In this document: one piece after another, positions 1 through 64,000 of the stretch | How the letters are laid out: every line of letters begins with the position of its first letter | Position numbering within the stretch: position 1 is the stretch's first letter | Assembly (NCBI GenBank): GCA_001897515.1 | Contig: MKTA01000015.1 | Span: 372,001-436,000 of the forward strand | DNA: 64,000 nucleotides | Direction of reading: 5' to 3' | Source: Bacteroidetes bacterium 41-46 | GTDB taxonomy: Bacteria > Bacteroidota > Bacteroidia > Bacteroidales > UBA932 | Notes under the pieces: generated by a model | Databases searched by the model: none | What the model saw: the letters and a program-made list of their open reading frames with translations, nothing else | Told to the model about the DNA's origin: nothing | Program-made: the position numbers and the translations under genes

Positions 1-2697
1 TTCTGCTGCTGTGTGAGGCGCGTTCTTAAGCGGATTGTCGGTTTTGTCCATTTCACCGGCCTTAATGGCTTCGCACTCATTCTTGATTACAATCATTGAA
101 TCAATGAATCTGTCCATCTCAGCTTTTGATTCGCTCTCGGTAGGCTCAATCATTAAGGTTTCGTGAACAGGGAAGGAGAGTGTAGGGGCGTGGAATCCAA
201 AGTCCATCAGTCGCTTGGCTATGTCCGAAGCATCAACGCCGTATGTTGCTTTGTAATGGCGTACATCAATAATGCACTCGTGTGCAACTCTTCCGTGAGC
301 GTTCTTGCCCTTTCCTACAGGTTTTCCAGTGTAGAGAGTAGCATAGCCTGCCTCGGCCAGTTTTGCCGACATATAGTTAGCATTTAGGATTGCCACCTCA
401 GTAGCTTTCTTAAGCCCGTCAGCACCAAGAAGCTTGATATATGCATGGGTTACAGGAAGGGCCATTGGGTATCCGTAAGGGGCAGAGCTGACTGCCTTCA
501 CACCGTTGTGGTCGCAATCGGTTAGGAACGGATGGCAAGGAAGGTATGGTGCAAGCTCTTTTGTACAGCAGATAGGGCCGATTCCCGGACCGCCGCCGCC
601 GTGAGGAATTGCAAATGTTTTGTGCAAGTTCAGGTGGCAAACATCAGCTCCTATGAAGCCAGGATTTGTAAGTCCCACCTGAGCATTCATATTTGCTCCG
701 TCCATATATACAAGCCCGCCGTTCTGATGAATAATATCCATCATCTCCTTTATCTTAACCTCAAATACACCGTGGGTAGACGGGTAGGTTATCATTGTGC
801 AGGAGAGTCTCTCTTTGTACTGTTCTGCCTTCTGGCGGAACTCATCAACATTGATATTTCCCATCTCATCGCATGATACAAGAACTATCTCCATTCCGGC
901 CATCGCTGCCGATGCAGGGTTTGTCCCGTGAGCAGATGTAGGAATTAGAACTACGTTTCTCTGAGTCTGGCCGTGAGCAATATGGTAAGCACGAATTGTC
1001 ATAAGACCTGCAAACTCACCTGCAGAGCCGGCATTCGGCTGAAGTGAAGTTGCATGAAAACCGGTAATTACTGCAAGGTCATGCTCAACCTCTTTTATAA
1101 GCTCCATATATCCCTGTACCTGGTCGGCAGGAGCGAAAGGGTGTACATTGCCTAGTTCAGACCAGCTCATGGGGAACATCTCAACAGCCGCATTAAGCTT
1201 CATGGTACAAGAGCCCAGAGGAATCATTGAGTGGGTTAGAGAGATGTCTCTTCTCTCCAGCTTCTTGATGTACCTCATCATCTCGGTCTCTGAATGGTAT
1301 TTGCTGAACACCTCGGCAGTCAGATAACTGCTCTCACGTGCCATGAATATTTTTCCTTCAGGGAGTCCGGGGCATTCATAAAGATTTCGTCCAAAAATTT
1401 CCAGAATTGTTGTAGCCTCAGTGCAATTTGATAGTTCGTCAAAGCTGATAATTACCGAATCCTCAGAAGGGTAGTAGAAGTTAATTCCCTTTTGTTCTGC
1501 TTTGTATTTTATATCAGAGGCCTTTACGCCTGTGATATGAATTGTGTCAAAGAAATTCTCCGCTGCAAGTTTAAATCCAACCTTTTTCAGTTCCGATGCA
1601 ACCGCATGGGCGTAGCAATATGCATTCATTGCAATTGACTTCAGCCCCTCCGGTCCGTGGTAAGCTGCGTACATACCGGTCATTGTTGCCATAAGAGCAG
1701 TTGCAGTACAAATATTTGAGGTAGCCTTTTCACGTTTGATATGCTGCTCCCTTGTCTGCAGAGCCATACGGAGAGCCTGATTTCCCAGTCTGTCAACAGA
1801 TATACCAATGATTCTTCCCGGCATATTACGTTTGTACTCATCCCTGGTTGCCATAAAACCGGCAGTAGGTCCTCCGAATCCCATAGGTAGTCCGAATCTC
1901 TGTGCTGTTCCCACAGCTATATCAGCACCCCACGCTGCTGGTTCTTTAAGAATTGTAAGTGCAAGGAGGTCAGTTACAGCTGTAACAAGAATACCCTTTG
2001 CATGAGCGTTTGTGCAAAATTCTGTATAGTCGCAAACCTCTCCGTTACCGGCAGGGTACTGGAGCACTGCTCCAAAGAACATATCATCAAATTTAACAGT
2101 GTTGAATTTGCCTAATACAACCTCTATTCCAAGAACCTCTGCACGTGTTTCTATAACAGCAAGTACATGAGGGAAGATGTTCTCATCAATGAAAACCTTG
2201 TTTTTACCGGCCTTTACAGCGTCACGGGAGCGAAGTTCATACATCATTCTTACCGCTTCACCTGCAGCAGTTGCATCATCCAGCATTGAGCTGTTTGCCA
2301 TTTTGAATCCGGTCAAATCTGCAACCATTGTCTGGAAATTAAGCAACCCCTCAAGACGACCTTGTGAAATTTCTGCCTGATAAGGAGTATAGGATGTATA
2401 CCAGCTCGGGTTTTCAAAAATGTTTCTGATGATTACCGGAAGTGAGGCTGTGCCGTAAAATCCCTGCCCTATCATTGAACGGAAATTCTTATTTTTGGAT
2501 GCCATTGCCTTAATCTTTGATAAATATTCGTGCTCAGTAAGAGCCTTGTCAAGAGCAAGTGGCTTGTCCAGCAAAATATCTGACGGAACTGTTTGTTTTA
2601 CAAGTTCCTCCAAGCTGGAAACTCCCAAAACGGAGAGCATTTCTGCCTCATCTTTTGGTCTTGGTCCATTGTGTCTGTCGACGAATGAAAGTGACAT
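1..2697 (-). CDS. gcvP: Glycine dehydrogenase (decarboxylating), P protein, 3' end outside window
   Basis: This is the pyridoxal-phosphate subunit of the glycine cleavage system, which decarboxylates glycine and passes the aminomethyl group to the lipoyl arm of H protein. The minus frame stays open from an ATG at 2697 to the left edge, giving 899 residues of a family that is usually about 950, so only the C-terminus is missing. The N-terminus (MSLSFVDRHNGP) is typical. The PLP lysine lies in HLNLHKTFAIPHGGGGPG, near residue 693. The TSAHGTNPASA segment and the motif MIPLGSCTMKLN near mid-protein are also family hallmarks. It is a single-chain protein rather than the split GcvPA/GcvPB form. 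It is divergent from the carboxyltransferase gene, and a TAAATTTG promoter box lies 42 nt upstream of the start. Confidence 0.97.
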   Translation of the reverse strand, partial: MSLSFVDRHNGPRPKDEAEMLSVLGVSSLEELVKQTVPSDILLDKPLALDKALTEHEYLSKIKAMASKNKNFRSMIGQGFYGTASLPVIIRNIFENPSWYTSYTPYQAEISQGRLEGLLNFQTMVADLTGFKMANSSMLDDATAAGEAVRMMYELRSRDAVKAGKNKVFIDENIFPHVLAVIETRAEVLGIEVVLGKFNTVKFDDMFFGAVLQYPAGNGEVCDYTEFCTNAHAKGILVTAVTDLLALTILKEPAAWGADIAVGTAQRFGLPMGFGGPTAGFMATRDEYKRNMPGRIIGISVDRLGNQALRMALQTREQHIKREKATSNICTATALMATMTGMYAAYHGPEGLKSIAMNAYCYAHAVASELKKVGFKLAAENFFDTIHITGVKASDIKYKAEQKGINFYYPSEDSVIISFDELSNCTEATTILEIFGRNLYECPGLPEGKIFMARESSYLTAEVFSKYHSETEMMRYIKKLERRDISLTHSMIPLGSCTMKLNAAVEMFPMSWSELGNVHPFAPADQVQGYMELIKEVEHDLAVITGFHATSLQPNAGSAGEFAGLMTIRAYHIAHGQTQRNVVLIPTSAHGTNPASAAMAGMEIVLVSCDEMGNINVDEFRQKAEQYKERLSCTMITYPSTHGVFEVKIKEMMDIIHQNGGLVYMDGANMNAQVGLTNPGFIGADVCHLNLHKTFAIPHGGGGPGIGPICCTKELAPYLPCHPFLTDCDHNGVKAVSSAPYGYPMALPVTHAYIKLLGADGLKKATEVAILNANYMSAKLAEAGYATLYTGKPVGKGKNAHGRVAHECIIDVRHYKATYGVDASDIAKRLMDFGFHAPTLSFPVHETLMIEPTESESKAEMDRFIDSMIVIKNECEAIKAGEMDKTDNPLKNAPHTAAE

Positions 2698-2738
2698 ATT
2701 ATTCTATTTATTAGATTGTTATTACAAGGGTTATCCTG

Positions 2739-2746
2739 CAAATTTA
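2739..2746 (-). promoter_or_regulatory. Predicted -7 box for gcvP
   Basis: Minus-strand TAAATTTG matches the Bacteroidota -7 consensus TAnnTTTG and lies 42 nt upstream of the gcvP ATG. No convincing -33 TTTG was found at the expected distance. Confidence 0.5.
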
Positions 2747-2785
2747 TACAATATTTTCTGAACATTGCGAATTAAAATATTTTCA

Positions 2786-2793
2786 TATTTTTG
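2786..2793 (+). promoter_or_regulatory. Predicted -7 box for the carboxyltransferase operon
   Basis: TATTTTTG matches TAnnTTTG. An ATTG at 2764-2767 lies 18 nt upstream and could serve as the -33 element. The ATG at 2815 is 21 nt downstream, which argues against the upstream in-frame TTG at 2791, since that codon overlaps this box. Confidence 0.6.
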
Positions 2794-2814
2794 TGTGAAC
2801 TAAAACAAAAATCT

Positions 2815-4362
2815 ATGAGTTTATTAAGTAGAAAAATCTCTGAGCTGCAGGACAGGCGAGATAAGGCAGTGCAAGGTGGTGGCGAATCTGCCATTGCTAA
2901 GCAAATAGCCATGGGAAAGCTGCCGGCACGCGAGAGAATTAACCAGCTCTTAGACGCCGGCTCTTTTTTTGAATACGACCTGTTCATAGAGCACGAGGCA
3001 CGGGAGTTTGGTATGGAGGGCAAAAATCTGGCCGGTGACGGAGTTGTTATAGGTACCGGTACCATAAATGGTAAACCGGTTGCTATATACGCACAGGACT
3101 TCACTGTCGCGGGCGGTTCTCTTGGATCAATGCACGCCAGAAAAATCACAAAGATCATGGACTACGCTTTGAGAATGAAGATTCCTCTCATTGGAATCAA
3201 CGACTCAGGTGGCGCCCGTATTCAGGAGGGTGTGAACTCTCTGGCCGGATACGGAGAGATCTTCTTCAGGAATACACTAGCCAGTGGGGTTATTCCACAG
3301 CTATCCGTAATTCTGGGACCATGTGCAGGAGGAGCTGTTTACTCTCCGGCACTTACCGATTTTGTTTTTGTAGTGGACAAAATATCAAAGATGTTCATAA
3401 CAGGACCGGAGGTAATAAAATCTGTATTAGGCGAAGAGATAGACATGGAGTCGCTCGGGGGAGCCAGGGTTCACAGTGAAATTACCGGTAATGCACACTT
3501 TTTTGCAAACAGCGAACAGGAGTGCTTTTCTCAGATTAAAACTCTTTTGGATTACATCCCATCATGTAATGAGTGCAAAGCCTCTCCAAAAAAGAGCATT
3601 GAGCCTTTAAAGAAATTTAAAATTGAGAAGATAGTTCCTGTAGAGCCAACAAAACCGTATGATGTAAGAGATGTTATCAAAGCCTTGACAGACTCTTCGG
3701 AATTTTTTGAGGTTCAGGAGCTTTGGGCAGGAAATATTGTAGTCGGCTTTGGAAGAATTGACGGAAGGACTGTCGGTTTTGTTGCTAATCAGCCGCTTGT
3801 ACTGGCAGGAGTTCTTGATTGTGATTCATCTGACAAAGCAGCAAGATTTATAAGATTCTGTGATGCCTTTGAAATTCCTATCGTTACTCTGGAAGATATG
3901 CCGGGATATCTGCCCGGTGTTGACCAGGAGCACGCCGGGGTAATCCGACACGGGGCGAAGCTGCTCTATGCATACAGCGAAGCAACAGTACCCAAAATAA
4001 CCGTTATCCTCAGAAAGGCATACGGCGGGGGCTATATTGCTATGAATTCAAGACACCTGCGTGCAGACTTTGTTTTTGCATGGCCGCTTGCCGAGATTGC
4101 TGTGATGGGTCCTGAGGGTGCGGCAAATATTATTTTCCGTAAGGAGATAATGGAGGCCGAGGATCCTGAAGCGATGAGAAAACAGAAGGTTGAGGAGTAT
4201 AAACAGAAATTTGCCAATCCTTATGTAGCAGCTGCAAAGGGATATATTGACTCTGTAATTAACCCTGCCGAGACCAGAAACTATCTCAAACACGCACTAA
4301 ACGTATCTCAGAACAAAGTTGTAAAAAGACCGTCTAAGAAGCACGGAATTCCACCATTTTAA
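2815..4362 (+). CDS. Acyl-CoA carboxylase carboxyltransferase subunit (PccB/MmdA family)
   Basis: This is the carboxyltransferase of a biotin-dependent acyl-CoA carboxylase or decarboxylase, probably acting on propionyl-CoA or methylmalonyl-CoA. It has 515 residues, the usual length. Two crotonase-like halves are visible: an N-terminal half with GGSLG and GGARIQEG, and a C-terminal half with DMPGYLPG and RKAYGGGY. GPCAGGAVYSPALTDF is a family hallmark. The reading frame can be extended upstream to a TTG at 2791, but that codon lies inside the promoter box, so ATG 2815 is chosen. The biotin carrier gene starts 1 nt after the stop. No biotin carboxylase or membrane decarboxylase beta subunit is present in the window, so carboxylase and sodium-pump decarboxylase roles cannot be separated here. 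In Bacteroidales this family often works in the succinate-propionate route. Confidence 0.93.
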   Translation: MSLLSRKISELQDRRDKAVQGGGESAIAKQIAMGKLPARERINQLLDAGSFFEYDLFIEHEAREFGMEGKNLAGDGVVIGTGTINGKPVAIYAQDFTVAGGSLGSMHARKITKIMDYALRMKIPLIGINDSGGARIQEGVNSLAGYGEIFFRNTLASGVIPQLSVILGPCAGGAVYSPALTDFVFVVDKISKMFITGPEVIKSVLGEEIDMESLGGARVHSEITGNAHFFANSEQECFSQIKTLLDYIPSCNECKASPKKSIEPLKKFKIEKIVPVEPTKPYDVRDVIKALTDSSEFFEVQELWAGNIVVGFGRIDGRTVGFVANQPLVLAGVLDCDSSDKAARFIRFCDAFEIPIVTLEDMPGYLPGVDQEHAGVIRHGAKLLYAYSEATVPKITVILRKAYGGGYIAMNSRHLRADFVFAWPLAEIAVMGPEGAANIIFRKEIMEAEDPEAMRKQKVEEYKQKFANPYVAAAKGYIDSVINPAETRNYLKHALNVSQNKVVKRPSKKHGIPPF

Positions 4363-4363
4363 T

Positions 4364-4777
4364 ATGAAGAGATCAGCTAAAAAAACGGAAGATATGGGAC
4401 CTGCCGAAACACTGCAGATTTTCCCCAATGCAAGAAAATACAAGACAAACTTAACCTCAAAATATAAAAACAGAAAGGTGTGGAAAAGGCCCGATCCGCA
4501 GGAGATACTCTCCGTGATACCGGGTGTTGTTACATCACTAACTGTAGCTGAGGGGGCTCATGTTGCAAAAGGGGATGAGATCATGGTCTATGAGGCTATG
4601 AAGATGCAGAATATAATAAGGGCTCCCTTTGACGGTACCATTGAAAAGATACATGTGCAACCGGGTGAGAAGATTGCCAAAGGAGTCCTGATGATCTACC
4701 TTAAGTCCGATGTAGAGTTTGTCTATGAGGATATAGATGACGATATCAGCGCCATCGTTCCAGATCCAGTCGGATAA
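4364..4777 (+). CDS. Biotin carboxyl carrier protein
   Basis: This small acyl-CoA carboxylase subunit carries biotin between active sites. It has 137 residues. The biotinyl domain occupies about residues 48-118 and contains the biotin-acceptor motif EAMKM with Lys80. The first ~45 residues are basic and poorly structured, and an acidic tail (EDIDDDIS) follows the domain. It starts 1 nt after the carboxyltransferase stop codon and must be translated with it. Its last 32 nt overlap the convergent rodA gene. It could equally be the gamma subunit of a methylmalonyl-CoA decarboxylase; the partner genes that would decide this are not nearby. Confidence 0.92.
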   Translation: MKRSAKKTEDMGPAETLQIFPNARKYKTNLTSKYKNRKVWKRPDPQEILSVIPGVVTSLTVAEGAHVAKGDEIMVYEAMKMQNIIRAPFDGTIEKIHVQPGEKIAKGVLMIYLKSDVEFVYEDIDDDISAIVPDPVG

Positions 4778-6176
4778 AGATAAACAGGAATATAGTAAAT
4801 GCCCATAATGAGGAGCCTCCGTAGCTTATAAACGGCAACGGAATCCCTATTACGGGCATTATTCCTATTGTCATCCCTATGTTTATTAGAAAATGGAGGA
4901 AGAGAACCGATGCAAGAGAGTAACCGAATATTCTGGTAAAACTGTCCTTTTGCCTCTCTGAAAGGGTTAAAATCCTGATTATAAGAAAGACAAATAATCC
5001 AATCAAAGCAGCTGAACCCAAAAGCCCCCACTCCTCTCCAATTGTGCAGAATATAAAGTCTGTACTCTGTTCCGGAACGAAATTGAACTTGGTCTGAGTT
5101 CCCTTCAGAAATCCTTTCCCGGCAAATCCTCCTGAGCCTATTGCAATTTTAGACTGATGGACATTGTATCCTGCCCCCTGGAGATCTTCAGTAACCCCCA
5201 GAAGGTTTTCAATTCTTGCACGTTGGTGGTCCTGAAGAACCTCTTCAAAGAAGAATTGTACGGAGAATATAAGGATTACTGAGGCTGTAAAAGATATTAA
5301 GATAAATTTAAGGTAGGATGTCCGCTCCTTTATGGTTTTGTAAACAAGATAGATAAAGAAAGGGGCAATTGCTACTGAGAGCCATTCAACATTGCTTAGG
5401 GATGAGGCGAAAGAGAAGATTGAAAGTCTACCCAGCATGGGAGAGTATATAAGAATGGGTAGTGAAATTGCCAGCAAAGCTACACCGGTGATATATCTTT
5501 TTGAGAAAAGAGCAACTGCAATCACAGAAATTACAAATAGAACTATCAGAGACACGAATGGAGTGAATGAAAGTGTCAGCACAAAGAGTGTTATTGCCAG
5601 TAAACCAAATATAAGCACCCACCCGCTTATGCCCTCCCTGTAGAAGACAAAGATAAAACTTGCAAAAACCAACGCAGAGCCGGTCTCCTTCTCCAGGATG
5701 ATAAGAGCCATAGGGAGAAGAACTGTGAGACCTGTTTTTAGCAGAGAGGATAACTGCTTAAGTTTAAAGTTGTATGAACTCATCATTGAGGCAAGGGCAA
5801 GAGATGTTGAGATTTTTGCAAGCTCAGCAGGCTGGAATCTGAAAGGTCCAATCATAAACCAGGATTTTGAGCCATTCACCTCTACCCCTACAAAAATTAC
5901 GGCAATCAGCAGCAAAAGGCTGAAGAGATAGAGAGCCCATGCAGTTACATTATATAGTTTTGGATTTACAGCAAAAAGAATAAGTGCTGCAATGACCAGT
6001 GAGGTTACAATCCAGATGAATTGCATCCCGTATCTTTGTGACATATCAAGTATGTGTCCGTGCTCTTCATCATATACTGATGCAAATACAGATATCCATC
6101 CTATGAATACAAGTATCAGATAAGTGATAATTAATGGCCAGTCCAGTTTTCTGTACAAATTCAAAGGTGTTTTCAT
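4746..6176 (-). CDS. rodA: Rod-shape determining glycosyltransferase RodA
   Basis: This is a SEDS-family peptidoglycan polymerase that works with PBP2 in the elongasome. It has 476 residues and is almost entirely made of membrane helices. The C-terminal segment contains GMTIGIMPVIGIPLPFISYGGSS, the SEDS signature. The region GGFAGKGFLKGTQ followed by FVPEQSTDFIF is the conserved extracellular part. The start ATG overlaps the mrdA stop in an ATGA arrangement, so it is the last gene of the purH-mreBCD-mrdA-rodA run. It reads 32 nt into the convergent biotin carrier gene with no visible terminator. It is longer than proteobacterial RodA because of extra helices in the middle. Confidence 0.95.
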   Translation of the reverse strand: MKTPLNLYRKLDWPLIITYLILVFIGWISVFASVYDEEHGHILDMSQRYGMQFIWIVTSLVIAALILFAVNPKLYNVTAWALYLFSLLLLIAVIFVGVEVNGSKSWFMIGPFRFQPAELAKISTSLALASMMSSYNFKLKQLSSLLKTGLTVLLPMALIILEKETGSALVFASFIFVFYREGISGWVLIFGLLAITLFVLTLSFTPFVSLIVLFVISVIAVALFSKRYITGVALLAISLPILIYSPMLGRLSIFSFASSLSNVEWLSVAIAPFFIYLVYKTIKERTSYLKFILISFTASVILIFSVQFFFEEVLQDHQRARIENLLGVTEDLQGAGYNVHQSKIAIGSGGFAGKGFLKGTQTKFNFVPEQSTDFIFCTIGEEWGLLGSAALIGLFVFLIIRILTLSERQKDSFTRIFGYSLASVLFLHFLINIGMTIGIMPVIGIPLPFISYGGSSLWAFTIFLFIFIRLDLERWR

Positions 6177-8008
6177 CTTCTTATGCTCTGTAACAGATTT
6201 GAGTTTATTATGTGATTCTCCAGCTCTTTTCTCTCAACCACACCTTTTAGGTATTTTTCAATAAGCAGGGTGGCAATAGGTGCAGCCCATGTCGCCCCAA
6301 AGCCGGCATTTTCCAGATACGCCACTACTGCAATTTTAGGATTATCCCTGGGTGCAAAACAGATAAAAACTGAGTGGTCTTTTCCGTGTGGATTTTGGGC
6401 AGTTCCGGTTTTTCCGCAGATGTCCAGCCCCTTGACTGCAACTCTTGATGCAGTTGCACCTGAGCCCGGAGGTGCATTTACTGCCAGGTACATACCGTGA
6501 ATAATTTTCTTGAAGTTTGAGGTGTCAACCATTGTATAGTGCCTCTGGGAAAAATCGGCATCAATAGTTGTGTCTTGTACACTCTTGATAATATGAGGAG
6601 TGTAGTAGTAACCTCTGTTGGCAATTGTTGCCGCAAGGTTCGCTAAATGGAGGGGAGTTGTCCCTAACTCCCCCTGTCCAATAGACAACGATATTATTGA
6701 GAGAGATTTCCACCTGTTGATTCCGTGAATCCTGTTGTATCCCTCTGTTGAGGGCAGCACACCACCAAGTTCACCGGGGAGATCGCTGCCAAGCTTTACT
6801 CCAAAACCGAAACTCTCTACATATTCTCTCCATTTAATAAAGGCCGATGTCACGTTAGGGTAGGCCGGGTTATCTATAGTAAGCCTGAACGCATTTGCAT
6901 AGTAGGCATTACAGGACATCATAATTGATGTTGTCAGGTTTGTGGGAGAGGGGTGAGGGTGGCAGGCTATGCCTCGTCCCACTTTGTAACCCAGATTACA
7001 TGGATAGGTTGTGGTTGTATCAATTACCCCCTCCTGAAGAGCTATAAGCCCATTGACAAGTTTGAAAACCGAGCCGGGAGGGTAAGGAGACATAACAGCC
7101 CTGTTGAACATGGGCTTCATAGGGTCATTGACAATCTCATTGTAGTGTTTGCTTATAGAGGCCAGCTTTGCAACCTCAAGCCCCGGGCTTGAGACAAGAG
7201 TTAGAATTTCCCCTGTGGATGGTTCTATTGCCACAACGCTCCCCACCTTATTCTGCATAAGGAGTTCAACGTATTGCTGGAGTTCGGCATCAATTGAGGA
7301 TACAATATTTTTTCCGGGGACGGCAGCTTTGTCATACTTCCCATCGTCATAGCTTGACTTGACTTTATTGTGGACATCTCTTAAAAAGATATTATATCCC
7401 TTCTCTCCCTTAAGTAAGCTTTCGTAAGCTAGTTCTATGCCCGTTCTTCCTATATAATCTCCTCTTCTGTAACTTGGGTTTTTCCTCAGAAATGCTGTGT
7501 CTGCCTCTGATATGTATCCGAGCAGGTTACCACAGGCGTTGTATGGGTATTCACGGATAGTTCTTGGTATTGCAGAGAAGCCCTGGAATTTGTAAGCCTT
7601 TTCAAGAAAGATAGAGTACTGTTCAGGAGATATCTGCTTTACGAAAGGCAATGTCTGATATCCTATTCTTCTTCTGTTCTTCCTGTAGTCAGCAAGACTT
7701 TTTCTTACATCTTCAATATTGAGGCTGAAGATTTCGCAAAGGTCGGCTGTGTCCAGATCTTTCACCTCATAGGGTGTTATCATTATGTCATATGCCGTCT
7801 TGTTGCCCACCAGAATCTTTCCGTTTCTGTCATAAATGATTCCCCTTGCAGGGTATCTTACATCATATCTGAATGCGTTGTTACTGGCCGTTATTTTGTA
7901 CTGCTCGTCAAGAATCTGAAGGTTGAAAAGTTGTAGCAGCATTACAACTGTAACTATGAACAACCCTAAGATCAGTATGTTTTTTTTATTTTTCAGATCA
8001 ACTCCCAT
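6173..8008 (-). CDS. mrdA: Penicillin-binding protein 2 (elongasome transpeptidase)
   Basis: This class B PBP cross-links peptidoglycan made by RodA during side-wall growth. It has 611 residues. One N-terminal membrane helix (about residues 11-30) anchors a pedestal domain, followed by a transpeptidase domain. All three catalytic motifs are present: SVFK in PPGSVFKLVNG, SCN in MMSCNAYYANA, and KTG in CGKTGTAQN. The N-terminal motif ARGIIYDRNGKIL is typical. The 3' end overlaps rodA by 4 nt (ATGA), and the start is 11 nt after mreD. That coupling fits a fixed PBP2-RodA stoichiometry. Confidence 0.96.
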   Translation of the reverse strand: MGVDLKNKKNILILGLFIVTVVMLLQLFNLQILDEQYKITASNNAFRYDVRYPARGIIYDRNGKILVGNKTAYDIMITPYEVKDLDTADLCEIFSLNIEDVRKSLADYRKNRRRIGYQTLPFVKQISPEQYSIFLEKAYKFQGFSAIPRTIREYPYNACGNLLGYISEADTAFLRKNPSYRRGDYIGRTGIELAYESLLKGEKGYNIFLRDVHNKVKSSYDDGKYDKAAVPGKNIVSSIDAELQQYVELLMQNKVGSVVAIEPSTGEILTLVSSPGLEVAKLASISKHYNEIVNDPMKPMFNRAVMSPYPPGSVFKLVNGLIALQEGVIDTTTTYPCNLGYKVGRGIACHPHPSPTNLTTSIMMSCNAYYANAFRLTIDNPAYPNVTSAFIKWREYVESFGFGVKLGSDLPGELGGVLPSTEGYNRIHGINRWKSLSIISLSIGQGELGTTPLHLANLAATIANRGYYYTPHIIKSVQDTTIDADFSQRHYTMVDTSNFKKIIHGMYLAVNAPPGSGATASRVAVKGLDICGKTGTAQNPHGKDHSVFICFAPRDNPKIAVVAYLENAGFGATWAAPIATLLIEKYLKGVVERKELENHIINSNLLQSIRR

Positions 8009-8019
8009 CTCTGCACCCC

Positions 8020-8514
8020 CTATTTCCAGTTTTTGTAAAAGAGTCCAAATTCAATAAGCAGAAGAAGAGTTGTGTTGATGGCAAGGCTTATAAGGAATCT
8101 TGGCAGGTTGCCTGACAGGTAGGCAAAGGAGAAACTCTCTGCCAGTATATATGTTATATGATGTATTGAAAGAAGGATTACTGCATATGCAAGAAAACGG
8201 CTGAATCCCATCTCGTACATTCCGGGTCTTATCTGGCTGTCCAATTCACCCTTTCTTACAATCAGAGTCTGTACCGGCTGTCTGAGAAAGGCCATCATCA
8301 CTGCTGCTGCTGAGTTAATTCCTGCCATTCCATTGTACAACAGATCTGTTCCCGCCCCTATCGCAAATGCCCAAAGCATTACATAAACAGAAGACATTCC
8401 GGCGGGAAGGGCAATTATGAAGAGGGGATATAGCACAATAAACACCATTGGCCCAAAGTCTATATAGCTTGAGACCAAAACCTGAGCTATCAGGAAGCTC
8501 AGGAAAACAACCAT
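8020..8514 (-). CDS. mreD: Rod-shape determining protein MreD
   Basis: This is an inner-membrane protein of the elongasome, small and very hydrophobic, with 164 residues and five to six predicted helices. Recognition rests mainly on size, hydrophobicity and the invariant place between mreC and mrdA, because MreD sequences diverge strongly. The frame could be extended 21 nt upstream into mreC. The ATG at 8514, which lies 1 nt after the mreC stop, gives a cleaner N-terminal helix (MVVFLSFLIAQ) and is preferred. Confidence 0.88.
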   Translation of the reverse strand: MVVFLSFLIAQVLVSSYIDFGPMVFIVLYPLFIIALPAGMSSVYVMLWAFAIGAGTDLLYNGMAGINSAAAVMMAFLRQPVQTLIVRKGELDSQIRPGMYEMGFSRFLAYAVILLSIHHITYILAESFSFAYLSGNLPRFLISLAINTTLLLLIEFGLFYKNWK

Positions 8515-8515
8515 T

Positions 8516-9334
8516 TTATCTACCCCTTGCTTCATTTGAATTTATAAGATTGTCCAACTCCTGTTTATCCCGGCTCTTCACTACTCTTACAAACTTAAGT
8601 GTTTTGAAGTCTTGGAAAAACCTAACCTGTATCTCTTTATGAGTACCTCGTATGATTTTATACCTTCCTGCTGTTCCTATTGGAATGTCCGGCGGAAAAA
8701 TTGTTGAGTATCCGCTTGTGAAGATTGTGTCTCCTACTGTAACTCTTATATGCTGGGGAATATCAGTGAGAACTGCTCGTGAAGCATCTCTGCCACTCCA
8801 GAAGAGAGGCCCGAATGCCCCCTCTCTCCCAATTCTTGCGCTTACACTCTGATTTATGTTGAGCAACGATATTATATATGAGTACCTGTCAGACACCTTG
8901 CTTACAACGCCTACAATTCCGTTTGGTGACACTACTCCCATATCCTCTTCAACACCATCTCTCCTCCCTTTGTCTATAATAATGAAATTCTGTTTGTTGT
9001 TTGTGCTGTTAGCTACAATCTGAGCAGAAATATAGGTGTATTTTGCCTCTGATGTATCCCTGCTGCAATCTGTCTCTCTCAGCTTCTCAAGCTCTGCAAG
9101 AAGTGCCTCATTCTCTGCTGCCAGCTCTCTGTTAACATCCCTTAAGCTGAAATAGTATTTGATTTCAGCTCCAGATTTTGAGAGAGCCCCCCTGATGCTC
9201 ATATATGCACCACTTATCTTCAATTGCTGAAAAAACGAACTCTCTGAAATCATTATAATGGAGATCGTTTGAAGAACAATAAAGACCAGCAGAGATACAA
9301 GCCACTGAAAACGGGGAGATCTCTTTTTTGTCAT
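8516..9334 (-). CDS. mreC: Rod-shape determining protein MreC
   Basis: This periplasmic scaffold of the elongasome links MreB filaments to PBP2. It has 272 residues. An N-terminal membrane helix spans about residues 10-30, a coiled coil follows at about 60-90 (ENEALLAELEKLRE), and then comes the double beta-barrel domain with NFIIIDKGRRDGVEEDMGV and GIVGVVSKV, both typical of MreC. It lies 12 nt after mreB and directly before mreD in the same run. Confidence 0.94.
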   Translation of the reverse strand: MTKKRSPRFQWLVSLLVFIVLQTISIIMISESSFFQQLKISGAYMSIRGALSKSGAEIKYYFSLRDVNRELAAENEALLAELEKLRETDCSRDTSEAKYTYISAQIVANSTNNKQNFIIIDKGRRDGVEEDMGVVSPNGIVGVVSKVSDRYSYIISLLNINQSVSARIGREGAFGPLFWSGRDASRAVLTDIPQHIRVTVGDTIFTSGYSTIFPPDIPIGTAGRYKIIRGTHKEIQVRFFQDFKTLKFVRVVKSRDKQELDNLINSNEARGR

Positions 9335-9346
9335 ATCAATTATGCT

Positions 9347-10366
9347 CTATCTGATAAGGTAAGGCAGCTTATCGCAGTTTTTTAATGCTATGCTCGTGCC
9401 TCTGGCTACGGCATGTAGAGGATCCTCTGAGACATGGAATTTAATGTTTATCTTCTCGGTCAACCTCTTGTCAAGACCTCTTAGCAGTGCTCCACCACCG
9501 GTAAGGAATATGCCCTTTTGAACGATATCAGCATATAGTTCCGGCGGAGTCTGTTCAAGAACAGAGATTACCGCAGCCTCAATCTTTGCAACAGATTTAT
9601 CTATACAGTGAGCTATCTCCTGACTTGTTACACTAACCTCAACGGGGTGTGCTGTCATAAGGTTTGGACCTCTTACAACATATGGTTCAGGATATTCGTC
9701 AAGTTCGCTGAGTGCGGCTCCCACTCTGAGTTTTATATCTTCAGCAGTCAGCTCGCCAATTTTAATATTGTGTTGCTGACGCATATATTGCTGTATCTCG
9801 TTTGTGAAGACATCGCCGGCAACCCTTATGCTCTGGTTGAATACTATACCACCAAGGGAAATAACGGCAATCTCTGTAGTACCTCCTCCAATGTCAACCA
9901 CCATATTTCCTGAAGGAGCCTCAACATCAAGGCCTATTCCAATAGCCGCCGCCATTGGCTCATAAATAAGATAAACATCTCTTCCTCCCGCATGCTCGGA
10001 TGAGTCCCTTACCGCACGGATTTCAACCTCAGTACTTCCGGAAGGTATGCAAACAACCATTCTCAGACTTGGAGTGAAGAGGCTGTTTCTGTAGTTAATC
10101 ATCTTAATGAAGCCTCTGATCATTGCCTCTGCAGCATTGAAGTCTGCGATGACACCGTCTCTCAGCGGCCTTACCGTCTTTATGTTTGCGTGGGTCTTCC
10201 CGTGCATCATCCTTGCCTTCTGACCAAACGCAATAGGTTTGCCGGTGTTCTGATCTATAGCCACAATTGAGGGCTCGTCCACAACAACCTTATCGTTCAT
10301 AAGGATGATTGTGTTAGCTGTCCCCAGGTCTATAGCCAGCTCTTGAGTTAAAAATGAGAATGCCAT
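9347..10366 (-). CDS. mreB: Rod-shape determining protein MreB (bacterial actin)
   Basis: This actin-like ATPase positions the wall-elongation machinery. It has 339 residues, the normal length. Actin-fold motifs are visible: phosphate 1 (DLGTANTI), connect and phosphate 2 (VVDIGGGTTEIAVISLGGI), and the adenosine motif LTGGGALLRGLD. The N-terminus MAFSFLTQELAIDLG is consistent with a membrane-proximal amphipathic start. The gene lies 32 nt after purH on the same strand. I see no clear TAnnTTTG box in that gap, so it may be co-transcribed with purH. Confidence 0.97.
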   Translation of the reverse strand: MAFSFLTQELAIDLGTANTIILMNDKVVVDEPSIVAIDQNTGKPIAFGQKARMMHGKTHANIKTVRPLRDGVIADFNAAEAMIRGFIKMINYRNSLFTPSLRMVVCIPSGSTEVEIRAVRDSSEHAGGRDVYLIYEPMAAAIGIGLDVEAPSGNMVVDIGGGTTEIAVISLGGIVFNQSIRVAGDVFTNEIQQYMRQQHNIKIGELTAEDIKLRVGAALSELDEYPEPYVVRGPNLMTAHPVEVSVTSQEIAHCIDKSVAKIEAAVISVLEQTPPELYADIVQKGIFLTGGGALLRGLDKRLTEKINIKFHVSEDPLHAVARGTSIALKNCDKLPYLIR

Positions 10367-10398
10367 ATTTGTATATTTTGTATTTCTATTATGTCCTA

Positions 10399-11919
10399 TT
10401 AATGTTTAAAGTGTCTTATCCCCGTTGTAATCATGGGAATACTCCTGCTGTTACAGTAGTCAATGCTCTCTTGGTCTCTGACAGAACCGCCCGGCTGGAT
10501 TACTGCCTTAATTCCCGCTTTGTCTGCAATCTCTACGCAGTCCGGGAAGGGGAAAAATGCATCAGAGGCCATAACTGCCCCCTCCAGATTAAATCCAAAA
10601 CTTTCTGCCTTTAATATCGCCTGCTTAAGCGCATCTACCCTGGAGGTCTGCCCTACACCTGAGGCGAGTAGAGTCTCGTTTGCCGCTAGAACAATTGCAT
10701 TTGACTTAGAGTGCTTAACAAGTTTATTGGCAAATGTTAGGTCTCTCAACTGCTCCGCTCCGGGTAAAGCAGTTGTTACGACTCTATGCTCAGAGGCCTC
10801 TTCTACCTCAGCATCCCTCTCCTGAACAAGTGCCCCGCCAAGAAGAGATCTGAATTTATTATTTGTACGTATCTCTTTGTCGTTTATAAGAATTATTCTG
10901 TTCTTTTTCTCTTTTAGTATAATTAGAGCCTCCTCAGTATATGACGGTGCAATTACAACTTCAAAAAATAATGTGTTCATACCCTCTGCCGAGCCTTTGT
11001 CAATCTCCAAGTTTGATATAATAACTCCTCCGAATGCAGAGACAGGGTCGCAGGCAAGTGCCGCCTCCCAGGCCTCTTTAACAGAATTCCTTGTTGCACA
11101 ACCGCATGCATTGTTGTGTTTTAGTATTGCAACCGTCGGTCTGTCAAAGTCACCTATGAGTTCAATTGCCGCTTCAATATCAAGCAGGTTGTTGTATGAT
11201 ATCTCCTTCCCCCAAAGCTGTTTAGGGAGAGAATTCTCCTCTCCGTAAAAGCGGGCATTTTGATGAGGATTCTCCCCATATCTTAGCCTTTGTGAGTTTG
11301 AGAAGCTCTTTCTGAACGTTTCAATCTTCTCCTCTCTGTTGAAATAGTTAAAAATTGCACTGTCATAACCTGAACTCTGTGCAAATGCATATGCTGCAAA
11401 TTTTTTCCTCTCTTTCAAAGAGGAGTCTGCCCCCCTTTCAAGAATCTCCATCAATTCGCCGTAATGCTCCATTGAGGGAACAATCAGCACATCTTTGTAA
11501 TTTTTAGCCGCTGCTCTGATCAGAGAGATTCCTCCAATGTCAATTTTCTCAATAATCTCCTCATGCGATGAGTCAGAGGAAACATATTTTTCAAATGGGT
11601 AAAGATCCACAATCACCAGATCAATAGCAGGGATTTCGTACTCCTCAATCTGCCGGTTATCAGATTCCATCTCTCTTCTGTGAAGTATCCCCCCAAAAAC
11701 TTTAGGATGCAGAGTTTTAACCCTACCGCCCAGAATAGAGGGGTACCCGGTAACCTCCTCTACACTCTTTACCGGAAGACCGATAGATTTTATATAATCA
11801 TATGTTCCGCCGGTGGAGAGAAGCTCCGCCCCAAGCTCCGCTAGCCTGGTTGCTATTTTGTCAATGCCATCTTTGTGATAAACAGAGATTAACGCTCTTT
11901 TGATTGTTCTTTGATCCAT
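10399..11919 (-). CDS. purH: Bifunctional AICAR formyltransferase / IMP cyclohydrolase
   Basis: This enzyme catalyses the last two steps of de novo IMP synthesis. It has 506 residues. The N-terminal IMP cyclohydrolase (MGS-like) domain starts at ALISVYHKDGIDKIA and contains LLSTGGTYDYI. The C-terminal AICAR transformylase domain contains RYGENPHQNARFYG, the KHNNACGCA segment and SDAFFPFPDCVEIA. The frame is open to 11997, but the ATG at 11919 begins exactly at the family N-terminus and lies 16 nt below a promoter box, so it is preferred. It heads the shape operon and is divergent from ispD. Confidence 0.97.
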   Translation of the reverse strand: MDQRTIKRALISVYHKDGIDKIATRLAELGAELLSTGGTYDYIKSIGLPVKSVEEVTGYPSILGGRVKTLHPKVFGGILHRREMESDNRQIEEYEIPAIDLVIVDLYPFEKYVSSDSSHEEIIEKIDIGGISLIRAAAKNYKDVLIVPSMEHYGELMEILERGADSSLKERKKFAAYAFAQSSGYDSAIFNYFNREEKIETFRKSFSNSQRLRYGENPHQNARFYGEENSLPKQLWGKEISYNNLLDIEAAIELIGDFDRPTVAILKHNNACGCATRNSVKEAWEAALACDPVSAFGGVIISNLEIDKGSAEGMNTLFFEVVIAPSYTEEALIILKEKKNRIILINDKEIRTNNKFRSLLGGALVQERDAEVEEASEHRVVTTALPGAEQLRDLTFANKLVKHSKSNAIVLAANETLLASGVGQTSRVDALKQAILKAESFGFNLEGAVMASDAFFPFPDCVEIADKAGIKAVIQPGGSVRDQESIDYCNSRSIPMITTGIRHFKH

Positions 11920-11935
11920 ACCTCTTAAATAGATA

Positions 11936-11943
11936 CAAAAATA
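11936..11943 (-). promoter_or_regulatory. Predicted -7 box for purH and the shape operon
   Basis: Minus-strand TATTTTTG matches TAnnTTTG and ends 16 nt before the purH ATG. It is the only clear box I see for the purH-mreBCD-mrdA-rodA run. Confidence 0.55.
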
Positions 11944-11966
11944 GGAAAAAAAGGGCAATAAATGTT

Positions 11967-11974
11967 TAATTTTG
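11967..11974 (+). promoter_or_regulatory. Predicted -7 box for ispD
   Basis: TAATTTTG followed by C is the same motif seen before PBP1A, pcm and the GT2 gene. It lies 22 nt upstream of the ispD ATG. Confidence 0.55.
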
Positions 11975-11996
11975 CGGTAATAAACTATAGGTTCCA

Positions 11997-12671
11997 ATGG
12001 AGAGAAAAAGATATGCCATTATTGTAGCAGGGGGATCAGGCACCAGAATGGGAGGATCTCTCCCTAAACAGTTTATGTTGCTTGGTGAGAGGCCTATACT
12101 GATTCACACTATTGAGAAGTTCTTCAGTCTCAGGCGGAGGCCTGAGCTAATAATTGTTGTCCCTCAGAATTTGAGAGAGCAGTGGAAAGCGATATGCAAA
12201 GAGTATAAATTTGCTGTCAGCCATACACTTGTGTCAGGAGGGATTACTAGATTTCACTCCGTTAAGAATGCGCTGAAGTATATTGAACCGGGTTGTGTTG
12301 TTGCGATTCACGATGCCGTCAGGCCATTTGCGGATAGTGATTTCATTGAAGGGCTTTATAACGAGGCGGAGGAGTCGGGTGCAGTAATACCGGTAATAAA
12401 GGTTACCGACTCTTTAAGGATTGTAGAGGGAGAGGAGAGTAAACCGGTTGACAGGGAGTTGTATGTGGCAGTTCAAACACCCCAGGTATTCTGGTCTGAG
12501 CATCTGCTTAACGGATATGAGCAGGCATTTTCCCCGCAGTTTACCGACGATGCGTCAGTAGTTGAGAGCATAGGTGTGAAAATAAAATTTGCCGCGGGGT
12601 TGACGGCAAATATCAAAATAACCAAACCGGAGGATATGGTTCTGGCCTCCGCTTACCTTACTTCTTCTTAA
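11997..12671 (+). CDS. ispD: 2-C-methyl-D-erythritol 4-phosphate cytidylyltransferase
   Basis: This enzyme converts MEP and CTP to CDP-ME in the non-mevalonate isoprenoid pathway. It has 224 residues, the usual single-domain length, so it is not fused to IspF. The nucleotide-binding signature IIVAGGSGTRMGGSLPKQF is at the N-terminus. VAIHDAVRPF and ITKPEDM are conserved family segments. Its last 14 nt overlap the convergent Lrp gene. The pathway also supplies the undecaprenyl carrier used by the wall genes nearby. Confidence 0.96.
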   Translation: MERKRYAIIVAGGSGTRMGGSLPKQFMLLGERPILIHTIEKFFSLRRRPELIIVVPQNLREQWKAICKEYKFAVSHTLVSGGITRFHSVKNALKYIEPGCVVAIHDAVRPFADSDFIEGLYNEAEESGAVIPVIKVTDSLRIVEGEESKPVDRELYVAVQTPQVFWSEHLLNGYEQAFSPQFTDDASVVESIGVKIKFAAGLTANIKITKPEDMVLASAYLTSS

Positions 12672-13155
12672 GTGAGCTTCCTTTTTGAGGGAAATCCTTT
12701 ACCCATACCTGCCTCTCAATGGCCTGGTCAAGCGAAATGAAAGTCTCAGTCTGCTCAACAGAAGGTATGTTCTGGATTGTGTTGATTAAAATCTCCATAA
12801 GGTGATCGTGGTTCTGGCAATATATCTTAAGCATCAGGGCATGTTTGCCTGTTACAAAGTGGCACTCTACCACTTCAGATATATTTTTTAGAGCCTCAAT
12901 AACTTGAGGATAGTGGTTAGCCTGCGCCAGGCTTACGCCTACAAATGCACAAACATTCAGTCCCAGGGTTTGCGGTTTTACAAGCAATCTGGAGCCTGTA
13001 ATAATTCCCAGGTTCTCCATTTTCTTAACCCTCTGATGTATAGCTGCTCCAGAAACGCCGCACTCTCTGGCGATCTCTAGAAACGGCATCCTTGCATTTT
13101 TTACAAGGAAGGAGAGAATTTTTTGATCAATTTGATCAATCTGATATTTAGGCAT
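12658..13155 (-). CDS. Lrp/AsnC-family transcriptional regulator
   Basis: This is a feast/famine regulator with 165 residues. An N-terminal winged helix-turn-helix (about residues 5-60: IDQKILSFLVKNARMPFLEIARECGVSGAAIHQRV) is followed by a RAM ligand-binding domain at about 70-150. Lrp proteins bind amino acids and regulate amino-acid metabolism; its targets cannot be read from the sequence. The C-terminus is lysine-rich. It has its own promoter box 28 nt upstream, and its 3' end overlaps ispD by 14 nt. Confidence 0.93.
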   Translation of the reverse strand: MPKYQIDQIDQKILSFLVKNARMPFLEIARECGVSGAAIHQRVKKMENLGIITGSRLLVKPQTLGLNVCAFVGVSLAQANHYPQVIEALKNISEVVECHFVTGKHALMLKIYCQNHDHLMEILINTIQNIPSVEQTETFISLDQAIERQVWVKDFPQKGSSLKKK

Positions 13156-13182
13156 ATAAGTTAAATTTGTAATCTAAACATA

Positions 13183-13190
13183 CAAATATA
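13183..13190 (-). promoter_or_regulatory. Predicted -7 box for the Lrp gene
   Basis: Minus-strand TATATTTG matches TAnnTTTG in an AT-rich gap, 28 nt before the Lrp ATG. AT-rich sequence raises the chance of a random match. Confidence 0.45.
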
Positions 13191-13204
13191 ATAATAAATT
13201 ATAA

Positions 13205-14206
13205 TTAAGATGGATTAATTTTTTGATAAAAGAACAGCCATCTTAACGGAATCTCTCCTGAATATGCCGTTAAATAATCTGAATAGGAGCAGGCAATAAA
13301 TTGATTTATATTGTTTTTTATGTCAGGTACAACCATCCACCATCTGCCTGTAGTTGTGCTTGAAATAAAAACAAGTTCCTGTCCCTCCTGCCCCATACTT
13401 ACAATTTTCTTGTTAAACATATCCTCATGGACAGTCACTCCAGGATCTTCTGAAATGCTTGCTGCCATTGCTTCAAACAGATGCCAAAGCACTTCAGCGG
13501 TTAGTTGGGTGCTTTGTGCAGAGTGCTTACTTTTTGAAACATAACCATAAAGCGAGAGAGATTTGAAGCGCTGACCCATTCCTATATATCTGGCCAGTTG
13601 ACACATCTCCTCTCCGTACAGCCCATTTGGCAGATTTTGCGAGTTATCAGGGAAATCGGCAGCTCTTATGCTCTTCATGTCCACAAAAAAGTGAGATGAA
13701 TTTCGCATTAGAGGCTCGGCATTATTAACACCACCCCTTAATGTGCCAAGGCGCATCTCCTCAAAAAATCTGGTTCTCAGTATCTTGAGTTTGGATGGAT
13801 CGTATCTGTATAGTTGATAACCAACATGTGAAAAGGCCTCTGCATTTTTGTCGGCCAGAATAAATGAGAGAAGGTCGTTCCCTGAAAATTCACTCCCGGC
13901 AGAGATTAGAGTTGCCGAGTAGGGCTTCTCCGGAATAAATTTCTCAATTGATGGTAGCTCCTCTCCAGCAAGGAGTACACTCCTGAGATTCATTGCTTCA
14001 CAAAGATCAAGCGTCTTCTTCAACTGATTGATACCGGGCTCTATACAATAAATCTTATAAGCAGAGTGGCAGAAAAGGCTATTGAGAGACTTAAGGAGAT
14101 GGCTCTCTCCGGTAGTATTGATTATGACAGCCAAGGCACTGCCTGCGGTAATCTCGCTTAAGGCTGCTGCCGGGATCACTTCAAAATTTGAATTATTCGC
14201 TTTCAT
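13205..14206 (-). CDS. Arginase/formimidoylglutamase-like protein with degenerate metal site
   Basis: This 333-residue protein resembles the ureohydrolase superfamily, mainly in its C-terminal half. FVDMKSIRAADFP sits where arginases have their DxD metal ligands, and NGLYGEEMCQLARYIG resembles the helix that follows. The usual GGDH and SxDxD ligand motifs are absent: the GGDH region is not recognisable, and the DxD motif keeps only one Asp. It follows topA by 16 nt on the same strand, probably as one transcript. A working hydrolase seems doubtful; a degenerate homolog with a binding or structural role is a fair alternative. The assignment comes from fold-level motif memory, not a search. Confidence 0.5.
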   Translation of the reverse strand: MKANNSNFEVIPAAALSEITAGSALAVIINTTGESHLLKSLNSLFCHSAYKIYCIEPGINQLKKTLDLCEAMNLRSVLLAGEELPSIEKFIPEKPYSATLISAGSEFSGNDLLSFILADKNAEAFSHVGYQLYRYDPSKLKILRTRFFEEMRLGTLRGGVNNAEPLMRNSSHFFVDMKSIRAADFPDNSQNLPNGLYGEEMCQLARYIGMGQRFKSLSLYGYVSKSKHSAQSTQLTAEVLWHLFEAMAASISEDPGVTVHEDMFNKKIVSMGQEGQELVFISSTTTGRWWMVVPDIKNNINQFIACSYSDYLTAYSGEIPLRWLFFYQKINPS

Positions 14207-14222
14207 ATTTTAGTATTACGAA

Positions 14223-16529
14223 TTATCGCTTTTTTGCAGGCTTTTCCGGTGTCTCTTCAATTATTTTAAGGATGCTCTCCAGATCCATTGAAGCAGGATC
14301 TTTGCCTTTAGGTATTTTGTAGTTTTTCTTACCCTTTTTGATATATGGGCCGAATCTGCCGTTTAGTATCTCAATTCCCTCTTTTTCAAAGGATTTTATT
14401 AGTTTTTGCTGCTCCTTCTTGTCACTCTCCTCAATTATTGCAGCAGCCTCTTCTATAGTTACGGTATAGGGGCTGAACTCTTTAGGCAGAGAGATGAATT
14501 TGCCCTTATATTTAATGTATGGACCGAATCTTCCTGATGAGGCAATCACCTCTTCATCTTTTATCTCTCCAACCCTTCTTGGCAGGGCAAACAACTGCAG
14601 AGCCTCCTCCAGTGTGATTGTTTCAAGCAGCTGTCCCTTTGCAAGAGAAACAAACCTCTTTTCAGGATCGTCACTCTCCCCGATCTGGGCAAGAGGACCA
14701 AATCTTCCAAGCCTTACAATGACTCTCTTTCCGCTTGCAGGGTCTGTTCCCAGCTCCCTCTCGGCATTTTTTGGCCTGGACTCCTGCAGTGTCTCTTCTA
14801 CCCTTTTACTGAATGGTTTGTAAAATTCGTCAATGAGCTTATTCCATTTCAGCTTTCCCTGAGCAACAATGTCAAACTGCTCCTCAACCTTTGCTGTAAA
14901 ACCGAAGTTAACGACACTGTCAAAGTTCTCTACAAGGAAATCATTTACCAGTATTCCAATGTCTTCCGGAAATAGTCTCCCTTTTTCAGCTCCCCACTTC
15001 TCTACGATAGTGCGTTTTGTAATCTCCCCCTTCTCAAGGGTTGCAATTTTGCACACTCTCTCGGTGCCGGGTCTGTTGTCTTTTGTTACATAACCGCGCT
15101 GCATTATTGTGGAGATTGTAGGTGCGTATGTTGATGGTCTTCCTATTCCAAGCTCCTCCAGCTTCTTTACCAGACTGGCCTCTGAATAACGCGGGGGTTT
15201 CTGGGTGAATTTCTCTGTAGCTGAAATGCTGACAGCATCCATCTTTTGTCCGGCCTTCAGCTCGGGAAGACTGAAGGGAGCATCTGACTCCTCTTGTTCG
15301 TCATCGGTTGACTCTGAGTAAACTTTCAGAAAGCCATCAAACTTGACCCTGTCTGCTGTTGCTGCAAACCTGGCGGCAACGCCCTCCGCTCCAATCTCAA
15401 TCTCTGTTCTGAGTATTGAGGCATCTGCCATCTGGGAGGCAACAGTTCTCTTCCATATAAGGTTATATAGTCTCTTCTCTTGCGGTGTTCCGTCAATCTC
15501 AATATTATTTATATAGGTGGGTCTTATAGCCTCATGTGCCTCTTGAGCCCCCTTGCTTTTAGTGGCGTATTGCCTTGTTTTTGAATACTCTTTTCCGTAC
15601 AGTTCTGAAATAACCTGTTTAGCTGTTACCAGGGCGAGCTTGGAGAGGTTAACGGAGTCTGTACGCATGTATGTAATGAATCCGGATTCGTATAGAGACT
15701 GTGCAACTCTCATTGTCTGATTCAGAGAGAATCCAAGTTTTCTGGATGCCTCCTGCTGTAGGGTAGATGTTGTGAAAGGTGGAGATGGACTCCTTTTTGC
15801 ATCCTTCTCCTCAACGGAGATAATTCTGAACACGGCATCTTTGCAGGATTCAAGTACGGAGAGAGCTTCGGTCTCACCCTCAAACCGCTCAGCAACCTCG
15901 GCCTTAACCTTTATACTCTGCTTTGTTCCTTCCGGATGGAAAAGTCCCTCAATCTTGTATTGGGATTTAGCAATAAATGCAAGTATTTCCCTCTCCCTTT
16001 CAACTATAAGCCTGACTGCTACAGACTGAACCCTACCGGCAGAGAGTTTCGGCCTAACCTTCTTCCACAATAGTGGAGAGAGCTGAAAGCCCACAATTCT
16101 GTCAAGAACTCTTCTGGCCTGCTGAGCCATTACAAGATCCATATCAATATCTCTTGGACTTTTGACAGCATTGTCTATTGCCTCTTTTGTAATCTCGTGG
16201 AATACAATTCTTTTTGTCTTTTCCGGATCTAGCTTGAGAGCCTCGCTCAGGTGCCAGGCTATCGCCTCTCCTTCGCGATCCTCATCGGATGCCAGCCATA
16301 CTGTTGATGATTTCTTGGCCAATGCTTTAAGTTCGGAAACAACCTTTTTCTTATCATCGGAAACAACATAATTGGGCTCGTAGCCCTTTTCAAGATCTAC
16401 GCTCAATGTGTTTGATGCAAGATCCCGTATGTGACCGAAACTTGATTTTACTGTGAATCCTTCCCCCAGAAATTTGCCTATAGTCTTCGCTTTAGCAGGA
16501 GACTCGACAATTACTAAATTCTCTCCCAT
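14223..16529 (-). CDS. topA: DNA topoisomerase I
   Basis: This type IA topoisomerase relaxes negative supercoils. It has 768 residues. The N-terminal Toprim domain begins LVIVESPAKAKTIGKFLG and has the acidic motif ASDEDREGEAIAWHL. The active-site tyrosine lies in SGFITYMRTDS. The C-terminal region has GRFGP-type repeats (about residues 600-740) instead of the classical Cys4 zinc ribbons, as is common in Bacteroidota. An in-frame ATG at 16559 exists, but the one at 16529 starts directly at the Toprim strand and is preferred. It is divergent from the PBP1A gene. Confidence 0.96.
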   Translation of the reverse strand: MGENLVIVESPAKAKTIGKFLGEGFTVKSSFGHIRDLASNTLSVDLEKGYEPNYVVSDDKKKVVSELKALAKKSSTVWLASDEDREGEAIAWHLSEALKLDPEKTKRIVFHEITKEAIDNAVKSPRDIDMDLVMAQQARRVLDRIVGFQLSPLLWKKVRPKLSAGRVQSVAVRLIVEREREILAFIAKSQYKIEGLFHPEGTKQSIKVKAEVAERFEGETEALSVLESCKDAVFRIISVEEKDAKRSPSPPFTTSTLQQEASRKLGFSLNQTMRVAQSLYESGFITYMRTDSVNLSKLALVTAKQVISELYGKEYSKTRQYATKSKGAQEAHEAIRPTYINNIEIDGTPQEKRLYNLIWKRTVASQMADASILRTEIEIGAEGVAARFAATADRVKFDGFLKVYSESTDDEQEESDAPFSLPELKAGQKMDAVSISATEKFTQKPPRYSEASLVKKLEELGIGRPSTYAPTISTIMQRGYVTKDNRPGTERVCKIATLEKGEITKRTIVEKWGAEKGRLFPEDIGILVNDFLVENFDSVVNFGFTAKVEEQFDIVAQGKLKWNKLIDEFYKPFSKRVEETLQESRPKNAERELGTDPASGKRVIVRLGRFGPLAQIGESDDPEKRFVSLAKGQLLETITLEEALQLFALPRRVGEIKDEEVIASSGRFGPYIKYKGKFISLPKEFSPYTVTIEEAAAIIEESDKKEQQKLIKSFEKEGIEILNGRFGPYIKKGKKNYKIPKGKDPASMDLESILKIIEETPEKPAKKR

Positions 16530-16599
16530 ATACTCTGTAATATACCTTGATGGTTGCAAAGTAAGGGAATAAATAAGGTATAATCAAAATTTTTATTCC

Positions 16600-16607
16600 T
16601 AATTTTG
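16600..16607 (+). promoter_or_regulatory. Predicted -7 box for PBP1A run
   Basis: TAATTTTG followed by C matches TAnnTTTG and lies 32 nt upstream of the PBP1A ATG. It probably drives PBP1A, ddl, the phosphoesterase and prmC, which are all closely spaced. Confidence 0.55.
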
Positions 16608-16639
16608 CCCTTCAAGACACTATAGATTCTGTAGAAAAG

Positions 16640-18991
16640 ATGGAGATAAAAAACAGGCAAAAATTTCTTAAATGGTTTAGGATCATAGTTTACGGACCAT
16701 TTGCACTTCTGTTGTTTGTACTGCTTCTTGTGGGCATTTTTGCAGACATACCCTCATTTACCGAACTGGAAGATCCCAAGAGTAATCTGGCCACAGAGAT
16801 CATATCTGAGGAGGGGGAGATTCTGACAACATTTCATATTGAGAACAGATCTTATGTGACTTACAATGAACTTTCACCAAATCTAGTAGCGGCAGCTATT
16901 GCTACTGAGGATGCCAGATTCATGAGCCACAGTGGAATAGACTTCAGAAGCCTGGCGCGGGTGGCGGTAAAATCAATATTGCTTGGACAGACCAGATCTG
17001 GAGGAGGAGGTAGCACAATTACACAGCAGCTTGCCAAAACCCTCTTTCCCAGAGATACTGTCAAAAGCAGTATTCCCGGAGCCAGACACTTAGTCTTGGG
17101 TGTCAATAAGTTCAGGGAATGGATTACGGCTGTTAAACTGGAGAGAAACTACACAAAAAACGAAATCCTCAGCATGTATATGAATGCTGTTTTCTTTGGA
17201 AGCAATGCATACGGAATAAGGGCGGCATCAAACACCTTCTTCTCAAAGCATCCTTCCGAACTAACGGTAGAGGAGGCGGCGCTGTTGGTAGGTATGGTTA
17301 ATAAACCGACAAGATTCAATCCTGTAATAAATCCGGAACTTTCACTGCAGAGGCGAAACCACGTTCTAAATCAAATGAGAAAGTATGGATATATTGAGAG
17401 AGCAGCATATGATTCTATTGTACAGATACCGGTTACTCTTGCCTATACTCAGCAGGATCACAACTCCGGCCTGGCTCCCTATTTCAGGGATATGCTTAGA
17501 AGAGTTATGAATGCCAGGGAGCCCTCAAGGTCTGACTATCGTTATAGTGAAGATTATACGGCAGACTCTACCCTGTGGAGGAATGATCCGCTCTATGGAT
17601 GGCTTAATAAGAATCTTAAACCTGACGGAACAAGGTACAATCTTGACAAGGATGGCTTGAAAATATATACCACTATCAATGCAAAAATGCAGCGCTATGC
17701 AGAGGAGGCTGTTGCTGAGCATCTTGGAAAAGATTTACAGCCGACATTTTTCAGAGAGCTGAGATGGAAGAATAACAGGCCATTCTCCAACAATGAACCA
17801 AAGGCTGTTACAGATAATATAATGAAGCAGGCCAGACGATGGAGTGACAGATGGAGGGGATTGAAGCAGGAGGGTTTGTCGGACCGGGAGATTGAAAAGA
17901 CATTTGAGGTACCTGCAAAGATGAGGGTCTTTTCATGGAAGGGAAAGGGTTATATTGACACCACAATGACCCCTAACGATTCAATTCGCTACTATAAATC
18001 TTTTTTACGCGCATCCTTTATGGCAATGGAGCCTCAGACAGGATTTGTGAGAGCATATGTAGGAGGACCGGACTACAGATATTTTAAATATGACAATGCC
18101 AGACAGGCTAAAAGACAGGTTGGTTCAACAATCAAGCCCTTCCTCTACACACTTGCTATGCAGGAGGGATTCACGCCTTGTGATAAGGTTGTAAATGTTC
18201 CACAGACATTTATAGTAGGAGACACCACTTGGACACCTGAAAGCACTGATAAACCCGAGTGGATAGGGAAACATGTTACTCTTAAATGGGGTCTCACCAA
18301 GAGCTCAAATAATATCTCTGCATATCTTATGAAGCAGTTTGGCCCTTTTGCAATGGTTGATATGGCTAGAAGATTGGGAGTAAAGACTCGTCTGGATCCG
18401 GTTGTTTCACTATGCCTTGGACCGGCAGATATTACTCTTTATGAGATGGTAAGTGCATACAATACATATCCGAGCAGAGGGGTTTTTGTAGAGCCGGCAT
18501 TTGTTCTTAGAATTGAGGATAAGGCGGGTAATGTCCTTGGCAGCTTCACCGGCAGAAAGCGGGAAGCAATAAGCGAATCAACAGCTTATTTAATGGTTAA
18601 CCTTATGCAGGGGGTTGTTAATGAGGGGACAGCTGCCAGATTGAGATACAAATATGTACCAAGAGGTCCTATTGCCGGTAAAACAGGGACTACAAATGAT
18701 CAGTCTGACGGATGGTTTATTGGGTATGTCCCTAAACTTACAGCTGGTGTATGGGTTGGAGCTGAAGACAGACAGGTCCACTTTGAGAGCCTGGCATTGG
18801 GTGGCGGTTCCAATATGGCATTACCTATTTGGGGTATATTTATGCAGAAGGTTCTGGCTGACGGGACTCTGGGAATTACTGAATTTGACTCATTCATCCC
18901 TCCGGCGGGATTCTCTGCTGTTTTAAACTGCAGTGGGGCAGATGATGAATTGGAGGGCTCTTCCGCTGCAAATGATCCATTTTTCCATTGA
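16640..18991 (+). CDS. Penicillin-binding protein 1A (bifunctional glycosyltransferase/transpeptidase)
   Basis: This class A PBP polymerises and cross-links peptidoglycan. It has 783 residues. A membrane anchor lies at about residues 17-37. The GT51 domain has the catalytic-glutamate motif ATEDARFMSHSGID and GGGGSTITQQLAK. The transpeptidase domain carries SxxK in GSTIKPF, SSN in TKSSNNISAY, and KTG in AGKTGTTNDQ. The last ~20 residues are acidic and serine-rich. It is the first gene of a plus-strand run and lies 13 nt before ddl, so glycan synthesis and D-Ala-D-Ala supply are expressed together. Confidence 0.96.
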   Translation: MEIKNRQKFLKWFRIIVYGPFALLLFVLLLVGIFADIPSFTELEDPKSNLATEIISEEGEILTTFHIENRSYVTYNELSPNLVAAAIATEDARFMSHSGIDFRSLARVAVKSILLGQTRSGGGGSTITQQLAKTLFPRDTVKSSIPGARHLVLGVNKFREWITAVKLERNYTKNEILSMYMNAVFFGSNAYGIRAASNTFFSKHPSELTVEEAALLVGMVNKPTRFNPVINPELSLQRRNHVLNQMRKYGYIERAAYDSIVQIPVTLAYTQQDHNSGLAPYFRDMLRRVMNAREPSRSDYRYSEDYTADSTLWRNDPLYGWLNKNLKPDGTRYNLDKDGLKIYTTINAKMQRYAEEAVAEHLGKDLQPTFFRELRWKNNRPFSNNEPKAVTDNIMKQARRWSDRWRGLKQEGLSDREIEKTFEVPAKMRVFSWKGKGYIDTTMTPNDSIRYYKSFLRASFMAMEPQTGFVRAYVGGPDYRYFKYDNARQAKRQVGSTIKPFLYTLAMQEGFTPCDKVVNVPQTFIVGDTTWTPESTDKPEWIGKHVTLKWGLTKSSNNISAYLMKQFGPFAMVDMARRLGVKTRLDPVVSLCLGPADITLYEMVSAYNTYPSRGVFVEPAFVLRIEDKAGNVLGSFTGRKREAISESTAYLMVNLMQGVVNEGTAARLRYKYVPRGPIAGKTGTTNDQSDGWFIGYVPKLTAGVWVGAEDRQVHFESLALGGGSNMALPIWGIFMQKVLADGTLGITEFDSFIPPAGFSAVLNCSGADDELEGSSAANDPFFH

Positions 18992-19004
18992 TATCTACAT
19001 TTAA

Positions 19005-19979
19005 ATGAACAGAAAAGTTGTAGCCCTCGTTTACGGGGGAGATTCCTCAGAGGCAGAGGTCTCTGTAAAGAGTGGCAAACATGTTGCAAAACACATAGAC
19101 AACATATTATTTGAATTTCATGAAGTGCTGGTTAAAGGCACTGAGTGGAATGTTGTCGGTGACCCGTCTAATATATGTAAAATAGACAAGGCGGATTTTT
19201 CATTTGTGCTTGACGGCAAAAGAGTGAAATTTGATGTTGCACTAATCATGATACACGGAACGCCGGGTGAGAATGGGCTCCTTCAGGCCTATTTTGAGAT
19301 GATTGGAATTAAATATACAACATGCCCGTCAACGCTGTCTGCCATAACTTTTGACAAATATGCCTGCAAGTGTTATCTGAGGGATACCGGAATAGCTCTT
19401 GCCAAAGAGGTCTTTCTTCATAAAAGGGATATCATAAACGAGGATGAAATTATAAATAAACTTGGCCTGCCTCTCTTTGTCAAGCCGAATGTAGGGGGAA
19501 GCAGCTTTGGAGTTACAAAGGTGAAGAGGAGAGAGGATCTGAGGGGGGCACTTGAGTCTGCTTTTGCCGAGGCTGAGTCGATTCTTGCAGAGGAGTTTAT
19601 TGAGGGGAGAGAGATGACAAATGGAGTCTTTGAGTCAGACGGTGAGCTGGTAAGACTTCCGGTTACGGAGATTATTCCAGATAACGAATTTTTTGACTAT
19701 GAGGCAAAATACCTTGGTGCTTCAAAAGAGATATGCCCTGCCGGGATTACAGATGAGCTCTCACTGAGAATTCAGAATACAACTCACAGTATTTACAGGT
19801 ATCTGGGATGCAAAGGGGTTGTAAGGGTTGACTATATCGTAAAGGGTGATGATATCTACTTTTTGGAGATAAATACAGTGCCCGGAATGACTGAAATGAG
19901 CCTGGTTCCTCAGCAAATCAGAGCTGCAGGTATGACCGTAAAGGAATTCATTACGAAACTGATAAACTCTGCGTTATGA
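19005..19979 (+). CDS. ddl: D-alanine--D-alanine ligase
   Basis: This ATP-grasp enzyme makes the D-Ala-D-Ala dipeptide used by MurF, which is also in this window. It has 324 residues. The N-terminal motif ALVYGGDSSEAEVSVKSG is the family start. VKPNVGGSSFGV is the ATP-binding loop, EEFIEGREMTNGVF is in the central domain, and LEINTVPGMTEMSLVP holds the metal-binding and substrate residues. Its stop overlaps the start of the next gene by 4 nt (ATGA). Confidence 0.96.
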   Translation: MNRKVVALVYGGDSSEAEVSVKSGKHVAKHIDNILFEFHEVLVKGTEWNVVGDPSNICKIDKADFSFVLDGKRVKFDVALIMIHGTPGENGLLQAYFEMIGIKYTTCPSTLSAITFDKYACKCYLRDTGIALAKEVFLHKRDIINEDEIINKLGLPLFVKPNVGGSSFGVTKVKRREDLRGALESAFAEAESILAEEFIEGREMTNGVFESDGELVRLPVTEIIPDNEFFDYEAKYLGASKEICPAGITDELSLRIQNTTHSIYRYLGCKGVVRVDYIVKGDDIYFLEINTVPGMTEMSLVPQQIRAAGMTVKEFITKLINSAL

Positions 19980-22324
19980 AAAGACTAATTGTAGTACTGG
20001 CAGTTGTAAGTGCAATGTTCCCTCTAAACCTGACGGGACAGCAGTGGATATCCGGTAAGGTTATTGATTCTAAAGGGGTGGGCTTGAAAGATATAATCGT
20101 GTCAGACGGTCACACTGTTGTTAAAAGTGACTCTTCCGGGGCATTCTTCTTTGACACACGACCGGGAGCAAAATTTGTATATGTATCCACTCCCAACGGA
20201 TATGACCACGAAGGTCCCTTCTTCCAGCGACTTGACAGAAACTCAGGTAGCTATACCTTCAAGCTTGTAAAGAGGGAGAGCTATCCGGGTTTTTTCATAC
20301 ACACAGGGGATACTGAAAGCGGAGTATATAAGGATTGGGTAACTCTTTTCAAAAGCTATGTGAATAATGTCAAACCAGCTTTTGTAGTCTTCAACGGTGA
20401 TATTTGCTATGAAAGGGGAATGAGGTTTCACGCTTCTGAACTGAATGAGTCAAAGCTGGGGGTACGGACAGTCTTTACTCTTGGCAACCATGATCTTGTT
20501 GACGGGAAGTTTGGTGAGGAGCTTTTTGAAGAGCTTTTTGGTCCTGCATGGTACTCTTTTAATATAAACGGAGTGCATTTTGTTGTGCTTCCGGTTTTGC
20601 AGGGAGACAGAAAGCCGGGTTATACTGCTGATGATCTCTACTCCTGGCTTAAAAATGATCTTGAATCAGTAAAGACGGGAACTCCGGTAATAATATTCAA
20701 CCACCATCTCTGGGGGTTTGAAACAGATTTTGTGCTTAAAACAAAAAACCTTGAACTGGATCTAAAAGCCTATAATTTAAAGGCATATTTATATGCCCAC
20801 TACCATACAAACATATTTCACAGAACCCTAAAAGGGGGAGTCGCCACTATATCAACTATGTCTCCCAACAAAGGTGGCAAAGATCACGCCCCATCATCAT
20901 TCAGAACTGTATATTTCACACCAGAGGGGGATGTGAAAACAAAATTAATTTACTCTCCGGTTGATAAGCTTGTCAGGGCAACAGCTTTTGATGATGAGGA
21001 GGGTAGAGGCAGGACTCTGCTCGGAAGAGAGAGAAGAAACATAAAGGTAGTTGCAACCGTTTACGACACACCCTCAGCTGCCGCATCTGTATCGGCAATT
21101 GTGGGTAAAAGGGAGTTTAAGATGACCAAAATATCAGAATTTAACTGGAGCGTCTCCCTACCTGCCAATTTGATAAGAGATCCCTTTGCAGTGGATGCAA
21201 TAAGGGTAAAAGCAGATTACCAGGATGGGAATGTGATAGTCAAACCAGTGGATTTTCCGGCGACACCAAGGGTTGTCTGGAGTACAAATATCGGGGGACC
21301 AGTGTTCTTTGCTAATCCGGTAATAACGGACAAGCTTGTAATTTCAGCCACTACTGATGACGAGAACGCAAAAGGTTCAGCTGTAGTTGCTCTGGATAAA
21401 TCAACAGGCAAAGAGGTGTGGAGGGTTAAGGCTGTAAATTCTATAAAAAACAGGATGGAGTTATGGAGCGGGATGCTTTATGCATCAGATGTGGAGGGGA
21501 GAGTATATGCTATAGATATCTCCAGAGGTACTTTAAGATGGACAAGAGAGCTGAGGAGCGGTTCAATTCACCCTATATACACACAGGGTGTGACAGTATA
21601 TGATGGAGTAGTTTACGCAGGTCAGGGAAATTTCCTGACGGCAATGAGGGCAAATGACGGTAAAGTTCTTTGGGTTAACCAATCTTGGAACGGAGGCGTT
21701 TCAACAATTGCCTCTCCCGTTATAGAGCCTGGTTCAGGGGTTTTGCTTACTGCCGGATACTGGAGTGGCAGATACGCCCATAAAGCAGAGACAGGTGAGC
21801 TCCTTTGGGAGAAGAAAGACAATATTACAAGGTATTCAGACAACTCTCCGGTAGCATTCGGAGGCTCTCTGTTCTATACATCTCCAAATTATATAACAGA
21901 GGTCCAGCCACTAACAGGCGAGGAGAGGGTTAAAATCAAAATTCCATACACAGTCAACAGCTACTCAAAGCCACTTGTTACAGACAGATTATATGTAGTA
22001 GGGACAACGGACAAAGGTGTCGCGGCCTTCAACAGGGCAGAGGGTTACAAAGAGATATGGAACTTCAGACCCAATCCCGGAATTTTCTACACAGCTCCCT
22101 ACACAATGGACCATCAGCTTACTGTTGAGAGTAGCCCTGTGTTATACTCCGGAAATATATATTTCGGGGCAAACGATGGATATCTGTATTGTGTAGATGC
22201 TGAGAGGGGATATTTGAACTGGAGGTTAAACCTTGGAACACCACTTTTATCATCTCCCGTAATTGACAATGAAGTTATCTACATAGCAGATTTTGCGGGG
22301 AATCTGTGGGCTCTCAGACTTTGA
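19976..22324 (+). CDS. Secreted calcineurin-like phosphoesterase fused to a PQQ-type beta-propeller
   Basis: This is a 782-residue exported protein. A signal peptide covers about residues 1-21, and a carboxypeptidase-regulatory-like beta domain follows (about 24-95: WISGKVIDSKGVGLKDIIVS). Next is a metallophosphoesterase domain (about 105-285) with FNGDICYE, TLGNHD, FNHHLWG and YAHYHTN, matching motifs II-V of the family. The first motif (DxH) is not clear; HTGDTE lies at its place. A short beta domain (about 310-410) precedes a propeller from about 415 to the end, with repeats ending in W such as GTLRWTREL, GKVLWVNQS, GELLWEKKD and GYLNWRLNL. The substrate is unknown. It sits between ddl and prmC with a 4-nt overlap and a 1-nt gap. 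Confidence 0.85.
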   Translation: MKRLIVVLAVVSAMFPLNLTGQQWISGKVIDSKGVGLKDIIVSDGHTVVKSDSSGAFFFDTRPGAKFVYVSTPNGYDHEGPFFQRLDRNSGSYTFKLVKRESYPGFFIHTGDTESGVYKDWVTLFKSYVNNVKPAFVVFNGDICYERGMRFHASELNESKLGVRTVFTLGNHDLVDGKFGEELFEELFGPAWYSFNINGVHFVVLPVLQGDRKPGYTADDLYSWLKNDLESVKTGTPVIIFNHHLWGFETDFVLKTKNLELDLKAYNLKAYLYAHYHTNIFHRTLKGGVATISTMSPNKGGKDHAPSSFRTVYFTPEGDVKTKLIYSPVDKLVRATAFDDEEGRGRTLLGRERRNIKVVATVYDTPSAAASVSAIVGKREFKMTKISEFNWSVSLPANLIRDPFAVDAIRVKADYQDGNVIVKPVDFPATPRVVWSTNIGGPVFFANPVITDKLVISATTDDENAKGSAVVALDKSTGKEVWRVKAVNSIKNRMELWSGMLYASDVEGRVYAIDISRGTLRWTRELRSGSIHPIYTQGVTVYDGVVYAGQGNFLTAMRANDGKVLWVNQSWNGGVSTIASPVIEPGSGVLLTAGYWSGRYAHKAETGELLWEKKDNITRYSDNSPVAFGGSLFYTSPNYITEVQPLTGEERVKIKIPYTVNSYSKPLVTDRLYVVGTTDKGVAAFNRAEGYKEIWNFRPNPGIFYTAPYTMDHQLTVESSPVLYSGNIYFGANDGYLYCVDAERGYLNWRLNLGTPLLSSPVIDNEVIYIADFAGNLWALRL

Positions 22325-22325
22325 T

Positions 22326-23228
22326 ATGAGAACTTATGGCACCTTTATAGCAGACGTTAAGCTTCTTCTATCGCCTCTTTACGGCATAGAGGAGGCAAAG
22401 GCAATAGGAATTAGGTTGCTGGAGAGTGTTTGCGGAGCCTCTGTGTGGGAGCATATTGTTGAACCGGAGAGGGTAATTGACCAGGTGAGCTCAGAGTCTC
22501 TTGATAAAATGGTTAAGGAGTTGCTCCGAGGAAGGCCACTACAGTATGTCACAGGAGTTCAGCAATTTATGGGGAGGGATTTTAAAGTCTCAGAGGGGGT
22601 TTTGATACCAAGACCAGAGACAGAGGAGCTTGTATTATGGATTAAGGATGAGTACCGGTCAGGATCAACTCTTAAAATTTTAGATGCCGCAACCGGTTCC
22701 GGCTGTATTGGTGTTTCATTGGCATGTGAGCTTCCAGGGGCAGAGGTTTATATGACAGATATCTCCTCAAAGGCCCTGAAAATATCAAAGGAAAATTCGG
22801 AGAGAATTTGCTCAGAGGAGAGATTGAAAAGGGCAAATGTCAAAAATCCGGTAATATTCAGGGCAGATCTTTTGACGGGAGCCTTGAGTCAGACCATTTT
22901 TAGCGGAGGAACATTAGATATTATTGTAAGCAACCCGCCATATGTTTTAGAGTCTGAGAAGAGTTTAATGAGGAGTAATGTGCTGGATTATGAACCTCAC
23001 GAAGCTCTCTTTGTCCCTGATTCAGACCCGCTTCTGTATTATAAGGCTTTGGCAAGTTGGGCAAAGGATCTGCTTAAGGATGGTGGGGCTCTCTATATGG
23101 AGCTTAATGAGGCTAAGGGGCTGGAGACTGCCGAGCTTTTTATGGAGAGGGAGTTCTGTGATGTAGAGTTAAGAAACGATTTAAATGGAAAAGTGAGAAT
23201 GCTGCGTTGCATTTACAGAGAAAATTGA
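22326..23228 (+). CDS. prmC: Release factor glutamine methyltransferase
   Basis: This SAM-dependent enzyme methylates the GGQ glutamine of RF1 and RF2. It has 300 residues. An N-terminal helical domain has GRPLQYVTGVQQF and LIPRPETEELV, followed by the Rossmann methyltransferase with LDAATGSGCIG and the catalytic motif IVSNPPYV. The frame is open upstream to 22293, but the ATG at 22326 follows the previous stop by 1 nt and gives the normal N-terminus. The promoter of the trp leader begins on the nucleotide after its stop codon. Confidence 0.95.
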   Translation: MRTYGTFIADVKLLLSPLYGIEEAKAIGIRLLESVCGASVWEHIVEPERVIDQVSSESLDKMVKELLRGRPLQYVTGVQQFMGRDFKVSEGVLIPRPETEELVLWIKDEYRSGSTLKILDAATGSGCIGVSLACELPGAEVYMTDISSKALKISKENSERICSEERLKRANVKNPVIFRADLLTGALSQTIFSGGTLDIIVSNPPYVLESEKSLMRSNVLDYEPHEALFVPDSDPLLYYKALASWAKDLLKDGGALYMELNEAKGLETAELFMEREFCDVELRNDLNGKVRMLRCIYREN

Positions 23229-23236
23229 TACTTTTG
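23229..23236 (+). promoter_or_regulatory. Predicted -7 box for the trp leader and trpB2
   Basis: TACTTTTG followed by C matches TAnnTTTG and starts on the base after the prmC stop codon. The leader ATG is 14 nt downstream, so the 5' untranslated region would be about ten bases. That places transcription initiation just ahead of the leader peptide, as attenuation requires. Confidence 0.65.
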
Positions 23237-23250
23237 CAACAATAGAAGAG

Positions 23251-23340
23251 ATGGGAATAAAGTTGTCAAATATTCAGTCATGGTGGTGGCACAAATCAAA
23301 TATGATTTGTGAGCTGTCTGCTATGCCGTTGCATCTGTAA
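23251..23340 (+). CDS. Tryptophan leader peptide (29 aa, three consecutive Trp)
   Basis: A 29-codon frame starts at ATG 23251 and ends at TAA 23340. It reads MGIKLSNIQS, then WWWH (Trp codons at 23281-23289), then 15 further residues. AGAAGAG directly upstream could act as a weak ribosome-binding site. Three adjacent tryptophans in so short a peptide, placed between a promoter and a terminator ahead of trpB2, mark it as a sensor of charged tRNA-Trp rather than a functional protein. A ribosome stalled on these codons would cover 23290-23298 and change the folding downstream. The frame is too short for normal gene callers. Confidence 0.85.
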   Translation: MGIKLSNIQSWWWHKSNMICELSAMPLHL

Positions 23341-23402
23341 TAAGAGATATTGTATATCAAAGGAAACGCAAGGTCCGGAGCTCACGCTCCGGGCCTTTTT
23401 TT
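23290..23402 (+). promoter_or_regulatory. trp attenuator: pause hairpin, antiterminator pairing and terminator
   Basis: Three mutually exclusive pairings can be drawn. Hairpin 1:2 is a perfect 9-bp stem, CACAAATCA (23290-23298) with TGATTTGTG (23303-23311) and a 4-base loop, beginning right after the Trp codons. Antiterminator 2:3 pairs GTGAGCT (23309-23315) with AGCTCAC (23379-23385). Terminator 3:4 pairs 23372-23381 with 23386-23395. With Trp scarce, a ribosome stalled on the Trp codons hides segment 1 and favours 2:3, so transcription enters trpB2. With Trp plentiful, 1:2 and then 3:4 form and transcription stops. The pairings are exact; the mechanism is inferred from the enterobacterial trp model. 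Confidence 0.8.
23372..23402 (+). terminator. Intrinsic terminator of the trp attenuator
   Basis: GGTCCGGAGC (23372-23381) pairs with GCTCCGGGCC (23386-23395) over ten positions with one G-U wobble and a TCAC loop, followed by seven T (23396-23402). It lies 22 nt before the trpB2 ATG, not at the end of a gene. It is the only strong hairpin-plus-T-tract noticed in the window. Confidence 0.9.
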
Positions 23403-23424
23403 ATAATTTAAAATGTAAATCAAT

Positions 23425-24696
23425 ATGAGAAAGAAATTCATTCTTGAGGAGAGTGAACTGCCAAAAAGGTGGTACAACATTAAGGCGGATCTTGCAAAGA
23501 GCCCGGATCCGTTACTTAATCCGTCAACAAAGGAGCCGTTAAAGCCGGTGGAGATGGAGGGGCTTTTTGCAAAAGAGCTGGTTAATCAGGAATTTTCTAA
23601 TGAGAGGTGGATAGATATACCTGAAGAGGTCCTTGAGATGTATAAAATCTACAGGCCTACACCACTTGTCAGGGCTTACGGTCTTGAGAGAGCTCTTGAT
23701 ACTCCGGCAAGGATATACTTCAAGAATGAGAGTGTCAGCCCGGTGGGTTCTCACAAACTGAACACAGCTATACCACAGGCCTACTATAATAAAGTGGAGG
23801 GAATAAAGAGACTGACAACCGAGACTGGTGCCGGACAGTGGGGCTCAGCAATGAGCATAGCATGTCGCCATTTTGGTCTGGAGCTGGATGTATTTATGGT
23901 GAGGCAAAGCTACGACGCAAAACCATACAGGAGAGTCCTGATGAACTCATATGGAGCATCTGTGCATGCCTCCCCCTCAGAAAAAACCGAATTTGGGAGG
24001 AGCCTTCTTAACTCAAAACCAGAAGAAAGGGGAAGTTTAGGTATAGCTATCTCAGAGGCAGTAGAGGCAGCTGTTAGCCATGATTCAGCAAGATATACAC
24101 TAGGGAGTGTGCTTGACCATGTACTAATACACCAGTCAATAATCGGGCTTGAAGCAGAGATGCAGATGGAGATGGCGGGAGTGATGCCGGATAAGGTAAT
24201 AGCCTGTTTTGGAGGAGGGTCTAACTTTGCCGGAATAGCCTTCCCATTTATCAGACACAATATTAAGGCAATTGCGGCAGAACCAGCTGCCTGCCCAAAG
24301 CTAACCAGGGGTGAATTCAGATATGACTATGGGGATACAGCGGGTCTTACCCCGCTTATACCTATGTTTACTCTGGGCCACGACTTCTCTCCTGAGCAGA
24401 TACACGCTGCAGGTCTAAGATATCATGGCGGGGGAAGACTCCCAAGCCACATGAAGCGGGAGGGCCTTATTGACAGTGCAGCTGTTGATCAGGATGAGGC
24501 TTTTGCAGCTGGACTCATATTTGCCAGAAGCGAAGGAATACTCCCGGCACCTGAGAGTACTCATGCAATTGCTGTGGTTTTGAGAGAGGCTTTAAAGGCA
24601 AAGGAGGCCGGAAAGTCAGAGGTGTTACTATTCAATTTGTCTGGACACGGACTTCTTGACCTTGCAGCATACGAGGATTTTTTGCCTAAAATATGA
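23425..24696 (+). CDS. trpB: Tryptophan synthase beta chain, TrpB2 type
   Basis: This PLP enzyme condenses indole with serine to form tryptophan. It has 423 residues and follows the TrpB2 pattern: an N-terminal extension with PKRWYNI, the PLP lysine in SPVGSHKLNTA (Lys111), TGAGQWGSA and the phosphate loop FGGGSNFAG. TrpB1 enzymes are shorter and lie next to trpA; no trpA is present here, as expected for TrpB2. Some authors have questioned the physiological role of TrpB2. Here the Trp-rich leader and attenuator directly upstream argue that it serves tryptophan formation or salvage of indole. Confidence 0.93.
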   Translation: MRKKFILEESELPKRWYNIKADLAKSPDPLLNPSTKEPLKPVEMEGLFAKELVNQEFSNERWIDIPEEVLEMYKIYRPTPLVRAYGLERALDTPARIYFKNESVSPVGSHKLNTAIPQAYYNKVEGIKRLTTETGAGQWGSAMSIACRHFGLELDVFMVRQSYDAKPYRRVLMNSYGASVHASPSEKTEFGRSLLNSKPEERGSLGIAISEAVEAAVSHDSARYTLGSVLDHVLIHQSIIGLEAEMQMEMAGVMPDKVIACFGGGSNFAGIAFPFIRHNIKAIAAEPAACPKLTRGEFRYDYGDTAGLTPLIPMFTLGHDFSPEQIHAAGLRYHGGGRLPSHMKREGLIDSAAVDQDEAFAAGLIFARSEGILPAPESTHAIAVVLREALKAKEAGKSEVLLFNLSGHGLLDLAAYEDFLPKI

Positions 24697-24705
24697 GCAT
24701 ATTTG

Positions 24706-24713
24706 TACATTTG
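24706..24713 (+). promoter_or_regulatory. Predicted -7 box for the EamA transporter
   Basis: TACATTTG followed by C matches TAnnTTTG and ends 12 nt before the ATG at 24726, so the transporter may be expressed apart from attenuated trpB2 transcripts. Confidence 0.5.
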
Positions 24714-24725
24714 CACCACTAAAAA

Positions 24726-25751
24726 ATGGTTATGCAGTACTTTGGCGAAATTATATCAATAGCGGTGGCTGTCTCATGGACATTCACCGCTCTGTTCTTT
24801 GAGTTTGCTGGTAAGAGAATAGGATCTCTCTCTGTAAATCTGTTAAGACTCCTGTTTGCCTTTTTTCTCCTGGGTGGGATGCTCTTTATTACAACCGGAT
24901 CCTTTCTTCCTGCAGAGGCAGATGGCAAAACATGGCTATGGATGACTCTTTCAGGCCTTGTCGGATTTGTATTTGGGGATCTGTGTCTATTCTATTCCTA
25001 CACAATTATCACAGCCAGGTTTTCACAACTTCTGATGACCCTTGCACCACCCTTCGCTGCGTTTTTTGGATGGATTTTGCTTGGTGAGAGCCTTTCACCT
25101 ATGGGATTTCTGGGAATGGCAGTGACAATGTTTGGTATAGGGATATCCATACTAAAGAGGGGAGGTACTAAAAACGGAGATGCTACGGCAATTGCCGGCA
25201 CCAGCCATATGGCAGTGGTAACATGTTGCGAAAAGGAGAAAAAAAGCTTTGTGAAAAAGATGATGCCGGATGTTGAACTTCATCTTCCTATGAAGGGGGT
25301 TTTACTTGGAATAGGTGCCGCTTTGGGCCAGGGTTTCGGAATAGTGCTAAGTAAAGTGGGGATGAATCACTACTCAATCTCAGCACAGGGGACAGAGGTT
25401 GCCTCTTATATACCTTTCGCAGCTACACATATGAGAATTATAAGCGGAGCGATAGGCTTTGCCCTGATAATTGTGCTGACAGGAAGACTAAAGATACTGC
25501 GGGAAGGTGTTAAGGACCGCAAAGCAATGGGCGCAACCTTTATGGGCTCAATATTTGGCCCATTCCTTGGAGTATCGCTCTCTCTGCTTGCAGTTCAAAA
25601 TGCTAATACAGCAGTAGCATCAACAATTATGGCGACAACTCCTATTATTATTCTGCTTCCTTATGTATTGCTCTATAAGAAAAAGGTAACATGGGTTGAG
25701 ACGCTTGGAGCTGTGCTGAGTGTTGTGGGTGTATCCCTGTTCTTTCTCTAG
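24726..25751 (+). CDS. EamA/DMT-superfamily transporter
   Basis: This inner-membrane drug/metabolite transporter has 341 residues and about ten hydrophobic helices in two EamA repeats (about residues 1-140 and 190-340). A polar linker of about 50 residues rich in lysine and threonine separates them. Members export amino acids, purines or other small metabolites. It starts 29 nt after trpB2, so an aromatic amino acid or indole is a possible substrate, but it has its own promoter box and no sequence feature fixes the substrate. It ends 13 nt before the convergent radA. Confidence 0.85.
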   Translation: MVMQYFGEIISIAVAVSWTFTALFFEFAGKRIGSLSVNLLRLLFAFFLLGGMLFITTGSFLPAEADGKTWLWMTLSGLVGFVFGDLCLFYSYTIITARFSQLLMTLAPPFAAFFGWILLGESLSPMGFLGMAVTMFGIGISILKRGGTKNGDATAIAGTSHMAVVTCCEKEKKSFVKKMMPDVELHLPMKGVLLGIGAALGQGFGIVLSKVGMNHYSISAQGTEVASYIPFAATHMRIISGAIGFALIIVLTGRLKILREGVKDRKAMGATFMGSIFGPFLGVSLSLLAVQNANTAVASTIMATTPIIILLPYVLLYKKKVTWVETLGAVLSVVGVSLFFL

Positions 25752-25764
25752 ACCTCCTATTTAG

Positions 25765-27144
25765 TTAGCCCCTGAACAGCTCTCTTACAAGTTCAGGTAT
25801 ATCTTTTATCTCTACAACCTTAATTCTCTGTTTTCCCATCTTTGGATGTTTGCTGAAGGCAGAGACAAATATTTTTTCAAATCCAAGCTTCTCCGCCTCT
25901 GCTATTCTTCTCTCAACCTGGCTTACAGGACGTATCTCTCCGCTAAGGCCGACCTCTGCCGCAAAGCAGAATCCGGAGGGGATACAGAGGTCAAAATTTG
26001 ATGAGAGAATTGCACAAACAACTGCAAGGTCGCAAGCAGGATCGGTAACCCTTAACCCTCCTGCCATATTGAGAAAAACATCTTTTGAGGCTAGCTTAAA
26101 ACCGGCCCTTTTCTCAAGAACAGCAAGAAGCATATTTGTCCTTCTTGTATCAAATCCTGTTGCAGACCTTTGTGGGGTCCCATATGCGGCAGTGCTTACA
26201 AGAGCTTGTGTTTCAATTAGAAATGGCCTTGTGCCGTCCAGCATTGCCGCCACGGCAATTCCCGAGAGATCCTCTCCATGCATTGGAATAAGCATCTCAG
26301 AGGGGTTTGCAACCTCTCTTAACCCCTGAGCTGCCATCTCAAATATTGCGAGCTCTGCAGTTGATCCGAATCTGTTTTTTATACTTCTTAGTATCCTGTA
26401 GGAGTGTCTTGTATCCCCCTCAAACTGGAGGACCACATCTACAATGTGTTCTAGAACCTTTGGTCCGGCAATGCTCCCGTCTTTGGTAATATGGCCAATA
26501 ATTAGAACCGGAACGCCACTCTCTTTGGCATATCTGAGAAGCAAAGCGGCACACTCTCTTACCTGAGAGACAGTCCCCGGTGAGCTCTCTAGTGCCTCTG
26601 AGTACATTGTCTGTATTGAATCAATAACAATAAGCTGAGGATTAGTCTCTGTCGCCTGTAAAAGAACATTTTCAATAAGTGTCTCGCTTAGAATAAGGCA
26701 ATTAGAGTCATCACCACCTAGCCTCTGAGCCCTTAATTTAATCTGCCTCGAGCTCTCCTCGCCAGACACATAAAGAGTTTTGATATGAGGGCAATGAAGA
26801 GGAATCTGGAGTGACAGGGTTGATTTACCAATTCCCGGCTCGCCTCCGATTAGTACCATAGATCCCTTTACCAGCCCCCCCCCCAGTAACCTGTCCATCT
26901 CAGACATCTCCAGTTGTATCCGCTGCTCCTCTGAGGTTGTTATCCCTGACAGGGGTTCGGGTTTAGGCGATTGTCCCGCCCGTCTGGATCCTCCTCTGCT
27001 GAAAGGTGTGGCCTGACTTGCCTCTCTTGATACAATCTCCTCTTGCATTGTATTCCACTCTCCGCAGGCAGGGCATTTGCCGAGCCATTTTGCACTTTCA
27101 TTTCCGCAGGATGTGCAGAACCACGCCTTTTTCACCTTAGCCAT
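25765..27144 (-). CDS. radA: DNA repair protein RadA (Sms)
   Basis: This RecA-like ATPase processes branched recombination intermediates. It has 459 residues. An N-terminal Cys4 zinc finger (FCTSCGNESAKWLGKCPACGEW) is followed by the RecA core with Walker A GGEPGIGKST, the RadA-specific motif IKNRFGS, and a Lon-protease-like C-terminal domain from about 280. It has its own promoter box, overlapping in position with that of the divergent serine hydrolase gene. Confidence 0.97.
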   Translation of the reverse strand: MAKVKKAWFCTSCGNESAKWLGKCPACGEWNTMQEEIVSREASQATPFSRGGSRRAGQSPKPEPLSGITTSEEQRIQLEMSEMDRLLGGGLVKGSMVLIGGEPGIGKSTLSLQIPLHCPHIKTLYVSGEESSRQIKLRAQRLGGDDSNCLILSETLIENVLLQATETNPQLIVIDSIQTMYSEALESSPGTVSQVRECAALLLRYAKESGVPVLIIGHITKDGSIAGPKVLEHIVDVVLQFEGDTRHSYRILRSIKNRFGSTAELAIFEMAAQGLREVANPSEMLIPMHGEDLSGIAVAAMLDGTRPFLIETQALVSTAAYGTPQRSATGFDTRRTNMLLAVLEKRAGFKLASKDVFLNMAGGLRVTDPACDLAVVCAILSSNFDLCIPSGFCFAAEVGLSGEIRPVSQVERRIAEAEKLGFEKIFVSAFSKHPKMGKQRIKVVEIKDIPELVRELFRG

Positions 27145-27166
27145 CCCAGTATTATTTATTACTTTA

Positions 27167-27174
27167 CAAATATA
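27167..27174 (-). promoter_or_regulatory. Predicted -7 box for radA
   Basis: Minus-strand TATATTTG matches TAnnTTTG and lies 22 nt upstream of the radA ATG. It is only 2 nt from the plus-strand box of the divergent gene. Confidence 0.5.
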
Positions 27175-27176
27175 AT

Positions 27177-27184
27177 TATCTTTG
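27177..27184 (+). promoter_or_regulatory. Predicted -7 box for the serine hydrolase run
   Basis: TATCTTTG matches TAnnTTTG, 17 nt before the ATG at 27202. The two boxes face away from each other within 18 nt, so polymerases at them would compete for space. Confidence 0.5.
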
Positions 27185-27201
27185 TCTGAAATGACCTTAA
27201 A

Positions 27202-28722
27202 ATGAAACCTGCAAATACCTTTAAAGTAGCTCTATTGCTGCTTCTTTTTCTCTGTCATACAGACATATATGCGCAAAACGCTAAAGAAATTAACATTGAT
27301 GATTTCAGAAAATATATACTCAAGGTAAAGCAGGAATGGAATATTCCGGGCATTGCCGCAGGGGTAATTAAGGATAGTAAAGTGGTTTTTTTGGAGGGTT
27401 TCGGAGAGGCACGTCCGGATGGAACTCCCGTAAATGAGACGACACTTTTTCAGATAGGTTCTGTATCCAAATCCTTCACAGCCGTATTGATGGCCAGACT
27501 TGTGGATGAAGGGAGGGTAAAATGGGACGATACAGTAAAGAGCATTTTACCGGACCTTGATCTTTATGATGACTGGATTGAGGAGAATCTTCAGGTAAAA
27601 GACATTATGACCCACAGAATGGGAATTAAGGGACAGCAGGGTACTTATATTCCAAATCTCGGCTACTCAAGAGATGATGTGTATAAAATGATGCATTTGC
27701 TAAAACCTGGTTACAGCTTCAGAGGTTCATACGAATATAATAACATTACATTCATTATTGCCCAGAAGATAATTGAAAAGCTTTCCGGTAAAAGCTGGGA
27801 GCAGAATCTTCAGGAGGTAATTCTGAATCCTCTGGGGATGTATGGAACATCTGCAAACGGAGAACCCTTTGCCGCATCGCCATACTCAGCAGTACCATAT
27901 GATTACGGCTGGAGAGACTCAATTTATTACTCTCCAATTTTTGGGGAGGAGCAGGCTCTGCACTGGCTGACAGTTATCGGACCAGCCGGTTCTGTAAACT
28001 CTACAGTTCCGGATATGCTCAAATATGTACAGTTTCATCTGGACAAAGGTAAGGCAGGAGAGAGCGAAATTATTTCCAAAAAGGGGATGGATTATCTGCA
28101 CAGGGGATTGACCATTACATCTCAGGACTCTTCAAGAACAACACTATATGCCCACTGCTGGTTTGTTGAGCAGAATAACAAATACAGACTATGGTTCCAT
28201 ACAGGAACGACATGGGGATTTACTACTCTTGTTGCATTTGTGCCTGAGCTTGATCTTGGTATGGTGTTTCTTGTAAACTCGGATGCCCCTGCAAATTTGA
28301 GATACTCGCTGATGAGAAGGCTTATTGATATGTACAGAGGCGAGACTAATCTCAGGGATTATAGTACAGAATATCTTAAGGAGTGGATAAAAAGCTCTGC
28401 AGAAAGCAGAGAGAAGACAAAGGCAAATGAGGGCAAAATTGAGCGAGTCCCAGCCCCTTCGCTTGAGTCAATTACCGGTGTGTATGACAAGGGTGAGCTT
28501 TTTGGAAAGGCAGTTATAGAGATTGAGGGGGGAGATGCGTATATAAAGGTAGGTCCAAAGGGCTGGAGACACAAACTTGTTCACAGGAACGGCAATGAAT
28601 TTACATTCAGAAGCGATGGCCACGGCTTTAGAGTTAAGTTTGATACCGGAGATAAGCCATCTCTTGATATTGACTTTGGAGGCGGAGAGAATTTTGGCCC
28701 ATGGATAAAAGTAAGCAACTAA
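27202..28722 (+). CDS. Secreted serine hydrolase, beta-lactamase/class C family
   Basis: This is an exported penicillin-binding-protein-like serine hydrolase with 506 residues. A signal peptide covers about residues 1-25. The catalytic motif SVSK gives nucleophile Ser87 and Lys90, YEYNN near 180 supplies the Tyr-x-Asn motif, and HTGTTWG near 335 replaces KTG. The C-terminal ~100 residues form a beta domain like DUF3471. Members act as D-aminopeptidases, esterases or peptidases as often as beta-lactamases. The next genes encode an AbgT transporter and a gamma-glutamyl hydrolase, so a peptide or amide substrate is more likely than a beta-lactam. Confidence 0.85.
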   Translation: MKPANTFKVALLLLLFLCHTDIYAQNAKEINIDDFRKYILKVKQEWNIPGIAAGVIKDSKVVFLEGFGEARPDGTPVNETTLFQIGSVSKSFTAVLMARLVDEGRVKWDDTVKSILPDLDLYDDWIEENLQVKDIMTHRMGIKGQQGTYIPNLGYSRDDVYKMMHLLKPGYSFRGSYEYNNITFIIAQKIIEKLSGKSWEQNLQEVILNPLGMYGTSANGEPFAASPYSAVPYDYGWRDSIYYSPIFGEEQALHWLTVIGPAGSVNSTVPDMLKYVQFHLDKGKAGESEIISKKGMDYLHRGLTITSQDSSRTTLYAHCWFVEQNNKYRLWFHTGTTWGFTTLVAFVPELDLGMVFLVNSDAPANLRYSLMRRLIDMYRGETNLRDYSTEYLKEWIKSSAESREKTKANEGKIERVPAPSLESITGVYDKGELFGKAVIEIEGGDAYIKVGPKGWRHKLVHRNGNEFTFRSDGHGFRVKFDTGDKPSLDIDFGGGENFGPWIKVSN

Positions 28723-28760
28723 AAACCAAAATAATAACAATTTAACAACACAACTACAAA

Positions 28761-30275
28761 ATGACTAAAAAAAGCCGTTTTGCAAGAGTATTAGACACTA
28801 TTGAAGTGGTAGGGAACAGATTGCCGCACCCTGCTACACTATTTTTTATGATGGCAGTGCTTGTCGCCCTTTTATCATGGTGGGCGGCCGCCTCCGGACT
28901 TCAGGCCACCCACCCGGCTACAGGTGAGATAATTAAGGTTAGAAACCTTCTTGACGCAGATGGAATAAGGTGGATCTACACAAATGTAGAACACAATTTT
29001 GTCAAATTCCCTCCACTTGGACTTGTTCTGGTTATAATGATAGGCATAGGGGTAGCTGAGGGGTCGGGACTCTTTACTGTACTTGTGCGCCAGCTTGTTC
29101 TCGGGGCACCGAAAAAACTGATTACAGCCTCAATTATTGTTGCGGGCATATTCTCACATCTTGCTTCGGAGGTTGGATATGTAATACTGATTCCTTTGGG
29201 TGCAATGATTTTCCATGCACTCGGACGACATCCTATGGCCGGCTTTGCAGCTGCTTTTGCAGGAGTTAGCGCCGGATTCGGCTCCAACTTCCTGATAGGC
29301 TCAGTTGATCCGATTTTGGCCGGTCTATCAACGTCAGCAGCAAACATTATTGACCCTGAAATGAATATCAACCCAATGGTAAACTACTTCTTTATGGTAG
29401 TTAGTGCCCTTATGGTGGTATTTGTGGGTACATGGATAACAGAGAAAATTGTTGAACCAAGGCTTGGGACATATCATGGAACAGAGAAACCTCTGGAAAT
29501 AGAGCAGATAACTCCTCTAGAGAAAAAGGGGCTCAAGTGGGCCGGATGGGGCACTCTGCTCTTTATGGCTGTGATGGCAATGACCATCATACCTGAAAAT
29601 GGATTGCTCAGGGACCCTGAAACAGGAGGTATTCTTCGCTCTCCCTTCTTTTCCGGGATAGTGGTCGGGCTTCTGCTTCTCTTTTTTGTGCCCGGTATGA
29701 TATACGGGATAATTGTAGGATCAATAAAGAGTGATAAGGACGTCATTAAACATATGACACACTCCATGAAGGGGCTTGGAGGATACATTGTACTCGTATT
29801 CTTTGCAGCTCAGTTTATATATTGGTTTAACTACTCAAATCTGGGTCTTGTAGTTGCAATTGACGGAGCAGAATTCCTTAAAAGCGTAGGTTTTACAGGA
29901 ATTCCTCTGATCCTGACATTTGTACTGCTTGCTGCATTTCTAAATATGTTTATGGGTAGCGCATCTGCTAAATGGGCTATTATGGCACCTGTCTTTATAC
30001 CGATGTTTATGCTTTTGGGTTATCATCCCGGTTTGACACAAGCCGCATTCAGGATTGGCGATTCGGTTACAAATGTAATCACCCCAATGATGAGCTATTT
30101 TGCCCTGATTGTTACCTATGCACAGAAGTATGATGAGAAGAATGGGATAGGGACTATCATTTCGCTGATGATTCCATATACTGTAATATTCTTGATTGTG
30201 TGGGCCATTCTTATTACCATATGGTTTACATTGGGAATACCTGTAGGTTTTGACGGACCTATACACATGCCATAA
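28761..30275 (+). CDS. AbgT-family transporter (p-aminobenzoyl-glutamate type)
   Basis: This inner-membrane transporter has 504 residues and at least ten membrane helices. AbgT signatures are present: the N-terminal NRLPHPATLFFMMA, the hairpin region SEVGYVILIPLGAMIF with AGVSAGFGSNFLIGSVDP, and the C-terminal GSASAKWAIMAPVFIP. Family members import p-aminobenzoyl-glutamate (a folate breakdown product) or export sulfonamides. It lies 38 nt after the serine hydrolase and 17 nt before the C26 hydrolase, pointing to one uptake or salvage unit. Confidence 0.92.
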   Translation: MTKKSRFARVLDTIEVVGNRLPHPATLFFMMAVLVALLSWWAAASGLQATHPATGEIIKVRNLLDADGIRWIYTNVEHNFVKFPPLGLVLVIMIGIGVAEGSGLFTVLVRQLVLGAPKKLITASIIVAGIFSHLASEVGYVILIPLGAMIFHALGRHPMAGFAAAFAGVSAGFGSNFLIGSVDPILAGLSTSAANIIDPEMNINPMVNYFFMVVSALMVVFVGTWITEKIVEPRLGTYHGTEKPLEIEQITPLEKKGLKWAGWGTLLFMAVMAMTIIPENGLLRDPETGGILRSPFFSGIVVGLLLLFFVPGMIYGIIVGSIKSDKDVIKHMTHSMKGLGGYIVLVFFAAQFIYWFNYSNLGLVVAIDGAEFLKSVGFTGIPLILTFVLLAAFLNMFMGSASAKWAIMAPVFIPMFMLLGYHPGLTQAAFRIGDSVTNVITPMMSYFALIVTYAQKYDEKNGIGTIISLMIPYTVIFLIVWAILITIWFTLGIPVGFDGPIHMP

Positions 30276-30292
30276 ATTTCAAAATCAATACA

Positions 30293-31093
30293 ATGAAAAG
30301 GTTATTCGCGATTATTGTTTTTGCTCTCTTTGCATTCACCCTTTCCGGGCAGACTCAAAAGAGACCGGTTATTGGTATCTCCTCTACCTGGGGAGGGGGT
30401 ACAACTACTCAGGTTCCGGTTACCTATGTCAACTCGGTGATTTTGGCCGGAGGAGTCCCATTGGTGCTCCCTCTGACAGATGATTCAGAACTTCTCGGAG
30501 CTATGCTTGACAGAGTTGATGGAGTAATTATGACTGGCGGAGAGGATATTGATCCTCTAAAATGGTTTGGAGAAGAGCCTATACCTGCAATGGGAGAGAT
30601 TGCTCCCAAGAGAGATGACTTTGATATCGCTCTTATCAGGCTTGCTGTTGAGAGAGGCATTCCCCTGCTTGGTATCTGCAGAGGACACCAATTGCTTAAT
30701 GTTGCATTTGGGGGCAATTTATATCAGGACCTCCCTTCACAGTTAAAGGGTTACTCGGTTAAACACAGACAGAGTTCGCCAGGCTGGTACGGAACCCACT
30801 CAATAAAGATTGAAAAGGGTTCTCTTCTGAACAAGCAGATAGGGTTGGACAGCGTTGCAGTAAATACATTCCACCATCAGGCTGTAAAGGACGTTGCTCC
30901 TGGATTTAAGGCGACAGCATGGTCAAAGGATGGCGTAATTGAGGCAATGGAGAAAACTGGCTCCTCTAAGGTATTTGGAGTTCAGTTCCATCCGGAGGTA
31001 TTCACTTCAAACGGCTATGATACGTTTATAGGGATATTTAAACATTTGGTAAAAGAAGCCTCTATTTACGGAGCTTCGCGTAAGACAAAATAA
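30293..31093 (+). CDS. Exported gamma-glutamyl-gamma-aminobutyrate hydrolase-like peptidase C26
   Basis: This class I glutamine-amidotransferase-fold hydrolase cuts gamma-glutamyl bonds. It has 266 residues. An N-terminal hydrophobic stretch ending in SGQ (about residues 1-20) looks like a signal peptide, which is unusual for PuuD-like proteins. The nucleophile elbow is GICRGHQ with Cys129, and the His-Glu pair is in QFHPEV (His233, Glu235), completing the triad. With the neighbouring AbgT transporter, a gamma-glutamyl or folate-polyglutamate substrate is reasonable. Its last 32 nt overlap the convergent membrane-protein gene. Confidence 0.88.
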   Translation: MKRLFAIIVFALFAFTLSGQTQKRPVIGISSTWGGGTTTQVPVTYVNSVILAGGVPLVLPLTDDSELLGAMLDRVDGVIMTGGEDIDPLKWFGEEPIPAMGEIAPKRDDFDIALIRLAVERGIPLLGICRGHQLLNVAFGGNLYQDLPSQLKGYSVKHRQSSPGWYGTHSIKIEKGSLLNKQIGLDSVAVNTFHHQAVKDVAPGFKATAWSKDGVIEAMEKTGSSKVFGVQFHPEVFTSNGYDTFIGIFKHLVKEASIYGASRKTK

Positions 31094-31688
31094 GTCCCAG
31101 AACAATTGACAGAGAGGCTGCAAAGAGTACTCTGTACTGATCCGGAAGGAGGAAGGTTATCGTGTGGGCAGGCACCCAGAACAGAGGGATTGTCTTGCCC
31201 ACTACGAATTTTATAAACCCGCTCCAGTCAATCTTTGATACGGCAGAAGATAGATCCTCTCTGCCCTCTATCATTGAATCTGTTACTCTGTGAAGAGCCA
31301 TGAAGACAGCCCCAAAGGTAAAGTTCATTATTGCTGAGACATAAAGTGCAAAAAGAAATTTTGAACCGCCTGTCCACAATAGCCCTTTGTCAATAGCTCC
31401 GCTTACTCCGGATGTGTATAATGAAAACATTGCTACAATCATAATTCCAAGTATCCCCCACACCAACATCTTTGCCGGCATACCCTTCACTGGTTGCCAG
31501 GAGCCCTTTACCAGCCTTACGGCAAGGAACTCTCCCATCATTGATAGAATTGCAAATTTGATAAAGCCCAGTATATAGGGGTGTGCTGCGGTTGCAGTCT
31601 CAAATACCTCTCTTGTTGATGGTATTGCAAGGAAAACTGAAATTGATGCGAGCAGCGATATCCAGATAACCCATCCGTGTCTAGCCAT
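31062..31688 (-). CDS. Unknown integral membrane protein, Mpv17-like in places
   Basis: This 208-residue protein has about five hydrophobic helices. The C-terminal segment, with PLFWVPAHTITFLLP followed by a YRV motif and a final helix, recalls the signature of the Mpv17/PMP22 family, where a conserved W-P and an R precede the last helix. This resemblance is weak and not confirmed. A TATATTTG box lies 19 nt upstream. The gene converges on the C26 hydrolase with a 32-nt overlap. No function is assigned. Confidence 0.75.
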   Translation of the reverse strand: MARHGWVIWISLLASISVFLAIPSTREVFETATAAHPYILGFIKFAILSMMGEFLAVRLVKGSWQPVKGMPAKMLVWGILGIMIVAMFSLYTSGVSGAIDKGLLWTGGSKFLFALYVSAIMNFTFGAVFMALHRVTDSMIEGREDLSSAVSKIDWSGFIKFVVGKTIPLFWVPAHTITFLLPDQYRVLFAASLSIVLGLILSYAKLRK

Positions 31689-31707
31689 ATATTTGAAAAT
31701 TAATTCG

Positions 31708-31715
31708 CAAATATA
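31708..31715 (-). promoter_or_regulatory. Predicted -7 box for the membrane-protein gene
   Basis: Minus-strand TATATTTG followed by C matches TAnnTTTG, 19 nt upstream of the ATG at 31688 and just after the rhlE stop. Confidence 0.45.
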
Positions 31716-31721
31716 TGGTTT

Positions 31722-32894
31722 TTATCGTCTTCTTCTTCTGCGATCTTTTTGTTGAACAGGTTCTGAAATCGCTAGTTCGTGCTCAAGAATGTCAAGTTTT
31801 TTGCCAATAAGCTTCTGAATGCTCTTTAGGAGAGTTCTCTCTTTTGTGTCGCAAAATGATAATGCAATTCCAGACATACCAGCCCTGCCTGTTCTTCCAA
31901 TTCTGTGAACATAGCTTTCGGGATCCTCCGGAAGGTCATAGTTGATTACATGAGAAAGGCTGTTGATATCAATTCCACGGGAGGCAATATCTGTAGCTAT
32001 CAGTACCCGTATCTTCTTGCTTTTAAACTTCTTAAGAGCTATTTGCCTTGCGGTCTGAGATTTATTGCCGTGAATTGCATCACTTCTTATACCCTCTCTA
32101 AGCAGGTTTTTTGCAATCTTATCTGCACCATGTTTGGTCCTGGAGAAGATTAAAACAGACTCTTTACTCTCGTCCCTCAGAAGGTCCACAAGAAGCGGCA
32201 TTTTGTGCTCGCGGTCTGCATAATACAGATATTGCTCAATTGTGTCAACAGTAGATGATGGCGGGGTCACATCAACCCTCACAGGATCTCTTAAGATGCT
32301 CTGAGCAAGATGTGCTATCTCATCCGGCATAGTTGCCGAGAAGAGTAGAGTTTGTCTCTTTTGTGGCAGCTTTGAAACAATCCTCTGTATATCATGAATA
32401 AAACCCATGTCCAGCATTCTGTCTGCCTCGTCAAGAACAAAGAACTCAATGTTTCTAAGGTCAATATAGCCCTGTCCCATCAGATCCAGCAGCCTTCCGG
32501 GTGTTGCGACAAGAATCTCAACCCCTTTTCTGAGTGCGTCTGTCTGAGGTCTCTGGCCCACTCCGCCAAAAATTACAGTATGTTTAAGATCTGTGTATCT
32601 TCCATATGCTGCAAAACTTTCAGAAATTTGCAGTGCCAGCTCCCTTGTTGGTGCTAGAATGAGAGCTTTAAGAACTCTCTTTTTTCCGTTTTTCTCAGAT
32701 TTGTAAATATTCTGCAGAATAGGAATGGAGAATGCAGCCGTTTTACCGGTGCCTGTCTGTGCGCAACCCAGAATGTCGTGGTTATTTAATATTACCGGAA
32801 TTGCCTGTTGTTGAATGGGTGTAGGGGTAGAGTACCCCTCGTGATTAAGAGCTCTCATCAGAGGCTCAATAATTTCAAGATTTTCAAATGTCAT
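31722..32894 (-). CDS. rhlE: DEAD-box RNA helicase, RhlE-like
   Basis: This ATP-dependent RNA helicase probably acts in ribosome assembly or RNA turnover. It has 390 residues and both RecA domains. The Q motif (YSTPTPIQQQAIP), Walker A (AQTGTGKTAAF), DEAD in VLDEADRMLDMGF, SAT in LLFSATMP, and HRIGRTGRAG are all present. The C-terminal extension is short and ends in a run of arginines, a likely RNA-binding tail. It has its own promoter box. Confidence 0.94.
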   Translation of the reverse strand: MTFENLEIIEPLMRALNHEGYSTPTPIQQQAIPVILNNHDILGCAQTGTGKTAAFSIPILQNIYKSEKNGKKRVLKALILAPTRELALQISESFAAYGRYTDLKHTVIFGGVGQRPQTDALRKGVEILVATPGRLLDLMGQGYIDLRNIEFFVLDEADRMLDMGFIHDIQRIVSKLPQKRQTLLFSATMPDEIAHLAQSILRDPVRVDVTPPSSTVDTIEQYLYYADREHKMPLLVDLLRDESKESVLIFSRTKHGADKIAKNLLREGIRSDAIHGNKSQTARQIALKKFKSKKIRVLIATDIASRGIDINSLSHVINYDLPEDPESYVHRIGRTGRAGMSGIALSFCDTKERTLLKSIQKLIGKKLDILEHELAISEPVQQKDRRRRRR

Positions 32895-32902
32895 TAGGGG
32901 CG

Positions 32903-32910
32903 CAAAGGTA
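32903..32910 (-). promoter_or_regulatory. Predicted -7 box for rhlE
   Basis: Minus-strand TACCTTTG followed by C matches TAnnTTTG and lies only 8 nt upstream of the rhlE ATG, implying a very short leader. Confidence 0.5.
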
Positions 32911-32935
32911 CTATAAAAATGCTAATAAGCAACTT

Positions 32936-33934
32936 TTAACGATTTTCCAGAAAAACAGATACAAAAACAGAGTGCTTTTTCCTCGTTTTTATTATTGGTT
33001 CATTCAGATCCGGGACTATATGTCTGGCATCGTAAGAGAGACCCCTGATCCTGCCAATATTCCATGGTTTATATCCATCTTCTGGTTCTTCGTAAATCTT
33101 TTGGATCCAGTTGTATAATTTTGAAGGGTCATAAACGGTATAAGGGAAAAAATCCACATTTACAGTTCCCTCTCCGCTATGCCACCGCCTAGCATATTCA
33201 ATATCTACACCTTTGACCTTTTTACCATTGTTGTATGGCCCCCCTACGATATTCTCAGGGATATTCACACTAACAAACCAATCAGGATTATCAATAGGTA
33301 TCCCGGCTGCATCAAGAGCGGCTATTGCAAAGGCAGAACACCCAGCCCCCTCGTTTTCAAATCTTGGCCAGAAATCTCCTCCGTAATACTGGTAAGGTCT
33401 GTAGTCGGGATCATCATCTCCAGAGAAAATGGAGAAGAACTTAAGGACCCTTTCAGCAGCCTTATCGTTCAGGAGGTATCTTAAGAATGATATTTTCTTT
33501 CTTTTGTTGCTCTGGTAGTAGTCTATAAACTCCTCTATTTCAGAGTTACTCTCCAGTCTCCCCTTCATGGGGGCCCCAAGTATTCCCAAACCTACGCCAT
33601 CCTTTATAAAAAGCCTGATCTTTTCGCTGTTTGAGGTAGATCTCATAGCCATCCTCACGGTTGAGTCTGCAAGCGGAGTGTTAAGAACAATAAGCATATG
33701 GCCTATGGAGTAGGTGTTTTTGGCGAATCTTGATAATATGAAGCTGTCAATTGAGGTCTCCATCAGAGTAGAGGGAGAGCTCCAGTTAAGGGGGATATAA
33801 GATGGAACAGAATAGAGCAAGAGTTCGTTAACTCTGGAGCTGTCCTGAAAGGAGATTACCTCATAACCCTTAGCATGAAGGGTTCCTGTTAACAGGAGAA
33901 CTAGCGATACTATTTTAAGAAATCCTCTTTTCAT
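32936..33934 (-). CDS. Secreted protein of a tandem paralog pair, permuted papain-fold-like (copy 1)
   Basis: This 332-residue protein has a signal peptide (about residues 1-21). It is clearly paralogous to the next gene upstream: both share IGH (His79 here), GLxxLGAP, YGGxFWPRFxxEGxGCSAF (Cys199 here), IDNPxW, GGxYNNGxKV, WHxGEG and YDPSxxYxWI. An early His at a strand start followed much later by Cys at a helix start is the order seen in circularly permuted NlpC/P60 enzymes such as YiiX and LRAT-like proteins. A secreted cysteine amidase or lipid acyltransferase is therefore possible, but the activity is inferred. I do not recognise a named family. Confidence 0.75.
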   Translation of the reverse strand: MKRGFLKIVSLVLLLTGTLHAKGYEVISFQDSSRVNELLLYSVPSYIPLNWSSPSTLMETSIDSFILSRFAKNTYSIGHMLIVLNTPLADSTVRMAMRSTSNSEKIRLFIKDGVGLGILGAPMKGRLESNSEIEEFIDYYQSNKRKKISFLRYLLNDKAAERVLKFFSIFSGDDDPDYRPYQYYGGDFWPRFENEGAGCSAFAIAALDAAGIPIDNPDWFVSVNIPENIVGGPYNNGKKVKGVDIEYARRWHSGEGTVNVDFFPYTVYDPSKLYNWIQKIYEEPEDGYKPWNIGRIRGLSYDARHIVPDLNEPIIKTRKKHSVFVSVFLENR

Positions 33935-33949
33935 AGCTCCTATGTTTTA

Positions 33950-34957
33950 TTAATCAACAAACAGAGATGGCCTCTCTCTTGATTTGAATATTGGGTCTTT
34001 GGGAGTATCCAAGCCGGTTGCGTCTATTTCTAACCCTTCAAAAATTCTCCCGCTGACCGATCGTTTGTAACTCTTTGAAAAGCCCTCCAGCGGATCCTTT
34101 CCGGAGAGCCGCCTTTTTATCCATTCGTAAATATAACTAGGGTCATAAATAAAGTGGGTAAAATGTGTTTTCCACTCCTCTCCCTCGCCATTATGCCACT
34201 CTTTACACTTAAGAACAGACATAGGTCTTACTTTAACGCCGTTATTATATACTCCGCCAACAAGATCAAATGGAACATCAACTTCAATATACCATTCCGG
34301 GTTGTCAATGTTTACACCGGTAAGCTGTAGTGCTGCCATCCCAAAAGCACTGCATCCGGAGCCCTCCCCTTTGAATCTCGGCCAGAAGGAGCCACCGTAT
34401 CTGTCCGATGGACTTCTTCCCAGGGAGTCGCGGGAAGAGAAGATTTTTACATACTCAATCACCCTTTCAGCAGCCTCCGGCTTAATTTTGTATGAAATAA
34501 ACGATATCTTTCCTCTTCTTGCAAATTTGTCAATCTGTCGCGCCAACTCGTCCTGGCTCTCCATTTTGCCCGCTACAGGGGCACCTAACATAGCAAGGCC
34601 TATTTTGTCCGCCAATACCATCTTTCTCTGCTCTGCAGGTCTGCTACTTGCGATAGAGGTTCTAATGAGAAGATCTCCCTCCGGGTTAATTAACTCAATA
34701 AACAGGTGGCCAATTGGGTATAATTTTTTGTTGAAGGAGGCCTCCATATAGCTGTTAACGGTAGATTTTATGAGCAGTGAGGGGGAGCTCCAATCTATAG
34801 GTCTGTATGAGGGTATGACAAAGATGGAGAGTTCATATGAACTCTCCGCCCCGGTATTCCTTCCGTAAATGCTGTCACCATCACCTGTTGCAAACAGTTG
34901 TATAGTTAGCAAAAGGATAATAGACAGAAAGCAAGTTTTGGTCAGTCCTCCCCGCAT
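33950..34957 (-). CDS. Secreted protein of a tandem paralog pair, permuted papain-fold-like (copy 2)
   Basis: This 335-residue protein has an N-terminal hydrophobic export signal (about residues 7-24). It aligns with the downstream copy across nearly its full length; the candidate catalytic pair is His84 in PIGHLFIEL and Cys202 in GSGCSAFG. Another shared histidine is in EWHNGEG. Divergence at other sites is considerable, so the duplication is not recent. It is 15 nt upstream of copy 1 and 8 nt downstream of the DUF1295 gene on the same strand. Function unknown. Confidence 0.75.
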   Translation of the reverse strand: MRGGLTKTCFLSIILLLTIQLFATGDGDSIYGRNTGAESSYELSIFVIPSYRPIDWSSPSLLIKSTVNSYMEASFNKKLYPIGHLFIELINPEGDLLIRTSIASSRPAEQRKMVLADKIGLAMLGAPVAGKMESQDELARQIDKFARRGKISFISYKIKPEAAERVIEYVKIFSSRDSLGRSPSDRYGGSFWPRFKGEGSGCSAFGMAALQLTGVNIDNPEWYIEVDVPFDLVGGVYNNGVKVRPMSVLKCKEWHNGEGEEWKTHFTHFIYDPSYIYEWIKRRLSGKDPLEGFSKSYKRSVSGRIFEGLEIDATGLDTPKDPIFKSRERPSLFVD

Positions 34958-34965
34958 AAATGGAA

Positions 34966-35838
34966 TCAGAAAATTTTTGGGATAAATTTTGGCACCCGTT
35001 TAATGTAGTTTGTATATTCAGGGTACTTGCCCTTGCTTATGCCCTCTGTAATCCAGGCACTACCCTGAAAAAGCATAAGAAGAAGAGCCGCACCAGCGAT
35101 GCTCCAGTTTATCAGCACTCCGGAAGCCGAAACGCTAAAGAGATAAAATGAAACCCATATGGATTGTTCACCTAACCAGTTAGGATGTCTGGATACCGAA
35201 AAGAGTCCGTCGCACATAAATCCGCATTTGTGAGAGTTTTCAAATCTCTTCGCTTTCTCAGCAAGCCCCTTCTTCTGCTTTTGGAAACTGAAAAGCTGAT
35301 TGTCAGCCACTGTTTCAAGAGTAAGAAATCCGACAATCAGAATTGCTGCTACTATGTCAAGCCAGCTGAGAGGGCTCTCCGGATGTGTTGCTGCTACCAG
35401 GAGAGGGGTAGAAAATAGCATTATCAGAAATTGCTGATAAAAAGAGATAAAGACAAGATTAAAGATGCCAAATTTAATTCTGCCTTTCAAAACAGGTTTC
35501 TCTCTGAGGACGCTCCACCTGTAATCCTCCTCTCCTCTCCAGGGTATGATACTGTAGCCTCCCTTCCTCGCAAAATTCCAGGTTAGCCTTGCACCCCAGG
35601 CTATTGTCATTAATGCCATAATCCACACCCTCGCAGAGTCCGGATAGTGAGCGAGAGTGACAATAGCATAGACCCCGGGCATCAGACTCCAAAGTTTATC
35701 CACCTGGCTGTAGTTCCTGGAGATCTCTGAGACAATAAAACAGAGTGCAACAACAGATAAAAGAATTTTTATCCATAACAAAGCCAATGAGGCAACTGCT
35801 TCATTACCCCAGAAAAAGTTTACAAGAAAGGTTTCCAT
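34966..35838 (-). CDS. DUF1295 integral membrane protein (steroid 5-alpha-reductase-like)
   Basis: This membrane protein has 290 residues and about six to seven helices. DUF1295 motifs include YSQVDKLWSLMPGVYA near the N-terminus, WGARLTWNFARKGGY, and the C-terminal SRHPNWLGEQSIWVSFY, which resembles the cofactor-binding part of isoprenylcysteine methyltransferases and steroid reductases. The substrate is unknown. An in-frame ATG exists at 35886, but the one at 35838 lies 5 nt after the preceding small gene and gives a clean N-terminus. Confidence 0.85.
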   Translation of the reverse strand: METFLVNFFWGNEAVASLALLWIKILLSVVALCFIVSEISRNYSQVDKLWSLMPGVYAIVTLAHYPDSARVWIMALMTIAWGARLTWNFARKGGYSIIPWRGEEDYRWSVLREKPVLKGRIKFGIFNLVFISFYQQFLIMLFSTPLLVAATHPESPLSWLDIVAAILIVGFLTLETVADNQLFSFQKQKKGLAEKAKRFENSHKCGFMCDGLFSVSRHPNWLGEQSIWVSFYLFSVSASGVLINWSIAGAALLLMLFQGSAWITEGISKGKYPEYTNYIKRVPKFIPKIF

Positions 35839-35843
35839 GTTAT

Positions 35844-36053
35844 TTAGATGATTCTGTAAATTTTGTCGCTGACAAGCTCCTGGCACTGGATTTTGTCGTA
35901 ATTATTGACAAATTTATTCTCGTTTTTGAAGTGGAGGAAAGCGTCAGCCTCATCATTGCCTTGTGCCCATCCCAGTATTTGGCAGTTAGGGGTTTCGTTT
36001 CCATCAGGGTCCATTGTGGTACCGTCACAAGTAAAGAAGATGTAATTTTTCAT
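35844..36053 (-). CDS. Small soluble protein, 69 aa, unknown function
   Basis: A 69-residue frame starts MKNYIFFTCDGTTMDP and contains NCQILGWAQGNDEADAFLHFKNEN. This resembles small proteins in Bacteroidota with a CENLQVLG-type strand followed by an EA-rich helix, so I judge it real and not a shadow. The ATG at 36053 is chosen over the in-frame ATG at 36065, because it begins the beta strand KNYIFF. It precedes DUF1295 by 5 nt on the same strand and is probably co-transcribed. Function unknown. Confidence 0.7.
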   Translation of the reverse strand: MKNYIFFTCDGTTMDPDGNETPNCQILGWAQGNDEADAFLHFKNENKFVNNYDKIQCQELVSDKIYRII

Positions 36054-36115
36054 AAATTGGTTCAAAGTTTTTGGAAGTTGTAAGCAATATATGATAAAAA
36101 TCCCTTAATCGCAAA

Positions 36116-36643
36116 TCAGAACCTGTAGCCAATCCTTATATCCGGACCCCATAAGAACTTATTAATGAATTTTGAGTTAATGTTGAGATTTTTAAAAAGT
36201 TCGTGACCCTGGTAGCTACTCCCCAATACGGCAAAGAAATTATTTTTGCCAAAAAGCGGAAAGTCTGCTCCGATATAAGTACCGAATGAGACTCCGAATG
36301 CCTCCCCGGGCTTGTGTCCGGAGCTGAATGTGTATCCAATATTCATTAGAAAGTACGGAGATACCTTTGCCTTAAGAAAGTAGAATTTCAGCCTTGCATA
36401 AAGAGGGAAAATCAGCCTGTCGTATGTGCCGTCTGTTAAGCCGATACCACCTCCAACTCCAATAGTTGAAAAATCAGATATTATATAATCATAGTTGAAT
36501 GCAGCTATCCCATAATTGTGTCTAGCGTCTCCAACCCCTTTTACAAAGCCAAGTTCAGCAGACATAACGAACTCCTTCTGCTGTTGGGCAAATAAACAAC
36601 TCCAAAAAACCAGTGCGGTAAACAACAATAGAGATCTTTTCAT
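36116..36643 (-). CDS. Small outer-membrane beta-barrel protein
   Basis: This 175-residue exported protein starts MKRSLLLFTALVF and has a signal peptide ending near FAQQ. The rest alternates polar and hydrophobic residues in about eight strands, and it ends in the aromatic RIGYRF typical of outer-membrane barrels. It fits the OmpA-like or PorT-like small barrels of Bacteroidota; substrate and role are unknown. The in-frame ATG at 36655 adds only MFAK before the signal and is not preferred. Confidence 0.8.
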   Translation of the reverse strand: MKRSLLLFTALVFWSCLFAQQQKEFVMSAELGFVKGVGDARHNYGIAAFNYDYIISDFSTIGVGGGIGLTDGTYDRLIFPLYARLKFYFLKAKVSPYFLMNIGYTFSSGHKPGEAFGVSFGTYIGADFPLFGKNNFFAVLGSSYQGHELFKNLNINSKFINKFLWGPDIRIGYRF

Positions 36644-36677
36644 CTTTGCAAACAATTATATGTTAATATGCACGTCA

Positions 36678-36833
36678 TTATCTTGCCCTGTTCACGATAA
36701 TTAATGCAGCTATGACACCGGGTACCCAGCCGGCGAGTGTCAGCAGAAAAACAATGAGAACGGAGCCACAACCGTAATCAATAACGGCCAGTGGCGGAAA
36801 AAGGATACACAATAGAACTCTTAAGAATGACAT
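36678..36833 (-). CDS. Pmp3/YqaE-family small membrane protein (51 aa)
   Basis: A 51-residue frame reads MSFLRVLLCILFPPLAVIDYG and continues CGSVLIVFLLTLAGWVPGVIAALIIV. Two hydrophobic helices joined by a short turn, with FPPLAV in helix 1 and GWVPGVIAALIIV in helix 2, are the Pmp3/UPF0057 hallmark. Family members are linked to membrane potential and stress in yeast and plants. The frame is too short for many gene callers. It lies 26 nt from the histidine kinase 3' end on the same strand. Confidence 0.88.
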   Translation of the reverse strand: MSFLRVLLCILFPPLAVIDYGCGSVLIVFLLTLAGWVPGVIAALIIVNRAR

Positions 36834-36859
36834 AACAGTACAAACTTAGTAAAAAAATA

Positions 36860-38791
36860 TCATAAAGGGTGTGTAAAGCAGAATCTTGCACCTCCCTTAT
36901 AATCTTTATCCAGCCAAATTTTCCCGCCAAGTCTGGAGATAATCTGTTTTGATATGGCAAGCCCCAGTCCTGCTCCCTGTGTATAGTCGTCCAGCTTTTC
37001 AAATCTCTCAAAAAGCCTGTGCTGTTTCTCAGGTGGGATGCCTCTGCCGGTATCGGATATTGAGAAAAGTACATCCTTCTCCTCTCCCCTGAGCTCATAT
37101 TCAAGAGTAATTGTGCCACTCTCTGTAAACTTATTGGCGTTAGAGATGAGGTTTATCATAACCTGAGAAATTCTGTGAATGTCTGTTTTTAGCATTACAT
37201 CTCCGGGATGTGGCCTGCAAACATACTCAACGCCCTCCTTCCTCAGGTGGGCAGTAGTCTGGAAGATTTTATCGCATAACTCCTTTAGGTTTATCTCCTT
37301 CATATCCATCTCAAATTTTCCCGTATCCATTTTTGATATATCAAGGATGTCTGAGATAAGAGTTAGGAGCATATCAGAATTCTGACTTATTACCTCGCTG
37401 TATCCTATTCTCTCTTCGTGAGAACACTTCTCTTCAGACATGAGCTGGGAAAACCCAACGATTGCGTTAAGAGGCGTTCTAATTTCATGACTCATATTTG
37501 CAAGAAATGCAGATTTTAATTTATCTCCCTCTTCTGCTCTTGTCTTAGCTTCAAGTATCTCCTTTTCGTTCCTCTCCAGGGCTTTTCTGAGTGTCTTGTT
37601 CTTCATGTAAACAACAGCGAGGAATATAACCAGAGAGACAAGCAGAATAACTATCAGTACAGCCAGCAGAAGAAACTGCTTATACTGTCTCACCTGCGGG
37701 TCTTCGCTGTCGTTAATGACACTGTTGGACGGAAGCATATAGCTCTCTACACCCATCTCCGTTAACTTCCGTTTGTCAAAACTGTAATATCCGTTGTTTA
37801 CAATATACTTTACCTCTTTTGTATTCCCGTTATTGAACTCCTCAATCTGTCTGGCAATCTCTCTGGCATCAACATGGTAAGATGGAACGAATCCGCCAAG
37901 TGCTGTGCTGCCAATGCCAAGACCAGTCATTGAGAAGGTTGGAAGATCCTTTCTGCTTTCAACAATTGTCTGGAGTGAATTGCCAAGAAAGTACTGCCCT
38001 TTTATGTTAACACGCCATGTGCCAAGAAGAAGCACACTATTCTCCGGCAGAGAGCTTATCTGTCTTGATATCTCCTCCTCAGAGAATAATCTTCCGTCTA
38101 GAAACTGGAAGTCTATTTCCGGAAATAGCTTTGATTCGCTTTTTGCAAGAGCTTTAAGAGATGCTCCTCCATATGTGTTATCAGTAAGAACCGCTACTGT
38201 TCCGGTGTTAGGGAAGAAGGTCTTAATCAAACCTACATTCCTGCTGAAATCATATTTGTTAAGATAACCGCCTGTAGTTGCTCCAGTTATACCTCTCTTT
38301 TCTACATTAACCGGCACAGGGTCCCAGAATCTTGATATTGAGTCTTTAGGAATGGCAATTCCGTTATGGCTGGCAAAAACCGCAAATATGGGGAGCTCCC
38401 TGTACTTTGCTCTGAAGAGGGAGTCTCTCTCTGAAAGAGACAGGAATGATGCCCAGGCCTCTTGTCCAAGAAACACGATAGACATGAGCTCTCCTTTATC
38501 GTACTCCTCAATAACACTTTTAAGCTCGTCACACCAAAGATGAGCCTCAGTCTGGAAATTTTTGAAACCCATATCCTGCAGCATAATTTTGTTTGATGGA
38601 TTTTTAGCAAGCAGGGTGTTCTGGAATGAGTTGATGAAGTTGCTCATCCTTTTAGTGTCCGGATTGTATGAGGCTATTATAAGATGAATCCCGCTCTTTC
38701 CTCCAGAGGGCTCTGAGTTTGAGGCAAGAAGTTTGCCGCAATCAAAGGCGGAGATAAGCAATAAAAGAGTTAGAACTAGTAGTTTCTTCAT
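36860..38791 (-). CDS. Sensor histidine kinase with ABC-substrate-binding-like periplasmic sensor
   Basis: This is a membrane sensor kinase with 643 residues. A signal/anchor helix at about residues 3-23 precedes a ~340-residue periplasmic domain that resembles ABC-type substrate-binding proteins (IVFLGQEAW, VAVLTDNTYGG, GLGIGSTALGGFV). A membrane helix lies at about 374-396, followed by a short coiled coil and the HisKA domain with FLANMSHEIRTPLNAI (phospho-acceptor His435). The HATPase has MINLISNANKF, DTGRGIPPE and GAGLGLAIS. There is no receiver domain and no response regulator gene beside it, so its partner is elsewhere. Its start overlaps the flippase-like gene's stop by 4 nt (ATGA). 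Confidence 0.92.
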   Translation of the reverse strand: MKKLLVLTLLLLISAFDCGKLLASNSEPSGGKSGIHLIIASYNPDTKRMSNFINSFQNTLLAKNPSNKIMLQDMGFKNFQTEAHLWCDELKSVIEEYDKGELMSIVFLGQEAWASFLSLSERDSLFRAKYRELPIFAVFASHNGIAIPKDSISRFWDPVPVNVEKRGITGATTGGYLNKYDFSRNVGLIKTFFPNTGTVAVLTDNTYGGASLKALAKSESKLFPEIDFQFLDGRLFSEEEISRQISSLPENSVLLLGTWRVNIKGQYFLGNSLQTIVESRKDLPTFSMTGLGIGSTALGGFVPSYHVDAREIARQIEEFNNGNTKEVKYIVNNGYYSFDKRKLTEMGVESYMLPSNSVINDSEDPQVRQYKQFLLLAVLIVILLVSLVIFLAVVYMKNKTLRKALERNEKEILEAKTRAEEGDKLKSAFLANMSHEIRTPLNAIVGFSQLMSEEKCSHEERIGYSEVISQNSDMLLTLISDILDISKMDTGKFEMDMKEINLKELCDKIFQTTAHLRKEGVEYVCRPHPGDVMLKTDIHRISQVMINLISNANKFTESGTITLEYELRGEEKDVLFSISDTGRGIPPEKQHRLFERFEKLDDYTQGAGLGLAISKQIISRLGGKIWLDKDYKGGARFCFTHPL

Positions 38792-39777
38792 TTTTTCAGG
38801 GTGATTTTCAATAGTGAAATAGCTCCAAACAGAAGCATTGTTATTGATTGGGATCCGTGAGATATGGTGGCAAAAATTACTCCGGTAGTTTGTGAGACAC
38901 CATAAACAGAGAGAAGGGCGAGAGATATAATCAGGTGGTAAGCTCCGATTCCTCCCTGAACAGGTATTACCCAGCCAAAGCTCCCTACAACCATGAGGAA
39001 CAAAGCATCATCTACTCCAAGTCCCGTCTGAAGGTTGTCAAAGGCCAGAATTGTTGAGTAACTCATTAGCCAATAGCATACCCAAAGTAAAATTGTATAT
39101 AGCAAAAATGTCCACTTTTGAGGCATTTTAAATCCGGAGAGGAGTCCGGCTAATATACCCTTTACAATAGTCACAATCTTAGCCAGCAGGGGATGACTTT
39201 TTCTGTACCTCCAAATCATGTACAGGAATATTGCAAATGCAATTATTACAACAGCTCCGGTGATCATAAGATCTGTTGATAACCTGTTCTCAAGAGAAGA
39301 GATAATCTGGTTGTCAATAAATCCGCCGAATCTGTCCCAGAAAAAGAACATTACTCCGGCAGAGACAATCAGCAGTGACAACATATCTATGCTTCTCTCC
39401 AAAACAACTGTACCTGCAACTGTTTCAAAAGGGAGACCTGTTTTTCTAGAGATGACTCCGCAACGAGCCAGTTCACCTGCTCTGGGGAGTGCAAAGTTTG
39501 TTATGTATCCTACATTGATACCGTGCCAGGAGTCTCTTCTGGAAACGGGTTTACCCAGAGGCATCATTATAAGTCTCCATCTTAGTGCCCTTATGAAAAA
39601 TGCAAAGACACTTATTGCCATAGAGATCCCTATCCATCTCCAGTTTGCATCCTTTATGCCTGCAACAAAACTTTCAATCTCCACCTCTCTGAATGAGAGC
39701 CAAAGGAGAATTCCGGCAAGAGACAGAAGAACAATGTATTTCAGAATTGAGATTAGTTTCTCAGTATTAAGTAACAT
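38788..39777 (-). CDS. UPF0104 / lysylphosphatidylglycerol synthase-type flippase-like membrane protein
   Basis: This integral membrane protein has 329 residues and about eight helices. It matches the transmembrane part of MprF and AglD-type proteins: ALRWRLIM, the segment GYITNFALPRAGELARCGVISR, ERSIDMLSL and PVQGGIGAYHLI are family signatures. Members are thought to move lipids or lipid-linked sugars. An in-frame ATG at 39873 would extend it through the divergent gene's promoter region; ATG 39777, 23 nt below a promoter box, is preferred. It is coupled to the histidine kinase downstream. Confidence 0.88.
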   Translation of the reverse strand: MLLNTEKLISILKYIVLLSLAGILLWLSFREVEIESFVAGIKDANWRWIGISMAISVFAFFIRALRWRLIMMPLGKPVSRRDSWHGINVGYITNFALPRAGELARCGVISRKTGLPFETVAGTVVLERSIDMLSLLIVSAGVMFFFWDRFGGFIDNQIISSLENRLSTDLMITGAVVIIAFAIFLYMIWRYRKSHPLLAKIVTIVKGILAGLLSGFKMPQKWTFLLYTILLWVCYWLMSYSTILAFDNLQTGLGVDDALFLMVVGSFGWVIPVQGGIGAYHLIISLALLSVYGVSQTTGVIFATISHGSQSITMLLFGAISLLKITLKK

Positions 39778-39800
39778 AATGTAACTGAGCAATTTTTTTG

Positions 39801-39808
39801 CAAACCTA
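39801..39808 (-). promoter_or_regulatory. Predicted -7 box for the flippase-like/histidine kinase pair
   Basis: Minus-strand TAGGTTTG followed by C matches TAnnTTTG, 23 nt upstream of the ATG at 39777. Confidence 0.5.
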
Positions 39809-39832
39809 CAAAAAAATATGAACTTTGCGGGG

Positions 39833-40825
39833 ATGAAATCAATATTGGGAATAGGTAACGCATTAACAGACATCCTCGCTGTGCTTGAGGATGACTCTCT
39901 GCTGGATCTCTACCATCTGCCTAAAGGTAGTATGCAGCATGTAGATCGTGAAACAGGAGACAAGATTTGGCAAAGGCTCCGAACAATGGGTGTGCAGCTG
40001 GTTGCAGGTGGCTCTGCCGCTAACACTATTGCAGGTACAGCTGTTCTGGGAATGCCATCATCATTTATAGGAAAGGTGGGGGCGGATGAACTTGGCTCTC
40101 TCTTTAAGTCAGATCAGGCCAGAAACGGAATAAATTCAACTCTTCTTAAAGGAAAGGCCGCATCGGGAAGGGCGATGGTATTTATTACTGCGCCAAATGC
40201 TGAGAGAACATTTGCTGTCTATCTGGGTGCAGCAATAGAGATGGGTCCGGAGGATCTGACGCCTGAGATGTTCAAAGGATATGACTATTTTCATATTGAG
40301 GGATACCTGGTACAGAATCAGGAGCTTGTAAGAAGAGCTGTTGAGCTTGCAAAAGAGGAGGGGATGATAATATCAATAGATATGGCAAGTTATAATGTTG
40401 TTGAGAGCAATGATGCTTTTCTGCACGATATTATAGAGCACTATGTTGATATTGTTTTTGCTAATGAGACAGAAGCAGAGGTCTTTACAAAAATGCCACC
40501 CAGAGAGGCTCTGGATGAAATTGCGAAAATTTGCAAAATTGCTGTTGTAAAGATTGGAAAAGACGGCTCCATGGTGAAGAGCGGAGATGAGTATCATTAT
40601 ATAGAGGCTTGGCCTGCAGACACCAGGGATGCGACAGGAGCCGGCGATATTTATGCTGCCGGATTCTTATTTGCTCATGCACACGGACTCTCTCTGAAAG
40701 AGTGTGGCGATGTTGGCTCAATAGTAGCAGCCAAGGTGGTTGAAGTTATAGGCCCCAAAATAGATATACCTCGCTGGAAGCACGCAAAGCAACAGATAAG
40801 GGAGCACACAGGGCTTCTTCAGTAA
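39833..40825 (+). CDS. PfkB-family carbohydrate/nucleoside kinase
   Basis: This ribokinase-fold sugar or nucleoside kinase has 330 residues. The N-terminus KSILGIGNALTDILAVL is typical of the adenosine-kinase-like Bacteroidota group. GGSAANTIAG is the first PfkB signature, and DTRDATGAGDIYAAGFLF is the second and carries the catalytic Asp. Its substrate cannot be set from the sequence; adenosine, ribose or fructose are all possible. An in-frame ATG at 39818 would add MNFAG; ATG 39833 is chosen because it begins at the first strand of the family. The promoter box here (GAACTTTG) is only a near match. Confidence 0.9.
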   Translation: MKSILGIGNALTDILAVLEDDSLLDLYHLPKGSMQHVDRETGDKIWQRLRTMGVQLVAGGSAANTIAGTAVLGMPSSFIGKVGADELGSLFKSDQARNGINSTLLKGKAASGRAMVFITAPNAERTFAVYLGAAIEMGPEDLTPEMFKGYDYFHIEGYLVQNQELVRRAVELAKEEGMIISIDMASYNVVESNDAFLHDIIEHYVDIVFANETEAEVFTKMPPREALDEIAKICKIAVVKIGKDGSMVKSGDEYHYIEAWPADTRDATGAGDIYAAGFLFAHAHGLSLKECGDVGSIVAAKVVEVIGPKIDIPRWKHAKQQIREHTGLLQ

Positions 40826-40836
40826 TAATAACGGGC

Positions 40837-41451
40837 TTAGAAGAGTCCGTTTAGTCTGGCGTCAATTTTATCAATGACAACGCTAAGATCCTCCGGCTTG
40901 TCCTCAAATTTATTCTCGTCAACATCAATTATAAGGACCCTGCCGTCTTTGTACTCAGAGATCCACTTTTCATACCTCTCATTTAATCCTGACAGGTAGT
41001 CAATCCTGATTCCGCTCTCATAGTCGCGGCCCCTTTTGTGTATCTGAGAAACCAGATTAGGTATGGAAGAGCGAAGGTATATAAGAAGTTCAGGCGGCTT
41101 TACAAGCGAGAGCATAAGGTCAAAGAGAGAGTTGTAGTTTTCAAAGTCTCTTGTTGTCATGAGACCCATACTGTGAAGGTTTGGGGCGAATATGCGGGCA
41201 TCTTCATATATTGTTCTGTCCTGTACCACATTCATCCCGCCTCTTTCAATTTCAACGAGACCCTTGAACCGCTCTTTTAAGAAGTAGATTTGAAGATTGA
41301 ATGACCATCTTTGCATATCATGATAGAAATCAGCAAGGTAGGGGTTGTTGTCTACCTCTTCGTATTTTGGTTCCCATCCGTAATGTTTTGAAAGCAACCT
41401 TGTCAATGTAGTTTTCCCGCTTCCGATATTGCCTGCAATAGCTATGTGCAT
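40837..41451 (-). CDS. Deoxynucleoside kinase (dAdo/dCyd kinase family)
   Basis: This enzyme phosphorylates deoxynucleosides in the salvage pathway. It has 204 residues. The P-loop GNIGSGKTT is at the N-terminus. EVDNNPYLADFY carries the nucleoside-binding glutamate, and QDRTIYEDARIFA is the conserved DRS/DRT-type motif. The lid region contains RGRDYESGI. It is convergent with the PfkB kinase (11-nt gap) and divergent from pcm. With dut and the nucleoside kinase it adds to nucleotide-pool genes in the window. Confidence 0.93.
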   Translation of the reverse strand: MHIAIAGNIGSGKTTLTRLLSKHYGWEPKYEEVDNNPYLADFYHDMQRWSFNLQIYFLKERFKGLVEIERGGMNVVQDRTIYEDARIFAPNLHSMGLMTTRDFENYNSLFDLMLSLVKPPELLIYLRSSIPNLVSQIHKRGRDYESGIRIDYLSGLNERYEKWISEYKDGRVLIIDVDENKFEDKPEDLSVVIDKIDARLNGLF

Positions 41452-41491
41452 TTTGATCTTTTTAAGTGTAGGTTAGTACTCTCTTCAACTG

Positions 41492-41499
41492 CAAAATTA
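41492..41499 (-). promoter_or_regulatory. Predicted -7 box for the deoxynucleoside kinase
   Basis: Minus-strand TAATTTTG followed by C matches TAnnTTTG, 40 nt upstream of the kinase ATG. It lies 14 nt from the plus-strand box for pcm, giving a back-to-back promoter pair. Confidence 0.5.
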
Positions 41500-41513
41500 A
41501 GAAAAGATTTTAG

Positions 41514-41521
41514 TAATTTTG
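41514..41521 (+). promoter_or_regulatory. Predicted -7 box for pcm, almost touching the start codon
   Basis: TAATTTTG followed by CGGA ends only 4 nt before the pcm ATG at 41526. If transcription starts about seven bases below the box, the mRNA would be leaderless or start within the first codons. Confidence 0.5.
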
Positions 41522-41525
41522 CGGA

Positions 41526-42170
41526 ATGTTAGACACTTTGCTACACAGAGGGAGGCGGAAACAGCTTATTGAGCAGCTCTCTAAAAAATATCAGTTTAAA
41601 AAGGAGATTCTTGATGCTATGGGTCGTGTTCCAAGGCATATGTTCCTGGAATACGGACTGGATCTTCTGGCATATCAGGATAAACCCCTGCCTATCGGAG
41701 CAGGCCAAACTATATCTCAGCCATTTACCGTTGCCATGCAGACTGAGCTTCTGGGTTTGTCAAAATGGGACAAAGTGCTTGAAATAGGTACCGGATGTGG
41801 CTATCAAACTGCTGTTCTTGCAGAGCTTGGATACAGAGTCTTTACAATTGAGAGACAGAGGGCACTATATCAGCTGGCGCAGAAAAACTTAAACAGGCTT
41901 GATTACCACTCTCCAACACAATTTTATGGAGATGGCTTTGCAGGACTCCCCAAGTTTGCACCATTTAAGGGTATTCTTGTGACATGCGGAGCTCCGGAGG
42001 TGCCATCTGCCTTACTTGAGCAGTTGGCAATAGGGGGGAAGATGGTTATTCCCATTGGGAACGGAACACAGACTATGACTGTTATAGAGAGGAGCAGCGA
42101 GAAGGAGTATTTTAAAAGTGAACACGGAGCCTATAAATTTGTTCCTATGCTTGAGGGAACAGAGCAATAA
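41526..42170 (+). CDS. pcm: Protein-L-isoaspartate O-methyltransferase
   Basis: This SAM-dependent repair enzyme methylates isoaspartyl residues in damaged proteins. It has 214 residues. Family motifs include GRVPRHMFLE, GAGQTISQPFTVA and the SAM loop LEIGTGCGYQTAVLAELG, followed by GDGFAGLP and the late VIPIGNG. If the promoter box ending at 41521 is right, the transcript could not contain an upstream ribosome site and the ATG at 41526 would be the first or near-first codon. The MBL hydrolase follows 18 nt later. Confidence 0.94.
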   Translation: MLDTLLHRGRRKQLIEQLSKKYQFKKEILDAMGRVPRHMFLEYGLDLLAYQDKPLPIGAGQTISQPFTVAMQTELLGLSKWDKVLEIGTGCGYQTAVLAELGYRVFTIERQRALYQLAQKNLNRLDYHSPTQFYGDGFAGLPKFAPFKGILVTCGAPEVPSALLEQLAIGGKMVIPIGNGTQTMTVIERSSEKEYFKSEHGAYKFVPMLEGTEQ

Positions 42171-42188
42171 AAGTTATTATTACAAAAT

Positions 42189-42833
42189 ATGATACAGATT
42201 AAATCATTTTACTTTAACGATCTGAGAGAGTGCAGCTATCTTGTTTGGGATGAAACGGGAGAGTGTTTGATAATTGACCCGGGGTGTTACACATCCAGCG
42301 AACAGGAGAGGCTTGCAAAGTTTATTGAACAGAATGGACTTAAGCCGGTAAAACTTATAAATACTCACGGCCATTTTGATCATATTATGGGAAACGCCTA
42401 CGTTGTGGCAAAATGGGGTGTTCCCTCATTCATACACAAGGAGGATAAACATCAGCTTGCAAGAGCGAAGCAGTATACTGAGATGTTTGGATACAAAATT
42501 GAACAACCACCTGTGGATACTCATGATCTTGAAGATGGGGATGTGATATCCTTTGGAAATAGCTCTTTAAGGGTTATTCATACTCCGGGTCACTCAAGAG
42601 GTGGTGTATGCCTGGCTGCTGACAAAGATAAATTCGTAATAACCGGAGACTCTCTTTTTGCCGGGAGTATAGGGAGGACAGATTTGCCGGGAGGTGATTA
42701 TGAACAGCTTATGGAGAGCCTGCTTGAAAAAGTACTTAAACTCGGGGATGATTATACTGTATATCCCGGACACGGTCCGGCAACAACTATTGGAAATGAA
42801 ATTGCAACAAACCCTTTTCTGAGATATGAATAG
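42189..42833 (+). CDS. Metallo-beta-lactamase-fold hydrolase (glyoxalase II-like)
   Basis: This zinc hydrolase has 214 residues. The metal motif THGHFDHIMG is present, followed by HTPGHSRGGV, TGDSLFAGSIGRTD and a final histidine in PGHGPATTIG. The C-terminus EIATNPFLRYE is typical of the short YcbL-like glyoxalase II group, so hydrolysis of a glutathione- or other thiol-linked thioester is likely, though the natural substrate is not known. It overlaps the next gene by 8 nt. Confidence 0.92.
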   Translation: MIQIKSFYFNDLRECSYLVWDETGECLIIDPGCYTSSEQERLAKFIEQNGLKPVKLINTHGHFDHIMGNAYVVAKWGVPSFIHKEDKHQLARAKQYTEMFGYKIEQPPVDTHDLEDGDVISFGNSSLRVIHTPGHSRGGVCLAADKDKFVITGDSLFAGSIGRTDLPGGDYEQLMESLLEKVLKLGDDYTVYPGHGPATTIGNEIATNPFLRYE

Positions 42834-43755
42834 GATAAAAAATATGCTTATGAGATTAAAATTATTGCTGATTCTGCCTCTTTTCGTATTCTGCACCGGA
42901 GCGGGTAATGGAACGGCTAATGCAGCATCTGGCGAGGTTGAACAGGTAGAGCAGATTGTAAAGGTTCCGGCCATTCCTAAAAAGCTCTCCTTTGCCGGAG
43001 AGGATGTGCCACTGAACTATTTTGATGTTAAGGAGTCTCTGCAGAGAGAGTTGATGATTATCTCATACTGGCATGCAAGTATAACTTACATAATACAACT
43101 TAACAACAGATACCGTGATGAGATAGTTAGGATTCTTAAGGAGGAGGGCCTGCATGAGGATTTCTATTATTTGTGTATTGCAGAGAGCGGTCTTCAGCCG
43201 GTTGTCTCTCCTGCTAATGCCGGGGGGTACTGGCAATTTCTGGCAGGAACGGCAAAGGAGTATGGACTTGTTGTAGATGCTGAGGTTGATGAGAGGTACA
43301 ATGTAGAGAAATCCACAAGGGCTGCCGCTGCCTATTTTAAGAAGGCCCATGCCGAGTTTGGAACATGGACAATGGCCGCTGCCTCATTCAATATTGGAAT
43401 GAGTAATGTAAGGTACAGAATGAGAATTCAGTCCCAAAAGAGCTACTACGACACTCAGTTCCCTGAGGAGACGGGAAGATACCTTTTCAGGGCTCTGGCC
43501 TTTAAGATTTTACTTGAGGAGCCAAGAAACTTTGGATTTTACATAGGAAAGGATGATCTGTTTAAGCCACTAAAGTATAAAGAGGTTACAGTAAAAGGAC
43601 GGATTGAAAACTGGAGCGATTTTGCCGCTTCTCACAATACTAACTTTAAGATGCTTAAGATGTACAACCAGTGGATCCGTTCAAATAAACTGGAGAATAA
43701 GCAGAATAAAACATACATAGTTAAAGTTCCCGCTGAGGGGGCTAGGGAGCTATAG
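42826..43755 (+). CDS. Lytic transglycosylase (SLT domain)
   Basis: This exported peptidoglycan lytic transglycosylase has 309 residues. A signal sequence lies within the first 35 residues. The SLT domain contains YLCIAESGLQP with catalytic Glu120, followed by GGYWQFLAGTAKEYGL and later TMAAASFNIG. The C-terminal ~60 residues (YKEVTVKGRIENWSDFAASH) resemble a degenerate LysM-like fold. The ATG at 42826 overlaps the MBL gene by 8 nt; ATG codons at 42844 and 42850 are alternative starts that leave a shorter signal peptide. Confidence 0.9.
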   Translation: MNRIKNMLMRLKLLLILPLFVFCTGAGNGTANAASGEVEQVEQIVKVPAIPKKLSFAGEDVPLNYFDVKESLQRELMIISYWHASITYIIQLNNRYRDEIVRILKEEGLHEDFYYLCIAESGLQPVVSPANAGGYWQFLAGTAKEYGLVVDAEVDERYNVEKSTRAAAAYFKKAHAEFGTWTMAAASFNIGMSNVRYRMRIQSQKSYYDTQFPEETGRYLFRALAFKILLEEPRNFGFYIGKDDLFKPLKYKEVTVKGRIENWSDFAASHNTNFKMLKMYNQWIRSNKLENKQNKTYIVKVPAEGAREL

Positions 43756-43769
43756 CAGCCGTAAGCGAT

Positions 43770-46577
43770 ATGAGCAACATTGAGGTAAGAGGCGCAAGGG
43801 TACATAATCTGAGGAATATTGATGTTACCATCCCCAGAAACAGGCTTGTCGTGATTACCGGTCTGAGCGGCAGCGGAAAATCCTCCCTTGCCTTTGATAC
43901 CATATATGCGGAGGGACAGAGGAGATATATGGAAACCCTCTCTGCATACGCCAGACAGTTTATAGGGACACTTGAGAGGCCGGATGTTGATTCAATAGAT
44001 GGCTTAAGCCCTATTATCGCAATAGAACAGAAGACTACCGGGAGAAATCCCCGCTCCACTGTCGGCACAATCACTGAAATTTACGACTTTCTCAGGCTGC
44101 TTTATGCCAGAGCGGCAAATGCCTACTCACCTGTTACAGGACTTGAGATGATAAAATATTCAGATGACCAGATTGTCTCAAGAATAATGGAGGATTACAG
44201 AGGAAGAAGAGCTATACTTCTATCTCCTCTTGTAAAAGGGAGAAAGGGCCATTACAGAGAGCTCTTTGAACAATACATAAAAAGGGGGTTTATTCAGATA
44301 AGAGTTGACGGTGAGATTAAAGATCTGCTGACAGTAAAGCCTCTTGACAGGTATAAATCACATTTTATTGAATTGGTTGTGGATAAACTTATCCCATCCG
44401 ACGACTCTCATAAAAGAGTGAAGGACTCTGTTGTATCGGCTCTTCATATTGGAAAAGGATCTCTGGCGGTATTAGATTCTGAGAGCGGAGAGGTGAGACA
44501 TTTCAGCAAACACCTTATGTGTCCTCAGAGCGGACTCTCATTTCCTGAGCCCGCACCACACACATTCTCTTTCAACTCACCACAGGGTGCCTGCCCCCAC
44601 TGCAAAGGTCTTGGTATGATATCCAAGGCAGATATATCCAAAATAATTCCTGACTATTCAAAGTCAATATCTGAAGGTGCAATAACTCCAATAGGCTCTT
44701 TTAAAAACAATATGGTTTTTGCGCAGATAGAGGCCATCGCAAAAAAATACAGCTTCTCTCTGCACGATCCGGTGAGCGATATTCCGGAGGATGCCCTCAA
44801 TATTATTATTTACGGATCAGATGAGCTCTTCAGGGTTGGTCAGACTCCTGCCCTCTCTCAGATGATGAGTTTTGGAGGAATCATATCAAAAATTGAGCAG
44901 GAGGAGAACGACAGCGATGAGCTGACTATTAGAAAGGAGAGATTCATTGAAGAGGTACGCTGCCCTCTTTGTAATGGGACAAGATTAAAAGAAGAGTCTC
45001 TCTCATTCAAAATTGACGGGTTGAATATCAGCGAAGTATCCGATATGGATATTGAGCAACTAAATAAATGGCTGGAGAAACTTAGTGAGAAGCTGACAGG
45101 AAGACAGAAGATAATCGCAAGAGACATTTTGAAGGAGCTCTCTGAACGGTCTCAGTTTCTGCTTGATGTCGGGCTTAACTATCTTTCGCTTTCTAGGTCC
45201 ACCAGAAGTCTTAGCGGAGGAGAGAGCCAGAGAATCAGACTTGCAACACAGATAGGCTCAAAGCTTGTAAATGTGCTCTATATACTTGACGAGCCGAGTA
45301 TCGGTCTCCATCAGAGAGATAATGTGAAACTGATAAACTCTTTGAGAAGGCTCAGGGATGAGGGCAACTCAATTATAGTTGTTGAGCATGATGAGGAGAT
45401 GATGACAAGCTCTGACTGGATAATTGACCTTGGACCCGGAGCCGGTGAGAAGGGGGGGCGGATGCTTTTTGCAGGAACGCCTGATGAGATAATGAAGATG
45501 GATGTTTCAGAGGCGATCTTAAAAAACAGTTTTAGCATTGAATACCTGAAAAGGATAAGGACCATAAGGCCTCCTCAGTTCAGAAGAGTGGGCAATGGTC
45601 TCTCTCTTGAGCTTAAAGGGGCAACAGGCAATAATTTAAAGAGCGTTGACATCAAGATACCCCTGGGGTGTTTTATCGGGATAAGTGGTGTAAGCGGAAG
45701 CGGAAAATCATCGCTTATAAACGAGACCCTTATGCCAATATTAAGTAACCATTTTTACAGGTCTCTTTATACACCCCTTCCATACAGCTCAATTGAGGGG
45801 ATTGACAACATAGACAAAATGGTAGAGATAGACCAGGCCCCAATAGGCAGATCGCCAAGAAGCAATCCGGCTACTTATACAAATGTCTTCTCTGACATAA
45901 GAAAACTATTTGCTGAGACACCTGATGCAAAAATCCGGGGTTTTAAACCGGGCAGATTTTCATTTAATGTTAAAGGGGGAAGATGTGAGGAGTGCAAGGG
46001 GGCGGGGCTCCAGACCATTGAGATGAACTTTCTTCCCGCGGTATATGTTCACTGTAAGAGTTGCAACGGAAAAAGATATACTCAAGACACTCTTGCAGTA
46101 AAATACAGAGGGAAATCAATTAGTGACATTCTGGGAATGACAGTGAGTCAGGCAGTGGAGTTTTTTGAACATATGCCGTCAATTGTGCAGAGAATTAAAG
46201 CGATGGATGATGTCGGACTTGGATATGTAACATTGGGACAGTCTGCAACAACTCTGTCAGGAGGGGAGAGCCAGAGGGTAAAACTGGCTGCAGAGCTTGC
46301 CAAAAAGGCAACAGGCAACACCCTCTACATACTTGATGAACCTACGACTGGTCTTCATTTTGAAGATATAAGAGTTTTACTTGGTGTGCTGCAGAAACTG
46401 GCAGACCAGGGAAACACTGTAATTGTGATTGAGCACAACCTGGATGTGCTAAGATCCGTTGACTATATATTTGATATGGGCCCTGAGGGAGGTGCAGCAG
46501 GTGGCCGCATTGTTGCATGTGGAACCCCTGAGCAGCTGAAAAATAACAGTGAGTCAGTAACCGGTCGCTACCTTTAG
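43770..46577 (+). CDS. uvrA: Excinuclease ABC subunit A
   Basis: This is the damage-recognition ATPase of nucleotide excision repair. It has 935 residues. Two ABC modules are visible with Walker A GLSGSGKSSLAFDT and GVSGSGKSSLINET and signatures SLSGGESQRI and TLSGGESQRV. Zinc-binding cysteines occur in CPHCKGLG with CPLCNGT, and in CEECKGAG with CKSCNGKRY. It starts 14 nt after the lytic transglycosylase and precedes the nucleoside kinase by 18 nt. Confidence 0.97.
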   Translation: MSNIEVRGARVHNLRNIDVTIPRNRLVVITGLSGSGKSSLAFDTIYAEGQRRYMETLSAYARQFIGTLERPDVDSIDGLSPIIAIEQKTTGRNPRSTVGTITEIYDFLRLLYARAANAYSPVTGLEMIKYSDDQIVSRIMEDYRGRRAILLSPLVKGRKGHYRELFEQYIKRGFIQIRVDGEIKDLLTVKPLDRYKSHFIELVVDKLIPSDDSHKRVKDSVVSALHIGKGSLAVLDSESGEVRHFSKHLMCPQSGLSFPEPAPHTFSFNSPQGACPHCKGLGMISKADISKIIPDYSKSISEGAITPIGSFKNNMVFAQIEAIAKKYSFSLHDPVSDIPEDALNIIIYGSDELFRVGQTPALSQMMSFGGIISKIEQEENDSDELTIRKERFIEEVRCPLCNGTRLKEESLSFKIDGLNISEVSDMDIEQLNKWLEKLSEKLTGRQKIIARDILKELSERSQFLLDVGLNYLSLSRSTRSLSGGESQRIRLATQIGSKLVNVLYILDEPSIGLHQRDNVKLINSLRRLRDEGNSIIVVEHDEEMMTSSDWIIDLGPGAGEKGGRMLFAGTPDEIMKMDVSEAILKNSFSIEYLKRIRTIRPPQFRRVGNGLSLELKGATGNNLKSVDIKIPLGCFIGISGVSGSGKSSLINETLMPILSNHFYRSLYTPLPYSSIEGIDNIDKMVEIDQAPIGRSPRSNPATYTNVFSDIRKLFAETPDAKIRGFKPGRFSFNVKGGRCEECKGAGLQTIEMNFLPAVYVHCKSCNGKRYTQDTLAVKYRGKSISDILGMTVSQAVEFFEHMPSIVQRIKAMDDVGLGYVTLGQSATTLSGGESQRVKLAAELAKKATGNTLYILDEPTTGLHFEDIRVLLGVLQKLADQGNTVIVIEHNLDVLRSVDYIFDMGPEGGAAGGRIVACGTPEQLKNNSESVTGRYL

Positions 46578-46595
46578 ACCAAAAAAAGAGAAATT

Positions 46596-48296
46596 ATGCC
46601 AACAGTTAAAGTCTATTGTGAAAATCTTCAATCAATTTTTGATTGCGAACCGGGTACAAGCCTGAGTCAACTCCTTTCTGCCACAGGTTATGTGCCGGAG
46701 CACCCGGTTCTTGCGGCAATTGTTGATAATCAGCTTAAGGAGTTAAGCTTCCAGATATATGTAGAGCATAACATTCAGTTTATTGACTACACCCATCCGG
46801 ATGGACAGCGCACATACAGCCGCTCGCTTAACTTTATTGTGCAGAAGGCTGTAGCAGATCTTTATCCTCAGTATTCGCTTGCTATAGACTATAATCTGCA
46901 GAATGGAATGTATGCGGAGATCCGGGACCTTCAGAGAGATGAAGATGGCACTCCAAAGGAGATACCACTAAGCGAAAAGGAGATAGAGGAGCTTAAGGCA
47001 AAAGTTCAGGATATAATTGATACGGACCTCCCTTTTACCCGACATAAAATCAAGACTGAGGAGGCTGTTAAGATGTTCAGGAAGACAAACAGGCCGGAGA
47101 AGGCACTTCTCCATGAATTAAGAGGTAAGTTTTTCACAACAGTCTATTTTCTTGATGGATATCCAGATCACTATTACGGCCCGCTGGTTCAATCCACCGG
47201 AGCAATAGAGGCCTGGGATCTTGAGTTTTTCAGCAGAGGCTTCCTGATAAGAACCCCGCCCACCAGCAATCCATCCAAAATTATTAAATCCCCATATCAG
47301 TATAAACTGTTTGATGTATTCAAAGAGTATTCGGACTGGTGCAGTATCCTTGGTGTAAGTGGGGTTGGAACTCTGAATAATGCAGTAAAGGCAGGGAAGG
47401 CAAGAGAGCTTATTCAAATCTCAGAGGGACTCCACGAGAGAAAGTATGCAGCTATTGCAGATGAGATATTCAAAAAAAGAGAGAAGGTAAAACTCGTCCT
47501 TATTGCAGGTCCGTCAAGCAGCGGTAAGACTACTACATCCAAAAGAGTAGCGCTTCAAGCTAAGGTGCTGGGTATGAATCCTGTAATAATTGAGATGGAT
47601 AATTATTTTGTTGACAGGGATAAGACTCCCAGAGACAGCGAAGGAAATTTTGATTTTGAATCTTTGGGAGCAATGGATACAGAATTTCTTAATGAACAGC
47701 TTATTGATCTTTTTGACGGTAAGACTATTGACCTTCCAAAATTTGACTTTGCTGAGGGGAAGAGGTTCTTTCCCGGAGAGAGGCTCACGCTGGGAGAGAA
47801 AGATATCCTCATTATGGAGGGAATTCACGGGCTAAATCCGGCCCTCACAAGCCATATACCTAATGAGAGAATATTCAGAATCTATGCAAGTGCCCTGACA
47901 TCGCTCTCGTTAGATGAAAATAACAGCATCTCTACCTCAGACAGTCGCCTCATCAGAAGGATGGTAAGGGACAATCAGTTCAGAGGCACTAAACCAGAGG
48001 ATACGATATTAAGATGGCCAAGTGTAAGGAGAGGCGAGGTTAACAACATATTCCCCTTCCAGGAGAATGCCGATATAATGTTTAACTCTGCGCTAATATA
48101 TGAACTGCCACTACTCAAATATTACGCTGAACCCCTTCTAAGAAGAATCCCTGCAAATTCACCGGCATCAACGGAGAGCATAAGACTTTTAAAATTCCTC
48201 TCTTACATTGTTGAGCTTCAGCCCTCTGAAATTGCAAACATCCCTCCAACTTCTGTAATGAAAGAATTTATTGGGGGCAGCAGCTTTCTCTATTAG
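46596..48296 (+). CDS. TGS-domain nucleoside (uridine) kinase
   Basis: This is a cytoplasmic nucleoside kinase of the Udk/PRK family with an extended N-terminus. It has 566 residues. The first ~70 residues are TGS-like (PTVKVYCENLQSIFDCEPGTSLSQLL). A threonyl-tRNA-synthetase-like accessory region follows, and the kinase domain starts near 300 with P-loop LIAGPSSSGKTTTSK, EMDNYFVDRDKTPRD, FDFESL and ILIMEGIHGLNPAL. This fused form is usual in Bacteroidota and some Firmicutes. The TGS part may bind a regulator or RNA; that is inference. It ends 2 nt before the convergent envC-like gene. Confidence 0.92.
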   Translation: MPTVKVYCENLQSIFDCEPGTSLSQLLSATGYVPEHPVLAAIVDNQLKELSFQIYVEHNIQFIDYTHPDGQRTYSRSLNFIVQKAVADLYPQYSLAIDYNLQNGMYAEIRDLQRDEDGTPKEIPLSEKEIEELKAKVQDIIDTDLPFTRHKIKTEEAVKMFRKTNRPEKALLHELRGKFFTTVYFLDGYPDHYYGPLVQSTGAIEAWDLEFFSRGFLIRTPPTSNPSKIIKSPYQYKLFDVFKEYSDWCSILGVSGVGTLNNAVKAGKARELIQISEGLHERKYAAIADEIFKKREKVKLVLIAGPSSSGKTTTSKRVALQAKVLGMNPVIIEMDNYFVDRDKTPRDSEGNFDFESLGAMDTEFLNEQLIDLFDGKTIDLPKFDFAEGKRFFPGERLTLGEKDILIMEGIHGLNPALTSHIPNERIFRIYASALTSLSLDENNSISTSDSRLIRRMVRDNQFRGTKPEDTILRWPSVRRGEVNNIFPFQENADIMFNSALIYELPLLKYYAEPLLRRIPANSPASTESIRLLKFLSYIVELQPSEIANIPPTSVMKEFIGGSSFLY

Positions 48297-48298
48297 GG

Positions 48299-49486
48299 CT
48301 ATTTGCTTATCCAGTGCTCCGGGTTCTGTTTCTCAGTACCCTTCCATAACTGGAAGTGGATTACTGAGCCGTTCTCATCAGCAGCGGCTAAAATGCCAAG
48401 GCTTTGGCCTGTCTTTACTTTGTCTCCGGATTTGACACTTACCTTATCCAGTTTGCAGTAGAATGTATAGAAGCTGCCATGCTGAACCAGAACACACTGA
48501 TTATAACCTGGCATGACAAGAATCTGCTTTACTACTCCGTCAAACACACAGAATACCTCTGCACTTTTATCAGTTGCAATATTGACTCCGTTGTTGAATG
48601 GAAGTTTAACATTTTTAAATACCGGGTGATTATGCTGTCCAAACTCCTCTACAACTGCACCTCTTCTTACAGGCCAAGGAAGTTTCCCCCGATTAAGTTC
48701 AAAATTATCTGAAAGTTTTCTGTCGGCTGCACTCTCCTTAAAATCCGGTCTCTCCTTTGCTTTCATTGCCTCAGCCAGAATTCTCTCAATCTCTCTGTTC
48801 AGCCTCTCTACCTCTTTCCGCTTGGCCTCCAGCTGGGTTCGGAACTGTTTCTCCTGTCGGGATAGCTGATTAATAGTTTGTCTCGCACCCCTTTCGTCTG
48901 TCTGCAGTTTTTTATACTCATCATTCCTCTGTTGCTGACTCTTTACAGATCTCTCCTTCATCTTCTCCAGTGTCTCAACCCTCTTTGAAATCTCATCTGA
49001 TGTGGATTTGATCCTGGCAGCCCTGTTCTGCATGGATTTATTAAAATCCTTAAAATAGACCCATCTTCTGTAGCCCTGGTCTATGTTATCACTGGCAAGA
49101 ACGTACATTAGCCAGGATGCCTGATTCCTTTTTTTGTATGCTTCGTAAACTAGGTGAGAGTACTCGCTCTTAAGAGTTGAAAGATCACGGTTGAGACGGT
49201 TTATCTCACTCTCGTTTTTTGTCATCTCACTGTTTATCTCCTTTATCTCGCTTTCAATCTGCGCAAGCAGCCTCTTTCTGTTGGTAATCTTTCTGCGAAT
49301 GAAGTTCAGCTCTTTAGTGTTGTCAGCCTGTCTCTTTTTGGTGGACGCAAGCTGACTGTCCAAAAAAGCAATTTCCTCCTCAATCTCTCTCTTTCTCCTC
49401 TCCTGTTCTTCAACATTCTGTGAGAATAGTGCCACGGGAGAGAGGACAAACAGTAACAACAGTATGACTCTTACTACTACTTTCAT
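48299..49486 (-). CDS. EnvC-like murein hydrolase activator with degenerate LytM domain
   Basis: This exported protein has 395 residues. A signal peptide (about 1-22) precedes long coiled coils (about 25-260, rich in E, K, R and Q), and a C-terminal M23/LytM domain runs from about 285 to 395. The domain lacks the metal ligands: where HxxxD is expected it has FNNGVNIAT, and where HxH is expected it has YTFYCKL, leaving one late His in VIHFQLW. That is the pattern of EnvC and NlpD activators, which stimulate amidases without cutting wall themselves. It overlaps the upstream TPR gene by 4 nt (ATGA). Confidence 0.9.
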   Translation of the reverse strand: MKVVVRVILLLLFVLSPVALFSQNVEEQERRKREIEEEIAFLDSQLASTKKRQADNTKELNFIRRKITNRKRLLAQIESEIKEINSEMTKNESEINRLNRDLSTLKSEYSHLVYEAYKKRNQASWLMYVLASDNIDQGYRRWVYFKDFNKSMQNRAARIKSTSDEISKRVETLEKMKERSVKSQQQRNDEYKKLQTDERGARQTINQLSRQEKQFRTQLEAKRKEVERLNREIERILAEAMKAKERPDFKESAADRKLSDNFELNRGKLPWPVRRGAVVEEFGQHNHPVFKNVKLPFNNGVNIATDKSAEVFCVFDGVVKQILVMPGYNQCVLVQHGSFYTFYCKLDKVSVKSGDKVKTGQSLGILAAADENGSVIHFQLWKGTEKQNPEHWISK

Positions 49487-51186
49487 CTTCTGCCGGATTT
49501 TATCTCCTCAACCTTAGAGGCTATACCTAGGGAGGGGTCCAGTTTATCCGCCTGAATCCAGTACATAAAAGCAAGATCTCTCTCGCCAAGGGAATACAAT
49601 ACCTCTGCGTAGTGGTCAATAATATCGGCATTCTCATTCCCTCCAAATACCATTGCCTGCTTCAGAACTGTTTTTGCCTCTGCATTTCTCCCAAGTTTAT
49701 GAAGTATCCACGCATATGTATCAAGATATGTTGAATTCTCAGGCTCCAGCTCAATTGTTCTTTTGCTCATCTGAAGAGCTCTTTTAAGCTGTTTGCCCTC
49801 TTCACTAAGGTAGTAGGCATAGTTGTTTAGTGCAGGGGCATGGTTTGGTTCAAGCTTTATTGTCTTTTTATAGTATTTGTAAGACTCTTTTTTATTTCCG
49901 GCCATGTAGTAGGTATCCCCGAGGATTGATAAAATCCTTACGGTAGAAGCGCTATCCCCTTTCGCAACCGGCAGTATGCTCAGGAAGGTTTTAATTGCCG
50001 GTTCCACTCTGTTTAGCTGAAGCTCTCCAATCCCCTTCAGTTGCATGAAATCAATGTCTTTCGGATAACTCAACAGGGCAGATTCACTGACTGTTATAAG
50101 ATCTTCCCACCTCTCCATATAATATAGAAGCGAAAGATATTGATGAACAGGAGCCCTCTCAGAGGGATACAGGTCAACATTGTTTTTAAGAACCTCAAGC
50201 CCTTTTTCTGCCCTGCCGGTCTGGACAAGAAATACTGCAAAGTTATAGGAAACTGCGCTGTCAGCAGGGTGAGCATCGTAGAGGTTGGTCATGAGAGTGT
50301 CAACCTGAGGGAAAAAGGTCTGAACAAACTTCTGGTTTGAGACAATCTCATTCATGTATTCAGATTTCATCCTGGGATTAACATCTGTATTGGACATAAA
50401 TGGGAACATATGTTTGAAGTACATATCAAATTGTCCTCTTATTCTGTAGCTCTCTGCCAGCCCAAATGTTGCAGGAATATAGCTTGGATCAAGAGCCAGA
50501 GCTGTTGCATAATTATTTAGAGCAAGCGAATCCCTCTTTACAGATGCATAGTAATCACCTAAAAGTGTAGCGGTTCTTGGTGTGGGAGTGGAGTTGCTGA
50601 ACTCCTCCAGCATAGCTATGGCACTCTCGGTTTTCCCCTGTGTAGCCATTATGTTGTATTTGGTAAGAACTGTGGCCTCATTTACCCCGCTCCTCTTCTC
50701 AATATCCTGCAGAGCAGCCAGTGCTTTGTCATAATCTCCGCTCCTTGAATAGAGCTCAATAAGTTCAATAAACAGAGATATTTTTGCAGGGTGTCTTGCC
50801 AATATTTTTTCATAGCTCTCTTTGGCTCTCTCCATATTTCCCATAGCGGAGTGAATACGAGCAAGCTGGATGCTGTACCAGTAGTTTGATGTATCAGCGT
50901 CTGCAGCCTTTTGGGTAAACTGCAGGGCCCTCTCAAGATTGCCGGACTTCAGGTTAATATCTGCAAGATAATAGAAGGCAGCATCCATATCCGGAAACTT
51001 TGATGAAAGCTCTGTAAACACCCTCTCTGCCCCCTTTACATTTCCAAGATTGAGCATCCTCAAACCCTCAATAAACATGAAGTTCCTTTCTCTGTTGTCT
51101 CTTTTTGCCTCTATAGTCCCAAAGGATAGCAGCGATGCCAGAAAAAGCAAACCTGCAACAGTATATTTTAAAACAATGCTTTTCAA
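49483..51186 (-). CDS. Exported tetratricopeptide-repeat protein
   Basis: This 567-residue protein has an N-terminal signal peptide (about residues 1-27) followed by TPR units almost to the end. Repeats with the A-x-x-x-L-x-x-A pattern include FYYLADINLKSGNLERALQF, YKYYKKTIKLEPNHAPALNN and LDTYAWILHKLGRNAEAKTV. TPR proteins form scaffolds. Its 4-nt overlap with the EnvC-like gene suggests the two are made together and may act in one wall-remodelling complex, since a TPR-EnvC pairing is familiar in Bacteroidota. Own promoter box upstream. Confidence 0.88.
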   Translation of the reverse strand: MKSIVLKYTVAGLLFLASLLSFGTIEAKRDNRERNFMFIEGLRMLNLGNVKGAERVFTELSSKFPDMDAAFYYLADINLKSGNLERALQFTQKAADADTSNYWYSIQLARIHSAMGNMERAKESYEKILARHPAKISLFIELIELYSRSGDYDKALAALQDIEKRSGVNEATVLTKYNIMATQGKTESAIAMLEEFSNSTPTPRTATLLGDYYASVKRDSLALNNYATALALDPSYIPATFGLAESYRIRGQFDMYFKHMFPFMSNTDVNPRMKSEYMNEIVSNQKFVQTFFPQVDTLMTNLYDAHPADSAVSYNFAVFLVQTGRAEKGLEVLKNNVDLYPSERAPVHQYLSLLYYMERWEDLITVSESALLSYPKDIDFMQLKGIGELQLNRVEPAIKTFLSILPVAKGDSASTVRILSILGDTYYMAGNKKESYKYYKKTIKLEPNHAPALNNYAYYLSEEGKQLKRALQMSKRTIELEPENSTYLDTYAWILHKLGRNAEAKTVLKQAMVFGGNENADIIDHYAEVLYSLGERDLAFMYWIQADKLDPSLGIASKVEEIKSGRR

Positions 51187-51216
51187 GATAAAATGTCTTT
51201 AGTATGGTTAGACTCA

Positions 51217-51224
51217 CAAAATTA
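51217..51224 (-). promoter_or_regulatory. Predicted -7 box for the TPR/EnvC-like pair
   Basis: Minus-strand TAATTTTG matches TAnnTTTG, 30 nt upstream of the TPR gene ATG. Confidence 0.5.
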
Positions 51225-51317
51225 ATCAAATAATTTCTTTACAAATATCAATCCAATATTCAATTCTCATTGCAAATGCAACAAAAAGCCTATAAATTGC
51301 ATCTATTAATAACAGCA

Positions 51318-51884
51318 ATGGGAATCCGAAAAAGAGAATATTCCACACAGCAGGAGATCATAGAGGGCTGCATAAAGCGGGAACCAACTGCTCAGCGGAA
51401 ACTCTACGAAATATACGCTCCCAGGATGCTCACCCTGGCAACCCGTTATTCGGGAGACAGAGAGAGGGCCAAAGATGTATTGCACGACGGATTCATTACG
51501 CTCTTTAATAAAATTGAGAGTTATGGAGGTTTTGGCTCTTTTGAGGGGTGGATGAGAAGGATTTTTGTAAACACGGCACTTATGTCACTTAGAAAGGCCG
51601 ACGTGTTGAGAAACAGTGAGCAGATTGATTATGCCTCAGGTGAGATGAGCGATGCCCCTGATGCTGTTGAGAGCATAAGTTCAAAGGAGCTGATGGAACT
51701 TATAGCCTCGATGCCGGATGGCTTCAGATTGGTGTTTAATATGTATGCAATTGAGGGGTATAGCCATCAGGAGATTGCAAAAGAGTTGAATATAAGTGAA
51801 GGAAGCTCCCGCTCTCAGCTAAGCAGAGCAAGAGCCTGGCTTCAGGAAAGAATAAGGAGACAGAATGAAGGAGAGAGATTTTGA
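51318..51884 (+). CDS. ECF-type RNA polymerase sigma factor
   Basis: This extracytoplasmic-function sigma factor has 188 residues. Region 2 (about 25-90) contains LYEIYAPRMLTLATRYSGDRERAKDVLHDGFITLF, and region 4 (about 125-180) contains LMELIASMPDGFRLVFNMYAIEGYSHQEIAKELNISEGSSRSQLSRAR. The frame opens upstream at ATG 51270, but that would add 16 residues before the normal start, so ATG 51318 is preferred. The partner gene begins inside its 3' end (20-nt overlap), the usual sigma/anti-sigma arrangement. No clear TAnnTTTG box was seen before it; an autoregulated ECF promoter is possible. Confidence 0.92.
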   Translation: MGIRKREYSTQQEIIEGCIKREPTAQRKLYEIYAPRMLTLATRYSGDRERAKDVLHDGFITLFNKIESYGGFGSFEGWMRRIFVNTALMSLRKADVLRNSEQIDYASGEMSDAPDAVESISSKELMELIASMPDGFRLVFNMYAIEGYSHQEIAKELNISEGSSRSQLSRARAWLQERIRRQNEGERF

Positions 51885-53028
51885 CAACCGTTTAAAACAG
51901 AGGATGGAGAGTTACGGGGAGACACCGGATCCATCCATCTGGCTCTCAATAGAGAGCAAGATTGTTGTGCCCGCTAAAGGGGGCAGGGTTGTTTTTGTTA
52001 AAGGGTTTAGGGTGGTTGCTGCAGTTGCCGCGGCGGTCTTATTATTTTATATAGCAGGAAGAGAATTTTTTATTCAGGAGAGAGAATCCCCGCTGGTGGA
52101 GGTATTAAAAATAGAGGAGAGCCCGACAGAGATTAATGTTGACCGGCAGATTCCGGAGAGGGGAGAGGTTCCGAAAATTTTACCTGCCCCCACAGTGGCT
52201 GTTGCCAGCGTTGAGAGAGAGCCTCAAATTAAGACAGATGAGACTTTAACTGATAAAAAGACAGAACCTGAAACCGGACAACCGGAAACAAAACAAACTG
52301 CAACAAGGCAACCTGAAACGAGACAATTAAACAGAGAGTTTACCAAGGATTTTTCGGGTGATTTTCCAATAGAATTGCAGATTAAAAAGAGAAGAGGGAG
52401 ACCTTCACTGGCATTTTCCACCACACTTGCCCCTTCTGTCGGGACTAACGAAAGAGTTTTGCATACATTTGCTCAGTCTGACTTTAAAGAGCTCTCATCA
52501 TCTCTTGACAGAGAACAAAACCAGCCAGAGACAGTTTATGATACCAGGTACCTCCCTTCAGTATCTGTTGGCCTTCAGGTTATGATTCCTTTGAGCAAAA
52601 CCTTTTCAGTAGCCACAGGATTAAGCTATTCAGCATTATACTCAATTACCGACGAGCAGAGATTCAGCGATAAAATCAGAAACGAACAGACTTTGCACTA
52701 TATTGGCCTTCCGCTTTATCTCTACGCAAACATATACTCAACAGAGAGATTCTTCCTTTATGGCGGTGCCGGAGCCATGGTTGAAAAGGGTATTGCAGAG
52801 AGGATAAAAAGGAGCGGACCGGTACCTCAGGATTATACAAACAGAGTTGATGGTTTGCAATGGTCTGCCGGTGCGACTATAGGGGCAGAGTATGTCCTTG
52901 GCAGAAGAGTGGGACTCTACGCTGACCCTATGGTTATGTACTATTTTGACTGCAATCAGCCAAAAAGTATAAGAAGCGCACAGCCTTTGCAGTTTAAACT
53001 GGAAATAGGTTTGAGATATCGCTTTTAA
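51865..53028 (+). CDS. Membrane-spanning regulator-like protein with C-terminal outer-membrane barrel
   Basis: This 387-residue protein has an N-terminal cytoplasmic part (about 1-44: FDNRLKQRMESYGETPDPSIW) and a single membrane helix (about 45-65: VVAAVAAAVLLFYIAG). A linker rich in P, E, T and Q follows (about 75-165), then a ~220-residue beta-rich domain ending GLRYRF, an outer-membrane barrel signature. The first 65 residues fit an anti-sigma factor for the overlapping ECF gene. One chain spanning the inner membrane and the outer membrane is topologically striking; the linker would be short for crossing the periplasm unless extended. Confidence 0.82.
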   Translation: MKERDFDNRLKQRMESYGETPDPSIWLSIESKIVVPAKGGRVVFVKGFRVVAAVAAAVLLFYIAGREFFIQERESPLVEVLKIEESPTEINVDRQIPERGEVPKILPAPTVAVASVEREPQIKTDETLTDKKTEPETGQPETKQTATRQPETRQLNREFTKDFSGDFPIELQIKKRRGRPSLAFSTTLAPSVGTNERVLHTFAQSDFKELSSSLDREQNQPETVYDTRYLPSVSVGLQVMIPLSKTFSVATGLSYSALYSITDEQRFSDKIRNEQTLHYIGLPLYLYANIYSTERFFLYGGAGAMVEKGIAERIKRSGPVPQDYTNRVDGLQWSAGATIGAEYVLGRRVGLYADPMVMYYFDCNQPKSIRSAQPLQFKLEIGLRYRF

Positions 53029-53031
53029 TCC

Positions 53032-53039
53032 TAATTTTG
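53032..53039 (+). promoter_or_regulatory. Predicted -7 box for the GT2 gene
   Basis: TAATTTTG followed by C matches TAnnTTTG, 20 nt upstream of the TTG start at 53060 and just after the preceding stop codon. Confidence 0.55.
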
Positions 53040-53059
53040 CAGAACATAAATTAGAGGCG

Positions 53060-54094
53060 TTGCAGACTATAGCTGTTGTCATATTGAACTGGAACGGCAA
53101 GCACTATCTTGAGCGCTTCCTTCCCGGTGTGGTTAAATACTCCTCCACTCAGGAGAGTTTCGTGGTTGTTGCCGACAATGGCTCAACAGATGGCTCAACA
53201 GATTGGATATCCCACCACTACCCTGCATTAAGAGTAATTAAATTTGACCGAAACCTTGGTTTTACAGAGGGCTACAACAGAGCTCTTGAAAAGATTGAGG
53301 CAGATTTTTTTATTTTGCTGAACTCAGATGTTGAGGTAACTCCAGGCTGGCTTGACAGGATGAGAGAGGGATTTGAATTGCACCCAAAGGCAGGGATTGC
53401 AATGCCAAAAATTCTCTCTGCCTTTGAGAGAGACAAATTTGAATATGCCGGGGCTTCAGGAGGGTTTATTGATATTCTTGGATACCCATTCTGCAGAGGA
53501 AGGATACTCTCCTGTATAGAGGTGGACAGGGCTCAGTATAACAGGGACTCTACAATTTTCTGGGCCAGTGGGGCTGCAATGATGATAAAGAGCTCCGTTT
53601 ACAGAGAGCTGGGGGGACTGGATGAAAATTTCTTTGCCCATATGGAGGAGATTGATCTGTGCTGGAGGGCGCAACTGGCAGGTTATGAGATTTGGGCATT
53701 TCCGTCATCTGTTGTTTACCATGTTGGCGGAGGAACTCTTCCAAATAACTCTCCAAGAAAGCTGATGCTGAATTATAGAAATAACCTCTTTATGCTCTAT
53801 AAAAATCTTCCGGCTCCAAGAAGGCAAATTATAATCCTTACAAGAATGCTGCTTGACGGACTCTCCGCACTGGTTTTTCTTGTACAGGGTAAAAGAGGAT
53901 TTTATAGGGCTGTTTTAGATGCTCATAAAGAGTTTCGTGCAAACAAACACAAGCTTAAAAAATCCACAAAGAGTCTTAGTTTAAAACCAACCGGAGTTAT
54001 GAGAGGGTTGATTATTCTCTCATTTATATTAAGAGGGGGAAAACCTAGGTTTATTGATATTGCTCCACTAATCCGGGGAAGAAAGATGTCATAG
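53060..54094 (+). CDS. Glycosyltransferase family 2, TTG start
   Basis: This GT-A-fold glycosyltransferase has 344 residues. The N-terminal nucleotide-sugar motif [29 protein letters not shown] and the DxD-like LLNSDVEV are present. [17 protein letters not shown] is typical of rhamnosyltransferase-like family 2 enzymes. No ATG precedes this motif in frame within the intergenic gap, so translation most likely starts at TTG 53060; the next in-frame ATG falls deep in the domain. The 3' end overlaps the convergent murF gene by 6 nt. The acceptor is unknown, probably a surface glycan or lipid-linked sugar. Confidence 0.92.
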
Positions 54095-55393
54095 CAGTGC
54101 GGGAATTGAACGCTCCAGTCTGGTGCCCCTGGACCCTTTAACTAACACAACCATACCTGTTTCAGGGCTCTTTTGGAGTCTCTCCCTTAGTGCGTCAGAA
54201 TTCTCAAAAAGCTCAACGGCAGGCTCTCCCTGTGCAATGGTTAGGGCTGCTTTTGAGAACTCTTCCCCAACCAGGAATATCTTCTCTGCATTTAACTCTA
54301 GTGCCAGTTTCAATATCTCTTTGTGCTCCTCTTCCGAGTACTCTCCCAGCTCCAGCATGTCGCCAAGTACAAGGGCTTTTCTTCCGGATTCCATCTCTCT
54401 GAAATTCTCCAGTGCAGCCCTCATGCTTGTTGGATTAGCATTATAGGCGTCAATTATAAGAGTGTTTCTCTCTCCTTTTGAGAGCTGTGAGCGATTGTTT
54501 GAAGGATAATACTCCTCAATAGCTTTTACTGCCAGTTCTACCGGAACATCAAAAAGTGAGCCTGCGGCAATGGCTGCAAAAACATTATCTGCATTATAGT
54601 AGCCAATCATCTGGGTATTGATTGATGTGCCATCTCCAAGCCTCAATCTAAGGAAGGGGTTGTCAGGGTTAACAGGCAGTATGTCTGCATTGTAAATAGA
54701 CCTTCCGTATGGAGTAACCTTAATCCCCTCTCTTTGTGAAATCATCTCTCTTAAGTGAGGGTTATCAATATTATAAATTACCCTTCCTGAGCTGTTGAGC
54801 AGGTAATCGTACATCTCACCCTTTGTCTTTTTCACCCCTTCAAATGAGCCAAATCCCAATAAATGGGCTTTGCCAACGTTGGTTATCAACCCGGCATCAG
54901 GAGATGCTATTTTACACAACAGAGCAATCTCTCCGGGTGCACTTGCCCCCATCTCTATTACAGCAATCTCTGTCTCTGCTGACATTCTGAGAAGAGTAAG
55001 GGGAACTCCTATATGGTTGTTAAGATTCCCGGAGGTTGAGAGAACCCTGTATTTTTTTGAAAAGACAGATGAGATTAGCTCCTTTGTAGTTGTCTTACCA
55101 TTTGTGCCGGTTAATGCAAAGAGAGGAATACCATAATATCTGCGGTGGTATGCAGCCAGTTCCTGAAGTGTCTTAAGAGAGTCTTCAACATTGATTACTC
55201 TGCTCCCTTTAACCCCTTTTCTGTCGCAAACAGACCATGATGCCCCCAGTTCAAGGGCTTTTTCGGTAAAATCATTTCCGTCAAAATTCTCTCCCTTTAG
55301 GGCAAAAAAGATATCTCCCCTCTTTATCTCCCTTGTATCTGTCGTCACTCCCGACGACTCAAGGAATAGTGAATGCAGTTCCCTTATCTCCAT
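54089..55393 (-). CDS. murF: UDP-N-acetylmuramoyl-tripeptide--D-alanyl-D-alanine ligase
   Basis: This enzyme adds D-Ala-D-Ala to the peptidoglycan precursor, using the product of ddl found at 19 kb. It has 434 residues. The N-terminal domain has [19 protein letters not shown], the central domain has the ATP loop [23 protein letters not shown]-like [13 protein letters not shown], and the C-terminal domain has [12 protein letters not shown]. The frame is open to 55483, but the ATG at 55393 starts at the family N-terminus 4 nt below the dut stop. It is likely co-transcribed with dut. Confidence 0.96.
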
Positions 55394-55397
55394 ATCT

Positions 55398-55832
55398 CTA
55401 TTTTTTTCCTGTTGAACCAAAACCACCCTCTCCACGTTCAGTCTCACCCAATGAACTAACCTCCTTAAGTTCAACCCGTTCATATTTTGCTATTACCATT
55501 TGTGCAATTCTCTCTCCCGGGTTAAGTGTGAAGGGCTCATCAGAGAGGTTTACCAAAATAATTTTGATCTCGCCCCTATAATCTGCATCAATGGTTCCGG
55601 GACTGTTAACTATCCCGATACCGTGCTTGGCTGCCAGACCGCTTCTGGGCCTTATCTGCGCCTCATATCCTTCCGGAAGTTCAATATACAGTCCTGTAGG
55701 TACGAGTACCCTTTTTAGTGGTGCAAGTAAGATACTCTCTTGAATATCTGCTCTGAGATCCATGCCGGCAGAGTGCAGTGTAGCGTATTTGGGAATCTCA
55801 TTTTTTGAGTTGTTTACAATTTTAACCTCCAT
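55398..55832 (-). CDS. dut: dUTP pyrophosphatase
   Basis: This trimeric enzyme hydrolyses dUTP to dUMP, preventing uracil incorporation into DNA. It has 144 residues. All five motifs are visible: [46 protein letters not shown] and the C-terminal GEGGFGSTG. The start overlaps the flippase gene by 19 nt (55814-55832), so the two are translated from one message. It lies 4 nt before murF. Confidence 0.96.
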
Positions 55833-57289
55833 ATGGATATCTTTTCTACTTTAATGTATATTGTTATAAATGTCAGAAGCAGTAACAGGTTTACGGCATA
55901 TTTTACCAAAGGGGCACCCCCTGAGAATGGAATTGAGGCAAGGTAAAGTGCAATTCCGGTAATAATGAATATTGATATTCTCCTCCAGTTATAGGGTACA
56001 GGGTAGTGCCTTTTGCCCATAACTGTACTTAAAATAAACATAACTGCATAGCTGGCCAGATGTCCCCAGGCAGCGGCGTGGTAGGAGAATAGGGGCATAA
56101 ATATCATATTGACTGCCAGTGTAATCGGAAGTCCGGCTGCAGTGATGTATATGGCATATTTTGTCTTTCCGGAAAGCTTGTACCACATTGATACATTAAA
56201 ATTCATACCCAGAATAACATAAGAGAGGAGCATAACAGGTACTATGTCCATCCCGGCCCTGAAATCTTTCCCAATTATGAGTGAAATAATGTCAATAAAA
56301 AGAGTAATGCCAAGAAATATGAACATGCTGAATGCTGTGAAGTGCTCCATCACCATTGCGTACTCCTCTCTGGACCTCTCTTTTCCTTCTCTTGCAAAGA
56401 AATAGGGCTCAGCTGCATATCTGAACATCTGGGTAAAGAGAGACATAAGTACTGCTATCTTAACACCCGCCTGAAAGATTCCGAGCTCTGAGTTCCACTC
56501 CAGCCCCTCAGGTGTGAAAAATCTGAACAGAGGCCTGTCAACTGTGTCGTTGATTATGCCGGGAAGGCCTGCAATCATAAGAGGGATTGAGTATGCCATC
56601 ATCTCTCTCCAGAGTTTTTTGTCAAGCTTAAAGCGTAGGGCTGTTAAATCAGGAATGAATAATAACAATGAGACAATTCCGCTAAGAAATATTGCAAAAA
56701 TTATGTATGTGAAATCAGGCGTTAGCGATATGAAATTTGCAAGCAGAGAGCCCGGATGGGATTTAAAATAGGCCGGAACTCCAAAAAAGAGAATAAAATT
56801 GAATGCTGTCTCTGACAGGATTTTAATGGTTTTGAACAGTGCAAATTTATATGCTTTGTTCTGGAATCTTAATCTTGCAAAGAGTATTGATGTAAAAGAG
56901 TCAACAGCAAGTATGCTTCCTATGTAAATTATTACATATCCGAACCCATCATACCCCATCCATGAGGATATGTCGCCTGAAAAGATGGAGACAGCTGCAA
57001 AGAATAGCAGAGCGATAGAGCCTACTGTTGCAAGTGCATTTGAAAAGACGGAATTGGAGTTCTCTTTTTTGTTTGCAAAATTGAAACATCCCGTTTCAAG
57101 TCCTAAAGTAAGAACAACTTGCAGAATGGCAATATAGGCCAGGAATTCCGTAGCAATTCCGTAGCTCCCGGTAGAGAGCATTGTTGTGTATATGGGGACA
57201 AACAGAAAGTTGATAAACCTGGCCAGAATTGTGCTGAGCCCGTAGATGGCAGACTCTCCTGCCAGTTTGCGTAGAATGGATCCTCTCAT
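55814..57289 (-). CDS. Polysaccharide/oligosaccharide flippase (MOP superfamily)
   Basis: This integral membrane protein has 491 residues and about 12-14 helices. It belongs to the PST/Wzx or MATE-like polysaccharide exporters: the N-terminus [25 protein letters not shown] with TGSYGIATE is typical of the group. It probably flips a lipid-linked sugar across the inner membrane. The frame can be read from a TTG at 57295; the ATG at 57289, 2 nt after the previous stop codon, is preferred. It overlaps dut by 19 nt. Confidence 0.9.
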
Positions 57290-57291
57290 TT

Positions 57292-59607
57292 TCAATGGTT
57301 GAGTGATTTGTTCCTGAATATGAGGAAGCCTATATTAAACTGTGGATACCATTTTACATCCGCTCCTGGATAGTATGATGCCGAGAGGCTTATCGGTCCA
57401 ACGGGAGATTGCCACACTGCAGCCATATGTCCCATAAAATCCCCTTTTGGCAGAACATCAGAAATATCAGCTCTTCCTCCTGTACCCTTTGTCACTATTT
57501 TGTATGGCTGGAAGTATGAAAGGAGAGTGCTTATAAACACAGTATTTGAGATGTGTATAATGGGGTTGACACCCACAGCAATATAGGAGTTAGCCCGGTA
57601 TCCTTTAAGCAGTAGTGTTTTGCTGTGAGGGGTGGGCTGAAATGCAGGTGCAATAATAAGGGACGATATGTAGTCTCCAAGCTCAATTTTAGAGGAGAGT
57701 GTTATGTCAACGAGCGAACCAACCGTGAGCCACTTATTGACGGGATGGTAAACCTCCGAGTAAAAACTTAATTTAAATCTGTTGTGTCGCTTATTTGTAT
57801 AAGGGACCATGTCTTCCGAGGTGCTCCCGGGAGCGTAGTCTGAGGATATGAGAGTATAGCTTGCCGAGAGCCGCTGTTTTATGCCTGAAGTTGGGTAGAT
57901 CTTGTAATTGGTAGTATTTCTTTCAAGTGTAACTGCCGGGGAGAGATGGGTTATTCCTGTCTTATCAGGGATATCATAAGATGTGAAGTTGTCAGTAAGA
58001 TAATAGGAGTATGTATTCCTGCCGGCAGTGATACTGAATTTCCCCATTATACTTCTGTTAAGGTCTATTGGAGAGCCCACTTTCACATTGGCAAACACCT
58101 CGCTCTCTTCAATACTTGTCGGGAGCCTGTCAAAATATGACTCTGTCTGTGTACCCCTGAAGTAGTCAAATCTATGTGCGACAAAGTTTGCCTCATAAAA
58201 TAGAAGTGGTCTGAATGAGAAGTCCTGTCTAAAGGAGAGAGAACCGCCGGTGTAGAATTTCCCCAGATCAACGTCAAGCGTAGCTTTCCACGGATATTGA
58301 TCAAAGTGTCTGTACTCAAGGCCTACGTAGCCCTGGTTCAGTGAGGAGGATGATATGTTTCCTCCAATTGCTATTCTCAGGGGGGGGCGCTCTGTTACCC
58401 TGAGGGTGAGATCAAATAGAGAGTCGCTGTTCATCTTTGCAGATGGATAGAATGTATTAACATTTCCAGATGCCACTACTCTGTTGTAACCTCTTTTAAT
58501 CACCTCAAAGTTTACAGGTTCTCTTTTATGATTTGTAAGAGTGTTTATTATGAAGTTCTTCTTTCCCTCTTTAAGAGTGTCGGGATTGAAAATTATGTTG
58601 TCAAATATAAGCTGAGGGCACTTCATCCTGAATGCAAGACGCATATCGGCCAGCTCTTTGGCGCTTCTTCGCTCTCTTACCCTCTCCTTTATTTGAGGCA
58701 TACTCCTCATAGCCAGCTCATAGCCTCTCCTTACCATCTCATCCAGCTTGGTGAAGTCCAGCAAGCCGATATCTGTGTAGTCTCCGTCAATCAGTATGCC
58801 CTTTTCAGGAGGGATGTTGTAATCCGTCTCAACCATCATCATATTCTCAATCTGAGCAAGCAGGTCGTCGGTATCAGGCTCTGAAGGGTTTGTAGAGCAC
58901 TTTGCTCCTATAATGTAGTCAGGATTAAAATCTTTCTCCATAACATCCCATGGGAAATTATTGTAGAAACCGCCATCAAACATAAGTGTTGAATCAATCA
59001 TTATTGGTTTGAAAGCAAGTGGAAAGGTCATTGAGGCGCGGATAGCATCTCCCAACGCTCCTCTTCTTAGCACATACGGTCTTTTGTTAACAATATCTGC
59101 AGAGACGCACCTGAATGGGACCATAAGCTTGTTAAAGTCGTAATCAGCAGCAGCAGATGAGGAGGCGAACAGCTGAATGAACGCAATGTCCATTGGGTAG
59201 GGTGAGATAAGATTTGTTGGAAATATGTAACTTATCTTCTTCTCTTTGCTGCTAAAGTTGAATGTTGCTCCAAAGAGTTCAGGGGTTGGCTCTCTCCGAT
59301 AAATATAAGTGGCAAATCTTCTCTCTGAGAGACCCTGTTGCCATGAGTTGAACTCTTCAGACCTGAACAGGATAATCATCTCTTCAGGAGAAAGGCCTAT
59401 TGAATATAGTCCTGAAATAATTGCCCCCATTGAGGTCCCTGCAACGAAATCTATTGGGATATTGTTCTCTTCCAGTGCCTTAATAACCCCAATGTGAGAA
59501 AGGCCCTTAGCTCCGCCTCCACTCAGAACAAGACCGATGCTTTGGGAGAACAGAGGGATAGATATGAGCAGGGCAAGCAGGGAGCTGTATATCTTTTTTA
59601 CTTGCAT
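57292..59607 (-). CDS. Patatin-like phospholipase fused to an OMP85-type barrel
   Basis: This exported protein has 771 residues. After a signal peptide (about 1-22) comes a patatin domain with the glycine-rich oxyanion motif SGGGAKGLSHIG, nucleophile Ser59 in GTSMG, and Asp211 in FDGGFYNN. A POTRA-like segment (about 330-400) leads to a C-terminal barrel of ~370 residues with strand-rich sequence such as GLEYRHFDQYPW. The layout matches PlpD-type type V secretion, but here the barrel is likely retained on the same chain. An ATG at 59640 falls right below the promoter box, above the expected transcript start, so the ATG at 59607 is chosen. Confidence 0.9.
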   Translation of the reverse strand: MQVKKIYSSLLALLISIPLFSQSIGLVLSGGGAKGLSHIGVIKALEENNIPIDFVAGTSMGAIISGLYSIGLSPEEMIILFRSEEFNSWQQGLSERRFATYIYRREPTPELFGATFNFSSKEKKISYIFPTNLISPYPMDIAFIQLFASSSAAADYDFNKLMVPFRCVSADIVNKRPYVLRRGALGDAIRASMTFPLAFKPIMIDSTLMFDGGFYNNFPWDVMEKDFNPDYIIGAKCSTNPSEPDTDDLLAQIENMMMVETDYNIPPEKGILIDGDYTDIGLLDFTKLDEMVRRGYELAMRSMPQIKERVRERRSAKELADMRLAFRMKCPQLIFDNIIFNPDTLKEGKKNFIINTLTNHKREPVNFEVIKRGYNRVVASGNVNTFYPSAKMNSDSLFDLTLRVTERPPLRIAIGGNISSSSLNQGYVGLEYRHFDQYPWKATLDVDLGKFYTGGSLSFRQDFSFRPLLFYEANFVAHRFDYFRGTQTESYFDRLPTSIEESEVFANVKVGSPIDLNRSIMGKFSITAGRNTYSYYLTDNFTSYDIPDKTGITHLSPAVTLERNTTNYKIYPTSGIKQRLSASYTLISSDYAPGSTSEDMVPYTNKRHNRFKLSFYSEVYHPVNKWLTVGSLVDITLSSKIELGDYISSLIIAPAFQPTPHSKTLLLKGYRANSYIAVGVNPIIHISNTVFISTLLSYFQPYKIVTKGTGGRADISDVLPKGDFMGHMAAVWQSPVGPISLSASYYPGADVKWYPQFNIGFLIFRNKSLNH

Positions 59608-59641
59608 AATAGGGGTATTTGAGGTAATTTTGCCCTCCATG

Positions 59642-59649
59642 CAAAGGTA
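59642..59649 (-). promoter_or_regulatory. Predicted -7 box for the patatin-flippase-dut-murF run
   Basis: Minus-strand TACCTTTG followed by C matches TAnnTTTG, 34 nt upstream of the ATG at 59607. The four downstream genes are tightly spaced or overlapping and may share it. Confidence 0.5.
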
Positions 59650-59682
59650 TTAAAATTTGTATAAAATATATAAACAGATACT

Positions 59683-60342
59683 ATGAAGAGAGTTATTTTA
59701 AACCTAGTGATAATCACAGCTTTGTTGGCTACATCCTGTAAAGGGGGTAAACAGGGCGAGAGTAAGGAACAAATTAAACAGGAGGATACAACTACTATGA
59801 CAACCACATTGGCATTTAACCCGGCGGAGCTCCCTGAGGAGCCTCAGTTTGATATTGAGACAACTGCCGGTACCATTCGCATCAAGCTTTACAAAGAGAC
59901 ACCTCTTCACAGAGACAATTTTGTTAAGCTTGCATCAGAAAGATTCTATGATGGGATTTTGTTTCACAGAATAATTAAAGGATTTATGATTCAGGTTGGG
60001 GATCCGCTTACGAAGGATCCGTCTGCCTCTGACAGATTTGGCACAGGTGGACCGGGATATACGGTTCCTGCAGAGATACTTCCTCAGTTCAAACATAAGA
60101 AAGGGGCTATTGCCGCCGCCAGAAGGGCCGACTCCGTAAATCCACAGAGAGAGTCTTCAGGATCTCAGTTTTATTTTGTAGAGGATCCATCTACTTGTGC
60201 TCAGCTGGACGGCCAATATACAGTATTTGGAGAGACTGTTTCAGGAATTGAAATAATTGACAGAATTGCTGCAGAGCCTACAGGACCAAGAGACAGGCCG
60301 ATAAGCGATGTTAAAATTCTCTCTGTAAAACCCGTAAAATAG
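59683..60342 (+). CDS. Peptidyl-prolyl cis-trans isomerase, cyclophilin type, probable lipoprotein
   Basis: This cyclophilin-fold foldase has 219 residues. The N-terminus ends in LLATSCKGG, a probable lipobox with the cysteine at residue 19, so it is likely anchored to a membrane facing the periplasm. After a linker rich in K, Q, E and T, the cyclophilin domain (about 60-218) shows FYDGILFHRIIKGFMIQVGDP, GSQFYFV and LDGQYTVFGETVSG. The upstream promoter match (TAAAATTTG) has one extra base in its spacer and is not annotated. Confidence 0.93.
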   Translation: MKRVILNLVIITALLATSCKGGKQGESKEQIKQEDTTTMTTTLAFNPAELPEEPQFDIETTAGTIRIKLYKETPLHRDNFVKLASERFYDGILFHRIIKGFMIQVGDPLTKDPSASDRFGTGGPGYTVPAEILPQFKHKKGAIAAARRADSVNPQRESSGSQFYFVEDPSTCAQLDGQYTVFGETVSGIEIIDRIAAEPTGPRDRPISDVKILSVKPVK

Positions 60343-60356
60343 GGTAAGGAGCTACT

Positions 60357-61121
60357 CTATAAAGAGCCACTCATAAGATTCTTCATTGTCTTCGCCATAT
60401 TGTTGGCAAATACAAACTCGTTAAGGTCTGGGTTGTCAGCTGAAAGAATATTATTCTTGCTGCCCTCCCAGACTTTTCTCCCTTTATGAATAAATGAAAC
60501 CTGGTCTCCAATCTCCATTACAGAATTCATATCATGAGTGTTGACAACAGTAGTGATATTGTACTCCTGTGTTATCTCCTGTATAAGCTGATCTATGAGA
60601 ATTGAGGTATGAGGGTCAAGACCTGAATTGGGCTCGTCGCAAAAGAGGTACTTTGGATTGAGTGCGATAGCTCTTGCAATTCCCACCCTCTTCTGCATAC
60701 CTCCGCTTAGCTCATTAGGATATAGTCTGTTTACATTCTCAAGATTAACCCTTTTCAGACAAAAGTTGACCCTGTCCAGCTTCTCCTCTTTACTCCAGTT
60801 AGTAAAGAAATCCATAGGGAATCTTACATTCTCCTCTACTGTCGCAAAATCAAACAATGCACTCCCCTGGAAAAGCATACCCATCTCTTTTCGGATCTCC
60901 TTCCTTCCTGCCTCATCAAGTTGGGTGAAGTTAACATCGCCATACCATACATTGCCGGACTCCGGTCTGTGAAGTCCTACAAGGGATTTTAAAAGTACCG
61001 TCTTGCCAGATCCACTCGCTCCAATTATAAGTGAGCACTTGCCGGGATGATACTCGATTGAGATTTTCTCCAGAACCTGCTTCTCTCCAAAATATTTATC
61101 AAGTCTCTCTACTTTGATCAT
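60357..61121 (-). CDS. ABC transporter ATP-binding protein, MlaF-like
   Basis: This cytoplasmic ATPase has 254 residues. Walker A is GASGSGKTVLLKS, the signature is LSGGMQKRVGIARA and Walker B is YLFCDEPNSGLDP. These are the variants typical of the lipid-transport MlaF/Ttg2A group. It starts on the base immediately before the permease stop, so the pair is coupled. The system probably moves phospholipid between the inner and outer membranes. No MlaD-type MCE protein lies in this window. Confidence 0.92.
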   Translation of the reverse strand: MIKVERLDKYFGEKQVLEKISIEYHPGKCSLIIGASGSGKTVLLKSLVGLHRPESGNVWYGDVNFTQLDEAGRKEIRKEMGMLFQGSALFDFATVEENVRFPMDFFTNWSKEEKLDRVNFCLKRVNLENVNRLYPNELSGGMQKRVGIARAIALNPKYLFCDEPNSGLDPHTSILIDQLIQEITQEYNITTVVNTHDMNSVMEIGDQVSFIHKGRKVWEGSKNNILSADNPDLNEFVFANNMAKTMKNLMSGSL

Positions 61122-61865
61122 CTATCCAAGCATTAATTGTGTTATAACCAGATTTGCAACCAATATCATAACAGAGCTGACAACAATGGCCTTGGTGCTG
61201 GACTTTCCAACCCCCAGCGAACCTCCTGAGGCGTAGTAGCCGTAATATGATGAGATGCTTGTTATTATAAAACTGAAAACGGACATCTTAATCATACTGT
61301 AAAAAATATAGTATGCTCTGAACGCATAGTGAAGACCGTCAACATATTGACTCATTGTCACTATTCCTGTAAAAACTATTATGAGAGCACCCCCTACAAG
61401 GCCCAGCATGAAACTGAATAGCATAAGAAGAGGGTTGAATATGGTTGATGCGGCAATTTTGGGAAGAATCAAATAGTTAGCTGAGTTAACCCCCATCATC
61501 TCCATTGCGTCAATCTGCTCGCTGATTCTCATGCTACCTATCTCTGACGAGATGTTGGACCCCACCTTTCCTGCGAGGATCAATGCAATCATAGTAGAGC
61601 AGAACTCAAGCACTAGGCTCTCTCTTGCCATGTAGCCGACATACATCTTTGGTATGAATGGGCTCTCTATATTTGATGCTGTCTGAATCACAATAACGGC
61701 ACCTATGAAGAGAGAGATTACCGCAACTATCGGAATAGAGTCAATAACCAGTTTCTCCACATCGGTGAAGAACTGTTTAACGAATATTGATCTCTTGTCG
61801 GGTTTTGAAAAAACTCTCTTCATCAGAAGGAAGTATCCTCCCAGAAGCTCTAGGTTCTTTTTCAT
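61122..61865 (-). CDS. ABC transporter permease, MlaE-like
   Basis: This integral membrane permease has 247 residues and about five to six helices. MlaE hallmarks are present: LVLEFCSTMIALILAGKVGSNISSEIGSMRISEQIDAMEMMGVN and GGSLGVGKSSTKAIV near the C-terminus. It pairs with the MlaF-like ATPase immediately downstream. The TonB receptor gene ends 28 nt upstream. Confidence 0.93.
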   Translation of the reverse strand: MKKNLELLGGYFLLMKRVFSKPDKRSIFVKQFFTDVEKLVIDSIPIVAVISLFIGAVIVIQTASNIESPFIPKMYVGYMARESLVLEFCSTMIALILAGKVGSNISSEIGSMRISEQIDAMEMMGVNSANYLILPKIAASTIFNPLLMLFSFMLGLVGGALIIVFTGIVTMSQYVDGLHYAFRAYYIFYSMIKMSVFSFIITSISSYYGYYASGGSLGVGKSSTKAIVVSSVMILVANLVITQLMLG

Positions 61866-61893
61866 CTGTCTGTTTTTGCTGTTGCAAAAATAC

Positions 61894-64000
61894 CTAAAAA
61901 ATGGTGATTCTCACCCCTGCACTTCCATTTATTCCAAAGCCCCAAAAACCTGTAAAGGTATTTAATGTGTGGTCTGCTCCATCACGACCCCTCTCTATAT
62001 GCTTGCTATTCAATATGTTGTTAATTGAGACGAATAGAGTTGCACTGCTTTTCCCAAACCTTTCTCTATATGAGGCTGTTGCATTCAATAGATGGTAATC
62101 AGGAAGCCTGTATGAATATGCTCTGTCGCCTGAGGTTTTTCTTGTAACAGGGTCAAAGTCTGCGTAAATTCTTGAGCTGAAATTCCAGTCTGCAGATAGT
62201 TCCAGTTTTGACCCGGCTCTGATTAGGAGTGATGCCCCTATTTGGGTCTGCGGAGAGTCTCCTACAGCAAGGCCGTCGCTGTACACATCAACCCTTCCTG
62301 CCTCCAAACCTGAATATGGGTCATAAATTATTGCTGAAACATCATTTTTCCACTTCCAGTTACCTACCGACAGGAATCCTCTAAGCTCGGCCCATCCGGA
62401 GGGTCGGTATAAAACTTCTGACTCCACCCCGTAGTGAAGAGCATCCAGCCCCTGTACCATATACCTGTGAGGGGTATCGTCCATCTGCTGCTTATAAGGA
62501 TTTGAGAGGATGCTTTTGTTTCTCCACAGGGCTCTGTAAATTGTTGTTTCAAATGAGCCCCGGTCAAAAAGAATCCTTATTCCGGCCTCTGATAGTATAT
62601 TCCTCTCATTTTTTACATTTTCGGTAATTTTATTGTTTCCGGAGGAGAAAAAAACATCAGAGTAGGGGACCCTGCTGTACGCCGCTCCGTTTAGATATAA
62701 AGAGATACTGTTTGAGGCTTTGTAAAGTGCTCCTCCTTTTATGCTGTATCCACTGCCCAGAGCTACTTTACTTTGAATATCCTCAATATAGTTATATCTG
62801 TCCCATCTGCTGTTTGAACTTCCCATAAAGGAGGCTCCGCCTCTAAGCTCCCATTTCTCCTTGCTGTATGTCACCATACCGTATATTGTCAAATGGTTAA
62901 TGGTTTTTCCATTATTTGTCCTGATGAGGTCACCCTCTTTTTTTACAGGATTTCTGCCGGCTAGTTTGGCAAGGGATTTATTCTCGTAGTCCTCATACCA
63001 AAAATCACCACCAAGCAAATCTGTAATCCGCTCCTTCTCCCAGGTTGAGTAAAATTGATAATGTAATCCGGCATTGTATGAAAGGCCGTTATCCTTATCA
63101 ATTTTTAAGTTGCTCTTAAGACCTGCCTGAGTGTGTCCGGCCAGGTAATCTGCAAAAATGCTTCTGGAAGAGCCATCTGGGTTTCTGTTCTCTGCAATGA
63201 CGCTATCCCAGTCAATTTGCCCATCTTTTATGTAATCAATAATCCTCCTACCCTTTGATTCAGACCAGCGACCCCCTCCGTTTCCGACAGATACATAGGC
63301 AGAGGTGGCAAGCTCTGTAACTTTTGAGGGTCTGTAAAAGTGATGTAGTGTAGCATATGGCTTGTGGTAGAAGTTTTTGCTGAGATTAAACGGCTCTCCT
63401 TTTTCTGAAGATGTGAGATCTCTACGATAGCCCCAGTTCTTATTGTACCTCAGCCCATATTTCTCAACTTCATTTGCCGTCAGCCTGGCTGAACGCTGCT
63501 CGTGTCTCTCAGGAGAGCCAAGCGCAGTAAAGAGAAGAGAGTTTTTGCTGTTAATGATCTTGCTTATATTTAACATATATGCCCAAGAGCTGACATCAGT
63601 CTGGTCAACATAGCCCTTTCCAAAGGCATAAGATCCAAGCAAAGAGATATTCCATCCCCCTTTAAGAGTTCCTGTGTTATAACTGATAGTGCTCTTCCCT
63701 TGACCGTAACTGGTGAAAAACAGAGATGTTGTAAGTGATGGTAGCGGACTGGGAGAGGAGGTGACTATATTGATAGTTCCCCCGACAGAGTTGTCTGATA
63801 ACATAGAGCCACCTATCCCCTTTTGTACCTGTATGGCGTGGGTGGCCTCAGCAAGCCCCAGCCAGTTGTTCCAGAACATGTTTCCGGTTACCAGTCCCGA
63901 TATTGGGATACCATTCAGCATAACAGAAATATTCTCCTGTTTGAATCCCCTGATATTTATTCTGGCATCGCCATAACTCCCGGATTCACTTGTAGCAAAT
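61894..64000 (-). CDS. TonB-dependent outer-membrane receptor, 5' end outside window
   Basis: The minus frame is open from the right edge to a stop at 61894, about 702 residues in view. The first residues in the window read ATSESGSYGDARINIRGFKQENISVMLNG, the middle of a TonB plug domain, so the signal peptide, TonB box and start lie beyond the edge; the internal ATG at 63921 is not the start. GIGGSMLSDNSVGGTINIVT is the end of the plug. The barrel continues to the C-terminus, which ends in SAGVRITIF with a terminal aromatic residue. A ~90-residue variable loop rich in charged residues suggests a specific ligand, but it cannot be named. Confidence 0.93.
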   Translation of the reverse strand, partial: FATSESGSYGDARINIRGFKQENISVMLNGIPISGLVTGNMFWNNWLGLAEATHAIQVQKGIGGSMLSDNSVGGTINIVTSSPSPLPSLTTSLFFTSYGQGKSTISYNTGTLKGGWNISLLGSYAFGKGYVDQTDVSSWAYMLNISKIINSKNSLLFTALGSPERHEQRSARLTANEVEKYGLRYNKNWGYRRDLTSSEKGEPFNLSKNFYHKPYATLHHFYRPSKVTELATSAYVSVGNGGGRWSESKGRRIIDYIKDGQIDWDSVIAENRNPDGSSRSIFADYLAGHTQAGLKSNLKIDKDNGLSYNAGLHYQFYSTWEKERITDLLGGDFWYEDYENKSLAKLAGRNPVKKEGDLIRTNNGKTINHLTIYGMVTYSKEKWELRGGASFMGSSNSRWDRYNYIEDIQSKVALGSGYSIKGGALYKASNSISLYLNGAAYSRVPYSDVFFSSGNNKITENVKNERNILSEAGIRILFDRGSFETTIYRALWRNKSILSNPYKQQMDDTPHRYMVQGLDALHYGVESEVLYRPSGWAELRGFLSVGNWKWKNDVSAIIYDPYSGLEAGRVDVYSDGLAVGDSPQTQIGASLLIRAGSKLELSADWNFSSRIYADFDPVTRKTSGDRAYSYRLPDYHLLNATASYRERFGKSSATLFVSINNILNSKHIERGRDGADHTLNTFTGFWGFGINGSAGVRITIF

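What the first reader, a model, noticed from the sequence alone, without database searches (positions are those of the whole stretch)
23229..23425. Complete tryptophan-type transcription attenuator upstream of trpB2
Within 196 bp the sequence contains a promoter box, a 29-codon frame with three adjacent Trp codons, a perfect 9-bp hairpin starting at the base after those codons, a 7-bp alternative pairing (23309-23315 with 23379-23385), and a 10-bp GC terminator with seven T. The alternative pairing shares bases with both neighbours, so the three structures exclude each other in the way classical enterobacterial trp attenuation requires. Leader-peptide attenuation is best documented in Proteobacteria and Actinobacteria. 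A fully readable case in a Bacteroidota trpB2 gene, with an expected 5' leader of only about ten bases, is worth describing.
Basis: partly seen in the sequence, partly recalled or inferred. Interest (0 to 1): 0.85.

Follow-up and report, generated by a model that had tools for sequence, protein, structure and literature searches.

The report
Tryptophan attenuator that targets terminator loop
A stretch of RNA in front of a tryptophan-making gene in a Bacteroidales-type bacterium looks like a switch that reads tryptophan supply through a stalling ribosome, and in this bacterial family the switch seems to grip the loop of the stop signal rather than one of its arms, as the textbook version does.

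Summary
A 29-codon frame with three Trp codons is followed by a 9-bp hairpin, a terminator with seven T, and a 7-bp alternative helix (23309-23315 with 23379-23385), all upstream of trpB2.

It is not chance. In the window's family 42 of 82 trpB2 upstream regions carry a WWW leader (2 of 1640 shuffles). Leader hairpin and terminator covary.

The reading as a Trp attenuator is well supported by sequence; there are no expression data. 'Classical' needs correction. In this family the antiterminator strand is specifically complementary to the terminator apex (loop plus a few bases of either arm), not to the 5' arm (swap test, 34 family clusters: z -9.7 against +0.2). Ten leaders from other classes show the classical 5'-arm signal. 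Apex pairing leaves a stable lower stem (mean -11.0 kcal/mol), so antitermination would have to be kinetic or pseudoknotted. That step is inferred.

No trpA, trpC or full trpE was found in the genome, so the switch controls a lone trpB2, probably for indole salvage.

Verdict: new variant of a known kind. Leader-peptide attenuation was already suspected in Flavobacterium psychrophilum (PMC9723704).

The parts
23229..23236 (+). TACTTTTG, match to the TAnnTTTG -7 box of Bacteroidota promoters; expected start of transcription a few bases downstream
   Evidence: Sequence. Consensus TAnnTTTG named in PMC9723704 (passage). Box within 40 nt upstream of an in-frame ATG in 44 of 63 leaders; 149 of 3150 shuffled stretches held one within 60 nt. 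Start site inferred, not mapped.
23251..23337 (+). leader peptide ORF MGIKLSNIQSWWWHKSNMICELSAMPLHL with stop TAA
   Evidence: WWW in 42 of 82 family regions. Translation not shown.
23281..23289 (+). three adjacent Trp codons (regulatory codons)
   Evidence: invariant in the 16-sequence alignment A1
23290..23311 (+). hairpin 1:2 (23290-23298 with 23303-23311, loop AATA), begins at the base after the Trp codons
   Evidence: -9.8 kcal/mol. The 8 pairs counted are 96.0% paired in A1, 3 of them with changes on both sides. Own-specific complementarity in the wider set, z -5.9.
23309..23315 (+). antiterminator strand (region 2), GTGAGCT; the best helix starts 19 nt after the last Trp codon
   Evidence: swap tests
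23379..23385 (+). antiterminator target (region 3), AGCTCAC: last 3 bases of the terminator 5' arm plus the whole TCAC loop
   Evidence: With a stalled-ribosome mask and RNA up to 23385 or 23388 the MFE structure pairs it with 23309-23315.
23370..23402 (+). intrinsic terminator: 10 bp GC-rich stem 23372-23381/23386-23395 (12 with A-U pairs), loop TCAC, T run 23396-23402
   Evidence: -22.6 kcal/mol. Terminator helix 94.9% paired in A1, 3 of 10 pairs with changes on both sides.
23425..24696 (+). trpB2, TrpB-like PLP enzyme, the regulated gene
   Evidence: NF009057 2e-203 and TIGR01415 6.2e-183, both over cut-off

Best explanation
It is a ribosome-mediated transcription attenuator for trpB2 whose antiterminator works on the terminator loop. 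RNA starts a few bases before the leader ATG and a ribosome starts on the leader at once. With enough Trp-tRNA the ribosome passes the three Trp codons, hairpin 1:2 (or the ribosome itself) holds region 2, the terminator forms and trpB2 is not transcribed. With too little Trp-tRNA the ribosome waits on the Trp codons and covers the 5' arm of hairpin 1:2, so region 2 is free. As soon as the terminator loop leaves RNA polymerase, region 2 pairs with it and with the neighbouring stem bases. This blocks nucleation of the terminator hairpin long enough for polymerase to pass, and trpB2 is made. In this genome TrpB2 stands alone and probably joins scavenged indole with serine. Shown: parts, conservation, covariation, apex-specific complementarity, gene content. 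Inferred: start site, stalling, antitermination, its kinetic nature, the enzyme's substrate.
For: WWW leader in 42 of 82 family regions, shuffles 2 of 1640. All 63 leaders taken further (55 family, 8, three duplicate records included) have a terminator by a permissive criterion.

Hairpin 1:2 and terminator: 95.4% of cells paired in A1, covariation 0.403 against 0.221 shuffled, 0 of 500 (the shuffles do not remove relatedness).

Best helix covers 3 or more loop bases in 31 of 38 leader clusters (shuffle mean 7.8, maximum 14) and starts 17-20 nt after the last Trp codon in 24 of 38 (shuffle mean 2.7, maximum 7). Family clusters alone: 27 and 21 of 34.

Swap test: own apex -14.15 against -9.15 +/- 0.43 kcal/mol, 0 of 10000; one leader per group (18 groups) also 0 of 200 in every draw. 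Family only, z -9.7. No such signal for the 5' arm, the 3' arm or a longer interrupted helix to the lower 5' arm.

With the stalled-ribosome mask and RNA to 23388 the MFE holds the 2:3 helix.

Covariance model R1 gives one match in the own genome; its 30 best hits in the family all lie in front of trpB2. About 16 of these 30 are the leaders the model was built from, so about 14 are new.

Trp-operon leaders of the family show apex pairing too, more weakly.
Against: Once the terminator 3' arm is out (RNA to 23395 or 23403), the terminator is the more stable fold even with the ribosome stalled. Blocking the apex leaves a 9-bp stem of -13.9 kcal/mol in the window, and a mean of -11.0 in 31 clusters, so equilibrium alone does not explain antitermination.

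With the ribosome placed at the stop codon, five pairs of 2:3 still form beside 1:2 until the 3' arm emerges.

2:3 is nearly invariant within the near relatives and shows no covariation there (232 of 500 shuffles as high); the covariation is seen only between genera.

In 7 of 38 clusters the best helix covers fewer than three loop bases. Only 17 of 38 are individually below p 0.05.

27 of 82 family regions showed no W(x)W leader in the scan; two of these, L103 and L131, have one further upstream.

Of 29 trpE loci of the family, 13 gave no leader in the stretch held.

No RNA or expression data of any kind.
Confidence: 0.72

Rival explanations
1. Ordinary classical attenuator: the 7-bp 2:3 helix is simply a short antiterminator that displaces the terminator, as in E. 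coli trp, and its position at the apex has no meaning.
For: All the classical parts are present in the classical order. The 2:3 helix shares three bases with the 5' arm. E. coli region 2 starts 15-16 nt after the key codons (as I chose them) in 4 of 6 leaders, close to the 17-20 nt here. E. coli his and the gammaproteobacterial L240 also cover three loop bases, besides 5 and 8 of the 5' arm.
Against: In 38 clusters own-specific complementarity lies at the apex and not in the 5' arm (z -11.5 against -0.1; family only -9.7 against +0.2), whereas ten leaders from other classes of the phylum show it in the whole 5' arm (z -4.0, with a weaker apex signal of -1.9). In L015, L083 and L154 the helix takes loop plus 3' arm, with at most one 5'-arm base.
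Confidence: 0.13
2. Region 2 and the terminator loop form a kissing pseudoknot while the lower terminator stem still forms; the switch acts through this tertiary contact (slower hairpin closure or changed contact with RNA polymerase) rather than by preventing the stem.
For: Lower stem stays stable with the apex occupied (29 of 31 clusters at -5 kcal/mol or better). In the window lower stem -13.9 plus 2:3 helix -9.7 to -12.6 is about as stable as the full terminator, -22.6, before any pseudoknot penalty.
Against: No energy model used here scores pseudoknots. In L020, L134, L153 and L161 the helix takes 11-17 bases, which would also open much of the upper stem.
Confidence: 0.25
3. The leader regulates translation of trpB2 or RNA stability rather than transcription termination.
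For: Flavobacterial mRNAs lack Shine-Dalgarno sequences (passage of PMC9723704), and in Ignavibacteria-type relatives (L008, L012, L014) Trp leaders have no terminator.
Against: A strong terminator with a T run lies between leader and gene in the window, and all 63 leaders taken further have a predicted terminator.
Confidence: 0.06
4. Not a regulator: a chance small ORF before an ordinary prmC terminator.
For: prmC ends at 23228, so a terminator downstream of it is expected anyway.
Against: WWW enrichment, covariation and own-specific pairing. Covariance model R1 matches 19 genomes of the genus, own included, and its 30 best hits in the family lie in front of trpB2, about 14 of them not used to build it.
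Confidence: 0.02

Closest known systems
E. coli trp operon attenuator (trpL)
   Same: Leader ORF with tandem Trp codons, GC-rich terminator with U run, alternative helix starting 15 nt after the last Trp codon; hairpin 1:2 just after the codons (recalled)
   Different: There region 2 pairs with five 5'-arm bases and no loop base, and blocking them leaves -0.8 kcal/mol; here it pairs with the apex and leaves -13.8. Here the leader stop lies downstream of region 2, and the target is a lone trpB2.
Trp attenuators of Corynebacterium and Streptomyces, including trpB2A of C. diphtheriae (PMC1262725, passages seen)
   Same: Trp-codon leader, antiterminator and terminator hairpins, one case before a second trpB
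   Different: The paper describes complementary triples gGCC-rGCy-GGCC, which I read as region 2 imitating the terminator 3' arm; no loop-directed pairing is described in the passages seen
Leader-peptide candidates in Flavobacterium psychrophilum (PMC9723704, passages seen)
   Same: Same phylum, amino-acid biosynthesis operons, leader-peptide attenuation proposed
   Different: No sequences or pairing geometry, and no mention of trpB2, in the passages seen
LEU element of actinobacterial leuA (PMC1262725, passages seen)
   Same: Leader peptide combined with a pseudoknot-type alternative structure
   Different: Its base stem pairs the leucine codons with the Shine-Dalgarno box; the passages seen do not describe a loop-directed antiterminator

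Membership tests
Ribosome-mediated leader-peptide transcription attenuators | short ORF with tandem codons for the amino acid made by the regulated gene | tested here: met
   WWW at 23281-23289; 42 of 82 family regions
Ribosome-mediated leader-peptide transcription attenuators | hairpin 1:2 adjoining the key codons | tested here: met
   9 bp from 23290; covaries; own-specific in the wider set, z -5.9
Ribosome-mediated leader-peptide transcription attenuators | intrinsic terminator before the structural gene | tested here: met
   23370-23402, found by pattern scan; covaries
Ribosome-mediated leader-peptide transcription attenuators | alternative helix sharing bases with both 1:2 and the terminator | tested here: met
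   shares 23309-23311 and 23379-23381; favoured with a stalled-ribosome mask until the 3' arm emerges; a shorter 5-pair form can coexist with 1:2
Classical enterobacterial geometry (E. coli trp type) | antiterminator sequesters the terminator 5' arm so that no stable terminator stem is left | tested here: not met
   no own-specific 5'-arm complementarity; residual stem mean -11.0 in 31 clusters, against -1.3 or weaker in 5 of 6 E. coli leaders (his -18.8)
Rfam RF00513 Trp_leader | match at the gathering score | tested here: not met
   no Rfam family reaches its gathering score in the window
Ribosome-mediated leader-peptide transcription attenuators | termination changes with charged Trp-tRNA | not testable with these tools
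   needs RNA data
TrpB2 (TrpB-like PLP enzymes, TIGR01415 / NF009057) | match over the curated cut-off | tested here: met
   608.3 bits against 518.85; 675.9 against 366
TrpB2 (TrpB-like PLP enzymes, TIGR01415 / NF009057) | joins indole and serine to tryptophan | not testable with these tools
   needs an enzyme assay

The most novel reading that the evidence does not exclude
A family of Bacteroidales uses an attenuator architecture in which the antiterminator strand is matched to the loop of the terminator hairpin and stops it at nucleation or by a kissing pseudoknot, instead of sequestering an arm. It is used for both lone trpB2 and whole trp operons and evolves by changing loop and strand together.
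Probability: 0.6. Interest if true: 0.75.

Novelty: new variant of a known kind. Interest (0 to 1): 0.62.

Why it matters
Attenuation is a textbook case of RNA folding controlling transcription, taught with an antiterminator that sequesters one arm of the terminator. Here many leaders of one family keep pairing to the terminator loop while the sequence of both partners changes, although the lower stem remains stable on paper. That makes an old question, whether antitermination is a matter of equilibrium or of timing, directly testable with loop and compensatory mutants. It also gives a Trp-reporting element for Bacteroidota, where I found few such switches in print, and shows that a Trp switch sits on a lone trpB2 in genomes where trpA and trpC were not found.

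Tried and rejected
Chance ORF: rejected by shuffles, the reverse-complement control and the covariance model. Known Rfam element: none at gathering score. A longer interrupted antiterminator that also takes the lower 5' arm: tested with and without bulges, no signal (z +0.4, +0.6 and +0.4); a target that adds the loop to the 5' arm does give a signal (z -7.1), as the apex reading predicts. Covariation of 2:3 within near relatives: none, because the sequence is almost invariant there.

Those two pair with 8 and 6 bases of the 5' arm plus 3 and 1 loop bases. So the comparison rests on six E. coli leaders plus these two. In E. coli his the best helix covers three loop bases, far downstream (R+42).

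Rows dropped before counts: L004, L115 and L121 as duplicates of L085, L002 and L003, leaving 60 leaders in 38 clusters, of which 34 are family and four (L015, L020, L024, L037) lie elsewhere. In the phylum sample L195 was left out as spurious (WLWE frame), and L170, L181, L207, L209 and L216 for lack of a terminator. Of 16 trp-operon leaders, L308, L311, L312 and L315 were left out of the swap test as near copies; several of the remaining 12 are still alike. Of 85 family genomes over the trpB2 cut-off, 82 upstream regions were read; the places not read lay at a contig start (G028, G065) or were partial (G099). Of 100 phylum-sample genomes over the cut-off, 69 upstream regions were read (30 loci, 39), three of them under 200 nt.

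Literature: nine text searches. Lopatovskaya 2010, a comparative survey of attenuation cited in PMC4833913 (passages), is not held. Its content was not seen, so it may already list Bacteroidota cases.

Full report
What is there. The window lies at G000:C15:372001-436000 of a 2.47 Mb, 93% complete genome in 34 contigs. Two named records whose contig lengths equal those of family members, PHDT01000008.1 (Bacteroidetes bacterium HGW-Bacteroidetes-10, G089) and DHQY01000009.1 (Bacteroidales bacterium UBA5326, G040), place it in Bacteroidota by inference. Between prmC (stop at 23228) and trpB2 (23425-24696; NF009057 and TIGR01415 over cut-off) lie, in order: a TAnnTTTG box 23229-23236; the leader ORF 23251-23337 with Trp codons 23281-23289; hairpin 1:2 (23290-23298/23303-23311); region 2 (23309-23315); and the terminator (23372-23381/23386-23395, loop TCAC, T 23396-23402), whose bases 23379-23385 are the region 3 target. 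The coordinates of the ORF, hairpin, alternative pairing and terminator in the finding were reproduced. The RNA folds better than all 200 shuffles, z -3.85. No Rfam family matches at gathering score.

Conservation. The closest trpB2 relatives, L002 (78% identical) and L003 (76%), carry the same arrangement. In the window's family 85 of 149 sampled genomes have trpB2 over the cut-off; 82 upstream regions were read, the window's included. A WWW leader occurs in 42 of 82 and a W(x)W leader in 55 of 82; shuffled regions give 2 and 71 of 1640, reverse complements 0 and 3 of 82. Two of the 27 negatives, L103 and L131, have a leader further upstream. The 63 leaders taken further (55 family, 8, three duplicate records included) all have a terminator by a permissive criterion. 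A covariance model from 16 leaders of three genera gives one match in the own genome and matches 19 genomes of the genus, own included, at E up to 0.01 (G158 of the same genus had none); its 30 best hits in the family all precede trpB2, about 16 of them being the leaders it was built from. In A1 hairpin 1:2 and the terminator are 95.4% paired with covariation 0.403 against 0.221 shuffled, 0 of 500; these shuffles do not remove relatedness.

Where it is absent. No WW leader was found upstream of trpB2 in the Proteiniphilum, Leyella, Cryptobacteroides and Prevotellaceae loci (L005, L013, L016, L019, L031; two of these hold under 180 nt upstream), nor in the two other genomes of the same order in the phylum sample (L218, L219). 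In that sample 69 regions were read; 10 had a WW leader with terminator that I accept (L163-L168, L179, L180, L196, L212), all outside the window's class. L195 was dropped as spurious; L170, L181, L207, L209 and L216 have a W(x)W frame but no terminator by my criterion. Three Ignavibacteria-type loci (L008, L012, L014) have Trp leaders without a terminator.

The unexpected geometry. I compared the segment after the Trp codons with the terminator hairpin in each leader. The 38 clusters are 34 of the family plus L015, L020, L024 and L037 from elsewhere in Bacteroidales and Flavobacteriales. The best helix covers three or more loop bases in 31 of 38 (shuffle mean 7.8, maximum 14 of 38 in 300 shuffles) and starts 17-20 nt after the last Trp codon in 24 (mean 2.7, maximum 7); for the family alone 27 and 21 of 34. 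In the 31, the helix takes on average 3.1 bases of the 5' arm, 4.0 of the loop and 1.9 of the 3' arm. In genus g1 it is loop plus 5' arm (TGTGAGC with GCTCACG); in g19 and L015/L017 loop plus 3' arm; in L020, L134, L153 and L161 it is 11 to 17 bases across the apex. The sequences differ between genera while complementarity stays. A swap test, which pairs each leader with the terminator of others, gives own apex -14.15 against -9.15 +/- 0.43 kcal/mol, 0 of 10000 permutations, also with one leader per group (18 groups). With a tighter apex the z is -11.5, while the whole 5' arm gives -0.1 and the whole 3' arm -0.1; family only, -9.7, +0.2 and -0.1. A longer interrupted helix to the lower 5' arm gives +0.4 to +0.6. 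Ten leaders from other classes show instead the classical whole 5'-arm signal (z -4.0, 2 of 3000), with a weaker apex signal (z -1.9, 117 of 3000), so the test can see the classical form. Five of six E. coli K-12 leaders pair in the 5' arm with 0-1 loop bases; his is the exception. Against the reading: 7 of 38 clusters cover fewer than three loop bases, and 21 of 38 are not individually below p 0.05.

Same in trp operons. Of 29 trpE loci of the family, 16 have a Trp leader with terminator before trpB or trpE; 13 gave none in the stretch held. In the 12 kept after dropping near copies the apex gives the only clear signal (own -11.88 against -9.67, 16 of 3000), weaker because the set is small and similar. 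Three of the 12 (L310, L316, L325) have no loop base in their best helix, though L310 and L316 do have an apex helix as well. In genus g1 only G064 has trpA and trpC over the cut-off (1 of 25 each). Its trpE scores 411.6 bits; no family genome reaches the 517.7-bit cut-off of that model (0 of 199). That operon carries its own WWW leader, with GGATTC against the apex G|AATC|C, although its best helix by energy is another one with one loop base.

How it would work. With the ribosome parked on the Trp codons (bases to 23295 or 23301 masked), RNA ending at 23385 or 23388 folds with region 2 on the terminator loop; with RNA to 23395 or 23403 the terminator wins. The full terminator is -22.6, the stem left with the apex occupied -13.9, the 2:3 helix -9.7 to -12.6, hairpin 1:2 -9.8. 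With the ribosome at the stop codon, 1:2 and five pairs of 2:3 form together until the 3' arm emerges, then 1:2 and the terminator. Over 31 clusters the residual stem averages -11.0 and is -5 or better in 29; in five of six E. coli leaders it is -1.3 or weaker. So if the apex helix prevents termination it must act by timing, blocking loop closure while polymerase passes the T run, or by a pseudoknot. This is the main unproven step. The usual 17-20 nt offset fits the edge of a ribosome stalled on the Trp codons, with the 5' arm of hairpin 1:2 covered and region 2 just free; the footprint size is recalled, not measured here.

Gene context. The own genome has no trpA or trpC match, a single trpB-type match, trpB2, and only a partial trpE-like match of 100.6 bits, likely a related chorismate enzyme. 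At 93% completeness a missing contig cannot be excluded, but 24 of 25 genus genomes, some of them incomplete, lack trpA and trpC over the cut-off. TrpB2 then most likely salvages indole; this is inference from recalled TrpB2 chemistry.

Comparison with print. Leader-peptide attenuation is known in Proteobacteria and Actinobacteria (PMC1262725, passages; PMC2965389, passages). PMC9723704 (passages) reports strong clues in F. psychrophilum and names the TAnnTTTG box; PMC7366714 (passages) mentions leader-like small ORFs in B. thetaiotaomicron. None of the passages seen describes trpB2 leaders in Bacteroidota or loop-directed antiterminators; nine searches listed no paper whose title or shown abstract does, in an open-licence library that lacks most subscription journals. 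It is a leader-peptide attenuator by architecture, but fails the 5'-arm test of the classical form; hence new variant of a known kind.

Noticed in passing
L232:4421-4549 (G064:C7): The one genus member with trpA and trpC over the cut-off has a separate WWW leader (MSKQLQNNVWWWLTKSQIGFCW, 4421-4489) and terminator (4521-4549) before its trp operon, besides the leader on its trpB2.
   Followed up: partly
L008, L012, L014 upstream of trpB2: Ignavibacteria-type leaders end in WW(W)LSC with the stop inside a CTTTCC/GGAAAG hairpin and no terminator by my criterion, perhaps a translational or other form of the switch.
   Followed up: no
L163, L164, L166, L168 upstream of trpB2: Leaders of other classes of the phylum share WW to WWWW runs and a very similar terminator (AAGCCGTGGATGGT|AGA|ACCGTTCACGGCTT in L166) with pairing mainly to the 5' arm.
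   Followed up: partly
family leaders, e.g. L089, L094, L106, L117: In 20 of the 44 leaders with a TAnnTTTG box the gap from box to leader ATG is 9 nt or less, so these leader ORFs may be read from nearly leaderless RNA.
   Followed up: partly
24706-24713 and 24726-25751: The next gene is a transporter with weak similarity to aromatic amino-acid exporter YddG (23.1 bits, cut-off 300), behind its own TACATTTG box, so perhaps a separate transcript.
   Followed up: no
L303-L326 (16 loci with a leader): In 14 of the 16 trp-operon leaders the next ORF looks like trpB and in 2 like trpE (judged by eye from the printed starts), so trpB often stands first in this family's trp operons.
   Followed up: no
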